Source: Bacteroidales bacterium
Lineage (GTDB): Bacteria > Bacteroidota > Bacteroidia > Bacteroidales > UBA932
NCBI GenBank assembly: GCA_017620335.1
Contig: JAFZQO010000014.1
Location: 1 to 57,973, forward strand
Reading direction: 5' to 3'
Length of the DNA stretch: 57,973 bases
Both the position numbers and the translations under genes were made by a program. Under the pieces are notes generated by a model. It did no database searches and was not told where the DNA came from. It was given only the letters and a program-made list of their open reading frames with translations. Shown here piece after piece: positions 1 to 57,973 of the stretch. The first letter of the stretch is position 1; each line of letters opens with the position of its first letter.

Positions 1-39
1 AGGAAGCTTATATATCTTGTAAGAACTGTCTTATGTCCT

Positions 40-74
40 GTTCGGGGCTCGTCTTGTGACCCGTTCGGGGCTCG
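40..74. repeat. Partial duplication of the tRNA-Lys T-arm
   Basis: The 12-mer GTTCGGGGCTCG occurs at 40-51 and again inside the tRNA at 63-74. A second 12-mer covering the tRNA 3' end, GTCTTGTGACCC, is at 51-62 and recurs at 1380-1391. Short copies of a tRNA 3' end are typical scars of elements that integrate at tRNA genes, but no integrase gene is present here. Confidence 0.5.
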
Positions 75-129
75 AACCCGAGACCCCAACATTAAAAGTG
101 TTGTGCTCTACCAACTGAGCTAACGAGTC
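57..129 (-). tRNA. tRNA-Lys (anticodon TTT)
   Basis: Read on the minus strand, this 73-nt stretch folds as a full cloverleaf. The 7-bp acceptor stem (GACTCGT with ACGGGTC, one G-T pair) has discriminator A. The D-arm reads AGCTCAGTTGGTAGAGC, the anticodon arm is CAACA-CTTTTAA-TGTTG and the T-arm has the GGTTCGAGCC core. The loop CTTTTAA gives anticodon TTT, hence lysine. The CCA end is not encoded. A strong promoter lies just upstream at 146-177. Confidence 0.96.
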
Positions 130-145
130 CTCCGTTTTGGGATTG

Positions 146-177
146 CAAAGGTAGCAGTTTCCATTCAAATCTCCAAA
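146..177 (-). promoter_or_regulatory. Promoter of tRNA-Lys
   Basis: On the minus strand this reads TTTG (177-174), 20 nt, then TACCTTTG (153-146). It fits the Bacteroidetes primary sigma-factor consensus TTTG-N19-21-TAnnTTTG. The -7 box lies 16 nt before the tRNA 5' end, as expected for a stable RNA gene. Confidence 0.8.
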
Positions 178-180
178 CTT

Positions 181-670
181 TTTTCATTTTTTTTATTATT
201 TCCCCTCCCCTCCCCGCCTCCGCACCTCTCCACTCCCCCTCCACACTCATTCCCTTGCATTTCCCCCCTGATTTCCCTCTTTTCCCTTTCCTATCTTTCT
301 CCCAACCCCATTCCCCCTTCCTCCTCTCCTCCCTTCCCCATGTCCGTCCTCATGTCCTTCCCCCACCCATTCTCCCCACCTCTCTCATCACCGCCCATTT
401 TCCCTTACACATCTCTCTTCCCCGTCCGTTCTCCTCACCCCATCCTCCGCCCACCGTACGTTCCTCCCATCATCCATTTTCCCTCCTCCCTCCTCCCCTT
501 CATTTATTCCAACCCCGTTCCTCCATCCTCCAGTTCTTTTGCTCTTCCACCATCCATTTCCCCTTCTCCTTTCCCCGTCCGTTCTCCCCCTTCTTACCCT
601 ACCCTCTCCGTCCGTTCTTCCCACCACATTCTGCCTTCTCCGTCCGTTCTCCCTAGCCCATCCTGCCTTA
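181..670. repeat. Left pyrimidine-rich array with GTCCGTT/GTACGTT heptamers
   Basis: This stretch is almost wholly C and T on the plus strand and holds no convincing gene; open frames here are low-complexity Pro/Ser/Phe strings. A short motif recurs at irregular spacing: GTCCGTTCTCC or GTCCGTTCTTCCC near 424, 575, 610, 642 and 673, and GTACGTTCC near 456. The same heptamer forms the stems of the adjoining hairpin module, so the array appears to consist of decayed or expanded module fragments. Confidence 0.75.
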
Positions 671-870
671 TCCGTCCGTTCTTCCCTTCCAATTAAGGCC
701 AATGCGTACGTCGTCCATTTTAGCAAAGGGGACAACGGACGGGCCGTTTTCTAAAAACGCCCTCTCATCCCCCTAGAAGGCCGTTTTCTTCGAATTGCCC
801 GTCCGTTGTTCAAACTCCTTTTTTGAACAACGGACGCCACTGGTCTTTCCATCGGGGAACAACGTACGCT
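671..870. repeat. Hairpin module A (left copy, 200 bp)
   Basis: This matches 3022-3221 over exactly 200 bp with 19 substitutions and no gaps by my hand alignment. It contains consecutive inverted repeats. The first pairs GTACGTCGTCC with GGACAACGGAC and has two mismatches. A near-palindrome with GTTTT/AAAAC arms lies around 744-760. A perfect 15-bp stem lies at 800-814/822-836. The module ends in GGGGAACAACGTACGCT, which again carries the heptamer in reverse. No coding capacity is evident. Confidence 0.88.
800..836. repeat. Perfect 15-bp hairpin H3 of module A
   Basis: The arm CGTCCGTTGTTCAAA (800-814) is exactly complementary to 822-836 across a 7-nt loop, CTCCTTT. The same stem is at 3151-3187 in module B without a single difference, although the loop differs at two positions and the flanks are diverged. 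There is no T-run, so it is not a typical terminator. Its size and symmetry resemble a REP-type hairpin, the usual substrate of RAYT transposases. Confidence 0.88.
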
Positions 871-1330
871 CACCACGAGGGCAGCGCGGTGGTCCGGACA
901 GGGACGGGGATGCGGGCACTGGGAGGCAGCAAGGGACGGAGGCACGGCAATCTGGGCTGAGACGGCGACGCAAGGGATGGGGACGGGGAGGCAGGGAGGC
1001 GGAAGGCGGGAGGCGGGGGTGGCGGCGCGGCGATCCGGACAGGGACGGGGATGCGGGCACTGGGAGGCAGCAAGGGACGGAGGCACGGCAATCTGGGCTG
1101 AGACGGCGACGCAGGGGATGGGGACGGAAGGCAGGGAGGCGGGAGGCGGGGGTGGCGGCGCGGCGATCCGGACAGGGACGGGGATGCGGGTACGGGGAGG
1201 CAGCACGGGACGACAGCGCGGCGGTCCGGACGGGGACGGAGGCCCAGGGACAGAGAGAACCAGTTCAGGAAAAAGAGGACGAAGACCCAGGGACAAAGCC
1301 AGAAACAACGAAACTGGATGGGAGTGTGCG
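871..1330. repeat. Left purine-rich array with about 135-bp tandem repeats
   Basis: This G/A-rich stretch carries a tandem repeat whose copies begin with GGGACGGGGATGCGGG at 901, 1042 and 1174, giving periods of 141 and 132 bp. The third copy is more diverged. Each unit contains GGACGG or GGGACGG, the reverse complement of part of the heptamer in the left array. Open frames on both strands are Arg/Gly- or Pro/Ser-rich low complexity and I do not accept them as genes. Confidence 0.75.
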
Positions 1331-1435
1331 CAAAGAACAATCAAAAATCCTTACAAAAACAGAAGAAACCTATAAAAAAGTCTTGTGACCCCTCAAAAAA
1401 GTATCTTATGATCTAACCCGAATTCGGCTATTGAT

Positions 1436-1443
1436 TATGTTTG
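1436..1443 (+). promoter_or_regulatory. Candidate -7 box of the RAYT gene
   Basis: TATGTTTG fits the Bacteroidetes -7 consensus TAnnTTTG and ends 10 nt before the ATG at 1454. There is no clear TTTG at the -33 distance. If used, the transcript would be leaderless or nearly so, which would keep expression low. Confidence 0.45.
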
Positions 1444-1453
1444 GAAAAAAGAT

Positions 1454-2389
1454 ATGGCTTTCAACAGAATTATCGAGATTAGGGACAACAATGGAAAGTG
1501 GATCAAAATGTATCCTTTCCATATCAGTTCGCCAGGGCTGGACAAGCTCATTTTCAAATCTGAAGAGGATTTGACCGTTGCATCTAATTTTATTATCATC
1601 CAAGCACTTAGGTTCGGGGTCCAGGTCATTGCTTTCGTTGTAATGAACAACCATCTGCATGTATTGATCCTTGCTCCGGACTACGATTCCGCACAAAAGT
1701 ACTCAGACGGGCTGAAACAAGTCCTGTCCCACTCCCTTTCTTTTAGGAACAAGGAGCATGAACATACTTTTTTGAATATCGACTTCAAACCTTTGCTCAT
1801 TCAGGACGACCATCATCTCCGCAACACAATTTGCTATATACCCCGGAACTCCCTGGACACTGGGATTCCAGTTGAAGAGTATAGCTGGTCCTCTTACCGG
1901 GCATATTTCCGCGGGGGAAAAATACCCGAATCCGCCATCAGAGTGAGCGACTTGCCTAAGAGACAGGTTCGGAGAATCCTCCGAACGGACATTGACCTTA
2001 GTCACACAGGCTGGTACATGAACCGGCAAGGAATGTTGGAACCAACGACGACCTGCAACTGGCGATATGCCGAATCGGCTTTCTACAATGACCTTTCATT
2101 TTTCGTCCGGGTAATGGGCGGAGTCAGGGATGAAGAAATGGAACAAATCAATGTGACCAACCGTTACAAAAAGCTGAACGACAGAGACTTTTTCAAGGTG
2201 GCCTCAAAACGGTCCCAGGAATTATTTAATTCGTCCTTTTCCGATCTTGTGATGGAACAAAGGATCCGGCTTCTAAAGATCCTGTATTATTCTTACTGCA
2301 CGACAGTCCCCCAACTCGCCCGTTGCATGTCCCTTCCAAAGGAACAAATTGCCAAAATATTGAGAGTAAAGTACATCGATAAAGAATAA
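1454..2389 (+). CDS. HUH/Y1 REP-associated tyrosine transposase (RAYT-like)
   Basis: A 311-residue protein of the IS200/RAYT Y1-transposase fold. The histidine pair that binds the metal is in MNNHLHVLI (H67 and H69). The likely nucleophile is Y128 in CYIPRNSLDTG, the counterpart of YIHxNPVRAG in the family, and it is followed by the family motif YSWSSYRAYF at about 143-152. Proteins of this kind nick and join single-stranded DNA at hairpins. The protein is longer than most RAYTs (often about 150-220 aa). The C-terminal 45 residues look like a helix-turn-helix (QLARCMSLPKEQIAKIL). No TnpB/IscB partner is present. The gene is visibly more AT-rich than its neighbours and sits alone between hairpin modules A and B. 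All catalytic residues are intact, so activity is plausible but not shown. Confidence 0.85.
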   Translation: MAFNRIIEIRDNNGKWIKMYPFHISSPGLDKLIFKSEEDLTVASNFIIIQALRFGVQVIAFVVMNNHLHVLILAPDYDSAQKYSDGLKQVLSHSLSFRNKEHEHTFLNIDFKPLLIQDDHHLRNTICYIPRNSLDTGIPVEEYSWSSYRAYFRGGKIPESAIRVSDLPKRQVRRILRTDIDLSHTGWYMNRQGMLEPTTTCNWRYAESAFYNDLSFFVRVMGGVRDEEMEQINVTNRYKKLNDRDFFKVASKRSQELFNSSFSDLVMEQRIRLLKILYYSYCTTVPQLARCMSLPKEQIAKILRVKYIDKE

Positions 2390-2464
2390 TATCTGTGAAT
2401 CATGCTCCACCTGGTCCCGCCAACAGCACATTCCTCAAACTAAACCAATTATGTGTTTCTGATC

Positions 2465-3021
2465 TTCTCCACCTCCGTCTGCATCCTACACCTCTCTTCC
2501 CTTCCTACTCCCCGTCCCGTCTCTCCATCTTCTCTTCCGTCCCGTTCTTTTCGCCGTACGTTCTTCCCACTCCATCCTGCCTCCTCCGTCCGTTCTCCCC
2601 CTATCTCATTCCACATTGCCATACATCTTTTTTTGCATGTCCCCTTTCCTCCCTTGTTTCTGGTTCAACCTCCTTTCACCGCCTATTCCCATTCCCCCTC
2701 TCTTTCCGCCGTCCGTTCTCCCCTTTTTATCCTGCCTCCTCCGTCCGTTCTTCTCATATCTCTTTCCACATTGCCATACATTTTTCCTTGCATGTCCCCT
2801 TTCCTTCCTTTTTCCGGCCCATCCTCCCTTCACCGCCTATTCCCCATTCGCCCTCTCTTTCCGCCGTCCGTTCTCCCCTTTTTATCCTACCTCCTCCGTC
2901 CGTTCTCCCCAACATTTCTCTCTTCAGCGTACGTTCTTCCCAGCCCATCCTACCTCCTCCGTCCGTTCTCCCCCAACATTTCTCTCTTCAGCGTACGTTC
3001 TTCCCAGCCCATCCTACCTCC
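2465..3021. repeat. Right pyrimidine-rich array with 155-bp and 63-bp tandem repeats
   Basis: The tract is C/T-rich on the plus strand. The phrase ATCCTGCCTCCTCCGTCC, or the same with ATCCTACC, starts at 2574, 2729, 2884, 2947 and 3011. The spacing is therefore 155, 155, 63 and 64 bp. The 155-bp units also share a less biased segment (TTCCACATTGCCATACAT). The 63-bp units carry both GTCCGTTCT and GTACGTTCTTCCC. Every unit contains at least one heptamer. No gene is recognised. Confidence 0.85.
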
Positions 3022-3221
3022 TCCGTCCGTTCTTCCCTTCCAATTAAGGCCAGTGCGTCCGTTGTCCATTTTAGCAACGGGGACAACGGACGGAGCGTTT
3101 TCTGAAAACGCCCTCCCATCCCCATAGAAGGCCTATTTCACTGAAATACCCGTCCGTTGTTCAAACTACTATTTTGAACAACGGACGCCACAGGTCTTTC
3201 CATCGGGGAACAACGTACGCT
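3022..3221. repeat. Hairpin module B (right copy, 200 bp)
   Basis: This is the second copy of the 200-bp module and the better-formed one. It holds four successive hairpins. H1 is a perfect 12-bp stem (3056-3067 with 3081-3092). H2 is GCGTTTTC-T-GAAAACGC (3095-3111). H2b is TATTTC-ACT-GAAATA (3134-3148). H3 is a perfect 15-bp stem (3151-3165 with 3173-3187). It ends with the same GGGGAACAACGTACGCT as module A. Both copies lie in the same orientation on either side of the transposase gene. Confidence 0.88.
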
Positions 3222-3540
3222 TTTCGCGGGGACGGGACGGGGAGACGGGACGGAGAGGCGGGGACGGAGAAAGGGAGGCAAGGACGCGAGGGCGGTACGG
3301 CAGTCCGGACGAAGGGGCGAGGACGGGGAGGAGAAAGGGAGAGGAGGAAGAGAGAGAACGGAAGGGAGAGGAGAAAGGGAGAGGACGGAAGGGAGAGGAC
3401 GGAAGGGAGAGGACGGAAGAGAGAGAACGGAAGGGAGAGGACGGAAGAGAGAGAACGGAAGGGAGAGGAGAAAGGGAGAGGACGGAAGGGAGAGGACGGA
3501 AGGGAGAGGACGGAAGGGAGGCAGAAGTGGGGAAAACAGA
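3222..3540. repeat. Right purine-rich array with 14-bp tandem repeats
   Basis: A G/A-only tract whose core (about 3354-3520) is a tandem array of GAGGACGGAAGGGA or variants such as GAGAACGGAAGGGA. Units start at 3381, 3395, 3409, 3423, 3437 and 3451, and continue after a 13-bp unit at 3465. The minus strand reads CCGTCC or CCGTTC, matching the pyrimidine arrays. A period of 14 cannot keep a reading frame, which argues against coding. Confidence 0.85.
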
Positions 3541-3550
3541 AGTGGGGAAA

Positions 3551-3587
3551 GGAGAAAAGCGGGGCTGGCCGGAATGGCCAGTCCCGC
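3551..3587 (-). terminator. Terminator of the PUL operon
   Basis: On the minus strand a 12-bp stem (3587-3576 with 3570-3559, one G-T pair) and a 5-nt loop are followed at once by TTTTCTCC. This is a standard intrinsic terminator placed about 140 nt after the stop codon of the last PUL gene (3724). It lies at the edge of the purine array. Confidence 0.75.
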
Positions 3588-3735
3588 TTGGGAAAAGAGA
3601 AAATGAATCAGCAATGGGTGCGGGGGGCGCGGGGGCGCTACGCAAGAGCCGGCGCAACGCCGCGGGGGGACGCTACGCAGGAGCCGGGAGGCCGCGCCAG
3701 GGGCGCCGGGGCGCCGAAGGGCGCTACGGCTGTGC
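3588..3735. repeat. GC-rich direct repeats at the 3' end of the PUL
   Basis: CGCTACGCAAGAGCCGG (3636-3652) recurs with one change at 3671-3687, a period of 35 bp. A third partial copy, CGCTACGGC, at 3722 overlaps the stop codon of the carboxylesterase gene. On the minus strand each copy reads GCGTAGCG or CCGTAGCG; the last is followed by GCGCC-CTTC-GGCGC, a small hairpin. No gene is seen between 3588 and 3723. Confidence 0.55.
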
Positions 3736-5289
3736 GGCGGCCCAGGCAGCGCCTTCAGGCGAGCGGCGCCAGGCGAAGTACTCGTTCAGGACCCACATGG
3801 CGTCCTCGTCGGGAACGGCATCAGGATGCGGGCCGGAGCCGGTCAACACCATGGTGACGTGGTTGTCCTTCGTGAACTCGGGCCACTCGGGGAGGCCTTC
3901 GCCGTTCGGATCGCCGTACTTGGCGAAGTTGGTCCAGTAGGTGGCCATCGTCTCGGAAAGGGCGAAATCCGTCGGGACGGTCTCCCGGCGAAGGCTCTTA
4001 AAGACATAGTCAACTTCCTGACCGTGAGGCGATCCGTGTCCGTACTGCGGGGAGTCCTCCGGGTAGTCCGGATGCTGATCGAAGTAATACAAAAACACCT
4101 TGGACTGACCCTTCTCGGACTGTAGGCGCGCCCAGCTCCAGGTGTGCCAGCCGAAGGAGGCGTCGCGGCCGAGGTCGCGCGCGGACTTCGGGACGACGGA
4201 GCTTCCGTCAAGCGGATAGACCTCCAAAAGCTTCTCTGCATAAGGACCATAGCGCTCCTCGACGGCCGCGACGTGCTGCTCCGGTACGTTGCTGCTGCCG
4301 AAGCTGGCGCCTTCGTCGGAATTGTATCCGATCAGGACGTTCACGTCGTTGAAATTGCCGTTCTCGTACATGCGGTACTGGTCGTCGGGGATGACGTAGC
4401 CGTCAACGATCGGCCATGCGCCGCCGGTGACGACCATCTGGCGCGCGAAGGCGTTGGCGTCCATGGCGCGCAGCTCCGCAAGCGTCGTGGCGCCCAGGCC
4501 TTCGGCGTACTTCACGCCGTCCTTCTCAGCCATCTCCAGCGTCTTCATGTTCTCGCCGGGATAGGAATGGTGGCGCACCGGGCCGAAGGAGCCGCCGCTC
4601 TCGGAGATGGCTCCGCTGATGAGCCCCTTGACAAGGGGCGAAGCGCAGAGCATGCTCACCGAGATGCCGCCGGCGGACTCGCCGAAGATGGTCACCTTGG
4701 ACGGGTCTCCGCCGAAAGCGGCGATATTGTCGTGGATCCACTGCAGCGCGGCGATCTGGTCCATGATGCCGTAGTTTCCGGAAACGTGGTGGGGGCTCTC
4801 GGCGGTGAGCTCAGGATGAGCGAAATAGCCGAGCTGGCCCACGCGGTAGTTGATGGTCACGAGGATGACTCCCTTCTCCGCGAGGGGACGGCCGTCATAG
4901 AGCGACGAGGAGCCCATCGAGAAGCCTCCTCCGTAGATCCAGACGAATACCGGCATCTTGTCCTTCGGACTCTTGGCCGGTGACCAGACATTCAGATAAA
5001 GGCAGTCCTCGCTGTTGTTGGAGCCGGGGAAATTCATGCCCTGGACGGGCCCGGGGCCGAATTCCAGGCATTCACGAACGCCTTCCCAGGGAATGACGGG
5101 CTGAGGCTCCTTCCAGCGCAGGTCGCCAACCGGCGGCGCCGCGAAAGGAATGCCCTTGTAGATACACATGTCCTCGGTGACCTCACCTTGGATCCATCCC
5201 CCGGTGACCTTCACCTGACCGGGAACAGGCTGCTTGCAAGCCGTGACCAATGCGACGGCAGCCAGCAAAAGAACACTGATTTTTCTCAT
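3724..5289 (-). CDS. Type-B carboxylesterase (CE10-like), lipoprotein
   Basis: A 521-residue alpha/beta hydrolase of the carboxylesterase type-B family. Residues 1-18 are a lipoprotein signal ending in LVTAC (C18), so it is probably tethered to a membrane. The nucleophile elbow GESAGG places the serine near residue 204. The acidic residue is in NSDEGASF (about 325) and the histidine in SPHGQEVDY (about 421). The length is usual for the family. It is the last gene of the minus-strand PUL, 6 nt after the GH9 gene. In this setting it probably removes acetyl or other acyl groups from hemicellulose fragments, but the family is broad and the substrate is not readable. Its stop codon lies in a GC-rich repeat, so the last few residues may be repeat-derived. 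Confidence 0.88.
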   Translation of the reverse strand: MRKISVLLLAAVALVTACKQPVPGQVKVTGGWIQGEVTEDMCIYKGIPFAAPPVGDLRWKEPQPVIPWEGVRECLEFGPGPVQGMNFPGSNNSEDCLYLNVWSPAKSPKDKMPVFVWIYGGGFSMGSSSLYDGRPLAEKGVILVTINYRVGQLGYFAHPELTAESPHHVSGNYGIMDQIAALQWIHDNIAAFGGDPSKVTIFGESAGGISVSMLCASPLVKGLISGAISESGGSFGPVRHHSYPGENMKTLEMAEKDGVKYAEGLGATTLAELRAMDANAFARQMVVTGGAWPIVDGYVIPDDQYRMYENGNFNDVNVLIGYNSDEGASFGSSNVPEQHVAAVEERYGPYAEKLLEVYPLDGSSVVPKSARDLGRDASFGWHTWSWARLQSEKGQSKVFLYYFDQHPDYPEDSPQYGHGSPHGQEVDYVFKSLRRETVPTDFALSETMATYWTNFAKYGDPNGEGLPEWPEFTKDNHVTMVLTGSGPHPDAVPDEDAMWVLNEYFAWRRSPEGAAWAAAQP

Positions 5290-5295
5290 AATAAA

Positions 5296-7905
5296 CTATA
5301 TCTTTTTGTTCAAAGCCTTGGTGATCTCCTCCGCGCCGAGGGTGAGCATCACGAACTGCGGCACGTTGCGGGTGCAGCATTCGTTCTCGCCCCAGTGGAA
5401 CGGATAGTCGTCCTTGTGCTCCATGTAGTCGGGGTTCATCAGCATGAGGCCGGGCACGATGCCGCCGGGGATGACGGTGTAGTCGCCGCGGTTGTTGCCG
5501 TAGGCCACCTTCTTGGTATTGACACCGACGGAGGTGATGAACGAGACGTTGGAATAAGGATGGCGTCCGAAGATGAAATGCATTCCGTTGAGAACGAGCT
5601 CAGGGTCAATCATGTCCGGGAAATACTTCCATACCAGGTAGTTGTTGTAAGCCCAGCCGAGGGCGATCTCGGTGCCGCCCCAGCCGCGGCCGGACACCGG
5701 AACCCCGTAGGGGTTCTCGGCGGCCGCAGCCTCCACGCCCTTAACGTACGCGGGTACGGCGGCCTTCACGGCCTTCTGGAAGTCCTTGTCCATGTAAGGA
5801 TAGAGCTCGAGGGCGGTGCTGAGGTTGGAGCCACCGCGGAATCCGCCGCCCATGGCGGCCATTCCCGCAGGCATTTCCACCGGCTTCAGCTGCTCGAGCA
5901 CCTTCGGCAGGAAGAAGTCCTTGTACTTCTGCTCGCCGGTGGCGCGCCAGAGCTGCACGGCGGCCCCGGTCCTCTGGTCGCCCATGCCCATGCGGCGGAA
6001 GTTCGCGCCGCCGGGCATGGCCGAAGCCATGTTGGCCGGATCGGCCGCCTCGAAGTTCTCGTCCCAAAGCTTGATGGCAAGCTTCAGCGCCTTCGCGGAA
6101 AGCTCGGGATTGTAGTCCTTCAGCGCGCGGGCCGCGGCCGCCATAGCAGCGATGGTGGACATCTGGCCCGCAGGATTGCCGCCGTTGGACGTGAACGCCA
6201 CACGGTCATCGTAAGTACCTGAAGTACCGCCTACTACTGTGTAAGGCTGGAGCGAGGGATTGTACACCAGGCCGTCGGTCTGGGTCACGCCGTCACCGAT
6301 GTGAGCGTACTGCCACATGTTGCCCTGGACGATGCCCTGGGCCACGAAGCCGATGTTCTCCACCTGCGCGACGACGTTGAGCAGGCCGTGCTCGCACTGC
6401 TGGAGCACGTCCGGCACGCCGTCCGGGCGGTGGATGTCCACGAACTGGGTTTTCTGGTCGATATAGGTCTGGTCGCGGTCCTCATGGAAGAGGTCCCAGA
6501 GGAATGCGAACTGCTGCGTCAGGCCGATCACGGTGCCCGACTGGATGTCGAAGTCGCCCGCGTCGTACCAGGCACCCACGGTCAGTCCGGGGATGTGCTC
6601 GAGCGGCTTGTACTTCGTATTGGTGACGGGGCCCTGGCGGTAGCCGTCCTGCTGCTCGTAGTTCAGCGGGGCCTGCAGGGCGTCGTCCATGTTGGAGCGT
6701 CCGTGCCAGATGCGGTAGCCTTCCTTGACCTCCATGTGGTCCATCTGGACAGGAAGCCACACGTCCATCGTCGTGTGCCACTTTCCGCCGTAAACGTTGT
6801 CCGCCACGGGGAAGATGTTGGTGGTCTCGCCTCCGAACTCGATGCAATAGAGACCGGGCTGCTTCAGGGCCGAGAAATCGACCGTGGCGTAGTTGTAGCG
6901 GTTGTTGTACACGCCCCACTCCTTCACCTTGGGCTCGAGGGCCATGGAACGGCTGCCGTCGGGAGCCACGCGGATGATCTTCGCGGTAGCGGGAACCTTG
7001 TCGTTGCGGTCGAGCTCCACCACGGCGACCTTCTTCTGGGCCGGGGTGTATCCCACCTGGGAGAATCCGATATTGGGTTTGCGGATCCAGTCCGGGTCGT
7101 AGGAGGTCTCGATGTACCACTCCGCGACCTTGCCTGTCTTCCCTCCGGGAATGAAGGTGCGCACCACGAAGGTGCCGTTCGGCGAAAGGTTGCGGCCGTC
7201 GAAGAGATTGATCTCGTCATCGGACTTGAAAGTCACGCGAAGGTCGTCGTCCTCGGGGGCGAGGACCAACGTGTGGCCAGTCGCAATCGGGTGAGGGACA
7301 ATGAATTCGCCGCGTCCGCGGTCATTGAAGGTAGAGAGCCCGAAGATCTGGGTGATCTTCTCGCTGACGGGCCTCATCTCGGTGTCTCCGGCGGGGTGCT
7401 TCGGCAGGATGTCGGGCATTCCGTCCATCATGAAGGTGTGGTCGAAATAAGTCGCGGGGAAGAACTCGATGTTCATCCCGGCCTTGCCGACGAGGTTCTC
7501 GGGGAGAGGCTGGTCGAGATAAACTGCCATCGTCACGCCCTTATCCTTGCCCTGCACCTTGACGGTGGACTTGAAGCCGTAGTCGGCGTAGTCCAACACG
7601 CACGAGATGGAGTTGTCCGCCTTGTCGACGGTGCGGGACTCGAGCACGGGATAGATGTCCCACTGCTCGGGGGTGTTCATCAGGCGGATGCCGCCGCCCG
7701 TGGCGATACGGACTCCGCGCAGGATGATTTCGATGGCGGCGGTCTTCTCGTCGCAAAACATTCCCGTGTAGTTGTTGCTGTAAACGAGGAAGTTGACGCC
7801 GGTATCCTCGAGGTACTCGAGGTCGTTGACCTTCAGGCTCTGCGCCTGGAGGCCCGATGAGAGCGCCGCAAGGAGCAGCGCGAGAAGTGTGATTCTGAGC
7901 TTCAT
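5296..7905 (-). CDS. GH9 endo-glucanase/xyloglucanase, secreted
   Basis: An 869-residue glycoside hydrolase family 9 enzyme with a signal peptide ending near LQAQ (residue 22). The first 290 or so residues form a beta-rich region without a clear assignment. An Ig-like CelD_N domain begins at about FSQVGYTPAQKK, and the (alpha/alpha)6 catalytic domain follows. The catalytic-base motif WYDAGDFD is at about 443-450 and the catalytic acid Glu is in HWGENECC at about 840. GH9 enzymes invert beta-1,4-glucan bonds; those in Bacteroides xyloglucan loci cut the xyloglucan backbone. This is the only obvious endo-acting backbone enzyme of the locus. It lies between the GH43 and the esterase genes with short gaps. 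Confidence 0.88.
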   Translation of the reverse strand: MKLRITLLALLLAALSSGLQAQSLKVNDLEYLEDTGVNFLVYSNNYTGMFCDEKTAAIEIILRGVRIATGGGIRLMNTPEQWDIYPVLESRTVDKADNSISCVLDYADYGFKSTVKVQGKDKGVTMAVYLDQPLPENLVGKAGMNIEFFPATYFDHTFMMDGMPDILPKHPAGDTEMRPVSEKITQIFGLSTFNDRGRGEFIVPHPIATGHTLVLAPEDDDLRVTFKSDDEINLFDGRNLSPNGTFVVRTFIPGGKTGKVAEWYIETSYDPDWIRKPNIGFSQVGYTPAQKKVAVVELDRNDKVPATAKIIRVAPDGSRSMALEPKVKEWGVYNNRYNYATVDFSALKQPGLYCIEFGGETTNIFPVADNVYGGKWHTTMDVWLPVQMDHMEVKEGYRIWHGRSNMDDALQAPLNYEQQDGYRQGPVTNTKYKPLEHIPGLTVGAWYDAGDFDIQSGTVIGLTQQFAFLWDLFHEDRDQTYIDQKTQFVDIHRPDGVPDVLQQCEHGLLNVVAQVENIGFVAQGIVQGNMWQYAHIGDGVTQTDGLVYNPSLQPYTVVGGTSGTYDDRVAFTSNGGNPAGQMSTIAAMAAAARALKDYNPELSAKALKLAIKLWDENFEAADPANMASAMPGGANFRRMGMGDQRTGAAVQLWRATGEQKYKDFFLPKVLEQLKPVEMPAGMAAMGGGFRGGSNLSTALELYPYMDKDFQKAVKAAVPAYVKGVEAAAAENPYGVPVSGRGWGGTEIALGWAYNNYLVWKYFPDMIDPELVLNGMHFIFGRHPYSNVSFITSVGVNTKKVAYGNNRGDYTVIPGGIVPGLMLMNPDYMEHKDDYPFHWGENECCTRNVPQFVMLTLGAEEITKALNKKI

Positions 7906-7923
7906 ATCAAAAGTTGATTTGTA

Positions 7924-9291
7924 TTATTCCATTTCCCACCAGTCAAAGTCGAAGAGTTGTTCGTCGCCGCCGCGGAAGAGGATATAGACGTCGTGCTTGC
8001 CGGTGACGTTGCCGCGGATGCGGGCGGTGCTGACAGGGGCCGGGCCGGATATGTCAAGACGAGCGACGGCATTGCCGCCGAGCTCGTCGAGGTAGAACTC
8101 GATGCGGCCCGCGCTCTTGAAGTTGAGCGTCCCGGCCGTGACCGTCTGCGCCGGTTTCGAGCCGAAATCGACCTCGCGGACCTTGATCCAGTCGCCGTTA
8201 TGTATCTGCGTGACATAGTGGTCCTTACCATCCTTCCGGTCGGTCTTTACTCCCCAGGAAGAGGCCATGGTTTCCGCCTCGACGCGCTGGTAGGGATCAA
8301 TCGTCCCGACCGGCGACGGTCCCTCCTTGGTGAAGGGTATGAACGGTATGGAGCCGTCGGGATTGAGGTCGAACTCCTCCACGCAGGTCGAACGGTGGAA
8401 GCCGCCGCCGTTGGGCAGTCCGCCGTTGTGGTAGAACATGTACCACTGCCCCTTGTACTGTATCTCTCCGCCGTGGATGGTGAAGCTGTTCTCAGCCTCG
8501 TCCATTATGCGGCCGCGGTAGGTCCAGGGACCGTCGATGGTCGGAGCGGTGGAGTATGCCATGTGCTCCGGCACTCCCCCGGCGGGATAGGTCATGTAAT
8601 AGGTGTCGCCCTTGCGGGTCACCCAGGGGCCTTCCTCGTAGCCGACCATCATCTCCTCCTTGCCCTTGGCCCAATTCATCTTGATGGACTCGGGGCCGAA
8701 GCAGGCAGGATCGTGGAAGCCGGGAACCTCCTTCCAGCCGTCGGCGAACGATATCATATCGTCGTTCAGGCGGCCGTACCAGCAGCCCTTGTTGCCCCAG
8801 AAGAGGTACGGGGTGCCGTCATTGTCGATGAAGACTGTCGGGTCGATGAAGGAGAAGCCCGTGGCCAGGGGGCCGCCTATGGCGTCCCGCCAGGGACCCT
8901 GCGGGTCGTCGGCCACGGCCACGGCCAGCGCATCGCTGCGCGTTCGCGCCTCGGTCAGGCAGACGTACCAGTACCACTTGCCGTTGCGCTCCACGGCCTG
9001 GGAGGCCCAGGCGCGGTCGCCCTGGAAGGCCCAGTCAAAGGTCGCGGTGGACACCTGCGCCCCGAGGTAGGTCCAGTTCACCATGTCCTCCGTGGAGTAC
9101 AGCAGCCAGTCCTTCATCAGGAAATAGGTGGCGTCGTCCTCGTCGTGGTCAACGAAGAGATACACCTTGCCGTCGTGGACGTAAGGGGCCGGATCCGGCG
9201 TGTAGGACGTGGATATGACGGGGTTCTGCGCCTGGCTCAATACCGGGCTCAGGAGCATTAATGCAGCGGTGAGAAGTTCTCTAAGTTTCAT
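7924..9291 (-). CDS. GH43 arabinofuranosidase/xylosidase with C-terminal CBM6
   Basis: A 455-residue secreted protein (signal cleaved after SQAQ, about residue 22). Residues about 23-310 form the five-bladed propeller of GH43. The catalytic base is D33 in TPDPAPYV, the pKa modulator is in FIDPTVF (about 150) and the acid is in GYEEGPWV (about 219). Residues about 330-455 (YQRVEAETMASSWGVKT onward) match a CBM6 module, which binds xylan- or glucan-type chains. GH43 enzymes of this architecture usually remove alpha-L-arabinofuranose, or sometimes xylose, from hemicellulose. It is co-oriented with the flanking PUL genes with 12-18 nt gaps. Confidence 0.9.
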   Translation of the reverse strand: MKLRELLTAALMLLSPVLSQAQNPVISTSYTPDPAPYVHDGKVYLFVDHDEDDATYFLMKDWLLYSTEDMVNWTYLGAQVSTATFDWAFQGDRAWASQAVERNGKWYWYVCLTEARTRSDALAVAVADDPQGPWRDAIGGPLATGFSFIDPTVFIDNDGTPYLFWGNKGCWYGRLNDDMISFADGWKEVPGFHDPACFGPESIKMNWAKGKEEMMVGYEEGPWVTRKGDTYYMTYPAGGVPEHMAYSTAPTIDGPWTYRGRIMDEAENSFTIHGGEIQYKGQWYMFYHNGGLPNGGGFHRSTCVEEFDLNPDGSIPFIPFTKEGPSPVGTIDPYQRVEAETMASSWGVKTDRKDGKDHYVTQIHNGDWIKVREVDFGSKPAQTVTAGTLNFKSAGRIEFYLDELGGNAVARLDISGPAPVSTARIRGNVTGKHDVYILFRGGDEQLFDFDWWEME

Positions 9292-9303
9292 TCAGTCAAT
9301 CAG

Positions 9304-12929
<3,626 letters not shown>

Positions 12930-12931
12930 GA

Positions 12932-15256
12932 TCAAAGTTTTATGGTCATAGGATTGCCGGTGTAAAGGACGTACTGCTCGGCGACGTTCCTGCCGTCGTA
13001 GACGTAGAGGTGGAAGCGCCTGGAATCGAGCATGCCTGGATATGAGCCTTGGCGGGTGCCGATGCTGAGGTTGCGTCCCTTCAGGCTGAAATCTATCGTA
13101 GCATATTCGCCGGACTTGTATTCCTGGCCGTCGAAAGCGTCCTCATAAAGGGTGAAGCGTCCGTCGGCGCCCAGATATACGCGGACCGTCAGCTCGTCCC
13201 AGGGCTTCTCGTCGCAGTACTGGACGTCATCGGGCCCGAGGGGGACGATGGCGCCGGCGCGGGCGTAGAGCGGGCAGCGGTCGAGCGGCGCGGCGGCGGA
13301 CACTGTCCGGCCGCCCTTCAGCCGCTCGCCCGTCCACCAGTCGTACCACTCCGCGCCTGCGGGCAGGTACACGTCGTAGGTTTGGGGGACGGTCCAGTCA
13401 ACCGGAGCGTCGGAGTATTTCCTGGTCTCCTCGGTGAAGAGCGCCTTTCCGACCGGGGCCACCAGCAGCGAGCGTCCGAACATGAACTCGCTCCCGAGCT
13501 CCCATACATTCCTGTCCTGCGGGAAATCCATGATCAGCGCCCTGATGAAGCTGTCGTCGGCCGACGACACCTGCCAGGAAGTGCTGTAGATATAGGGCAG
13601 GAGGGCGTAGCGCATGCGTATGCTCTTCTCGATGGCGTCATAGACGGGCTCGCCCGGATTGCCGAACTCCCAGATCTCGCGGCGGGAGGACTCGCCGTGG
13701 CTACGCATCATCGGATTGAAGAGGCCGAACTGCAGCCAGCGCACGTAAAGTTCCTGGAACAGAGGGTTCTGCGAGCAGGTCGCAGTCTCCCCGCGCTTGT
13801 TGTAGCCGCTCGGGAAGAAGCCTCCGATGTCGGAGTTGAAGTTGGGATTGCCGGTCAGGGTGAAGCCCTGGCCGGCGCTAATCTGGTGGCGGAGGTCATC
13901 CCAGGTGGACTGGACGTCGCCGCTCCAGGTGTTGGCGCCCGTGCGTTGCTGCCCGGCGTACGCCGAGCGCGTCAGCACCATCGGGCGCCTGCCGGAAACG
14001 GTCAGCTGCTTGGTCGTGACGCCCTCGACGGACATCAGCGGATAGGCGTTCAGGACGCTCCTGTAGGAGCCCATCCCGGTCATCTGCTCCAGGTCGCTGT
14101 CCTGGTAGTCGAGGTGGTCAGGCTCGGTGGAGTCCATCCACCAGCCGTCTATGCCCATGTTCTCCATGCGGAGAAGGTGGTTCCAGTAGATGTCGCGGGC
14201 CTCGGCGCTGAAGGCGTCGTAAGGCAGGACGCCCGAAGGATAGTCCCTGCGCGGCGGCCAGTCCGTGAGGCCGCTCTGAGGCCATGTGGCGAAGTTGAGC
14301 ATCAGGCCCTTGGCGTCCAGTTCCCTGAAAGGCTTGGTCATGGGGCCGAACGATGCCCAGATGGAGATGAGCATGTGGGCGTGGCTCGCATGCGTCTCGT
14401 CTATCATGGCCTGGGCGTTGCGGAAGTCGTCGCTCAGGAACTCCATGGCATTCCATTGGTAGTTGTTGCCCCAGTACTGCCAGTCCTGGATGACGCAGTC
14501 GATGGGTATGCCCCGCTCGCGGTAGCCGCGGAGCACGCCGAGGTACTCGGCCGAGCTCTTGTACCGCTCGCGGCTCTGCATGAAGCCGTAGGTCCACAGC
14601 GGCAGCATCGGCACGTGGCCGGTCAGATCCCGCAGGCCGGCGATCACGCCGTCGGCATTGCCGCCGTAGATGAAGTAGTAGTCGATCTGCGTCCCCACCT
14701 CGGACTCGAACGACGCCACGTCATCCTTGTCGGTGAAGGTGCCCGTCGAAGGATTGTCCCAGAATATGCCGTAGCCCTTGACTGACTGCACGATGGGCAC
14801 GAAATCCTCGGTGTTGTCCTGCCTCATGTAGCGGCTCTTGCCGCTGAGGCTGAGCTGTCCGTCCTGCAGGATTCCCAGGCCGTACCAGGGCTCCCCGGCC
14901 TCCAGGAGGAAAGCCTGTTTGGTGACGTACGAGCCCTTGTCGAGGCCTTCGGTACGCTCGGTGAAGGAGGACTCCCCTTCCCTGAGGAGGGCCTTCCCGG
15001 CGGCCGTGGCATAGCTCACGGTGCCGTCCGGGGCCACCGTCACCCTCAATGCGGAGGTGGTATAGACGGTGGAGCCGTTCCGGCTGCTCTGGGTCACCCT
15101 GACGTTCCCCGGCTCGGAGATGACGGCGACGCTGCCGTCATGGAAGCCGGATGCGTCCGGGGCCTTCTGGATGCGGACTGTATTGGGGGTGAAGAATGTC
15201 ACCTTCACCTGTGGCGCCGAGGCTGCGAGAGCGAGGGCTAGAAGCAGTATCTTCAT
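12932..15256 (-). CDS. GH31 alpha-glycosidase (probable alpha-xylosidase)
   Basis: A 774-residue GH31 enzyme with a short signal peptide ([14 protein letters not shown]). A beta-sandwich N-domain is followed by the catalytic barrel, with nucleophile Asp in [12 protein letters not shown] (about 374) and acid/base Asp in [10 protein letters not shown] (about 446), then two C-terminal beta domains. It has no PA14 insert, unlike the other GH31 at 20129-22414, so the two probably differ in preferred side chain or fragment length. In hemicellulose PULs GH31 enzymes remove alpha-1,6-xylose from xyloglucan oligosaccharides; alpha-glucosidase activity is the alternative. Confidence 0.88.
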
Positions 15257-15259
15257 GGT

Positions 15260-17797
15260 TTAGAAAGTTTTGGCTATGGTGAGTACGCCTGCGGAGTAAG
15301 GCTCGACCTCGAGGGTCACCTTGCCGCCGGAAGCCTTGGGAGAGGCTTTCTTCAGGGCGACGGCGTCCTTCTTCTCCATGCTGTTCTGTACGGTAAGGTC
15401 GCCGGGAGCGTAATATTCGTATTCCGCGGAAGCGATACCCTTCCAGTCGCCGGCGACGTCGAGGCTGTAGGCCTTGTCGGTCGGGTTGACGACCTTGACT
15501 ATGACCGAACCGCCGTTCTCGGCGAGGGTGGTCATGACGCTAAGATCCTTGGTATCCCCCTCGAAATCAAGACGATAGCGCGAAAAGTGGTCGTACCAGA
15601 GCTTGGTCACCTGGTAGTTCGGGGCCACGAACACGTCCTTGTAGTCGAAGTTGATGAAGGCGTTGTTCCAGTCCGGGGAATCGGTGCGGCGGATGAACAG
15701 CGCGGCGGCGCCCATGGCGACGACGTCGCGCGCCTCGCAGGTGTTCAGGAAGCCGCCCGCGAAGAGGCCGGTCTTCCAGTCGATGCTCTGGAGGTTCCAC
15801 TCGGAGATGAAGAGCTTGATGTTCGGATTGGGGCAGTCGGCGATCATCTGGGCGTAGCGGTCGTACTGCTCGCCGAGGCGCTTCGGGCCGGTGGCGTAGC
15901 CGCCCTGCTGCTCGTAGTGGTGCAGGCTGAGGTAGTCGAAGAAGCTTCCGGAGCGGTTCAGGAAATCCTGGTCCTCGGAGAAGCCGCCGCATGCGATGAT
16001 CTTGATCGAAGGATCGACCTCGCGCATGGCGACGGAGAACTCGCGGACGCATTTCTCGTAACGCTCGATGCCCATCTCCCACATCTCGTTGTCAATCTCC
16101 CAGTACTTGACGTTGTACGGCTCGGGATGGCCGTTGGCGGCGCGCTTGGCGCCCCACTCGTCGGTCGCCGGGGCGTTGCAGTAGCGCACCCAGTTGACGG
16201 CGTCCTGGAGAATCTCGTCATACTCCTCGGCGGGACGCTCGAAGTGAACGGAGACGACTATGACAGGCTCGGTGTTGACGGTGCGGCAGAACTTGATGAA
16301 CTCGTCGGTGCCGAAGCAGTTCTGGTCGTAGTCCATCCACATCCAGTGAGGCCAGCGGTAGCGGTTCTCCTGGGGTCCGATGCCCCACTGCCAGTAGTAC
16401 TGGGCGACGTATCCGCCGCCGGGCCAGCGAAGGCAGGTGGGATGCAAATCCTTGACTGTCTGGAGGATATCAGGGCGGAAGCCGCCGAGCGCGAGGCCCG
16501 TGGCGGTGGACAGCGTAGCCTGGTCCACCTGCACGGTCCCGTTCTCAACGATTATCGCGAAGTCGGCGTCGCCGGTGTAATTCCCCGCAGGGAGGCTGAT
16601 GTCGAACTTCTTCCACTCCGAACCGGGGACTCCGAGTTTCTGCTCGGCGATGAAGGTATTGCCGTTCTTGAGGCCGACGGAGAGCGTTCCGTTGCCCTTG
16701 GCGTAGATGGAGCCGATGAAGGTCTCGCCCGCCACGACGTTCTGGGGGCCCTGGCTGACGCCGGCCTTCGAGCGGGCGGTGATCTTCTGCGAATAGTCCA
16801 TGTTGACGGCGTCGCCCTTCACCATCTCGAAGGTAGCGTCGCCGAATCCGTTCCACTGGGGAGCCACGGCGGGGATCTTCACATCCTCGGGCGTGCCCTC
16901 GAAATAGACTTTCTTGCCGTTCAGCGAGGTGACGCGGATGTTCCTGTACGTGGCCTCGGTGTAGTTAACCCAGAAGGTGACGTCGTTATGTCCGGTGGCG
17001 TCCAATCCGCTCTTGCTGAGGATCTTCTTGCCGTCGTAGTAGAAGGTTACGGTCTTGCCCTTGCAGACGATGCGCACCTTGTGCCAGTCCTGGTTCTCGT
17101 TGATCTGGGCGGGCGTAGCGACCTTGGTGACGAGCGGGTCGAGGGTCCTGACCACGCGGCCGGGCCTGCCTCCGAAGGACGGGCCTTCCCTCTCGACCAT
17201 CTTCGCTATGGAGAAGTTGGGGTCGGTGGCCTGGGCGGAAGCCTGCTGCCTGGCCCTCGCGAGCTCGGCGGCCTGGATCTGCGACTCGGTCTGGGCCGGG
17301 GTGAATGTGCGGACCTCGTAGTACGGGTTGTGCAGGCGGACGAAGTACGGGTCGCCGTTGGCGGCGTCCTTCACCGCGAAGCGGATGTCCATCAAGCCGC
17401 CGCTCCAGGACCGCCTGGCGAGGCGGTAGGCGCGCCAGTTGAGATCCATCGTTATCTCGTAATCATCTGTGTCCAAAGAGGTTATCTTCAGAGGCTGCTC
17501 ATAGCGCGTGGGCGAATGGAGGACCATGTCGTCGTCCATGTACCAGCCGTCGAAGTAGCCGTCGCGGGGTGTGATGCCGGGATAGTGCTCGGGCTCGAAG
17601 GAGCGCTCGTAGATGAGCTCCTGCCACACTCCGTTGTTGGCGGAGAAGTAGATGTGCTCGAAGAGCTGTCCGTACAGCATGGGGTCTATCATGCCCGACG
17701 GGGACTTGGAACTGATGTCGATGGAGGCCTTCTCCTGCGCGGGGGCGGAGAGGGCCAGGGCGGTAACAGCCAGCAGTATAGCGAGGAAGCGTTTCAT
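15260..17797 (-). CDS. GH51 alpha-L-arabinofuranosidase with inserted sugar-binding-like domain
   Basis: An 845-residue secreted enzyme (signal to SAPAQ). The acid/base Glu is in EIDNEMWEM (about 570) and the nucleophile Glu in FISEWNLQ (about 665), with the block CLRWPGGGYVAQYYWQ upstream. It is longer than many bacterial GH51 enzymes (about 500 aa). The extra N-terminal part includes a jelly-roll of the LamG/DUF1080 type (HKVRIVCKGKTVTFYYDG) interrupted by an Ala/Gln-rich helix around 190-215, and then a CBM4_9-like segment (about 340-430). It releases arabinofuranose from arabinoxylan or arabinoxyloglucan. It is followed by the GH31 gene with a 3-nt gap, deep inside the operon. Confidence 0.9.
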   Translation of the reverse strand: MKRFLAILLAVTALALSAPAQEKASIDISSKSPSGMIDPMLYGQLFEHIYFSANNGVWQELIYERSFEPEHYPGITPRDGYFDGWYMDDDMVLHSPTRYEQPLKITSLDTDDYEITMDLNWRAYRLARRSWSGGLMDIRFAVKDAANGDPYFVRLHNPYYEVRTFTPAQTESQIQAAELARARQQASAQATDPNFSIAKMVEREGPSFGGRPGRVVRTLDPLVTKVATPAQINENQDWHKVRIVCKGKTVTFYYDGKKILSKSGLDATGHNDVTFWVNYTEATYRNIRVTSLNGKKVYFEGTPEDVKIPAVAPQWNGFGDATFEMVKGDAVNMDYSQKITARSKAGVSQGPQNVVAGETFIGSIYAKGNGTLSVGLKNGNTFIAEQKLGVPGSEWKKFDISLPAGNYTGDADFAIIVENGTVQVDQATLSTATGLALGGFRPDILQTVKDLHPTCLRWPGGGYVAQYYWQWGIGPQENRYRWPHWMWMDYDQNCFGTDEFIKFCRTVNTEPVIVVSVHFERPAEEYDEILQDAVNWVRYCNAPATDEWGAKRAANGHPEPYNVKYWEIDNEMWEMGIERYEKCVREFSVAMREVDPSIKIIACGGFSEDQDFLNRSGSFFDYLSLHHYEQQGGYATGPKRLGEQYDRYAQMIADCPNPNIKLFISEWNLQSIDWKTGLFAGGFLNTCEARDVVAMGAAALFIRRTDSPDWNNAFINFDYKDVFVAPNYQVTKLWYDHFSRYRLDFEGDTKDLSVMTTLAENGGSVIVKVVNPTDKAYSLDVAGDWKGIASAEYEYYAPGDLTVQNSMEKKDAVALKKASPKASGGKVTLEVEPYSAGVLTIAKTF

Positions 17798-17806
17798 GGT
17801 ATAGGG

Positions 17807-22414
<4,608 letters not shown>

Positions 22415-22604
22415 GGTTTTGGTACTGTCTGGTATTAAAGTGTGGTGACAAACGCGGGCCTATGGCCCGTCTTTACAAATTTACTCCTTTATGTATTATC
22501 GTACTTTCAGTATTGGACCAAATCCTTTCACACTTGGCACACCGCAAACGAAAAGAGGGGCCCGCAGGCCCCTCCTTCACATAACACCATATAACCAAAC
22601 ACTA
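22415..22604 (-). promoter_or_regulatory. susD to GH31 spacer with two hairpins
   Basis: This 190-nt spacer has no gene. It holds a strong terminator after susD (listed separately) and a second hairpin, CGGGCC-TAT-GGCCCG (22455-22469), 41 nt upstream of the GH31 start and without a long T-run. Such spacers let susCD be made in excess over the enzymes. No clear TAnnTTTG box is seen on the minus strand, so the enzyme genes are probably reached by read-through. Confidence 0.5.
22551..22574 (-). terminator. Intrinsic terminator downstream of susD
   Basis: A perfect 8-bp stem GAGGGGCC/GGCCCCTC with loop CGCA (22555-22574) is followed on the minus strand by TTTTCG. It lies about 30 nt after the SusD stop codon. 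It should end most susCD transcripts and allow partial read-through into the enzyme genes. Confidence 0.8.
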
Positions 22605-24395
22605 TTAATCAACCTCTTCCCAGCCGGGATTCTGAACGAGGTTAGGGTTCTTGTCCATGACGGTGGTCGGGTAAGGGAAGAACGCGTTCCTGTCTTTGTA
22701 GCCGACCTTGGCACCGGAGTCGATGGCCTCATGGGTCGAGGTGGTATAGAAGCGGCTGTTGGACTCGGAACCGAACTGCCAGGTGACGTTCACGTCAGAA
22801 CCCTGAGGGGCCCTGTGAAGCTTGTCGAAGAGCTTGGGAACACTCTGGCCAGCCTGCTTTACGCGGTCGAGGTCACCCCAGCGGAGGATATCGAGCCAGC
22901 GGCTGCCCTCGAGCCAGAGTTCATAGGACTTCTCCTTCTTGAGGACGTTCATGTCGACATTGGCAAGAGCGCTGAGACCGGCACGGGTACGGATCTGGTT
23001 GACTGCCCAGGCACCCTGTGCGGAATCACCGGACTGGAGGCAGGCTTCGGCGTAGAGGAGGAGAACCTCTGCGTAACGCATGATCAGACCGTTGTTCATA
23101 CGGACGTTGTTGCCATAGCTGGCGACATCGGTCGAACGGAGGAGCTGCTTGAACGGCAGCCAGAACGACTGTCCGTAGAGACCGTCCTTGACGTCGGCGA
23201 TACCCACCTTATCGGAGACAGCCCTCTGCTCAGGGGTCATCTTGCTCACAGTCTCGTCACCGTAGTCCATGTTATAGACAGCGTCGTCGATCCTCTTGAG
23301 GGTAGCGTCGAAACGGGGAGAGTGTCCATCGTTGGCGAAGAACTCGTCACCGAACCACTGGGGGACACCGAGTCCGCCCCAGCCGTCGACACCGCCGGTG
23401 TACTTGCTCTGAGGGGCAGCGCCGGCTACGAAGTGGTCGGAACGCCAGTTCCAGATGTTGGCCTCCATCCAGGTGGAACGCTGGATTATACCGCCCCAGG
23501 AGCCGATACCGGAGTTGTACTCGATATTGGTTTCGAATACCTTCTCCTCATTGGCATCGCCCTCGACGTGGAAGTTCTGCCAGTATTTCTCGCCCGGAAC
23601 AAGAGCGTACTTGCCGGAATCGATGACCTTCTTGAGGGCGGCCTTGGAGCCGGCGTAATCCTTCACGAAGAGGAGAGCCTTGCCCTGGAGTGCCCAGGCG
23701 AAGCCCTTGGTCACCTTGACGGCGCCGTCCTTGTCAGTGGGGCTCTTGCGCTCATCGAGATCGGGAACCGCAGCCTCGCACTCGCTGGCCACCCACCTGA
23801 ACAGGTCATCGTGGGACATCGGGTTATCAGGATCCTTGTCGGCGTTGTAAGGCAGGCCGTCGGAGATCACATGGTCGATCATCGGAGGAGTGTTCCAGAG
23901 AGCGGTGAGAAGGAAATAGATGTAGGCACGCAGCACGCGGGCCTCGGCGACGACGCGCTTCGTAGTGGCGGTCGGGCCGCCATCGGGCAGACCGTCCTTG
24001 AAGTTGTCGATGACGAGGTTGCAGGCGTAGTTGATCTGGAACAGGTTGCTGTAGAGGTGGTCGACGACCTGGTTGCCGGAGTCGAGACGGAACTCGTCGA
24101 GCTGGGCCATGAAGTCGTTGTCACCGTAGTTGGAACCGGCAGCATACATGTCGTCGCCGCAGTTGTTGAGGGCGGCCTTGTAGTCCGTGTAGATGGAGCT
24201 GCCGTCCTGTCCCGTCAGACGGGTGGCGAAGCGGGCGTAAGCCGCAGCCAGCGCCGCCTCGGCGTCCGCATCGGTCTTATAGAAAGATTCGTAGGCGTCG
24301 ACACCCTTCTGGGGGATGTCCAGGCGGGACTGGTCGCAGGAAGCTGTGATGAACAGGGCTGCAACGGCGAGTACGGAATAAACTATTTTTTTCAT
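22605..24395 (-). CDS. SusD-family glycan-binding lipoprotein
   Basis: A 596-residue SusD/RagB protein with a lipobox ending in ITASC (C20). The N-terminal helices with TPR-like repeats are recognisable (AEAALAAAYARFATRL, and NYACNLVIDNF). The C-terminal part holds the family block RYAEVLLLYAEACLQSGD and the typical tail NPNLVQNPGW. It caps the partner SusC and captures oligosaccharide at the outer membrane. It starts 20 nt after the susC stop, the standard arrangement. No separate surface glycan-binding protein gene follows, although many comparable loci have one. Confidence 0.97.
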   Translation of the reverse strand: MKKIVYSVLAVAALFITASCDQSRLDIPQKGVDAYESFYKTDADAEAALAAAYARFATRLTGQDGSSIYTDYKAALNNCGDDMYAAGSNYGDNDFMAQLDEFRLDSGNQVVDHLYSNLFQINYACNLVIDNFKDGLPDGGPTATTKRVVAEARVLRAYIYFLLTALWNTPPMIDHVISDGLPYNADKDPDNPMSHDDLFRWVASECEAAVPDLDERKSPTDKDGAVKVTKGFAWALQGKALLFVKDYAGSKAALKKVIDSGKYALVPGEKYWQNFHVEGDANEEKVFETNIEYNSGIGSWGGIIQRSTWMEANIWNWRSDHFVAGAAPQSKYTGGVDGWGGLGVPQWFGDEFFANDGHSPRFDATLKRIDDAVYNMDYGDETVSKMTPEQRAVSDKVGIADVKDGLYGQSFWLPFKQLLRSTDVASYGNNVRMNNGLIMRYAEVLLLYAEACLQSGDSAQGAWAVNQIRTRAGLSALANVDMNVLKKEKSYELWLEGSRWLDILRWGDLDRVKQAGQSVPKLFDKLHRAPQGSDVNVTWQFGSESNSRFYTTSTHEAIDSGAKVGYKDRNAFFPYPTTVMDKNPNLVQNPGWEEVD

Positions 24396-24415
24396 ATCTA
24401 TTCAGTCTTTTATGA

Positions 24416-27400
24416 TTAGAAGGTCAGATTCACACCGAACACAACTTTCTTGGTGGTAGGATACGAACCGGAGTCAACGCCACGGGAACTGGAGTTGTTG
24501 AGGGAAGCGGTCTCAGGATCGGCACCAGGATACTTCGTGAAGGTGAAGTAGTCGTCGAGGGAGACGAAGAAGCGGAGATCGCTGACGGCAAACTTCTGGG
24601 TAAACTGACGAGGCAGGGTGTAACCGAGCTGGATCTGCTTGATCTTGAAGTAGGAACCGTCGAACACGGCAGCGCTGGAGCTGAAGAACGGCCAGCTGGT
24701 GGCGACCTGCTTCATGTCAGGGAACCTGGCGTTGTCGCCGGGGGCCTTCCAGGAGTTCCTCCAGAAATAGGTCAGGCCGTTGGTCTTGGGACGGTCGGCG
24801 GAGACCATCAGGTTGTAGATCTCGTTGCCGGCGGCACCGGTGCCGAAGATCACGAGGTCGATGCCCTTCCAGGCGAAGTTGGCAGTAATACCGTAGGTGA
24901 GGTTAGGAATACCCTCACCGAGGTACTTCCTGTCGTTCTCGTTGGGAACGGAGGTTTCCTTGCCGTCCTTGTCAAGATAGATGGGGGCTCCGGTAGTCGG
25001 ATCGGCACCCTTATACTCGTAACCGCGGAAGTACCAGATAGGATATCCGGCCTCGAAGGACGAGACGAGAACCTCGTTCAGACCGCTGACGACGTCGGTG
25101 TTGAGCCTGTCGAGGAGCGAGTGGACCTCGAGAACCTCATTGTGGAGGGTGGAGATGTTGGCGTTGATGCTGTAGAAGAAGTCACCGATGTTGTCCTTCC
25201 AGCCGAGTTCGAACTCGAGACCGGTATTGAGGACCTTACCGGCATTGACCGTAGTGCTGGAGACACCGATCTCCGGGAGAGGAGAGATGCTGATGAGCAG
25301 GTCGTTGGTGTACTTCCTGTACCAGTCGAAGCCGAAGGTCAGGCGGTCGCGGAGGAAGCGGGCGTCGATACCGAAGTCATACTGCTCGGAGGTCTCCCAC
25401 TTCAGGTCGGGGTTGGCAAGTCCGGAAGGCATGGAACCGTAGGTCGGACGGCCGTCGCCGGCGGAAGGATTGAACTGATACCACTGACCGTTCTTGGCGA
25501 TGGAAGTGGAATAGCGATAACCGCTGAGGACGTTGACGTTACCGTTGAGACCCCAGGATCCGCGGAGCTTCAGGAAGGAGATGGCGTCGTGGCTGACGTT
25601 GTCACGGAAGAAAGGCTCGTTGCTGACGGTCCAGCCGGCGGAAACGGAGGGGAAGTAACCCCAGCGGGCCTGCTTGGACAGCTTGGAGGAGTCGTAAGCG
25701 TCAGCACGGAAGTTGGCCTGGAGGCTGTAACGGTTGTCATAGCTGTAAGTCAGACGGCCGAAGTAGGACATCTGGGCAGACATGCCGGGAGCATTGCCGA
25801 CACTCTTGGTGGCGTCGGAGGTCAGATAGTCGATGTAGCGGTAGTTCGGCGCATATCCCTTGAGGATGTTCGGGCCGTTGGAGGAGATGCTGGCATTGTC
25901 GCTGTGGTCCTCGATATAGGACATACCGGCCATGATGCCGAAGGCGTGCTTGCCAAGGTTCAGGTTATAGTTCGCAAAGTTCTCCCACTGATAGTACCAT
26001 CCGGTATTGACGTTCGCGGAGATGTCATAGTTGGAGGACTGGGCCATCGAAGTCAGCCAGTAGGGCTGGGTGAAACCGTGGCTGCTGTTCTGGTTGATGC
26101 GGTAACCGAAACGGGAGGTGATCGTCAGTCCGTTGAGGGGCATGAAGTTGGCGGCCATGGTACCGCGGATGTTGATGCCCTCGCTGGTGTTGTCGCTCCT
26201 GTCACGCTGGAAGAGAGGGTTACCGGTGGCCTCCTCGAGGAACTTGGAGGTACCGTAGAAGTCGTTGTTGTGGTTGGGATCCCTGGGAATGGGATCGCCG
26301 GAAGCGTAGTGCTCCTGCATACCGCCGGGGGTATCCTTGATGTCGCTGATGTAAGCGGGGGTCAGCGGGTCGATGGAGACGACGGAGTTGAGGACGGAGC
26401 CGTATCCGTTGGAGACGGACTTGCGGTCCCACTTCTCGATGGAGTTGTTGGTGGAGACGTTGAACCACTTGAACAGGTTGTAGTCGGCGTTGACCTGGGC
26501 GGTCAGACGGTGATAGACATCCTTCTTGCCCACGACGATACCGTCGTCATTGACGTAGTTGAGGGAGGTGAAGAAGTGTCCCTTGTTGTTTCCACCCTGG
26601 AAGGTGATGCCGTGCTGCTGGCTCAGGCTGGGCTGGAAGAGTGCGTCATACCAGTCGTTGTCGAAGCCCTTCTTGTAACCGTTGGCATCCAGGAGAGCCT
26701 GGGTGATGTTGCCGATATAGGTCTGGTAGTCGATGTATTCGTCGGCATGGAAGATATCAGCCTTCTTGCCAAGCGACTGGATGGTGAAGCGGCCATTATA
26801 AGTAATATGTGCGGTACCGTTGTTGGCGGCGCCGGTCTTGGTGGTGATGAGGACGACACCGTTACCCGCCTGCGCACCGTAGATGGCGGCGGAAGCGGCG
26901 TCCTTCAGGACCTCCATGGACTCGATCATGGAAGGATCGAGGTACTGGATGTTATCCACTTTAAGACCATCGACGATGAGGAGCGGTCCGAGGGAACCGG
27001 AGTTCGAGGAATAACCGCGGACACGGATCGAAGCGCCTGCACCGGGAGCACCGGAAGTGTTGATGATCTGGATACCGGCGGCCTTTCCCTGGAGGGCGGC
27101 GGCGGCATCGGTAGTGGAACGGTTCTGGAGGTCGTCGGAGCGTACCGAGGCTACCGCACCGGTGAGGTCGCTCTTGCGCTGGACACCATAACCGATGACG
27201 ACGGTTTCCTCAAGGAACTCGTTGTCCTCTTCGAGGACGAAATTGAGAACGGACTGCGCGCCGACTGCAACGGTCTGCGTGGAGTAGCCGATGCAGGAAA
27301 CGGTGATGTTGGCACCGGCAGGGACGTTGAGGGCGAACTTGCCGTCAGCGTCCGTCACAGTACCGATCGTACTGTTTCCTACGACCATGACCGTCGCACC

Positions 27401-27535
27401 GATGACCGGCTGGCCGGAGCCATCGACGACAGTTCCGCTGACAGTACGGCTCTGGCCATAGGCCAGGGTTCCTGCCAGGCACATGACGGACGCCGCGATG
27501 ACGGCCGCCAGTTTGTGGAAGATTGTTCTTGTCAT
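24416..27535 (-). CDS. SusC-family TonB-dependent oligosaccharide transporter
   Basis: A 1039-residue outer-membrane transporter. Signal peptide to about residue 27; carboxypeptidase-D-like regulatory domain at about 30-112 (SGTVVDGSGQPVIGATV); plug domain from VVIGYGVQRKSDLTGAV to VVLITTKTG (about 115-232); then a 22-strand beta-barrel ending in VVFGVNLTF. It has no N-terminal STN signalling domain, which fits control by the adjacent hybrid two-component system rather than by an anti-sigma factor. It is the first gene of the minus-strand PUL and its promoter region is shared with the divergent regulator. Confidence 0.97.
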   Translation of the reverse strand: MTRTIFHKLAAVIAASVMCLAGTLAYGQSRTVSGTVVDGSGQPVIGATVMVVGNSTIGTVTDADGKFALNVPAGANITVSCIGYSTQTVAVGAQSVLNFVLEEDNEFLEETVVIGYGVQRKSDLTGAVASVRSDDLQNRSTTDAAAALQGKAAGIQIINTSGAPGAGASIRVRGYSSNSGSLGPLLIVDGLKVDNIQYLDPSMIESMEVLKDAASAAIYGAQAGNGVVLITTKTGAANNGTAHITYNGRFTIQSLGKKADIFHADEYIDYQTYIGNITQALLDANGYKKGFDNDWYDALFQPSLSQQHGITFQGGNNKGHFFTSLNYVNDDGIVVGKKDVYHRLTAQVNADYNLFKWFNVSTNNSIEKWDRKSVSNGYGSVLNSVVSIDPLTPAYISDIKDTPGGMQEHYASGDPIPRDPNHNNDFYGTSKFLEEATGNPLFQRDRSDNTSEGINIRGTMAANFMPLNGLTITSRFGYRINQNSSHGFTQPYWLTSMAQSSNYDISANVNTGWYYQWENFANYNLNLGKHAFGIMAGMSYIEDHSDNASISSNGPNILKGYAPNYRYIDYLTSDATKSVGNAPGMSAQMSYFGRLTYSYDNRYSLQANFRADAYDSSKLSKQARWGYFPSVSAGWTVSNEPFFRDNVSHDAISFLKLRGSWGLNGNVNVLSGYRYSTSIAKNGQWYQFNPSAGDGRPTYGSMPSGLANPDLKWETSEQYDFGIDARFLRDRLTFGFDWYRKYTNDLLISISPLPEIGVSSTTVNAGKVLNTGLEFELGWKDNIGDFFYSINANISTLHNEVLEVHSLLDRLNTDVVSGLNEVLVSSFEAGYPIWYFRGYEYKGADPTTGAPIYLDKDGKETSVPNENDRKYLGEGIPNLTYGITANFAWKGIDLVIFGTGAAGNEIYNLMVSADRPKTNGLTYFWRNSWKAPGDNARFPDMKQVATSWPFFSSSAAVFDGSYFKIKQIQLGYTLPRQFTQKFAVSDLRFFVSLDDYFTFTKYPGADPETASLNNSSSRGVDSGSYPTTKKVVFGVNLTF

Positions 27536-27577
27536 AAATCAGTAACTAGTTAGAATAAATGGTTATGCAACAAAAAT

Positions 27578-27601
27578 GCGGCGCCCGGGGGCCCCGGCCG
27601 C
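27578..27601 (-). terminator. Terminator-like hairpin in the susC leader
   Basis: On the minus strand GCGGC and GCCGC enclose a very GC-rich core, and the structure is followed by ATTTTTG (27577-27571). It would lie about 35 nt after the proposed susC start of transcription and about 43 nt before the ATG. In that place it could act as an attenuator. Confidence 0.5.
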
Positions 27602-27638
27602 TACTGATTTATGCGATAAAAGAGTCAGTTGACGGGTA

Positions 27639-27646
27639 CAAATATA
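27639..27646 (-). promoter_or_regulatory. susC -7 box
   Basis: The minus strand reads TATATTTG, an exact TAnnTTTG, 103 nt before the susC ATG. No TTTG is found 19-21 nt further upstream, which is common where a regulator is needed for activation. The regulator binding site would be expected between 27650 and 27720. Confidence 0.6.
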
Positions 27647-27714
27647 GGATTAAACTAAATCGTTGTATATAAATTATGGACCAATGAATTCTTCAATTGC
27701 GCCAACGGGAGGGG

Positions 27715-27745
27715 TCAGGGCGGTGCAACCGTGCGGCTGCCCTGA
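27715..27745. other. 7-bp inverted repeat in the regulatory gap
   Basis: TCAGGGC (27715-27721) and GCCCTGA (27739-27745) are exact complements around 17 nt that contain a further CGGT/ACCG pair. No gene ends here, so it is not an ordinary terminator. It could be an operator, or part of a small RNA from the divergent gap. Confidence 0.4.
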
Positions 27746-27835
27746 ATTTAAAAGTTTTTGAACCAATTTTTACAATTATTATCCATAACTTGCGCGTTGA
27801 ATATAAACAAGGGAAAAAACTTCTAATTTTTGACC

Positions 27836-30800
27836 ATGAGACGCATTGTCGCAATCGTTTTCACGCTTAGCCTGATGTTCAGCCAGCGGGCGTCCGGAGC
27901 GGAGCAGTATTGGTTCAACCACTACATGACCACCGACGGCCTCCCGAGCAACACCATCTACGCTGTCGTACAGGACAAATACAATTTCATCTGGATAGGG
28001 ACCAGGGACGGCATCTGCCGTTTCGACGGGCATAACTTCGTCAAGCTTGGGGACGACACCCCCAACGGGCTGACCTCCGGCATGACGCCGGCCATGTTCA
28101 TGGACGACTCCGGAAGGCTCTGGTTCGCCAATGGCAACGGTGCCGGCGCTTACGACGTGGATACGGGCGAAATCATCTCGATTGGCGTCCTTGATGAGGA
28201 CGATATCCGCCAGATATGCCAGGACCAGTCGGGGAACATCTGGTTCCTCTCCTCCAACACCTACCGTTACAACGTGCAGTCCGGCGTGGTCTCGAAATAC
28301 ACCGTCGCGGACTACTTTGACCCGGTCTCCATGGCCGCGGATCCCCTTGGTACGGTCTGGTTCACCTCCACTGACGGTTCACTCTACCGCTTCGACAGCC
28401 GCAGGGACGGGTTCGAGCTCCAGGTTTCAGCCGGCCTCGCACAGATCGTGTCGACATCCCGCGGCCTTCTCCTGGCCTCCACGAAGTCCAACGATGTCAT
28501 TCTCCTTGACCCTGAGACACTTACTTCACGCACGATTTTCCATTACCCGGAGCCCCGCAGCATCCGCTGCCTGATGGAGCGCGTCCCCGGGGAGTACTGG
28601 ATCGGCACGGAGACCGGCATCTTCGTCATCTCCGAGCGTGACGGCTCGGTGACGCACATCGAGGAGTCCGAGACGGACCCGCACGCCATTTCCGCCAGCT
28701 ACATCATGAGCATGGCCACCGACAACGAGGGCAACGTCTGGGCGGGAACCTTCTACAAGGGCCTCAACCTCTGGCTCAACAAGCGGGATTCATACCAGCT
28801 CTACTACAACAGCGGCGCCCCGGGAGCCATCAAGGGCAATATCGTCCGAACCATCTGCCCCGCTCCGTCCGGAGGCCTCTGGGTGGGTACTGAGGACGGC
28901 TACCTCAATTTCTTCAACTCCAAGACGAAGGAGATGACCGGTTTCAGCGACCCGCGCGACTCGTTCATCAACATCCAGGACGTCATCAGGGTTGACAATG
29001 AGCTTTGGATAGCGACCTACGGCAACGGCCTGTTCCGCTTCCGCCCGGACCTGTGCAGGAATGTCGCCCACTACGATTTCCCCGACAATCTCATCATCCG
29101 TTCCTGCCTTCTCAAGGACGGAAGGATCATAACAGGCACGCACGAGGGCCTCTTCCTCTACGAACCTGACAGCGACAGCTTCCGGAAACTGGACGCCCTG
29201 GGGGACAATTTCGTCCACGCCCTTTACCAGGACAGCCGCGGGAATGTCTGGGTCGGCACTTACGGAAGGGGCATCTGGCTGCTGGACAAGGACCTAAACC
29301 TCACGCGCAGGATAAATACCAATTCCAGCGACGGCTTGAAGTCAAACCACATCACCTCCTTCCTCGAGGACAGTTCGCACCGTATATGGATCACGACCGA
29401 AGGCGGCGGAGTCTCGTACACCTCCACGGAATGGACCCCTGACAAACTGGGCCTGAAGACCCTTGACAAAAGCGACGGCCTCCCCAACAACGTCACCTGC
29501 GCCATCGCCGAGGACCGCGAGGGCAAGCTCTGGATATCCACGACGCACGGCCTGGCCCAGTACGACCCTGACGCGGGCCTTTTCACGACTTCCTATTTCG
29601 AGGAATCGCACATCACGGTCAGCCAGTACTCTTACGGCGCGGCGTACTCCGGCGCCAACGGCACCATCTACATGGGCACCACGGACGGCATGTTCGCCAT
29701 CTCCCCCGCCCTGCTTAAGACGCTCACCGCCAACAACAACCTCCTGATCAGCGGCATCACCGCCCGCACCTCCGACAAGGAGATCCCCCTCTCCACTCCT
29801 GGGCATTCCTATTACGGCTCCGACAGGATCAAGGTCGGGTACAAGGACATCTCCACCCTGGAGATTTCATTCGGCGCCCCCAACTATTCCAGCATCCTGT
29901 CCTCGCTCTACGAGTATTCCCTGAAGCACAAAGGCACTACGGTCAGTGGGACGACCACGGACGGCACCGCCACCTTTACTGGCATCGAACCCGGACGCTA
30001 CATCTTCTCCGCAGGCATAGTCGGAGACGACAGCCCCGAAGCCCACAAGACACTGGAAATCAAGGTCCAGCCTCCCCTCTTCCAGACGCTGGCGGCCAAG
30101 ATTCTCTACGGCCTGCTCGTCCTGGCCGGCCTGTTCATCGCCATCAGGGCGATAAGCCGCAAGCGCAAGGCGGACCGCGAGAACCAGCTCGAGAGGATGG
30201 AGAACGACAAGCAGAAGGAGATCTACGACGCCAAGATACGTTACTTCACCAACCTCACTCACGAGATCCGCACCCCGCTCTCTCTCATCAAGATGCCTGT
30301 GGACAAGATCATCGCGAGCGAGGGATACAAGGACAGCGCCAAGGAGGACATGCTGACCATCCAGGCCAACACCTCCAGGCTGCTCGACCTTACCAACCAG
30401 CTGCTCGACCTGCGCAAGATGGAGCAGAAGGAACTGAAACTCAACTTCATAGAGGAGGACTTCAAGGACATAGTACGCAAGTCCTGCGAGTACTTCACCG
30501 CGTCGGTGCAGGAGCGTCACATCGAAATGAATCTCGAAATGCCTGACGCTCCGATGCAGGTGGTCTGCGCACGCGACAGCATCGAGAAGATTCTCACCAA
30601 CCTCATCTCCAACGCCATCAAGTACGGCAAGGACAGGATAGACGTACGCCTCTCGGAGGATGCCACGGGAGAAAAGGTCAGGGTGACGGTGGACAGCAAC
30701 GGCTCGAGGATAGCCGACGCAGACCGCGAGAAGATCTTCGAACCGTTCTACCAGGTGCGCATGTCCAACGACCAGATCGCCGGCAGCAAGGGCACGGGGC

Positions 30801-31750
30801 TCGGCCTGCCGTTCGCCAGGACGCTGGCCGAGCTGCACAACGGCCGCCTGTTCGTGGATGCGGCGCGCGGGGACGTCAACTCCTTCGTGCTCGAGATTCC
30901 GAAGGACCAGCCTCGCAAGGTCAGCATGAAGAGCGCCGAGGTGCACAAGGAGACCGAGGAACTGCCCGCCGAGATCGACAACAGCCGCCACACCGTGCTG
31001 GTTGTGGAGGACTCCCCCGAGATGCGCTATTACCTCGGCAAGGAGCTCTCCGGAGAGTACAATACCCTGCTGGCATCCAACGGCGAGGAAGCCCTCAAGG
31101 TTATGCAGGAGCAGAAAGTGGACTTGGTCATCAGCGACATCATGATGCCGGTCATGGACGGCTGCGAGCTCTGCAACCGCATCAAGGCTGACGTCGAGCT
31201 CTGCCACGTGCCGGTCATCCTGCTGACTGCGGCAGTCGGCGTGGAGACGCGCATCGAGACGCTGCGCGTCGGCGCCGACGGCTACATCGAGAAGCCCTTC
31301 TCGATCGACCTGCTCAAGGCCAACGTCTCCAACCTCTTCAAGAACAAGGAGATAGCTTTCAAGCAGTTCACCGACTCCCCTCTCTCGCACTACAACAGCG
31401 TGACCGTGGGCAGCATCGACAACGAGTTCATGGAGAAACTCCACGCCGAGGTGATGAAGCACCTCTCGGAGCAGGACCTCAACATCGAGGCCCTCACCTC
31501 CATCCTCGGCACCAGCAAGTCCACGCTCTACCGTAAGATCAAGGCCAATACCGGCCTGAACATCAACGAGTATATACGACTCTGCCGCCTCAAGGAAGCG
31601 GCAGAGATGCTGTCATCGCAGAAATACCGTATCAACGAGGTTGCGTACCTCGTGGGATTCTCCTCACCGTCCTACTTCACGACCAGTTTCCAGAAGCAAT
31701 TCAACATTTCGCCTTCGGCCTTCGTGAAGAGGATACGGCAGGAGGAATAA
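27836..31750 (+). CDS. Hybrid two-component system regulator of the PUL
   Basis: A 1304-residue one-protein sensor/regulator of the HTCS type. After a signal peptide come two seven-bladed propellers made of WIGTRDGICRF- and WVGTEDGYLNF-like repeats (about 40-640) and a Y_Y_Y domain (about 670-745). A membrane helix (LYGLLVLAGLFIAIRAI) is near 755-772. The histidine kinase H-box is LTHEIRTPLSLI (about 808), with the ATPase domain to about 1035. The receiver domain has its Asp in VISDIMMPVMDG (about 1100), and an AraC-type HTH ends the protein (about 1205-1304). It senses a glycan fragment in the periplasm and activates susC and the following genes. The ATG at 27836 is preferred over a TTG two codons earlier. 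Confidence 0.96.
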   Translation: MRRIVAIVFTLSLMFSQRASGAEQYWFNHYMTTDGLPSNTIYAVVQDKYNFIWIGTRDGICRFDGHNFVKLGDDTPNGLTSGMTPAMFMDDSGRLWFANGNGAGAYDVDTGEIISIGVLDEDDIRQICQDQSGNIWFLSSNTYRYNVQSGVVSKYTVADYFDPVSMAADPLGTVWFTSTDGSLYRFDSRRDGFELQVSAGLAQIVSTSRGLLLASTKSNDVILLDPETLTSRTIFHYPEPRSIRCLMERVPGEYWIGTETGIFVISERDGSVTHIEESETDPHAISASYIMSMATDNEGNVWAGTFYKGLNLWLNKRDSYQLYYNSGAPGAIKGNIVRTICPAPSGGLWVGTEDGYLNFFNSKTKEMTGFSDPRDSFINIQDVIRVDNELWIATYGNGLFRFRPDLCRNVAHYDFPDNLIIRSCLLKDGRIITGTHEGLFLYEPDSDSFRKLDALGDNFVHALYQDSRGNVWVGTYGRGIWLLDKDLNLTRRINTNSSDGLKSNHITSFLEDSSHRIWITTEGGGVSYTSTEWTPDKLGLKTLDKSDGLPNNVTCAIAEDREGKLWISTTHGLAQYDPDAGLFTTSYFEESHITVSQYSYGAAYSGANGTIYMGTTDGMFAISPALLKTLTANNNLLISGITARTSDKEIPLSTPGHSYYGSDRIKVGYKDISTLEISFGAPNYSSILSSLYEYSLKHKGTTVSGTTTDGTATFTGIEPGRYIFSAGIVGDDSPEAHKTLEIKVQPPLFQTLAAKILYGLLVLAGLFIAIRAISRKRKADRENQLERMENDKQKEIYDAKIRYFTNLTHEIRTPLSLIKMPVDKIIASEGYKDSAKEDMLTIQANTSRLLDLTNQLLDLRKMEQKELKLNFIEEDFKDIVRKSCEYFTASVQERHIEMNLEMPDAPMQVVCARDSIEKILTNLISNAIKYGKDRIDVRLSEDATGEKVRVTVDSNGSRIADADREKIFEPFYQVRMSNDQIAGSKGTGLGLPFARTLAELHNGRLFVDAARGDVNSFVLEIPKDQPRKVSMKSAEVHKETEELPAEIDNSRHTVLVVEDSPEMRYYLGKELSGEYNTLLASNGEEALKVMQEQKVDLVISDIMMPVMDGCELCNRIKADVELCHVPVILLTAAVGVETRIETLRVGADGYIEKPFSIDLLKANVSNLFKNKEIAFKQFTDSPLSHYNSVTVGSIDNEFMEKLHAEVMKHLSEQDLNIEALTSILGTSKSTLYRKIKANTGLNINEYIRLCRLKEAAEMLSSQKYRINEVAYLVGFSSPSYFTTSFQKQFNISPSAFVKRIRQEE

Positions 31751-31753
31751 TCA

Positions 31754-34384
31754 TCAGACAACCTCGAAGGCCACGGCCTTGAGGTCCTCGTCCCTGGACG
31801 AAGGGCCGTAGAGGATCTGGTATCTGCCGGGCTTCACCGAGAGCTCGTCTATATTCTCGTCATAGTACTCGAACGCGCCCTCTCCGAGGGTGATCTTCAC
31901 GCTGGCCTGCTGGCCGGCGGCGATGTTGACGCGCTTGAAGCCCTTCAGGGACTTGATGGGAGCCTCGGGATTGTCGAGGCTCTTCACGTAAACCTGCACG
32001 ACCTCGTCACCGTCGACGGCGCCGGTATTCTTGACCGGGATGGTGATGTCCACGCTGTTGCCGGCCTTGACGGAGGCCTTGGACAGGGTGGCGTCGCCAT
32101 ACTCGAAGGTGGTGTAGGACAGGCCGTAACCGAAGGCGTAGAGCGGCTCGCCGCGGAAGTATCTGTAGGTGTGGCCCTCCATATTATAGTCATGGAAATC
32201 AGGAAGTTGCGAAGTGGACTTGTAGAAGGTGACGGGGAGGCGCCCGGCGGGGTTGTAGTCGCCGAAGAGGACGTCAGCCACGGCGAGGCCGGTGGCCTGG
32301 CCGGCATACCATGCCTGCAGGAGGGCGTCGTACTCGTTCTCGACCTCGGCGAAGGCGATGGCGCTGCCGGTGCAGTTCACGAACACAACGGGCTTGCCGG
32401 TGGCGTCGAGGGCGTCAAGGAGGCCCTTCTGCACCGGAGGAAGCTCGATCCTGGTGCGGTCTCCGCCGGAGAATCCCTCGTACGGGACCATCATCTCCTC
32501 GCCCTCAAGCTGGGCGGAGAGGCCGCCGACCATGATGATGACGTCGGCCTGGGCGGCCTTCTTCGCCACCTCGGCGAACTGTGCGGGATACCTTCTGCAG
32601 AGGTCCATCATGAGATAGGCGGCGCCTTCGGGACCCTTGGTGTACTCGACCTTGATGTCATAGGTCCTGCCGGCCACGACCGGGAAGGACTTCTCGGGAA
32701 TGACTGCCCTGCGGTTGAAGCGCATGTTGGACTGCTCCTGCTGCTCCTCGATAGTCTTGCCGTTGACGATGAGCTTGTAGGCGCCAACTCCGCGGACGGC
32801 ATAGTTGAGGACGCCGGTGAAGTCGGCGACGTACTTGCCGCTCAGGCGGACGGCGAAGTCATTGGCGTTGACGCCTTCGGCGAAACGGTAGTCACCGGAA
32901 GTGCGCATGTTGACGGAGGTATAGTCGCCGGAGGCGACGGGAGCGCCTTCAAATTTCACGTTGTTGAAGAAATCGGCGTGCATGCCTTTTCCGCCGTTGA
33001 GTTCGTCAAGCTTGTTGTCGGTCATGAGGGGGTCGGCGAGTTCGCAGCCCTGCTCGTAGATGATTTCGGCATTCGGGACCGCCCTGCGGATGGCCTCGAG
33101 GATGGAGACGGTGTTCTCGGCGGTCGGGGTGCCGTTGTAATTGCCGTTGTGGACGGAGGCGTTGTCGGCATTGGGACCGACGACAGCGATCTTCTTTATA
33201 TCCTTGGAGAGCGGGAGGATGCCGTTGTTCTTCAGGAGGACCATGGCCTCGCGGGCGGCCTTCCTGGCGAGGGCGGTGTGCTCGGGGCTGCTGATGTCGG
33301 AGGCTCCGAGGTACGCCCAGGGCGAATCCTCCTCGGGATCCAGGGTGCCGAGCTCGATGCGGCCGCGCAGGATACGCCTGAGGGCGGCGTCGAGGTCGGC
33401 CTCGCTGATGAGGCCCTTCTCCATGCTCTCGAGCAGGGACCTGTAGCTGGTGCCGCACTCGAGGTCGGTGCCGGAGAGGACGGCGTCGGCGCTGGCCGTT
33501 GCCGCGTCGGGATGGGTCTCGTGCTGGCCGCGGGTGTAGAAGTTGTTGATGGCGCCGCAGTCGGAGAGGATGATGTCGTCATAACCCCACTTGTTGCGGA
33601 GGATCTCGGTCAGGAGACGGTCGCTGCCGCAACAGGGCTCGCCCTCATAGCGGTTGTAGGCGCACATGACCTCCTGGACGCCGGCGTCCTTGACGATGGT
33701 GCGGAAGGCCGGGAGGTAGGTCTCCCAGAGGTCGCGCATCGACACGGTGGCGTCGAAGCGGTGGCGCTCGCTCTCGGGGCCGCTGTGTACCGCGTAGTGC
33801 TTTACGCAAGTATGTGTCTTGTAGCGCTTTCCGTCAAAGGCCTGCATGGCGCGGACGGTGGCTCCGCCCATGACTCCGGCGAGGTACGGATCCTCGCCGC
33901 AGGTCTCCTGGCCGCGTCCCCACCTCGGGTCGCGGAAGATGTTGACATTGGGGCACCAGAAGGAAAGGCCGATGTTCCAAATGCCTCCGGTGGCCTCGGT
34001 CTTCCCGAAAATCATGTGGTCTGTGGTGTTCCAGGTGGCGCGGGCCTCGTCGGAGACGGCGGTGTAAATCTCGAGCTGCTGGGGCTCGTCAAAGGTGGCT
34101 GCCAGTCCGATGGACTGGGGGAATACGGTGGCGCCGGGACGGCAGATGCCGTGGCAGGCCTCGGACCACCAGTTGTAGGCGGGGATGCCGAGCCTGTCGA
34201 CGGATATGGATCCGTTCATCATCAGGCCCACCTTTTCCTCGGGGGTCAGCAGGGAGATGAGGTTCTCTACCCTCTTCTCGACTGACAATTTGGGATTCTG
34301 GAAGGGATACTCGTACTTGTTCCCGTTGCAGGATGCCAGCAGCAGGCATGCGGCTGCAAAGATCAGAATTGAAAGCTTTTTCAT
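31754..34384 (-). CDS. GH3 beta-glucosidase/xylosidase with PA14 domain, lipoprotein
   Basis: An 876-residue GH3 enzyme anchored by a lipobox (LLASC, C19). The N-terminal barrel has the nucleophile Asp in IILSDCGAINN (about 275). A PA14 module interrupts the second domain at about 455-590, and a fibronectin-III-like domain ends the protein. The block TYLPAFRTIVKDAGVQEVMCAYN and the SDCGA nucleophile context are usual in beta-xylosidase-type GH3s, but glucosidase activity cannot be excluded. It converges on the regulator gene with only 3 nt between stop codons and no room for a terminator. It could be transcribed with the DUF4954-DUF1573 genes upstream (42-nt gap) or from its own promoter. Confidence 0.9.
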   Translation of the reverse strand: MKKLSILIFAAACLLLASCNGNKYEYPFQNPKLSVEKRVENLISLLTPEEKVGLMMNGSISVDRLGIPAYNWWSEACHGICRPGATVFPQSIGLAATFDEPQQLEIYTAVSDEARATWNTTDHMIFGKTEATGGIWNIGLSFWCPNVNIFRDPRWGRGQETCGEDPYLAGVMGGATVRAMQAFDGKRYKTHTCVKHYAVHSGPESERHRFDATVSMRDLWETYLPAFRTIVKDAGVQEVMCAYNRYEGEPCCGSDRLLTEILRNKWGYDDIILSDCGAINNFYTRGQHETHPDAATASADAVLSGTDLECGTSYRSLLESMEKGLISEADLDAALRRILRGRIELGTLDPEEDSPWAYLGASDISSPEHTALARKAAREAMVLLKNNGILPLSKDIKKIAVVGPNADNASVHNGNYNGTPTAENTVSILEAIRRAVPNAEIIYEQGCELADPLMTDNKLDELNGGKGMHADFFNNVKFEGAPVASGDYTSVNMRTSGDYRFAEGVNANDFAVRLSGKYVADFTGVLNYAVRGVGAYKLIVNGKTIEEQQEQSNMRFNRRAVIPEKSFPVVAGRTYDIKVEYTKGPEGAAYLMMDLCRRYPAQFAEVAKKAAQADVIIMVGGLSAQLEGEEMMVPYEGFSGGDRTRIELPPVQKGLLDALDATGKPVVFVNCTGSAIAFAEVENEYDALLQAWYAGQATGLAVADVLFGDYNPAGRLPVTFYKSTSQLPDFHDYNMEGHTYRYFRGEPLYAFGYGLSYTTFEYGDATLSKASVKAGNSVDITIPVKNTGAVDGDEVVQVYVKSLDNPEAPIKSLKGFKRVNIAAGQQASVKITLGEGAFEYYDENIDELSVKPGRYQILYGPSSRDEDLKAVAFEVV

Positions 34385-34426
34385 CGTCAGTTGTTTTATA
34401 ATTATGTGGAAGTTAATGTTGGTCGT

Positions 34427-35473
34427 CTATCTGGTCCGCATCTCCTTGTATGGCCTGGCGGGGTCGTTGGTGACGAGGCCGAGCCGGAGCTCCGGCGAGG
34501 CGGAGCGGACGGAGACCTTCCGGCGGGCGCCCGGCTTCAGCACGGCGCCGTCGGGAAGGTCGGCGGCGGCCCCGTCCTGGATGTCCACCTTGCGTATTCG
34601 CAGGTCGGACTTTCCGTTGTTGCGGATCTCGAAGCTTCCGGAGTATCCCTTTCCGAGCAGCTTCCTTTTCATTTCCAGGCGGGAGGGATAAACCTGAAGA
34701 GAGGGCGTATTCCCCTTATTATCAATTTCTTCTATGCCTATGCAAGACACCGTCAGGGGGCGGTTGCAGGGGCGGCCGTTTACCAGGAGGGTCACGCTGT
34801 CCTCGTGCATCCCGTATCCGCTCATGCGGTCGGGAAGGGTGTAGCGGAGGATGAGGCTGCCGGCTTCGCCCGGGCCCAGCCTTTCAGGGCAGGCCACGGC
34901 CAGGAAGCCGGCCTCCGAGGCCATTTCAGTCCCAAGAGTCACCGGCGAAGATGAGGAATTGATGACGTCGATCCTTCGTTCCGCCATCTTCCCGGCGGCT
35001 ATGTAACCGAAGCGCTGGGACAGGGTCGTCAGGCGCACCCCGTCCGGGAGCGAGACGGAATAGACGTCCTCGATGTCGTATTCAGATGGGATGACATGCG
35101 CCTTGAGCGTGAGCGATACTCCAGGCAGGCCTCCGGAAAGGATTATGTCCACGTTCCTGACAACGTCGCCCGCAGTCCGGGCGGGGTTGAAGGCCACGCT
35201 TATCTCCCCTGCCTCACCTCCTTCCAGCAAGGCCTGGGGATAGGAAACGGACACGCAGCTGCAGCTGGCCGCAACCCGGAGGATACGTACGGGAGCGGAT
35301 GAGCCGTTGATGAAATGGAAGGTCTGGAAAAGCGTTCCGCCGGCCTCCTCCACTTCCCCGAAGTCGCATCCGTAAGCCTCGAACACAAGCGGGGACGGTC
35401 CTTCCTGCGAAAAGGAAATCACGGGAAGGGCCATGCACGACAGCAGGGCCAGGAGTATGCGGAAGCCTTTCAT
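34427..35473 (-). CDS. DUF1573-family secreted protein
   Basis: A 348-residue exported protein (signal to about ISFSQ). It contains a DUF1573 Ig-like domain (about 28-120) with the typical FGEVEEAGGTLFQTFHFING and CSCVSVSYP blocks. Two further Ig-like segments follow, the last resembling a second DUF1573 unit (EIRNNGKSDLRIRKVDIQ). DUF1573 proteins are abundant in Bacteroidetes envelopes; their function is not established. It follows DUF4954 with a 5-nt gap, so the two are likely co-transcribed. Confidence 0.82.
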   Translation of the reverse strand: MKGFRILLALLSCMALPVISFSQEGPSPLVFEAYGCDFGEVEEAGGTLFQTFHFINGSSAPVRILRVAASCSCVSVSYPQALLEGGEAGEISVAFNPARTAGDVVRNVDIILSGGLPGVSLTLKAHVIPSEYDIEDVYSVSLPDGVRLTTLSQRFGYIAAGKMAERRIDVINSSSSPVTLGTEMASEAGFLAVACPERLGPGEAGSLILRYTLPDRMSGYGMHEDSVTLLVNGRPCNRPLTVSCIGIEEIDNKGNTPSLQVYPSRLEMKRKLLGKGYSGSFEIRNNGKSDLRIRKVDIQDGAAADLPDGAVLKPGARRKVSVRSASPELRLGLVTNDPARPYKEMRTR

Positions 35474-35478
35474 GAAGG

Positions 35479-37467
35479 TCAGAGGGTGTCGAGCAGCTGG
35501 AGGATGTCCTTTGCGAGCTGTCCCTTGACCTGGATGTGGTCCGCCACGGACTTGACGAAGGGGTCGTTCTCGAACGAGGCGCCCCGGACCTGGAAGAAGT
35601 CGAGGTTGCGCTGCTTCTCGTCGCCGTCGGCTCCGAAGCTTGTCATCGCGCTGAGTGAGAACTCCTTGCGCGCATCCTCATAGACCAAGTTGTCGATTTC
35701 CACGACAGCATCCCTCCACTTGTGGACGAGGAGCATCAGGGAATCCACCGAAACCGTCTCCAGGTCTATCCCGTACCACGACTCGATCACGTCGTGCGCC
35801 CAGGTCCATTCGTAGGAATAGTAGTTGTCGTGCATCTTGCGGAAGCGCGCGTCGATCTCCTGCACCGAGGCGACTGCACCAGACTCTATGTCGTCCAGCA
35901 GGGCGAACACTTCAGAGCGCGGGGCGATGAGGCCCGAGAGGTCCACCCAGTCCCCGCTGCCCACGTCGGAGTCCTTGCGCAGCGCAGCGCGGAGAGCATC
36001 TGCATCCCTGACGATTCCGGCCTTCTGGATCCTGGAAATAAGGGAGTTGCCGAGGAACTTGTCAATGGCCATACCATAATACCTCAGGCCTTTCTCGAGG
36101 GAGGTCCTGCGTATCCTTCCGTTCTGGTATGAATAGGTCTCTGTATTGGTTCCGGAAACGCGGCGTATCTCCTCGAGGATATCCACTGCGCGGAGCATCT
36201 TCTGGATGGTGTACGGGCTGAGGAGGTTGAAGTTGATGCAGTCGAACTTCTCGGGGTCCTTGCGGCCGTCGCGCCTGGGCCATTTCTTGGCGTCGCGGAT
36301 GGTGCCGACGCTCTTGATGTTGGCGCCGGGCATCACGAAGGTGACTCCCTGTTTCTCGATGAGATACGAGAAGGGAAGGTCGGAGGTGTCCTGATGGTCG
36401 ACGTGGCGGCCCATCACCAGGGAGAAGGCGCCGACCTTGGCGGGCCAGAGCAGGTAAGAGTCGGACGCGGTCTTGGCGCCGCGTTCCATAATGCCCTGGT
36501 GGATGGGGCCCAGCTTGTACATGTGGTTGCTCTGGTTGGAGCCGGAGCCGGCGTTCATGAAGGAGAACATGCCGGCGATCAGGAGGCTGGACTTGTGGTG
36601 CGTGACTGTAAAGGGACCCGCGAAAATGGCGCAGGCTTCACCGTTCTCGCCCTGGCAGTTGGAGAAGAAGAGCGAATCCGATGCCGAATAATTGTGTCCC
36701 AGTTTGCAGGCCTGGCCGATGAAGCAGCGGGAGAAGGTCACGCCGTCCTCGACCGAAGAGCCGCTGGAGATGATGAAGTCGTCGCCTATCACACCCACCC
36801 CGATGTGCACGGGGGCGGACTCGTTGCTGTTGATGCTGCCGTTCTTGAGGCGCGAGGCGCCCTCAACCTTGCAGCAGTCGCCGATCTTGACGTTCTTGAT
36901 GTAGCCCGTGTCCACGATGGTCGAATGGCTTCCGATGGTGCCGATGGAGCTCTTGATGGTTGCGATATAATCGCCCACGAGGGCCCTCATGCGCTCGATG
37001 AGCTCGGGACGGTGGCGGTACAGCGCCATGACATAGGCCTGCTGCGCGGAGAGGCGGTCGTAGATCATCACCTCGCGCCCGCCGGTCTCGTTCAGGACCG
37101 AGACTTCCACGCCGTTGCCGAAGGAGGACTCGCCGTCGCAGAGTATGATATCGACGTTTTCTATGAAAGTATCATGGCCAATGCGGTAATTGGCAATATA
37201 ATTGTTGACGCTTTCGATGCAGCAATTGTCGCCCACCTCCACGTTGTGAAGGGTGACGCGGTTGAGGCCGGCGTGCTTCTTCATGCCCCCGGCAAGGGAG
37301 AACTCCTTGTCAAACGCACCCAGGCGTATGTCGCCTGTAAAGCGGGAATAGAAGACGTGGTCGGGAGTGAAATACTCGGAGACGAGGACGCGGTCCCAGT
37401 CGGAAGCTGTGCACAGCTGCCTTTCGAGCCGGGCGATCTCGTCGGAAGTAAGGTGACGATAGTTCAT
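35479..37467 (-). CDS. DUF4954 protein (left-handed beta-helix)
   Basis: A 662-residue protein matching the DUF4954 family that is widespread in Bacteroidales. The first half has hexapeptide-type repeats (for example VEVGDNCCIESVNNYIANYRIG and VIGDDFIISSGSSVEDGVTF) that form a left-handed beta-helix like those of acyl- and nucleotidyl-transferases. The second half is mostly alpha-helical. There is no signal peptide, so it is cytoplasmic. The reaction is unknown; a sugar-phosphate or acyl-transfer role is only suggested by the fold. It is divergent from mtgA across 71 nt. Confidence 0.85.
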   Translation of the reverse strand: MNYRHLTSDEIARLERQLCTASDWDRVLVSEYFTPDHVFYSRFTGDIRLGAFDKEFSLAGGMKKHAGLNRVTLHNVEVGDNCCIESVNNYIANYRIGHDTFIENVDIILCDGESSFGNGVEVSVLNETGGREVMIYDRLSAQQAYVMALYRHRPELIERMRALVGDYIATIKSSIGTIGSHSTIVDTGYIKNVKIGDCCKVEGASRLKNGSINSNESAPVHIGVGVIGDDFIISSGSSVEDGVTFSRCFIGQACKLGHNYSASDSLFFSNCQGENGEACAIFAGPFTVTHHKSSLLIAGMFSFMNAGSGSNQSNHMYKLGPIHQGIMERGAKTASDSYLLWPAKVGAFSLVMGRHVDHQDTSDLPFSYLIEKQGVTFVMPGANIKSVGTIRDAKKWPRRDGRKDPEKFDCINFNLLSPYTIQKMLRAVDILEEIRRVSGTNTETYSYQNGRIRRTSLEKGLRYYGMAIDKFLGNSLISRIQKAGIVRDADALRAALRKDSDVGSGDWVDLSGLIAPRSEVFALLDDIESGAVASVQEIDARFRKMHDNYYSYEWTWAHDVIESWYGIDLETVSVDSLMLLVHKWRDAVVEIDNLVYEDARKEFSLSAMTSFGADGDEKQRNLDFFQVRGASFENDPFVKSVADHIQVKGQLAKDILQLLDTL

Positions 37468-37471
37468 TTTT

Positions 37472-37490
37472 TTGCGGTTTTATTCCGCAA
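37472..37490. promoter_or_regulatory. Inverted repeat between DUF4954 gene and mtgA
   Basis: TTGCGG (37472-37477) and CCGCAA (37485-37490) are exact complements around TTTTATT, 5 nt upstream of the DUF4954 start codon. It may be a small operator or mRNA hairpin shaping expression of the minus-strand gene. Confidence 0.4.
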
Positions 37491-37515
37491 TATAAGGATT
37501 TTTCGCGGTTTTGCG

Positions 37516-37523
37516 TAATTTTG
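37516..37523 (+). promoter_or_regulatory. mtgA -7 box
   Basis: TAATTTTG fits TAnnTTTG. It ends 15 nt before the ATG at 37539, so the leader would be very short. The overlapping TTG (37521) is part of this box, which argues that it is not the start codon. Confidence 0.55.
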
Positions 37524-37538
37524 CGACCGCTTTTGGAT

Positions 37539-38231
37539 ATGAAAAAGTTCTTGAAGTTCCTGCTGGTAAAGCTTCCGCTCGCAGTCATCCTGCTGAGCGT
37601 CCTTTACGTGCTCATCCTGAAGTGGGTGCCCGTATGGGTCACCCCCATCATGGTGAGCCGCAGCATCGAGTACAGGCAGGACCCTTCCTTCAAGACCGTC
37701 AAGCGCTGGTGCAGGCTGGAGGACATTTCACCCGAGCTCATCAAGGCAGTCATCACTAGCGAGGACAATCTATTCGTCGAGCACAGCGGCTTCGACCGCA
37801 AGGCCATCGAGCAGGCCCTCAAGGAAAAGAGGGAGGGCAAACGCTTGCGCGGGGCTTCCACCATTTCCCAGCAGACGGCCAAGAACGTATTCACCCTGCA
37901 CAAGCGCACCGTCTGGAGGAAGGCCGTGGAGGGCTGGTTCACATTGCTCATCGAGTGGATCTGGGGCAAGGAAAGGATAATGGAGGTGTACCTCAACGTC
38001 GCCGAGATGGGCAAGGGCGTGTACGGGGCTCAGGCGGCGGCGCAAGCCTTCTTCGGGAAGGACGCCTCCGCGCTGACGCGCCGGGAGGCGGCCACCCTCG
38101 CGGCCTGCCTGCCCGCGCCGCTCGAGCGCGACGCCGCCCATCCCTCCCGCTACGTCTCCTCCCGCGCGGCGACTATCTCGAAGATGATTCCGAACCTGAA
38201 ATACCCCTCCTGGATCGAACGCCAGGACTAA
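37539..38231 (+). CDS. mtgA: Monofunctional peptidoglycan glycosyltransferase
   Basis: About 230 residues: an N-terminal membrane anchor (FLKFLLVKLPLAVILLSVLYVLIL), then the GT51 domain. The catalytic Glu motif VITSEDNLFVEHSGFD, the block GASTISQQTAKNVF and the motif IMEVYLNVAEMGKGVYGAQ are all present. It polymerises lipid II into glycan strands outside the inner membrane. There is no transpeptidase domain, so it is MtgA rather than a class A PBP. The ATG is favoured over an upstream TTG that lies within the promoter. Confidence 0.95.
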   Translation: MKKFLKFLLVKLPLAVILLSVLYVLILKWVPVWVTPIMVSRSIEYRQDPSFKTVKRWCRLEDISPELIKAVITSEDNLFVEHSGFDRKAIEQALKEKREGKRLRGASTISQQTAKNVFTLHKRTVWRKAVEGWFTLLIEWIWGKERIMEVYLNVAEMGKGVYGAQAAAQAFFGKDASALTRREAATLAACLPAPLERDAAHPSRYVSSRAATISKMIPNLKYPSWIERQD

Positions 38232-38261
38232 CTCCCCCATTTACAGCCCCCACACCCCCAC

Positions 38262-38286
38262 ATCCTTCTACCGTCGGTCGAAGGAT
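38262..38286. terminator. Hairpin between convergent mtgA and lipid kinase genes
   Basis: ATCCTTC (38262-38268) pairs with GAAGGAT (38280-38286), with ACCG/CGGT pairing inside the loop. It lies between two convergent stop codons. There is no T-run on either side, so it is a weak terminator candidate. Confidence 0.4.
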
Positions 38287-38293
38287 AACGCCA

Positions 38294-39238
38294 CTAGGGG
38301 GCGACGATGCCGACTTTCTGGCCGGTGAAGGAGATGGTGACGGGGAGGACGCCCTCGATCTCGCCGTCGATTTCGACGGGCAGCGAAGAGGCTGCGTCGA
38401 GGGGCCGGACGTTGATCTCGCGGCACTGGCGGTAGATGAGGCTGGAGGACTCGGGGGTTGTGCCGTCGAAGAGGCGGTGGATCTCCCGGGCTATACGCAG
38501 AAGCGACATGACGGGGACGACCAGGACGTCCACTAGGCCGTCGTCCATGACGGCGGCGGCGGTCTGAAGCATCCCGCCTCCGGAATAGCGTCCGTTGCCG
38601 AAGGCGACGGAGAAGCAGGGGCCGCTGTAGACGACTTCGCCGTCTCCCGATATCTCGACATTCAAACGCTTGAGTTTCAAGATAGTCACTATAAGGGAAG
38701 TGAGGTATATCCACCTGCTCCTGTGACCGCGTTCCTTGCGGGCGTTCACCCTCTCGCAGACCTGGGAGTCGAAGCCGGTCCCGCCGATGTTGGCCATGCA
38801 GCAGACCTTCCCTTCGGAATTGGTGACCGAGACGACGTCCTGCATGCGGGAAGCCCCTTCGGACACAAGGCGGACGGCCGTCTCGATGTCCCTGGGAACG
38901 TCGAGTGACCTGAGCCAGTCGTTGCCGGAACCGATGGGGATGTTGCCGAGGAGGAACTCTTCCGCCGGAGTGCCCGTCCCGATACAGAAGTCCAGCACAC
39001 CGCAGAACATCTCGTGCACGGTGCCGTCGCCGCCGGCCGCCAGGAGACGGCGGTAGCCGTCGCGGGCGGCCTGCTGCGCAAGCTCCCGGGCATGGGACTT
39101 ATAGCGTGTGAATACTGAAGTGAAGGGAACGCCGCATTCAAGCAGGCGCCTCTCGGCTTCGGTCCAGCCGGACAGGGTCTTACCGGAGCCGGCACGGGGA
39201 TTGACGATGATGTACCATTCGGTCCTGGTCTCGTTCAT
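38294..39238 (-). CDS. Diacylglycerol/lipid kinase family protein (YegS-like)
   Basis: A 314-residue soluble kinase of the DAGK catalytic family. The nucleotide-binding motif GGDGT is at 69-73, with the N-terminal block IVNPRAGSG (11-19) and LLGNIPIGSGNDWLRSL in mid-protein. These enzymes phosphorylate diacylglycerol, sphingoid bases or related lipids; many Bacteroidales make sphingolipids, but the substrate cannot be read here. It is divergent from parA across 88 nt. Confidence 0.9.
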   Translation of the reverse strand: MNETRTEWYIIVNPRAGSGKTLSGWTEAERRLLECGVPFTSVFTRYKSHARELAQQAARDGYRRLLAAGGDGTVHEMFCGVLDFCIGTGTPAEEFLLGNIPIGSGNDWLRSLDVPRDIETAVRLVSEGASRMQDVVSVTNSEGKVCCMANIGGTGFDSQVCERVNARKERGHRSRWIYLTSLIVTILKLKRLNVEISGDGEVVYSGPCFSVAFGNGRYSGGGMLQTAAAVMDDGLVDVLVVPVMSLLRIAREIHRLFDGTTPESSSLIYRQCREINVRPLDAASSLPVEIDGEIEGVLPVTISFTGQKVGIVAP

Positions 39239-39264
39239 GGCAGGTCAGGCTAGCATACTTGGCA

Positions 39265-39272
39265 CAAAAATA
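39265..39272 (-). promoter_or_regulatory. Lipid kinase gene -7 box
   Basis: The minus strand reads TATTTTTG, matching TAnnTTTG, 26 nt before the kinase ATG. It is back to back with the parA promoter at 39296-39303. No -33 box is obvious. Confidence 0.5.
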
Positions 39273-39295
39273 GTAAAATAATGGAAGAAAATGTG

Positions 39296-39303
39296 TAGAT
39301 TTG
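39296..39303 (+). promoter_or_regulatory. parA -7 box
   Basis: TAGATTTG matches TAnnTTTG, 23 nt upstream of the parA ATG. A purine-rich AAGGAG (39311-39316) lies 10 nt before the ATG, unusually close to a canonical Shine-Dalgarno for this phylum. Confidence 0.6.
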
Positions 39304-39326
39304 CATTTTAAAGGAGTAAATCGACA

Positions 39327-40112
39327 ATGGGTAAAGTAATTGCAATAGCCAACCAGAAGGGCGGAGTGGGAAAGACCACGACGGCCATCAACCTCGCCGC
39401 ATCCCTCGCGGTGCTCGAGAAGAAGGTGCTGGTCATTGACGCCGATCCGCAAGCCAATACCACCTCCGGACTGAACTTCGTGCCGGACAGCGACCAGAAG
39501 CGCACCCTCTACGAGGTGATGATAGGCCGCATCGCCATGGAGGACGCTCTCGTCCAGACCGAGCTCGCCGGACTGCACATGGTCCCGTCCCACATCAACC
39601 TCGTGGGCGTGGAGATCGAAATGCTGGACGCCGACGAGCGCGAATCCATCCTCAAGAAAGCCCTTCTGCCCGTCCGCGATAACTACGACTACATCATCAT
39701 CGACTGCTCCCCTTCCCTCGGCCTCATCACCGTCAACGCCTTGACGGCCGCCGACTCCGTCATCATACCCGTCCAGCCTGAGTTCTTCGCCCTCGAGGGC
39801 CTCGGCAAGCTCCTGCAGACCATCCGCATCGTCCAGAACGGCGTCAACCCCGGCCTCAGCGTCGAGGGTTTCGTCGTGACCATGTTCGACGGACGGACCA
39901 GGGTGCACACCCAGGTGGTGAACCAGCTCCGGGAGCATTTCCAGGACATGGTGTTCAACACCATCATCCAGAGGAACATACGCCTCAGCGAAGCCCCGTC
40001 GCACGGCAAGCCCATCGTCCTCTACGACATTATGAGCAACGGCTCCAGCAACTATCTCAAGCTGGCCCGGGAAGTGATGGAAAGGAATGAACCCCAAGCA
40101 CCTGAAGTATGA
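39327..40112 (+). CDS. parA: Chromosome partitioning ATPase ParA (Soj)
   Basis: A 261-residue deviant Walker-A ATPase. KGGVGKTT is at 11-18, with the motifs LVIDADPQANTTSG and DYIIIDCSPSLGLITVNAL following. It forms nucleotide-dependent gradients on the nucleoid that move ParB-parS complexes. Its stop overlaps the parB start (ATGA), so the two are translationally coupled. Size and context indicate the chromosomal type rather than a plasmid ParA with an N-terminal HTH. Confidence 0.96.
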   Translation: MGKVIAIANQKGGVGKTTTAINLAASLAVLEKKVLVIDADPQANTTSGLNFVPDSDQKRTLYEVMIGRIAMEDALVQTELAGLHMVPSHINLVGVEIEMLDADERESILKKALLPVRDNYDYIIIDCSPSLGLITVNALTAADSVIIPVQPEFFALEGLGKLLQTIRIVQNGVNPGLSVEGFVVTMFDGRTRVHTQVVNQLREHFQDMVFNTIIQRNIRLSEAPSHGKPIVLYDIMSNGSSNYLKLAREVMERNEPQAPEV

Positions 40113-41044
40113 GCAACAAGGAACCTAGAGGCCTCGGCAGGGGCCTGGGAGCCATTTTGGGAGACAGCGCCGGCCTTGACCAGCTGCGCAAGCCCATAGG
40201 CTACGTCAACAAGGAGATAGTCAGCAACCGCACGCAGCCGGAGGGCAGCGCGGACGTGGTCCGCATCCCCGCCGGCATGATCGAGCCCAACCCCTTCCAA
40301 CCCCGCATGTCCTTCGACACCGAGGCGCTGGAGGAGCTCACCTCGTCCATCCGTTCCCTTGGTCTCATCCAGCCCATCACGGTACGCAGGACCGATGAAG
40401 GCAAATATCAGATAATCAGCGGCGAACGCCGCTTCAGAGCCTGCAAGGCCGCCGGAATGGACTTCATTCCGGCATTCATCCGCGCCGCCTCCGACCAGGG
40501 CATGCTCGAGATGGCCATCGTCGAGAACATCCAGCGAGAGGACCTCGACCCCATCGAGGTCGCCCTGGGATACCGCCGCCTGATCGAGGAGTGCAACCTC
40601 ACCCAGGAGCAGATGGCCGCCCGCATCGGCAAGAAGAGGGCTTCCGTGACCAACTACCTCCGCCTCCTCAAGCTCCCCGCCAAGGTCCAGCACGACCTGA
40701 AGGTCGGCCTCGTGAGCGTCGGCCACGCCAAGGTGATCCTCGGCGTGGAGGACCCGCTCCTGCAGGAGCAGCTCTGCGACATGGTGGTCAAGGGCGGGCT
40801 GTCCGTGCGCCAGCTGGAGGACAGGGTCCGCAGGCTGGAGCGTGGGGACGAGGCCCGCGACCCCGAGTACGGCCAGGAGCTCCCGGACGATTATTTCCGC
40901 GTCCTGGAGCACATAGGGAAATATTTCGAGCAGGACATTTCGCTCAAGCGCAGCGCCGACGGCAAGGGCACGATGACCATCAGGTTCAACTCCGACGCCG
41001 AAGTGCAGCGATTCCTCAAAGCCCTGGACGATGCGCATATCTAG
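40109..41044 (+). CDS. parB: Chromosome partitioning protein ParB (Spo0J)
   Basis: A 311-residue ParB/Spo0J protein. The CTPase domain contains NPFQPRMSFD and GERRFRACKAAG (about 105-120). The HTH is in LTQEQMAARIGKKRASVTNYLRLL (about 170-195), and the C-terminal dimerisation region follows. It binds parS and spreads as a CTP-loaded clamp. I saw no parS-like 16-mer (TGTTnCACGTGnAACA type) near the gene, so its sites must lie elsewhere or be divergent. Confidence 0.96.
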   Translation: MSNKEPRGLGRGLGAILGDSAGLDQLRKPIGYVNKEIVSNRTQPEGSADVVRIPAGMIEPNPFQPRMSFDTEALEELTSSIRSLGLIQPITVRRTDEGKYQIISGERRFRACKAAGMDFIPAFIRAASDQGMLEMAIVENIQREDLDPIEVALGYRRLIEECNLTQEQMAARIGKKRASVTNYLRLLKLPAKVQHDLKVGLVSVGHAKVILGVEDPLLQEQLCDMVVKGGLSVRQLEDRVRRLERGDEARDPEYGQELPDDYFRVLEHIGKYFEQDISLKRSADGKGTMTIRFNSDAEVQRFLKALDDAHI

Positions 41045-41996
41045 ACCCGCATACCTGCTCCTTCTGCTCGCCCTCCTGCTGGCCTTCGCGCCGCAGGCCG
41101 GGGCGCAGTTCAAGTCCGAAGCCTTCTCGAACGGCTTCGGAGGCGATGACGAAGCCGCCCCGGCCGATTCGGCTGAGACGCTCTTCTCGCTCAAGGAGTA
41201 TTTCGCGGGACTTTCGCACAAGCAGGAACTCAAGATCGGCACACTGGCCGGCGGCTCCGCGGTTTTCATCGGAGGCCAGCAGATCTACCACCGTCAGTAT
41301 TGGAAACTGCCCATCATCTACGGCGGCCTGGGGGCCACCGTGGGCGGCGGATTTTACTACAGGAGCAAGTACTGGAGTTCGAAGAAGGCGTATAACGCGG
41401 CTTTCGAGCTCGACCCGGAGACCACGCTCACCGTGGACGACCGTTCGAAGATGATCAGCAACCTCTTCTTCGCCGGAGGGGCGCTGATCTACTGGGGCAC
41501 GATGATGGACGGAGTCTTAAGCTTCCCCACGGACAATCCCCACCACCCCGGCAAGGCCACGATGTACTCCATCCTGGTCCCAGGTCTGGGACAGGCCTAC
41601 AACGGCGAATACTGGAAGATTCCCATCTACTGGGGCGGAATCGTCGGAGCCCTCCACTACCTGGATATCAACCAGTTGCAGTACAAGCGCTTCAAGCGCA
41701 TCCACAACGAGGCTACAACCCCCGACAGCGGCTATTCCGCAAACATTTCCGCCCAGACCGCCCTGTACTACCGCAACCTTTACAGGCGTTACAGAGACTA
41801 TTCGATACTTGCCGTGGCGGGTTTCTACCTGCTGCAGGTCATCGATGCCAACGTCTTCTCGTACATGCAGGACTTCGAGGTCAACGACGACATTTCCCTG
41901 CAAGTACGGCCGACGCTCATCACTCCCGGGACTGAATATGCCTTCTCCGGAGGAGGTTCCACCGCACTGGGTTTCAGCCTTGGACTAAATTTCTGA
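41031..41996 (+). CDS. DUF5683 family membrane/secreted protein
   Basis: A 321-residue protein with a signal peptide (to about PQAGAQ) and a DUF5683 core. The recognisable block is KATMYSILVPGLGQAYNGEYWKIPIYWGG (about 176-204), with further hydrophobic segments. The function is unknown. It overlaps the end of parB by 14 nt and ends 2 nt before mltD; parA-parB-DUF5683-mltD is a common gene order in Bacteroidetes, which hints at a role in coupling envelope and division. Confidence 0.85.
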   Translation: MRISRPAYLLLLLALLLAFAPQAGAQFKSEAFSNGFGGDDEAAPADSAETLFSLKEYFAGLSHKQELKIGTLAGGSAVFIGGQQIYHRQYWKLPIIYGGLGATVGGGFYYRSKYWSSKKAYNAAFELDPETTLTVDDRSKMISNLFFAGGALIYWGTMMDGVLSFPTDNPHHPGKATMYSILVPGLGQAYNGEYWKIPIYWGGIVGALHYLDINQLQYKRFKRIHNEATTPDSGYSANISAQTALYYRNLYRRYRDYSILAVAGFYLLQVIDANVFSYMQDFEVNDDISLQVRPTLITPGTEYAFSGGGSTALGFSLGLNF

Positions 41997-41998
41997 CC

Positions 41999-43615
41999 AT
42001 GAGAGCATTCAGGACCATATTCGCGGCCTTGCTGCTGCTTGCGGCCACCCTGACGGCAGGGGGGCAGGAGCTGAAGACCAGGAGCAAGCTCCTGAAGGAA
42101 AACGCAGAACTGCGCTCGAAGGTGGACTCGCTCATACGCGAGCTTGAGGAATACCGCCTCGAGCAGGCCGTGGCAGACAGTCTCGCCGCCGAGATGCTGC
42201 AGATGCTCGAGGAGACCATCGAGGAGGACGAACCCGTCGAGGGATACAGCCCCGAGATGACCGACAGCCTGCTGAGCCTGTGGTATGTGCACCGCCAGCT
42301 GGAGGCTACTAGGGAACTGACCGAATATGACATGGACTCCGTCCGCTTCACCTCCGACGTGCCCGACTCCGTGCTCATCGACAGGCTCGGGAAGATGAAC
42401 TCCGTCATCACACTCCCCTTCAACGAAACGGTCAAGAACTATATGGTGCTCTACTCCGAGAAGATGCACACCAAGATGGGACACATACTCGGCCTGAGCA
42501 CTTACTACATGCCGATATTCGAGGACGTATTCAACCGTTACGGCCTGCCACAGGAGCTCAAGGCCATGGCCATCGTCGAGTCCTCCCTGAACCCCACCGC
42601 AGTCTCCCGTGCCGGCGCCAAGGGCATGTGGCAGTTCATGTACAATACGGCCAAAACCTACGGGCTCCGGATCGACTCCTACGTGGACGAGAGGCTGGAT
42701 GTCGAAAAGGCGGCCGACGCCGCGGCCCGATATCTCCTCGACGCTTACAACATATTCGGGGACTGGTGCCTTGCCATCTCATCCTACAACTGCGGCTCCG
42801 GCAACGTCAACAAGGCCATAAGGCGCGCCGGGAAGAATGATTTCTGGTCCATCTATCCTTTCCTCCCGAAGGAGACGCGAGGCTACATGCCGGCCTTCGT
42901 CGGAGCCCTGTACGCGATGACCTATTACAAGGAGTACGGGTTGGTTCCGGAATCTGTGCAGATGCCGGCCCACACCGATACTTTCGAAATTCGCAGAAAC
43001 CTGAGTTTCAGTCAGATAAGCGAAGTGATAGGCATTCCTGGAGAGGATCTTCAGAACCTTAATCCGCAGTACATCCGCGAGATCATCCCCGGTAACGAAG
43101 GGGTATGCATCCTGAAACTGCCTTACAATTACACAAACGCCTTCATCGACAACCAGGACTCGCTGTATACGCACAAGTCTTCCGAGATCGCTTCCGGTTC
43201 GGTCCTCGAGGGTCCGTCAGGGATCGGGGACGGTCAGGAGCGCATAGCCTACAAGGTCAAGAGCGGCGACTACCTGGGACGCATCGCATCCCGTTACGGC
43301 GTCACAGTCAAGCAGCTGCAGCAGTGGAACAACCTCCGCGGCACCAACCTCCGCATCGGGCAGACGCTCTATATCTACCGAGGAGGCTCCAAGCCCGCCT
43401 CATCCTCAGGCAGCACGGCCTCCACTGCATCCTCGTCATCCTCGTCCTCATCCTCGTCATCGGGTGCCTACGTCACATACACCGTGAGGTCCGGAGACAG
43501 CCTCTACAAGATAGCCCAAAGGTATCCCGGAGTCTCTGCCGAAGACATCATGAGGTACAACGGCATCTCGTCCAGCATAAAGCCCGGGATGAAGATCAAG
43601 ATACCCAGGAAATAA
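41999..43615 (+). CDS. mltD: Membrane-bound lytic murein transglycosylase D-like, LysM
   Basis: A 538-residue exported protein. After the signal peptide there is a coiled-coil region (about 25-75). The lytic transglycosylase domain of GH23/SLT type follows, with catalytic Glu in AIVESSLNPTAVS (about 194) and the motif GAKGMWQFM. LysM modules lie at about 418-460 (YKVKSGDYLGRIASRYG) and 494-537 (YTVRSGDSLYKIAQRYP), joined by a Ser-rich linker with a TCC/TCA codon run. It cleaves peptidoglycan to anhydro-muropeptides. Confidence 0.93.
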   Translation: MRAFRTIFAALLLLAATLTAGGQELKTRSKLLKENAELRSKVDSLIRELEEYRLEQAVADSLAAEMLQMLEETIEEDEPVEGYSPEMTDSLLSLWYVHRQLEATRELTEYDMDSVRFTSDVPDSVLIDRLGKMNSVITLPFNETVKNYMVLYSEKMHTKMGHILGLSTYYMPIFEDVFNRYGLPQELKAMAIVESSLNPTAVSRAGAKGMWQFMYNTAKTYGLRIDSYVDERLDVEKAADAAARYLLDAYNIFGDWCLAISSYNCGSGNVNKAIRRAGKNDFWSIYPFLPKETRGYMPAFVGALYAMTYYKEYGLVPESVQMPAHTDTFEIRRNLSFSQISEVIGIPGEDLQNLNPQYIREIIPGNEGVCILKLPYNYTNAFIDNQDSLYTHKSSEIASGSVLEGPSGIGDGQERIAYKVKSGDYLGRIASRYGVTVKQLQQWNNLRGTNLRIGQTLYIYRGGSKPASSSGSTASTASSSSSSSSSSSGAYVTYTVRSGDSLYKIAQRYPGVSAEDIMRYNGISSSIKPGMKIKIPRK

Positions 43616-43632
43616 GTTTCCATGCACCTATT

Positions 43633-45300
43633 TTAGAACGACATCTGGATCTGGAACTTCAGGCCGGATTTGGAAGGTTTGGCGCCGGACATTCCAGGGT
43701 AGGCGGTGGCATAGGCGCGGGCGCCGAGGGTGATCTTTTTGATTTTCAAGGATGCGACGGCGCTGAGGGAGCATCCGCGACCGTAGTAGGCGGGAACTGA
43801 GAAGGCTCCCTGGATATCCCTCTCGTATATGTAGATGCGGTCCTCCCATTTGTCCACGACGAAGGCTGTGCCGCGGAGATAGACGGACCATCTAAGTTTG
43901 TCACTTTCAATCTTATACCCCGGCTCGACATATGTCAGCCAGGCAAAACCGGCCGACTTGCAGAACGATGCGCAGCCCTTCAGGGAAAGTCCGTCCGGGG
44001 CGGTGAGGGTTGCTTCCGCTCGCAGTTCATTCCTCCATGCAGAAGTGTCCTGCGGACGGTAGCGTGTGACTGCGCGGAGTACGACGGAAAGTGACTCGGT
44101 AACCTGCGGAGCATACTTGGCAACGACTTTGGACTGGGAGGTGGCCTTGGAAAGATGGACCGCAACGTCAGCCGTGACGGTCAGCGCCTTGTAGTCGAGG
44201 GCGAGGGCGGCGCCCCGCTCGTCGGCGCTGCGCGTGGAACTGCGCAGCGCCCCTGCGAGCGAGCCGTCGAAGGCCGCGGGATAGCCGCGTACCGAGGCCG
44301 CAAGGCGGACCCGGTACGCCGGGTTCCACGCGGCCCCCGTCACGACCGCCGTGGCCAGGTTACGGAAGTCCTCCGCCACTTCCCCGAAGAAGTCCCATTT
44401 CCCGAAGGACCAGCGCCAGTCGAAGGAAGCCCTACCGGCACTCAGGGCGGTGAGGCCGAGCTGGCCGGAGCGGGCCAGCCACGTGAGATTGGCGCCGGAG
44501 CACTTCCCGTAAGACCAGAAGCCTGACAGGACGAAGCGTCCGAGGGTGAGGTCGGCGGCGGCGCCGCGATGGGCGGATCCGGGTGACAGGGTCCACGCCG
44601 GAGACAGCCCCGAAGGATGCCTGTCCATCGCCGCCGCCGACTGCACCCCGCTCAGGGAGAAGCCGCTCCAGAGGAGCAGCCCCTGGCCGAAACGGGTGTT
44701 GAAGTCGCCCAGTACGAGTTCGAAGGGCAGCCTGCGACCGTATACGGCCGAGCTGCCGGACAGGCTCCACGACTCCCCCGGTGTCTTTTTCGCGGCCACG
44801 GAAAGCAGCCAGCGGTCCTCATTCCCGGTCCTGGCCTTGAACGCATGGTTCCCGCTGCGCGTCCCTTCGGACAACTGCAGCACGCTGCGGGCCAGGACCT
44901 CGGTCGTCACCCTTCCCCGCTCCAGGGAGGAGCTGCCGGGCGATGCCCGCGTCTCGAACGAGACGAAGGGCGCCAGCGCCCGGGCCGCCTCCTCCCCGAA
45001 GCCGTCCAGCAGTGCGAGCTCCTCCAGCGACAGTATGTCGCCGGAGCTACGCCTGTAGTCGGCGACGGAGGCCGCCTGGTAGCGGCTGAACAACCCGCAG
45101 GATGCCAGGCGGGCCTCCGTCGCAAAATTGATCCGTACCGGCCTCGCGACCAGCGCGGACCAGCGCTCAATCTCCTCCTCATCCAGTTCTTCCGGTCCGG
45201 AAGCACCGGTCAGGGCGGTTACCGACTCCACGATCTCCTGGGCAGGGGCGGCGGCGGACAGGACGCACAGGGCCGCCGCCAGCAAGGTCTTCCTCCACAT
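43633..45300 (-). CDS. Helix-hairpin-helix protein with outer-membrane-like C-terminal region
   Basis: About 555 residues with a signal peptide (MWRKTLLAAALCVLS to APAQ). A helix-hairpin-helix pair is at about 40-110 (VRINFATEARLASCGLFSRYQA, then LSLEELALLDGFGEEAARAL), as in ComEA. The rest is rich in alternating beta-strands with aromatic ends (final residues FQIQMSF), like an outer-membrane barrel. Bacteroidetes have exported HHH proteins of this shape; DNA uptake is one idea, but no function is established. The ATG at 45300 is chosen because it gives a clean signal peptide; one at 45348 is less likely. Confidence 0.72.
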   Translation of the reverse strand: MWRKTLLAAALCVLSAAAPAQEIVESVTALTGASGPEELDEEEIERWSALVARPVRINFATEARLASCGLFSRYQAASVADYRRSSGDILSLEELALLDGFGEEAARALAPFVSFETRASPGSSSLERGRVTTEVLARSVLQLSEGTRSGNHAFKARTGNEDRWLLSVAAKKTPGESWSLSGSSAVYGRRLPFELVLGDFNTRFGQGLLLWSGFSLSGVQSAAAMDRHPSGLSPAWTLSPGSAHRGAAADLTLGRFVLSGFWSYGKCSGANLTWLARSGQLGLTALSAGRASFDWRWSFGKWDFFGEVAEDFRNLATAVVTGAAWNPAYRVRLAASVRGYPAAFDGSLAGALRSSTRSADERGAALALDYKALTVTADVAVHLSKATSQSKVVAKYAPQVTESLSVVLRAVTRYRPQDTSAWRNELRAEATLTAPDGLSLKGCASFCKSAGFAWLTYVEPGYKIESDKLRWSVYLRGTAFVVDKWEDRIYIYERDIQGAFSVPAYYGRGCSLSAVASLKIKKITLGARAYATAYPGMSGAKPSKSGLKFQIQMSF

Positions 45301-45399
45301 TTCCCTCTCTTTTCCGCCCAATATATGACACAAAAAGATAAGAAACATATCAATTCATACAAGGGGCGAAAATTCTTATGTTTTTTTATGATTTCTGGC

Positions 45400-45407
45400 T
45401 AAATTTG
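45400..45407 (+). promoter_or_regulatory. -7 box of the hpt-adk fusion gene
   Basis: TAAATTTG matches TAnnTTTG, 27 nt upstream of the ATG at 45435. A T-rich stretch lies at the -33 distance. Confidence 0.6.
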
Positions 45408-45434
45408 TAAATCAAGAATCATTTCCGTAGCATT

Positions 45435-46565
45435 ATGGGCAACAATATCAAACTGCATGACAAGGTCTTCAAGCCTTATCTCTCCAACGAAGTGATCGAG
45501 GCCGCCATCGACAGGCTGGCCGAAAAAGTGAACGCCGATTTTGAAGGCTCCGGGGACGTCCCCATCTTCCTCTGCGTCCTCAACGGCGCCATCATGTTCA
45601 CCGCCGCGATGATGAAGCGCCTCCGCTTCAAGGCCGAGCTCGTCTCCATCAAGCTTTCCTCATACCAGGGGACCTCTTCCACCGGTACCGTACTCATCCC
45701 CATCGGCCTCACCGCCCCGGTGAGGGACCGCAGGGTGATTATCTTCGAGGATATAGTGGACACGGGCAACACCATCGTGGCCCTGAAGGAGATGCTTCTC
45801 TCGAAAGGAGCGAAGGAGGTGCGCATCTGCACCATGCTCATGAAGCCCGAGGTCTATTCCAAGGACACGGTGCTGGACTATGTCGGAATGAAGATCCCGA
45901 ATGCATTCATCGTGGGATACGGCCTTGATTATGACGAACTTGGCCGCAACCTCCCCGACATCTACGTAGTTGACGAACCAAAAGACAAGAATATGAAATA
46001 TTACATCCTCTTCGGGCCTCCGGGAGCCGGCAAGGGCACCCAGGCCACAGCCATGGTTGAGAAGTACAACCTCCATCATATCAGCACCGGAGCCCTCCTG
46101 CGCAAGGAGATCGCCGACTGCACCGAACTCGGCCTCAAGGCCAAGAACCTCATCGAGGAAGGGGCGCTGGTCCCGGACGAGGTGGTCGAGGGCATGATCG
46201 AGTCAGAGTTCCGCAGGGTAAGCGGGGTGGACGGCTTCCTCCTGGACGGCTTCCCGCGCACCATCGCCCAGGCCGAAGCCCTCGACGCCATCCTGAAGCG
46301 CACGGGCGAGAAGGTCACCTCAGTCGTCAGCATCATGATCCCTGACTGGATGATAGTCGAACGCATTTCGCACCGCGCCGCCATCGAAGGCCGCACCGAC
46401 GACTCCGACGTCACCATCATCAAGAGCCGTATTGACACCTACCATAACCAGACCGAGCCCCTCATCGACTACTACAAGAAGGCCGGTCTTTACAATGAGA
46501 TCGACGGCATAGGCACCATCGAGGAGGTCCGCGACCGCATCTTCGAACTCGTCGACAAGTTCTAG
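45435..46565 (+). CDS. Fused hypoxanthine phosphoribosyltransferase-adenylate kinase
   Basis: A 376-residue two-domain enzyme. Residues about 1-182 are a purine phosphoribosyltransferase with the PRPP motif VIIFEDIVDTGNTI (about 100-113). From residue 187 (MKYYILFGPPGAGKGTQ) it is an adenylate kinase with P-loop, STGALLR, LDGFPRT and the EGRTDDSD loop. The LID is the short type without zinc cysteines. One domain makes IMP or GMP from free bases; the other equilibrates AMP, ADP and ATP. The frame is continuous through the join and the internal ATG (45993) has no good leader, so I read it as a real fusion of neighbours that are usually separate genes. Confidence 0.92.
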   Translation: MGNNIKLHDKVFKPYLSNEVIEAAIDRLAEKVNADFEGSGDVPIFLCVLNGAIMFTAAMMKRLRFKAELVSIKLSSYQGTSSTGTVLIPIGLTAPVRDRRVIIFEDIVDTGNTIVALKEMLLSKGAKEVRICTMLMKPEVYSKDTVLDYVGMKIPNAFIVGYGLDYDELGRNLPDIYVVDEPKDKNMKYYILFGPPGAGKGTQATAMVEKYNLHHISTGALLRKEIADCTELGLKAKNLIEEGALVPDEVVEGMIESEFRRVSGVDGFLLDGFPRTIAQAEALDAILKRTGEKVTSVVSIMIPDWMIVERISHRAAIEGRTDDSDVTIIKSRIDTYHNQTEPLIDYYKKAGLYNEIDGIGTIEEVRDRIFELVDKF

Positions 46566-46577
46566 ACTCCCACCGCC

Positions 46578-47552
46578 ATGGTGGACGTCAGCATCATCAT
46601 CGTGTGCATGAACAGGCCGGATAACCTTTATCCGTGCCTGGAAAGCATACGCCGTACTACCCAGAAGGTAACGTACGAGGTGATGGTGGTGGCGTACCTC
46701 TATGACCCTGATGGACTGGCCCGGGCACGGGAAGATTTCCCATGGGTCACTTTCATCGAGAGCAATGAGATCCGGGGATTCTCGGAGAACAACAACCTTG
46801 CCCTGAAGCGCGCCCAGGGGCGTTTCTGCTTCGTCCTCAACGACGACACAGAACTGCCCGGGCAGACGGTCGACATGCTGGTCGAGGACTTCGAAGCGCT
46901 GCCGGAAGGGACGGCGATAGTCAGCCCCACGCTGTTGAACGCCAATGGCTCGCTGCAGCTCTGCGGTCGGCCGCCCTACCCCGCCCGGCATTACGTGTTG
47001 CAGCAGTGGCACCTGTTCAGCGAACCGATAGACAGTACCGCCGGGCAGGAACCCGCGACCGTGGTAGACGGCAGGAAACTCTACCGTTCATGGAACATCA
47101 CGGGAGCGGCTTTCCTCATCCCCACGGAGCTTTTCCGGGAACTGGGATGGTTCGACGAGAGGTTCTTCTTCACGCCTGAGGACATAGCCCTGGGCACGCT
47201 CGCGTGCCGGAAAGGCCTGCGCCTGTACGTGGACACGTCGGCGCAGGTCGTCCACAAGTGGCGCACGACCGCTTCGCGGATAATGTGCGCCATCCGCCCC
47301 GCGGCCGTGCGCGGCTCGCTGATGCATTTCTCGGATTTCCGCACGGGGAAATACCTGCTGCTGGCCGTCCCGGTCTGGATCGCCGAGTTCTCGAAACGCG
47401 TGAAGGCCTCCGTGGTCCAACTGCTCAGGCCGAGCCCGCAGCACCGCACGGAGTTGCAGACCTTCCGGAACATCACGAGGAATATCTTCACGAAACGGAT
47501 GCCGAAGGAGATATTTACGAAATACTACAAGGAGATTACTCGCCAAGGATGA
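46578..47552 (+). CDS. GT2 family glycosyltransferase
   Basis: A 324-residue GT-A glycosyltransferase. The N-terminal strand SIIIVCMNRPDN leads to the metal-binding FVLNDDTELPG (about 85-95). The acceptor-side motif FFTPEDIALGTLACRKG at about 198 matches the ED-containing rhamnosyltransferase-like group. There is no membrane helix in the first 250 residues. It starts 12 nt after the kinase fusion gene and may be read from the same transcript. It is likely to add a sugar to a surface polysaccharide. Confidence 0.88.
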   Translation: MVDVSIIIVCMNRPDNLYPCLESIRRTTQKVTYEVMVVAYLYDPDGLARAREDFPWVTFIESNEIRGFSENNNLALKRAQGRFCFVLNDDTELPGQTVDMLVEDFEALPEGTAIVSPTLLNANGSLQLCGRPPYPARHYVLQQWHLFSEPIDSTAGQEPATVVDGRKLYRSWNITGAAFLIPTELFRELGWFDERFFFTPEDIALGTLACRKGLRLYVDTSAQVVHKWRTTASRIMCAIRPAAVRGSLMHFSDFRTGKYLLLAVPVWIAEFSKRVKASVVQLLRPSPQHRTELQTFRNITRNIFTKRMPKEIFTKYYKEITRQG

Positions 47553-47710
47553 TTCCACCGAGAATTGCATGGCAGCTAAATCCCTGGAAATAAGATTATT
47601 ACGCATTTACCTATATCCTATAACAGATATAGACATAATAGAAAAATATTGATAGTCAAACAGATAGGTGCCATCGCCACGAATGGATGACGGCGGCGGG
47701 AACGGAAGAA
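47553..47710. promoter_or_regulatory. AT-rich spacer with inverted repeat between GT2 genes
   Basis: This spacer is markedly more AT-rich than the flanks. It holds an exact inverted repeat, CTATATC (47611-47617) with GATATAG (47626-47632). No clear TAnnTTTG box is present. It may hold the promoter for the second GT2 gene. Confidence 0.35.
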
Positions 47711-48637
47711 ATGGCTGATATACTGACAATAGTGGTGACCTACAACGGGATGAAGTGGGTCGAAAAGTGCCTGGGCTCGGTCCGGGCGTCGGCCGTGCCG
47801 TCGGACCTCATGGTCATAGACAACGCGTCCGACGACGGCACGCCCGACTGGATCCGCAACCATTTCCCGGAGGCAATCGTTTCAGAAAACAGGCAGAATG
47901 CCGGATTCGCCGCGGCGAACAACACCGGCTTCCGCTACGCGCTGGCGCACGGTTACAAATACGTCTATCTGCTGAACCAGGATGCCTGGGTGTTCCCGGA
48001 GACTTTCGGGACTCTGATCCGGGCCTTCGCGGAGCACGGTGAGGGCGGAAGGAAAGTCGGAATACTCAGCCCGATGCAGATGGAGGCCAACCTTACCAGG
48101 ATGGACGCGCAGTTCCGCAAGCACTGCGGCGCGGCGCTCGAAAAGGACCCGGCCGGGACGGTCCGGGTGCCTTTCGTGATGGCCGCGCACTGGATGGTCT
48201 CACGCGAATGCCTGGAGGCCGTCGGGGGCTTCTCCCCCGCATTCCCGCACTACGGCGAGGACCTGGACTTCATCCATCGGGCCATGTACAAGGGTTTCGA
48301 CGCGGCGGTCGTCAAGACGGCACTCGCCGTCCACGACCGCGCCGGCCGGCCCCGGCCCAAGGACTACCGCATGAATCTCAAGGTCGTAACCGCCAAGACA
48401 GCCATAGCCGACCCGCGCTCCAACCCCGATATGGCATTGATAGGCCAGAGCGTCATCCTGGCCCTCCAGGGCGTGCGGCATCTCTCCGCCATACCCTGGA
48501 AGGGCATCGGAGAACTCAGGAGATCCATGTATGACCTCAAGCGCTGCCGGAAGGAGGCGATGACGGGGACGTGCGCGTTCCTAGAAGATCGCCCAGTGGC
48601 GCCTGTGCCAGCGGGAGAAAAGGATCCTGTAGAATAA
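47711..48637 (+). CDS. GT2 family glycosyltransferase (rhamnosyltransferase-like)
   Basis: About 308 residues. It begins with the strand ILTIVVTYNGMKWVEKCLGS and has the motif VIDNASDDGT, the metal site YLLNQDAWVFPE (about 87-98) and GGFSPAFPHYGEDLDFIHR, the pattern of WbbL-type GT2 enzymes. ATG 47711 is preferred; an in-frame ATG at 47687 would add eight residues ahead of the fold. Its 3' end overlaps the convergent gene by 57 nt. Confidence 0.87.
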   Translation: MADILTIVVTYNGMKWVEKCLGSVRASAVPSDLMVIDNASDDGTPDWIRNHFPEAIVSENRQNAGFAAANNTGFRYALAHGYKYVYLLNQDAWVFPETFGTLIRAFAEHGEGGRKVGILSPMQMEANLTRMDAQFRKHCGAALEKDPAGTVRVPFVMAAHWMVSRECLEAVGGFSPAFPHYGEDLDFIHRAMYKGFDAAVVKTALAVHDRAGRPRPKDYRMNLKVVTAKTAIADPRSNPDMALIGQSVILALQGVRHLSAIPWKGIGELRRSMYDLKRCRKEAMTGTCAFLEDRPVAPVPAGEKDPVE

Positions 48638-49486
48638 AGTCTTGAATCTCAAGCCATTGTACCCTATCCTCCGGTCACTGCAGAAGTCCCGGAGGATATC
48701 TTTCATGTCCCTGCGGTGACGGAGGGTGAAGTTGACAAGCTTGAAGAAAGGATAGGACCGGACGCCTGCGGCGTCAAGGAGCTCCTGGACGCCGTAATAG
48801 ACGGCGAGGCGCGTGGACAGCTGGAGCGGGGTGCTGCAGAAGTCGTGGCTGAGGCTGCCGCTGCGCTCGGTGATGCAGCACAGCTGGCGCGGGTCGGTGA
48901 CGACGCGCCCGGCGGCGATGCCGGTCATGACAGAGAACCTGTAATCGTTGGCGAGAGGGGTCTCCTCGAAGTGGAAGCCGCCGTCACGCAGGAACTCGGT
49001 GCGGAACATCTTGCCCCAGGGCTCGGTGTAGAGATAGCGGCAGCAGAATTCGCGGCGGGTGCCGTCATAAGCCGTGAAGTATTCGGAACGGGCGAGATGC
49101 CTCGGGGAATAGTCCAAACCGTCGGAAAAGGCGCTGGTGACGTTGAAGAACACTATGTCGGCGTCATCCTCTCTGTGGGAGTCCATCAACGTGAGGCAGC
49201 TAGGGGTGAAGAGGTCGTCGCAATCCAGGAACAGCGTCCAGCGGCCCGTGGCGCGCGCCAGCCCGGCGTTACGGGCGTAGCCGGCGCCGCGCGCCTCCTT
49301 CGTGAACACGACCTCGACACAGGGGTCGCCGAGACCGGGGTAAGCCGCGAAATCGACGAGGCCGGGATCGCTGGCGTCGTCCACGACTATGACCTGGATG
49401 TCGTCCCGGCGCGGAATGGAATCCAGGGCCCGCTGAAGCAGGTCAGGAAGGTTCTTGGAAGGGATTATGATGCTGTAGGAGGTCAT
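48581..49486 (-). CDS. GT2 family glycosyltransferase
   Basis: A 301-residue GT-A enzyme with the N-terminal strand YSIIIPSKNLPDLLQRAL, the nucleotide site IVVDDASD and the metal site LFLDCDDLFTP (about 85-95). The C-terminal third is Arg- and aromatic-rich (FKTLFYRILFSRWHRRHW) and may touch the membrane. The ATG overlaps the flippase stop (ATGA). It is the last gene of a three-gene minus-strand unit with the flippase and pyruvyl transferase. Confidence 0.87.
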   Translation of the reverse strand: MTSYSIIIPSKNLPDLLQRALDSIPRRDDIQVIVVDDASDPGLVDFAAYPGLGDPCVEVVFTKEARGAGYARNAGLARATGRWTLFLDCDDLFTPSCLTLMDSHREDDADIVFFNVTSAFSDGLDYSPRHLARSEYFTAYDGTRREFCCRYLYTEPWGKMFRTEFLRDGGFHFEETPLANDYRFSVMTGIAAGRVVTDPRQLCCITERSGSLSHDFCSTPLQLSTRLAVYYGVQELLDAAGVRSYPFFKLVNFTLRHRRDMKDILRDFCSDRRIGYNGLRFKTLFYRILFSRWHRRHWAIF

Positions 49487-51018
49487 GGTCTGCGTCTGCG
49501 CAATCGATTGAGGAAGAACGCCTTCTCACCGGGGGTGAGGGCGAAGAGCCAGGACGCGGCGGCGACGGCGGCGATGCTGGCGGCCAGGACGGCCGCGAGG
49601 CGCCAGCCGCCGGCCGGCACCAGCCGCCATGCCGCCCAGGCGGCCGGCAGCGAGCACACCGCGACCAGCGCGGCGGGCTTCAGCGCCTCACGGGCGAACG
49701 CCCGCAGGCTGAAGCCTGTCTGCCGCCCCACCACAAGGAGCTTGGCAATGTCCACCAGCACATAGACGCCCAAAAACACCCAGTACGAGGTTTCGGGAGG
49801 GCATCCGGCTGCGAAAAGTATCCACGATACGGGCAGCACGAGAAGCGCCAGCCCGCCGATTATCAGATAGAAGCGCCTTATCTCCCCCGTGGCCAGCTCA
49901 AGGGTCACGACCGGGGCGCAAAGCAGGTCAACAAGCGCCACGAACACCGACAGCTTGACGAATAATGCGGAATACTCCGGAACCTTGTCCAGCCAGATGT
50001 CCAGCAGCAGGTCGGCCTCGAAAAGGATGGGAAGCGCAATCACCCAGACGATCAGGAAGGCGAACTTGGCCCCCTTGTTCACAAGGCTGAACGAGCCCTC
50101 CGTCTCCCCTGCCGCATAGGTCTTGGTAATCCGTGGATTAATGGCAGTCAGGAAATTGGACACGAACTGCCGCACTATCGTCTCTATCTGCAGGGCGACG
50201 CCGCGCGCGGCGTTGACACCGACCCCGAAGAAGACGTTGACCAGCTGGTTCACACCGTGGGTGTTGACTATGTAGGCTCCGGAACCGAGGAGGTTCCAGC
50301 CGGCGAAGCCCGTCATCTCCCGGAGCAGGCTCCGGTCGAGGGACGGCCTTGCCCGGCTCTCCTCGAACTTCCTCCTGCAGTATGCCGCATAGACCGACCT
50401 GACAATCAGGGCCACGGCGAGCATCAGGAGGGCATAAACTTTGAGCTTGTCCGAGGACGAGAGGCCGATGAGCAGGGCCACGGCAAGCTTCAGCACGGCC
50501 TCGAGGATGCTGATGTACGCGAAGGCGGACATCTTCTCATGGGCGATGATGGTCGCATTGTAAGGCACGCTCAACAAACTGAGCATCAGCACTCCCATGG
50601 AGCACTGGAGCACGACTTCCGCCGCCCCTGTACGCCCGTCCGGTATGTTCATGACATGGTGCAGGTACCACAGACCGAACGTCTCGGTCAGCACCAACAG
50701 TATCCCGCAGAAGATAATCTGTATGACGACGCTGGTGGAGAAAATGCGGCGCAGCCGCTCCCCGTCTCCGGCGCCGAGGCCGAAGGCCATGAAGCGGCTT
50801 ATGGCAGAGGCCATAGCGTTTGTGACCACGGAGAACAGCGTCACGAAGGAGGCGACGGTAGTGTAGAGGCCGAAGTCGTTCTGTCCCAGGGACTTGAGGA
50901 TGACGCGAGAGGTATAAAGCCCTATGAGCAGCAGCAGGCCCATGCGGAAGGTCAGCAGGAGGGTGTTGCGCGCGACCCTGCTGCTGCCCGGCGATATCTC
51001 ATTCTGCTGCTTTCCCAT
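49483..51018 (-). CDS. Polysaccharide flippase (Wzx/MATE-like)
   Basis: About 511 residues with 12-14 predicted membrane helices, beginning with NTLLLTFRMGLLLLIGLYTSRVILKSLG, typical of the polysaccharide biosynthesis/oligosaccharide flippase superfamily. It moves lipid-linked repeat units across the inner membrane. The ATG at 51018 is 4 nt after the stop of the upstream gene and is favoured over a TTG at 51051 that would overlap that gene. No polymerase (Wzy) gene is visible, so the cluster is incomplete or works with genes elsewhere. Confidence 0.9.
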   Translation of the reverse strand: MGKQQNEISPGSSRVARNTLLLTFRMGLLLLIGLYTSRVILKSLGQNDFGLYTTVASFVTLFSVVTNAMASAISRFMAFGLGAGDGERLRRIFSTSVVIQIIFCGILLVLTETFGLWYLHHVMNIPDGRTGAAEVVLQCSMGVLMLSLLSVPYNATIIAHEKMSAFAYISILEAVLKLAVALLIGLSSSDKLKVYALLMLAVALIVRSVYAAYCRRKFEESRARPSLDRSLLREMTGFAGWNLLGSGAYIVNTHGVNQLVNVFFGVGVNAARGVALQIETIVRQFVSNFLTAINPRITKTYAAGETEGSFSLVNKGAKFAFLIVWVIALPILFEADLLLDIWLDKVPEYSALFVKLSVFVALVDLLCAPVVTLELATGEIRRFYLIIGGLALLVLPVSWILFAAGCPPETSYWVFLGVYVLVDIAKLLVVGRQTGFSLRAFAREALKPAALVAVCSLPAAWAAWRLVPAGGWRLAAVLAASIAAVAAASWLFALTPGEKAFFLNRLRRRRP

Positions 51019-51022
51019 GCCG

Positions 51023-52321
51023 TCAACGGGATTTGGACGAAGTCCTGACAAGCTCCACGAAACGCTCGAAGCAGTTCACCGAGGCCTCCTTGGCCTTGCG
51101 GTGTGCGTCGGGGTCCGGCGAGAGGCGCTGCATCCTGTCCAGGACGCGAGCTATCGCCACCTCCGCCTCGAAGGTGAGGGCGCTGGCGTCGGGCTCGCCG
51201 ACGCGGGCCTCCGCCAGGGGCTTGCGCCCGCGCGGCGGCTCCAGCGCCAGCGTGATATCAACCACGCGGTCCTGCTTCCCGAGTGCCTCCAGCATGCCCA
51301 GGATGCGGTTTTCATAATTGAGCGTCACGAATGGGACGTCGTTGTTGATGGCGAAGACTATGGAGTGATATCGTGCGCCCACGACGCACTTCGAGCCGGC
51401 GATTACGGCCTGATGGCATTCAGACGGCAGGGTATCGGGAAGGACCACGATGCGGCTGTCAGCCACCTCGGCGGCGATGTCCTTGAAGAAGGCCATGTCC
51501 GTGGTCGCGTAGTCGGTACCGCAGAAAAGCTGCGGCAGCATGACTATGCGGCACTCCGGGAACTGCTCCAGGATGCGCCGTGCAAGTTCCGTAAAGAACA
51601 GCCTGACCTGATAGGGAGTGGAGCTTCCCTTGAAGTCCATAGCGTTATGTATGAGGTAGTTAGGCACAAGGACGATGTACTCCCCCTCACCTATGGAGTC
51701 CGTAACCTCCTGAGGCAGCTGCACCATGGGGGAATACAGGAACGTGATATCAAGCGTCCGCTCATACTTCACCCCCATGGCGTCGGCCATGCGGCAGGAC
51801 TCGGGGTCGCGCAGGGAGACGAAGTCGGCCTTGCGCAACGCCCTACGGGACAGGTTCTTGAATACCCTGTGTTCGGAAGAGTCCTCCGGGAAGGGACCTA
51901 TGGAACGGCCGTAGTACGCGACGCGCCGGCCGGCATACTCGGCCATTGACACGAAGAAGAGGTGGTCCCAGTCGTACCGCGCCCCGAGGCTCTTGTCCCC
52001 GGGCGAGGAAATGATCCAGTCCGCCTTGCGGCAGCGCTTCGCTATATCCCTGGCGACGGGATTGAGCAGCCACATGAACCTCATGCTCCGAACCAACCGT
52101 TTGAGGTAGGTCTTGAGGTAACGCTCTGTGACAGGAAGGTTCGTATAGGTCAGGCGCGGGTCGTCCACCATGCACTCGTCCACTGCATCCTGGGGCCTTC
52201 CGGTGAAAAGGACCTCGATGCTGCAGTCGGGAAAATGCTGCAGCAGGGCGTACACGAGGGCCTTGTGGGTGGCCTCGTCACCGCGGTTGAACATCGGCTG
52301 GTTTATCAGCAGGAATCTCAT
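51023..52321 (-). CDS. Polysaccharide pyruvyl transferase family protein
   Basis: A 432-residue protein of the CsaB/WcaK pyruvyl transferase family. It has the N-terminal INQPMFNRGDEATHKALV, the central block YYGRSIGPF and SLRDPES, and the C-terminal GSKCVVGARYHSIVFAINNDVPFVTLNY. The family transfers pyruvate from phosphoenolpyruvate to form a ketal on a sugar. It is the first gene of the minus-strand unit. A TAnnTTTG box lies 26 nt upstream. Confidence 0.9.
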   Translation of the reverse strand: MRFLLINQPMFNRGDEATHKALVYALLQHFPDCSIEVLFTGRPQDAVDECMVDDPRLTYTNLPVTERYLKTYLKRLVRSMRFMWLLNPVARDIAKRCRKADWIISSPGDKSLGARYDWDHLFFVSMAEYAGRRVAYYGRSIGPFPEDSSEHRVFKNLSRRALRKADFVSLRDPESCRMADAMGVKYERTLDITFLYSPMVQLPQEVTDSIGEGEYIVLVPNYLIHNAMDFKGSSTPYQVRLFFTELARRILEQFPECRIVMLPQLFCGTDYATTDMAFFKDIAAEVADSRIVVLPDTLPSECHQAVIAGSKCVVGARYHSIVFAINNDVPFVTLNYENRILGMLEALGKQDRVVDITLALEPPRGRKPLAEARVGEPDASALTFEAEVAIARVLDRMQRLSPDPDAHRKAKEASVNCFERFVELVRTSSKSR

Positions 52322-52346
52322 TGGAACGCTATTTTATCGCTTGTTT

Positions 52347-52354
52347 CAAAGGTA
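52347..52354 (-). promoter_or_regulatory. -7 box of the pyruvyl transferase operon
   Basis: The minus strand reads TACCTTTG, an exact TAnnTTTG, 26 nt before the ATG. It is back to back with the tRNA-Gly promoter. Confidence 0.6.
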
Positions 52355-52362
52355 CAAAGTTT

Positions 52363-52393
52363 TTTGCGAACTACGATAAAATCGTTATATTTG
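52363..52393 (+). promoter_or_regulatory. Promoter of tRNA-Gly
   Basis: TTTG (52363-52366), 19 nt, TATATTTG (52386-52393), then 9 nt to the tRNA. This is an exact match to the Bacteroidetes housekeeping promoter. Confidence 0.85.
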
Positions 52394-52402
52394 TAACGAA
52401 AT

Positions 52403-52473
52403 GCGGGATTAGCACATCGGTAGTGCATTGGCTTCCCAAGCCAAGGAGGCGGGTCCGACTCCCGTATCCCGCT
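52403..52473 (+). tRNA. tRNA-Gly (anticodon CCC)
   Basis: A 71-nt cloverleaf. The acceptor stem is GCGGGAT/ATCCCGC with discriminator T, the D-arm is in TTAGCACATCGGTAGTGCA, and the anticodon arm is TTGGC-TTCCCAA-GCCAA with anticodon CCC. The T-arm is CGGGTCCGACTCCCG. The CCA end is not encoded. Confidence 0.95.
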
Positions 52474-52481
52474 CACTGTGA

Positions 52482-52506
52482 GACCGCGCCCGGCAGCGGT
52501 CTTTTT
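52482..52506 (+). terminator. Terminator after tRNA-Gly
   Basis: GACCGC (52482-52487) and GCGGTC (52496-52501) form a stem with an 8-nt loop, directly followed by TTTTTC. It ends the tRNA transcript. Confidence 0.85.
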
Positions 52507-52581
52507 CTCTTCCCGGATTTAAACTTTGGAAGACGCTGACCATCTAATAACCGTATTGCGTTCAATTTTAATCCATACAAG

Positions 52582-53409
52582 ATGAAAGCCAGATTACTTG
52601 TCACTATCGTTTGCGGAATCGCACTGATATGCGGCTCCGCATCGGCGCAGCCGCCCATGGGCGGCGGTGGATTCCCTGGAGGCGGCATGCCGCCCATGGG
52701 TGGCGGCGGTTTCCCCGGAGGTCCCGGCATGGGCAGGGGCATGGGCATGATGTACAACGGCGGTGTCGTTGACATGACAGCCCTGGCCAACGCCATGGCA
52801 GAGGAGATGGGCCGTCAGCTCGACCTCACCCCCCAGCAGGTCAAGAAGATCGCCAAGCTCAACAAGAAGGAGCTCGACAGGCGCATGAACCACATGCACA
52901 GCGTGGGTGTCCCCCGCATGAACTTCGAGCCCGGAATGGGTCCCGGAATGGGTGGTCCCGGAATGCGTCCCGGCGGTCCCGGAATGGGTGGCCCCGGCGG
53001 ATTTCCCGGAGACGGCTTCCCCGGCATGGGCCAGGACGCCCAGGCCGCACAGCCTGAGGCCGATCCCAACGAATCCCCCGAACTCCAGCAGGGACGCGCT
53101 GCCATGAGCAGGCTCGAGGCGCTCGAGGAGACGCAGGCTGACATCAAGGCCCGCATCAAGATCGAGAAGCAGATGAAGAAGATCCTCACCGAGGAGCAGT
53201 ACACACGCTGGGCTGCCCGCCGTGACGGACGCCACAACTTCCAGCTTCGCCCCGAGGCCGAGTTCAACCTCGACAACATCCCCGAGGAGCTCCGCGAGCA
53301 ATTCCTCGAGAGGATACGCCAGGGAGGCTACCACGAGATCCCTTCGGGACCCGGACAGCCCCCGGTTCCTCCGACTCCTCCGACACCTCCGACACCTTTC
53401 TTCCAGTAA
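52582..53409 (+). CDS. Gly/Met/Pro-rich secreted Spy/CpxP-like protein
   Basis: A 275-residue exported protein (signal to ASAQ, about residue 23). Two Gly/Met/Pro-rich segments (about 24-60 with MGGGGFPGG units, and 112-155 with PGMGGPGM units) alternate with charged helices. The helices LDLTPQQVKKIAKLNKKELD (about 79-98) and IEKQMKKILTEEQYTRW (about 193-210) resemble the split LTxxQ motifs of Spy/CpxP-type periplasmic proteins. It ends in a PTPP repeat. A metal- or stress-related envelope role is possible; I do not recognise a specific function. Confidence 0.7.
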   Translation: MKARLLVTIVCGIALICGSASAQPPMGGGGFPGGGMPPMGGGGFPGGPGMGRGMGMMYNGGVVDMTALANAMAEEMGRQLDLTPQQVKKIAKLNKKELDRRMNHMHSVGVPRMNFEPGMGPGMGGPGMRPGGPGMGGPGGFPGDGFPGMGQDAQAAQPEADPNESPELQQGRAAMSRLEALEETQADIKARIKIEKQMKKILTEEQYTRWAARRDGRHNFQLRPEAEFNLDNIPEELREQFLERIRQGGYHEIPSGPGQPPVPPTPPTPPTPFFQ

Positions 53410-53423
53410 TGGAAAGCAATGCA

Positions 53424-53453
53424 AACAGCCCGACTCGAAAGAGCCGGGCTGTT
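53424..53453. terminator. Bidirectional hairpin between convergent genes
   Basis: AACAGCCCGACTC and GAGCCGGGCTGTT pair around GAAA with one mismatch. It lies between the convergent stops of the Spy-like gene and a CE1 gene. T-runs are weak on both sides, but the stem is long enough to serve both strands. Confidence 0.65.
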
Positions 53454-53481
53454 CTATTTCATACTGGGTGGAGCGAAGGAC

Positions 53482-54585
53482 CTATTTGAAGATCCTCTGT
53501 GCCAGGACCCTCAGGTCCTCGCGCCAGGTGCCCCAGCTGTGGCCGGCCTGGGCGTTCTCCATGTAGTCGTATTTCAGGCCGTCCTTGTCGAGCTGTGCAC
53601 GGGTGTTCTTGCAGTTCTGGTAGGCGATGTCGGTCTCGCCGCCCTGGGTGAACACCAGCTGCTTAAAGCTGGCGGCCATCTTCGCGGCGTTCTCCTTGAC
53701 CTTCAGGCGGGCGGACTCGGCGGCAGGATCCTGGCCGGGCGAGAACGAGGCGCTCAGCACCCAGACATAGGAGAAGAGGTCGATGTTGTTGAAGCAGGTC
53801 TCGATGGTCTCCATTCCGCCCATCGAGAGGCCCGCCATGGCGCGGTGGTCCTTGTCCGTCAGGACGTTGTAGTTGGCCTCGATGAAGGGGATGATGTCGG
53901 TGACCATGTCCTCGGCGAAGGGAGGGACCTCGTTGGGGACGCCGTTGATGGTGCCGTTGGGCATGCAGACGACCATGGGGACCATCTTGCCCTCGGCGAG
54001 GAGGTTGTCGAGGATCCAGCCTGCGGCGCCGACGGTCGGCCAGGAAGCGTCGTTGTCACCGCCGCCGTGGATGAGGTAGAGGACGGGGAGCTTCTCCGCA
54101 GTCTTCTCGTAACCGGCGGGGGTCCAGACGTGCATGCGGCGCATGGTGCCGAGGGTCTTGCTGTAATACCAGCGCTGGGCGACGGCGCCGTGGGGGACGT
54201 CCTTCATGGCGAAGAACTCGTCACCAGTGGGCTGGACCTTCAGGAGGGCCCTGGTCTCGCCGGCGAGCTCGGACTTGGGATCATAGACGCTCACTCCGTC
54301 CACGGAGAAGCCGTAGCGGTAGAAACCGGGGGCGATATGCGCCACACGGGCCTTCCAGACACCGTTGTCCTGCTTTTCGAAGCGGATGGGGGCACCGTAG
54401 GGAAGGTCGCCGGAGACGCCCACGTTCTGGGCGTTGGGGGCGTAGATCTGGAATACCACTCCGCCGTCAGGGAGTACTACGGTCGAACGGAGGGTGTCGT
54501 TGGGAGTGGGCTGGCGGTTCCAACCCTGGGCAAACGCGCTGACTGCGACGAGCATGGTCAGGAGGCAAATGACGGTTCTCTTCAT
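53482..54585 (-). CDS. CE1 esterase with N-terminal CBM48-like domain (copy 3, outside the PUL)
   Basis: A 367-residue secreted esterase (signal to AFAQ). The early-set domain is at about 35-120 (ending in GVSVYDPKSELAG). The alpha/beta hydrolase has its serine in AGLSMGGMET (about 253) and histidine in AGHSWGTW (about 349). It shares the layout of the two PUL esterases, but the serine and histidine contexts differ, so it is a separate lineage. It stands alone on the minus strand with its own promoter. Feruloyl or acetyl esterase action on hemicellulose is inferred from the family. Confidence 0.9.
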   Translation of the reverse strand: MKRTVICLLTMLVAVSAFAQGWNRQPTPNDTLRSTVVLPDGGVVFQIYAPNAQNVGVSGDLPYGAPIRFEKQDNGVWKARVAHIAPGFYRYGFSVDGVSVYDPKSELAGETRALLKVQPTGDEFFAMKDVPHGAVAQRWYYSKTLGTMRRMHVWTPAGYEKTAEKLPVLYLIHGGGDNDASWPTVGAAGWILDNLLAEGKMVPMVVCMPNGTINGVPNEVPPFAEDMVTDIIPFIEANYNVLTDKDHRAMAGLSMGGMETIETCFNNIDLFSYVWVLSASFSPGQDPAAESARLKVKENAAKMAASFKQLVFTQGGETDIAYQNCKNTRAQLDKDGLKYDYMENAQAGHSWGTWREDLRVLAQRIFK

Positions 54586-54835
54586 AAATTTGACAAGATA
54601 TTGTAAGTTTTCGTATTATAGCCGGTTTGGCACAAAGATACCGCATCCCTTCCGACCTGACGTTATTCGACCTCACAAATGTTTGTCCTGATGTTCAAAG
54701 TGATTGTGCATAATAAAATTACGCGATGGAATGTATCCGTCATGTTCAAATAAACGTACGCGTGTTCAGCGCGCTTGCGCGCGTGTGAGGATATCGTTAA
54801 ATTAGTGACTGGAAAACGATTAAATCCACATAAGC
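54586..54835. other. Divergent gap between CE1 and GH3 genes
   Basis: There is no gene in these 250 nt. It holds the CE1 -7 box and, at 54769-54782, GCGCGC-TT-GCGCGC, an alternating purine-pyrimidine palindrome just downstream of AAACGTACGCGTG. A promoter for the plus-strand GH3 is expected but no TAnnTTTG match is clear. Confidence 0.5.
54633..54640 (-). promoter_or_regulatory. -7 box of the third CE1 gene
   Basis: The minus strand reads TATCTTTG, an exact TAnnTTTG, 48 nt upstream of the esterase ATG. No -33 box is seen at the usual distance. Confidence 0.55.
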
Positions 54836-57094
54836 ATGTACAAGAACCTTTTGAAAATCGCCGGACTCGCGCTGCTCATCGTTGCCTGCAGCGGTCCGAA
54901 GTCACCTCAGGACAAGCTGATGGTGAACGAGAAGAAGATCAACGCCATCATCGCCCAGATGAGCCTGGAGGAGAAGGTGGAGATGCTCCATTCCAAGACC
55001 AACATGTCCTCCGCCGGCGTTCCGCGCCTCGGCATCGCCGACGTGAACTATGCCGACGGCCCCTTCGGCATCCGTGAAGAGGGTGTTCCGAACGGCTTCA
55101 CCCCCGCCGGCTGGACCCTTGACTCCGCCACCTATTTCCCTACGGGATCGGCCCTCGCCGCCACATGGTCCGAGGAGCTCGCCTACCTCTACGGCACCGG
55201 CATGGGCAAGGAGGCCCGCCTGCGCGGCAAGGACGTCATCCTCGGTCCTGCAGTCAACATCCAGCGCCTGCCTGTCGGCGGCCGCACCTATGAGTACCTC
55301 AGCGAGGACCCGATCCTCAGCGCCGCCCTTTCCATGAACTACACCAAGGGTGTCCAGGACCAGGGTACCGCCGTCTGTATCAAGCACTTCGCCGTCAACA
55401 ACCAGGAGACCAACCGCGGCAGCGTCGATGCACAGGTCGACGAGCGTACGCTCCGTGAGATCTACCTCAAGCCCTTCGAGAGGGCCATCGTCGAGGGTGG
55501 AGCCATGAGCGTCATGCCGGCTTACAACAAGGTCAACGGCGACTACTGCTCCGAGAACGAGCACCTGCTCAACGAGATCCTCCGCGGCGAGTGGGGCTTC
55601 AAGGGCTTCACCGTCTCCGACTGGGGCGGCACCCACAGCACCATGGGCGCCATGCTCCACGGCCTCAACGTCCAGATGACCGGCAGCAACTATATGGGCC
55701 AGCCCGTTATCGACTCCGTCAAGACCGGCGCGCTCACCGAGGACCAGGTTGACGAGAAGGTCCGCCAGATCTTGCGCGTGCGATTCGCCATCGAGCCGGT
55801 TCCCGCCGACGTCGCCAACACCGAGATGACCTCCAAGCCCGAGCAGCAGCAGATCGCCTACAAGGTGGCCCAGCGCTCTATCGTCCTCCTCAAGAACGAA
55901 GGCAAGGTCCTCCCTCTCTCCAAGGATGTCAAGAAGATCGCCGTCGTCGGCCAGAACGCCGTCCTGAAGACCCAGTCGGGCGGCATGGGCGCCGGTGTCA
56001 AGGCCCTTTATGAAATCACCCCTCTCCAGGGCATCCAGAAGCGCGCCGGCGATGCCGTCGAGGTCGTCTATGCCCCTGGTTACAAGAACTTCCCGGGCCG
56101 CCGCTGGGGACCCGCCCCGGCCGTAGCCAACCCGCTTGAGGCCGCCGCCATCGACGAGCCCGCCGATCCGGCCCTCCTCGCCGAGGCCGTCGAGGCCGCC
56201 AAGGACGCTGACGTCGTCATCTTCTTCGGAGGCACCAACAAGAGCATCGAGACCGAAGGCAGCGACCGCAGCGACATCAATCTCCCTACCGGACAGGAGG
56301 AAGTCGTGGCAGCCCTCTACGAGGCCAACCCCAATCTCGTCACCGTGCTGATCTCCGGCGGTCCCACCGACCTCCAGGTCCTTGAGCAGTACTCCCCCGC
56401 CATCGTACAGGGCTGGTGGAACGGCACCGAGGGCGGCACCGCCCTTGCCGAGGTCCTCTTCGGAGACATCGCCCCTTCCGGAAAGCTTCCTTTCACCTTC
56501 CCCGTGAAGCTTGAGGACTCCCCTGCCTACGCCATGGGCAACTTCCCCGACAAGACCCAGGGAGGCGACCTCTTCACCCTTATGTATCGCGCCGACGCCA
56601 CCCAGATGACCCGCGAGGAGCGCCAGAAGCTGATCGACGCCATGCCGAAGCCCGTGTCCAAGTACACCGAGGGTTCCCTCGTCGGCTACCGCTGGTTCGA
56701 CACCAAGAACGTCAAGCCCATGTATGCTTTCGGCCACGGCCTCTCCTACGTGGACTTCACCTACGGCCCCATGAACGTCAAGTCCGGCAAGAAGAGCATC
56801 AAGGTAACCTTCGACCTGACCAACGCCGGTGACATGGAGGCAGACGAGGTCGCCCAGCTCTATGTCCGCCGCATCGACTCCAAGGTCGAGTGGCCCGCCA
56901 AGGAGCTCAAGGCTTTCCAGCGCGTCACCCTCGCCCCCGGTGAGACCAAGGCCGTCACCCTCGAGATCAAGGCCGACGACCTCCGCTACTGGAATGTCGA
57001 CACCAACGCCTGGACCCTCGAGCACGGCAAACTCGAACTCCTGCTCGGTTCCGCCTCCGACGACATCCGTCAGAAGGCCGACGCCAGCATCTAG
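54836..57094 (+). CDS. GH3 beta-glucosidase, lipoprotein
   Basis: A 752-residue GH3 enzyme with a lipobox (LIVAC, C18). The barrel domain includes GPAVNIQRLPVGGRTYEYLSED and the nucleophile Asp in TVSDWGGTHSTM (about 262). A second alpha/beta sandwich and a C-terminal fibronectin-III-like domain follow. It has no PA14 insert, in contrast to the GH3 at 31754-34384. The SDWGG context is usual for beta-glucosidases. It could finish hydrolysis of backbone oligosaccharides released by the PUL, but it has its own transcript with the next gene. Confidence 0.9.
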   Translation: MYKNLLKIAGLALLIVACSGPKSPQDKLMVNEKKINAIIAQMSLEEKVEMLHSKTNMSSAGVPRLGIADVNYADGPFGIREEGVPNGFTPAGWTLDSATYFPTGSALAATWSEELAYLYGTGMGKEARLRGKDVILGPAVNIQRLPVGGRTYEYLSEDPILSAALSMNYTKGVQDQGTAVCIKHFAVNNQETNRGSVDAQVDERTLREIYLKPFERAIVEGGAMSVMPAYNKVNGDYCSENEHLLNEILRGEWGFKGFTVSDWGGTHSTMGAMLHGLNVQMTGSNYMGQPVIDSVKTGALTEDQVDEKVRQILRVRFAIEPVPADVANTEMTSKPEQQQIAYKVAQRSIVLLKNEGKVLPLSKDVKKIAVVGQNAVLKTQSGGMGAGVKALYEITPLQGIQKRAGDAVEVVYAPGYKNFPGRRWGPAPAVANPLEAAAIDEPADPALLAEAVEAAKDADVVIFFGGTNKSIETEGSDRSDINLPTGQEEVVAALYEANPNLVTVLISGGPTDLQVLEQYSPAIVQGWWNGTEGGTALAEVLFGDIAPSGKLPFTFPVKLEDSPAYAMGNFPDKTQGGDLFTLMYRADATQMTREERQKLIDAMPKPVSKYTEGSLVGYRWFDTKNVKPMYAFGHGLSYVDFTYGPMNVKSGKKSIKVTFDLTNAGDMEADEVAQLYVRRIDSKVEWPAKELKAFQRVTLAPGETKAVTLEIKADDLRYWNVDTNAWTLEHGKLELLLGSASDDIRQKADASI

Positions 57095-57103
57095 ACATAC
57101 ACT

Positions 57104-57775
57104 ATGACTATGAAAAAAACATTCCTTCTGGCTGCAGCCGCCCTGCTATGGGCGGCTTCGGCCTTGAATGCCCAGGACAAGGTGGGCATCACCAAGGAAG
57201 TGTTCTACCTGATGCCTGAGATGGCCCAGGGCTCGGTATATTTCCGTGGCAAGTCTCCCGCGACCGGGGAAATCAACATCTGCGCCGTCGACAACACCGT
57301 CCGCTATTTTGACAAGAGCGGCAACGAACTCGCCGTGGAGATAGACGACGAGATGACCCGCGTCGTCATCGGCGACGTCATCTTCGTCCCCTATGACGGG
57401 GTGTTCCTCAGGCTGTATCCCTTCGGTGAGGACTGCGGCGTCGCCGTGCGGCGCAACGTCCTCGTGCTTTCCGACAGCAAGGTGGCGTCCTACGGCATGG
57501 AGAGCCAGACCACGGCCGTGACCAACATCATAGGTTTCAGCGCCGACGGAAAGATCTATTCCCTCGAGGACGGAATCGACGTCCCCTACAGGATGAGCGA
57601 GGTCGTCTATGTCTATCGCGACGGCAATGTCGTGGCCCTCAACAAGAGGAACCTCCAGAGGTGCTTCCCCGAGGCCAAGGACAAGATCGAAGCCTATTTC
57701 TCGGAGCACAAGAAGCTCGACAACAGCGATCCGCAGAAGGTCCTCGCCCTCGTGAAGGAGTGGACCGGACAGTAG
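57104..57775 (+). CDS. Unrecognised secreted protein downstream of GH3
   Basis: 223 residues with a clear signal peptide (to about ALNAQ). The mature part is beta-rich, with motifs such as EINICAVDNTVRYFDKSGNE and a C-terminal helix (FPEAKDKIEAYFSEHKKL). I do not recognise a family. It begins 9 nt after the GH3 stop, so the two are probably co-transcribed. ATG 57104 and ATG 57110 are both possible starts; the latter gives the standard MKKTFLL signal start. Confidence 0.75.
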   Translation: MTMKKTFLLAAAALLWAASALNAQDKVGITKEVFYLMPEMAQGSVYFRGKSPATGEINICAVDNTVRYFDKSGNELAVEIDDEMTRVVIGDVIFVPYDGVFLRLYPFGEDCGVAVRRNVLVLSDSKVASYGMESQTTAVTNIIGFSADGKIYSLEDGIDVPYRMSEVVYVYRDGNVVALNKRNLQRCFPEAKDKIEAYFSEHKKLDNSDPQKVLALVKEWTGQ

Positions 57776-57797
57776 ACCGGCTTGCATTAATAATAGA

Positions 57798-57838
57798 GGG
57801 CGACTAATAAGTGATTATTGGTCGCTCTCTATTTTTGC
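57798..57838 (+). terminator. Terminator after the GH3 operon
   Basis: AGAGGGCGACTAATAA pairs with TTATTGGTCGCTCTCT around GTGA, a 16-bp stem with one mismatch and one G-T pair, followed by ATTTTTG. It ends the GH3 and secreted-protein transcript. Confidence 0.85.
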
Positions 57839-57916
57839 GCTCCGTTATCAAATCGCCCGGACTATCTTTCTCGTGAGGGAATATCCAGCGGGAGCGTTAT
57901 CGCCATTCTACGATGG

Positions 57917-57962
57917 TTTTTGCTCCTGTCGCCACATTGTAATGTCGCGCTAGGAGCAAAAA
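57917..57962. repeat. 11-bp inverted repeat at the window end
   Basis: TTTTTGCTCCT (57917-57927) and AGGAGCAAAAA (57952-57962) are exact complements, with ACATT/AATGT nested inside. T-runs occur on either strand, so it may be a bidirectional terminator for a convergent gene beyond the window, or the end of a small repeat element. Confidence 0.5.
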
Positions 57963-57973
57963 GGGCCTTGAAA

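Follow-up and report, generated by a model that had tools for sequence, protein, structure and literature searches.

The window, that is, the whole 57,973-nucleotide stretch of contig JAFZQO010000014.1 from a Bacteroidales bacterium, carries an intact gene for a RAYT-like Y1/HUH transposase between two modules in the same orientation, just as the sequence-only reading of this DNA had described it. The features of the locus are as follows:

423 to 684, plus strand: CT-rich single-arm array with arms at 423, 455, 576, 609, 641 and 673, at a spacing of mostly 32-33 nt interrupted by one gap, leading into the palindrome at 705
690 to 870, plus strand: upstream module, a doublet plus an outlying minus-strand arm at 857-868
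705 to 741, plus strand: palindrome 1 of the upstream doublet, 37 nt, 9/11 outer pairs, with the loop CATTTTAG that relatives also have
800 to 836, plus strand: palindrome 2 of the upstream doublet, 37 nt, 15/15 pairs, centre-to-centre distance 95 nt
880 to 1212, plus strand: tandem repeat, 141 bp, G-rich, 3′ of the upstream module
1454 to 2389, plus strand: RAYT-like Y1/HUH transposase gene, 311 aa, with H67, H69, Y128, N132 and WSSY, a long C-terminal extension and a weak HTH-like end
2555 to 3035, plus strand: array of ten arms at 2555, 2587, 2710, 2742, 2865, 2897, 2928, 2960, 2992 and 3024, spaced 31-32 nt inside each run and organised in higher-order repeats of 64 nt and 155 nt, leading into the palindrome at 3056
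3041 to 3221, plus strand: downstream module, a doublet plus an outlying minus-strand arm at 3208-3219
3056 to 3092, plus strand: palindrome 1 of the downstream doublet, 37 nt, 11/11 outer pairs
3151 to 3187, plus strand: palindrome 2 of the downstream doublet, 37 nt, 15/15 pairs, centre-to-centre distance 95 nt
3231 to 3520, plus strand: tandem repeats of 13-14 bp, rich in GA, that lie 3′ of the downstream module and contain weak arm matches on the minus strand at 3241, 3353, 3422 and 3450 (2 mismatches in 12, a tolerance at which the whole window gives 34 matches against 15.5 in window shuffles)

The transposase and its modules

Residues H67, H69 and Y128, which had been read as intact, occur without exception in the 37 aligned members, and so does N132. 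The proline of the Y---NP signature is replaced by serine in the window RAYT (YIPRNS) and mostly by alanine in its relatives (YIPRNA in most). The protein matches the NCBIfam model REP_Tyr_transpos at E 1.5e-8 and 34.7 bits (cutoff 80) and Pfam Y1_Tnp at 21 bits (cutoff 23); the NCBIfam RAYT model matches 18/37 aligned members at E up to 1. C-terminal HTH matches are weak and confined to a minority of the 37 members, namely HTH_PafC in seven (best E 0.015), HTH_22 in two (0.0017) and CENP-B_N in one (0.00084). A search of solved structures with the RAYT returned nothing better than E 0.08, with Y1 transposases mixed among unrelated proteins, and a scan of viral contigs found no relative. The three large downstream ORFs that were scanned encode a carboxylesterase, a GH9 and a GH43 protein, with no TnpB among them. 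The same genome has eight RAYT paralogs whose identity over the aligned part does not exceed 35%, and none is a near copy.

The two modules are 90% identical, and over a wider 292 bp they remain 84% alike. As single-stranded DNA they fold more stably than shuffled sequences (z −5.5 and −6.9; 0/200 shuffles as low). A bespoke 200-bp composite module had been taken as the repeated unit; the actual unit is a doublet of 37-nt palindromes in inverted arrangement, two of which make up each module and which recurs genus-wide. Overlooked with it was the CT-rich DNA 5′ of each module, which is a single-arm array (spacing mostly 31-33 nt) that enters the first palindrome in register. The doublet measures 132 nt in the window and 112 nt at the commonest spacing. 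Three of the four window palindromes start with CGTC and one with CGTA, and all 11 outer pairs are kept in three of the four. Within the window, 24 copies of the arm 12-mer CGTMCGTTSTYC are found where 0.04 would be expected; the rest of the genome has two, against three of the backward control. The GTCCGTT core proposed earlier is indeed present as an arm, but it is the arm of this lineage only.

Palindrome doublets at RAYT loci of the genus

A palindrome of the consensus YGNNNNAGGTC-N15-GACCTNNNNCR lies within 1.3 kb in 92 of 105 distinct RAYT loci of the genus, and on both sides in 45; the other 13 lack a motif palindrome within that distance. Such palindromes number 241 per 261,564 nt of flank, compared with 17 per 207,930 nt beyond 1.3 kb and 9 per 96,756 nt of ORF. 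In a length scan of RAYT flanks, 183 windows were found at 37 nt, 181 at 35 nt and 130 at 39 nt, lengths that nest on the same centres, while the 37-nt controls gave 0 in one shuffle, 5 in ORFs and 14 in far DNA. The commonest pairing distance is 75 nt. The doublets are inverted, because the loop ATTTT sits near the outer end in both members. In 111 doublets, base composition at positions outside and inside the doublet did not reveal GT[AG]G at the hairpin foot, and the sole preference outside them is T at −3 to −1.

Arm sequence and RAYT sequence co-vary (Mantel r 0.57 over 95 of 108 loci, 0/2000 as high; again 0.57 over 92 distinct loci, 0/1000 as high), and no protein region stands out when the signal is split. 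This co-variation can reflect shared descent as well as recognition. The best RAYT match found by search (locus L015) is the sole other locus with 95-nt doublets; its arms are the nearest to those of the window among 94 loci, and its RAYT clusters with the window RAYT (98/89).

Single-arm copies lie outside 64 of 224 doublet flanks, most commonly at a spacing of 22 nt; the window arrays, at 32 nt, are the longest among the loci examined. Within 400 nt, 83 outlying arms fall no more than 1 nt from a multiple of 22 and 50 do not, and 34 face the opposite direction. The outlying arms lose regularity with distance from the doublet. CT-rich flanks were considered as a general feature and rejected: at least 65% pyrimidine was reached in 10/230 doublet flanks, a count in which one locus was entered twice (as L029 and L057), and in 39/4360 random windows, so strong tracts are confined to a minority. 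Mean pyrimidine fractions are 0.518 and 0.500, respectively. A coupled small gene is present at 55/108 RAYT loci and absent from the window locus. Our literature search on RAYTs found no description of outlying arm arrays or of a coupled small protein.

Dispersal of doublets, gain or loss of a locus

A search of the host genome for the module and its hairpin, as proposed in the sequence-only reading, recovers four palindromes at up to three mismatches, all of them in the two modules, and DNA similarity finds no further module copy. The window type is thus not dispersed there; the types of a sister RAYT and of other relatives are. In the same genome, the type of the sister RAYT (locus L044) is represented by nine palindromes, five of them away from that locus. 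The closest relative of the window (G102) shows the 95-nt architecture to either side of its RAYT gene, and it has one doublet on another contig. The richest genome found with the arms searched (G034) contains 25 exact palindromes, or 28 at up to three mismatches (backward control 1), which form 14 doublets, all at 75 nt, over 11 contigs; another genome (G027) has 14 exact palindromes.

The expectation that many-copy genomes also carry the transposase family receives suggestive support only, with two exact arm types found in 12/60 RAYT-bearing and 0/13 RAYT-less genomes of the genus. One RAYT-less genome (G067) has a single match, at three mismatches and inside an ORF, and exact palindromes occur in 0/47 genomes of other genera. 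Doublets of GGGGAAGG are contained in G008, with two RAYT matches, and in G028, with nine, of which the two examined carry other arms. When a dispersed doublet of G023 was used as query together with its flanks, the match in G047 was restricted to the doublet; because the flanks have no match there, no empty site for a lone doublet was seen. An intergenic preference of dispersed doublets was also considered and dropped, as 13/20 stretches have the palindrome inside an ORF of at least 100 aa by crude ORF calling.

The repeats of the window RAYT are confined to their own locus: either they are not spreading now, or copies have been lost, or the assembly, with its 54 contigs and a completeness of 96.6%, lacks them. 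This confinement would also fit a relic or passive REPtron, in which one local segmental duplication produced both modules and the pair is kept but no longer processed here, as would the extension of module likeness into flanking array DNA and the degenerate tandem repeats that make up the arrays. However, the ORF is intact with every invariant residue, three palindromes retain their full outer pairing, and the closest relative combines the two-sided 95-nt architecture with a dispersed doublet, so that we consider a relic unlikely.

Of two closely related genomes, one has a RAYT cassette that the other lacks, and the junction falls at a palindrome. This gain or loss could be ordinary recombination between arms. 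Together with the HUH/Y1 enzyme, it is also what an IS200/IS605-like insertion sequence could leave behind if it moved as one piece bounded by the modules. Such a mobile unit was set aside for want of a near copy among the eight strongly diverged paralogs of the same genome, and the dispersed items in G034 and G047 are doublets, not cassettes; we regard it as quite improbable. Transcription terminators or RNA elements unlinked to the RAYT are more improbable still: strong hairpins do adjoin genes, and an undescribed RNA would escape the Rfam search, which found only two tRNAs in the window, but fixed length, inverted pairs at fixed pitch, co-variation of the arms with the RAYT and a single orientation of the outlying arms would not be expected of them.

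Interpretation and comparison with known systems

We interpret the locus as probably a REPtron, a RAYT gene apparently held between two copies of its cognate inverted doublet of 37-nt palindromes. What the sequence itself shows are the intact HUH/Y1 residues, the two-sided doublets, the arm/RAYT co-variation, the dispersal in relatives and the gain or loss of a locus at a palindrome. Against the interpretation stand the confinement of the window palindrome to its own locus, the restriction of two-sided motif palindromes to 45/105 loci, their absence from 13, and the GGGGAAGG doublets of G008 and G028. Mechanistically, the doublet would become single-stranded, as on the lagging-strand template, allowing each palindrome to fold; the RAYT would recognise the outer arm of the folded palindrome, and Tyr128 would nick beside the hairpin. 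The doublet would now and then be copied or moved in trans to a new site, as proposed for REPINs. More speculatively, the single-arm arrays that extend outward at helical pitch may serve as double-stranded docking sites, on which the C-terminal HTH-like part perhaps docks.

Rolling-circle origins combine an HUH Rep protein with iterons and a nick hairpin. The present system resembles them in sequence layout, with an HUH enzyme, a hairpin and adjoining direct repeats at helical pitch; no replicon was identified here. By this analogy, an iteron-plus-hairpin machine can tentatively be envisaged, in which the RAYT would dock on double-stranded arm arrays with a pitch of two or three turns of the helix and then nick the adjacent inverted palindromes, with the arrays growing locally by repeated copying of palindrome halves. 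Of the loci examined, the window would show this machine in its most expanded form.

The earlier proposal of a REP/RAYT-like system without GTAG in Bacteroidales stands, since the RAYTs of relatives are mostly flanked by palindromes, their arms co-vary and the doublets are dispersed in some genomes. Its status as a separate, undescribed class does not: Bacteroidetes RAYTs of subclass 2.6 (RAYT group 5), flanked by non-GTAG "atypical secondary structures" with copies elsewhere in the genome, have been published, so the present system is a variant and not a wholly new kind (excerpts of PMC6006769). Both share the Bacteroidetes host, NH[LIV]H and a pair of serines beyond the core, which in the window RAYT belongs to WSSY. 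As characterised in these excerpts, however, subclass 2.6 has a median length of 179 aa, a median H-to-Y distance of 82, YIH[QN]NP and a 21-aa insert with a long HuH-to-Y distance, whereas the window RAYT departs from this set with 311 aa, about 60 residues from H67 to Y128, and YIPRNS. The palindromes here are strong and the structures there weaker, a comparison by description in which overlap is possible.

TIRYT and subclass 2.1 share with our system a long protein, a C-terminal extension and non-GTAG repeats at the gene (excerpts of PMC3733652 and PMC6006769). Subclass 2.1 is described there as being without REP-like structures, which are present here, and many TIRs share GGGGWSAS (PMC3733652), while C-terminal HTH similarity is weak here, so that our system does not match the combination of a C-terminal HTH domain and missing REP-like structures that marks these groups. 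The CGTC start recalls CGTC-tagged REPs, for which the excerpted account reports no association with transposase genes (PMC3733652); here CGTC is part of the arm of one lineage. REPINs and REPtrons are likewise made of two inverted palindromes, dispersed (here in relatives) and specific to the RAYT gene that they flank (excerpts of PMC6006769 and PMC8266576). They differ from the present doublets, which have 37-nt palindromes without GTAG, few fixed pitches and single-arm arrays outside, and which reach 28 copies in the richest genome found with the searched arms.

The system thus appears to work in a RAYT/REPIN-like manner and, judged by descriptions, fits none of the published subclasses compared. 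New here are the outlying single-arm copies, the gain or loss of a locus at a palindrome and the coupled small gene. Repeat recognition by RAYTs has been dissected in few pairs, three of them, from E. coli, S. maltophilia and Marinomonas, in the excerpted account of PMC8266576. A single genus now supplies dozens of RAYT/palindrome pairs matched by nature and built on a 37-nt frame with a few variable arm positions, so that the rules of recognition and the movement of repeats can be put to direct test. RAYT genes beside matched palindrome pairs in gut Bacteroidales thus appear to be an atypical form of a repeat-spreading system that is already known.

The RAYT-like gene and its flanking palindromes

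The RAYT-like gene lies in a locus at the start of the window, with features in the following order.

Features of the RAYT locus
56–129, minus strand: tRNA-Lys gene
between the tRNA-Lys gene and module 1: pyrimidine-rich stretch
690–870: module 1, followed by G-rich repeats
1454–2389: RAYT-like ORF, followed by a second pyrimidine-rich stretch
3041–3221: module 2, followed by GA-rich repeats

At the contig end, a 23-nt tandem duplication (28–50 and 51–73; 87% alike) covers the tRNA-Lys 3′-end and resembles an integration-site remnant. The NCBIfam RAYT model hits the ORF at an E-value of 1.5e-8, with a score short of the model's cutoff. Residues H67, H69, Y128, N132, Y143, W145, F152, and E207 are invariant across 37 aligned relatives.

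RAYT matches were found by protein search of 200 genomes in 103 of the 121 belonging to the window's genus, including its own genome, which has nine (the window's gene among them), and in 2/79 outside the genus. A scan of named genomes, from which the best 80 of 149 relatives were retained, gave 79 labelled Bacteroidales or Bacteroidia and one labelled Fibrobacter; many named ruminant gut samples. The Fibrobacter-labelled RAYT (L106), on the 4-kb contig JAFVGH010000158.1 of a metagenome-assembled genome, was placed among Bacteroidales relatives in the tree, which could reflect either contamination or transfer. Adding 38 other loci (L014–L051) to these 80 gives a sample of 118; comparison of the final 240 nt of the ORF leaves 105 distinct loci. 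Since both collections gave loci for best matches only, the sample is tilted to closer relatives. The palindrome length scan used 109 loci under a looser filter, with some duplicates between the collections kept; the doublet consensus, Mantel test, accessory gene count, and tree drew on 108 (duplicate L057 removed, few duplicates kept).

The total length of palindromes flanking RAYTs peaks at 35–37 nt (181 and 183 scan windows), with none at 37 nt in one shuffle. Motif palindromes lie within 1.3 kb of the RAYT in 92/105 distinct loci and on both sides in 45, or in 38 of the 88 loci with full flanks. From 111 unique doublets, the consensus of a member, read from the outside inward, is YGNNNNAGGTC, a loop with ATTTT near its outer end, and GACCTNNNNCR. 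The ATTTT mark faces outward on both members, and the doublets are therefore inverted. The centre was 15 nt in every match listed by the exact arm searches, which permitted 13–17 nt. Spacings of 99 doublets near RAYTs were mostly 75 nt (60), followed by 74 (10), 62 (10), 84 (6), and 63 nt (5), and more rarely 73 (4), 95 (3), and 72 nt (1). All four window palindromes are 37 nt long, three with 11/11 outer pairs and that at 705–741 with 9/11. The more distant RAYT paralogs of the same genome mostly do not fit the motif. Two of them, L045 and L047, have 37-nt palindromes with a different interior; these and L050 carry palindromes built differently, for example GGTCCA around a 5-nt loop, or GGGAATGAAA.

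Co-variation with the transposase and dispersal

Arm distance and protein distance were correlated across 95 of the 108 loci (Mantel r 0.57; 0/2000 permutations as high), as they were in a repeat on 92 distinct loci (r 0.57; 0/1000) and among pairs less than 60% identical (r 0.49; 0/2000). The best search match of the window RAYT is L015 in genome G102 (38% identical; in alignment, the shorter L029 shows the same identity). This locus also has the smallest arm distance to the window among the 94 others, and is the only one outside the window with 95-nt doublets. The two were grouped in the 108-locus tree (98/89), both on long branches flagged by a program warning.

An exact arm search covered 120 genomes, 73 of the window's genus (its own included) and 47 others, with no control matches. 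GGGGAAGGTC and GGGCAAGGTC palindromes occurred in four and eight genomes, respectively, all of the genus (0/47 others). Exact arm-type palindromes were present in 12/60 genus genomes with a RAYT match and 0/13 without, a difference that is only suggestive. When up to three mismatches were allowed in six chosen genomes, G034 yielded 28 copies, against one in the control. They all fall into 14 doublets with 75-nt spacing, spread over 11 contigs, and one of these doublets belongs to the RAYT of G034 (L025), which shares their arm. RAYT-less G067 gave a single poor match within an ORF, and RAYT-less G100 gave none. In the window's own genome, the palindrome type of a sister RAYT (L044) has nine copies, five of them away from it, and the four copies of the window's type all lie within its modules. 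G102 has five window-type palindromes; four adjoin its RAYT, and one, on a separate contig, has a 38-nt partner as well as two outlying arms with a pitch of 21 nt. Counting against a simple one-to-one rule, GGGGAAGG doublets are present in G008 (two RAYT matches) and G028 (nine), and the two G028 RAYTs compared have different arms.

Outlying arms and the accessory gene

In 64/224 doublet flanks, an additional outer-arm copy faces the doublet from up to 50 nt away (≤1 mismatch in 9), compared with five in the opposite orientation and 1.55 in shuffled flanks. Its distance was 22 nt in 48 flanks, 21 nt in five, 32 nt in three (all in the window), and other values in eight. Outlying arms repeat at 44 and 66 nt, and 34 flanks have runs of at least two (2 mismatches permitted). 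The longest, of six, is in the window, where arrays start at 423 and 2555. Doublets away from any RAYT found have an outlying arm in 22/44 flanks. These data argue at the sequence level for phased sites, which a protein may occupy. Only a minority of doublet flanks have strong pyrimidine tracts; L043 has a CT-rich stretch with arm-like repeats similar to the window's.

An accessory protein of ~117 aa is encoded directly upstream of the RAYT at 55/108 loci (52 strong matches, and three at E 0.003–0.007), with its stop 1–3 nt ahead of the RAYT start used in 39/55.

Examples of the accessory gene
L023, 1139–1489, and L065, 2648–2995: upstream of a RAYT, as at 53 further loci
G000, contig C44, 37697–38032: alone, with no RAYT nearby

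The gene was not found at the window, L015, or L044 loci. Five accessory proteins reached no Pfam cutoff and had no NCBIfam match, and one searched against the PDB had no match. Across 150 genomes, 21 had matches (23 rows). Nine rows adjoin a RAYT from the 200-genome search, 12 were retrieved as stretches, and two in G064 remain. A RAYT from a different subfamily lies near the gene in four retrieved stretches; the other eight, one of them at a contig end, have none.

Doublets A and B of G047 enclose RAYT L019 and the accessory gene. The related genome G023 has flanks 88–92% identical, and neither gene was found at the matching site; palindrome A1 is instead followed, after a short gap, by the sequence downstream of palindrome B2 in G047. 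Excision, insertion, recombination between arms, or an assembly fault could each account for this difference.

Comparison with published RAYT systems

At L149 and L151 in G028, doublets of two arm types, GGGGAAGG and CGCTGCAGG, adjoin in a mosaic resembling BIME. A literature search for iterons in the context of RAYTs listed no RAYT-named paper with "iteron" among its matches. PMC3733652 describes TIRYTs, and CGTC repeats without association to transposase genes. Subclass 2.6, as described in PMC6006769, comprises Bacteroidetes RAYTs with atypical non-GTAG structures, also located elsewhere in the genome. The window RAYT and its relatives differ from that description in protein length, Y motif, and H-to-Y distance. 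Because subclass 2.6, as set out there, already covers non-GTAG RAYTs of Bacteroidetes, we regard the window system as a variant of a known RAYT kind.
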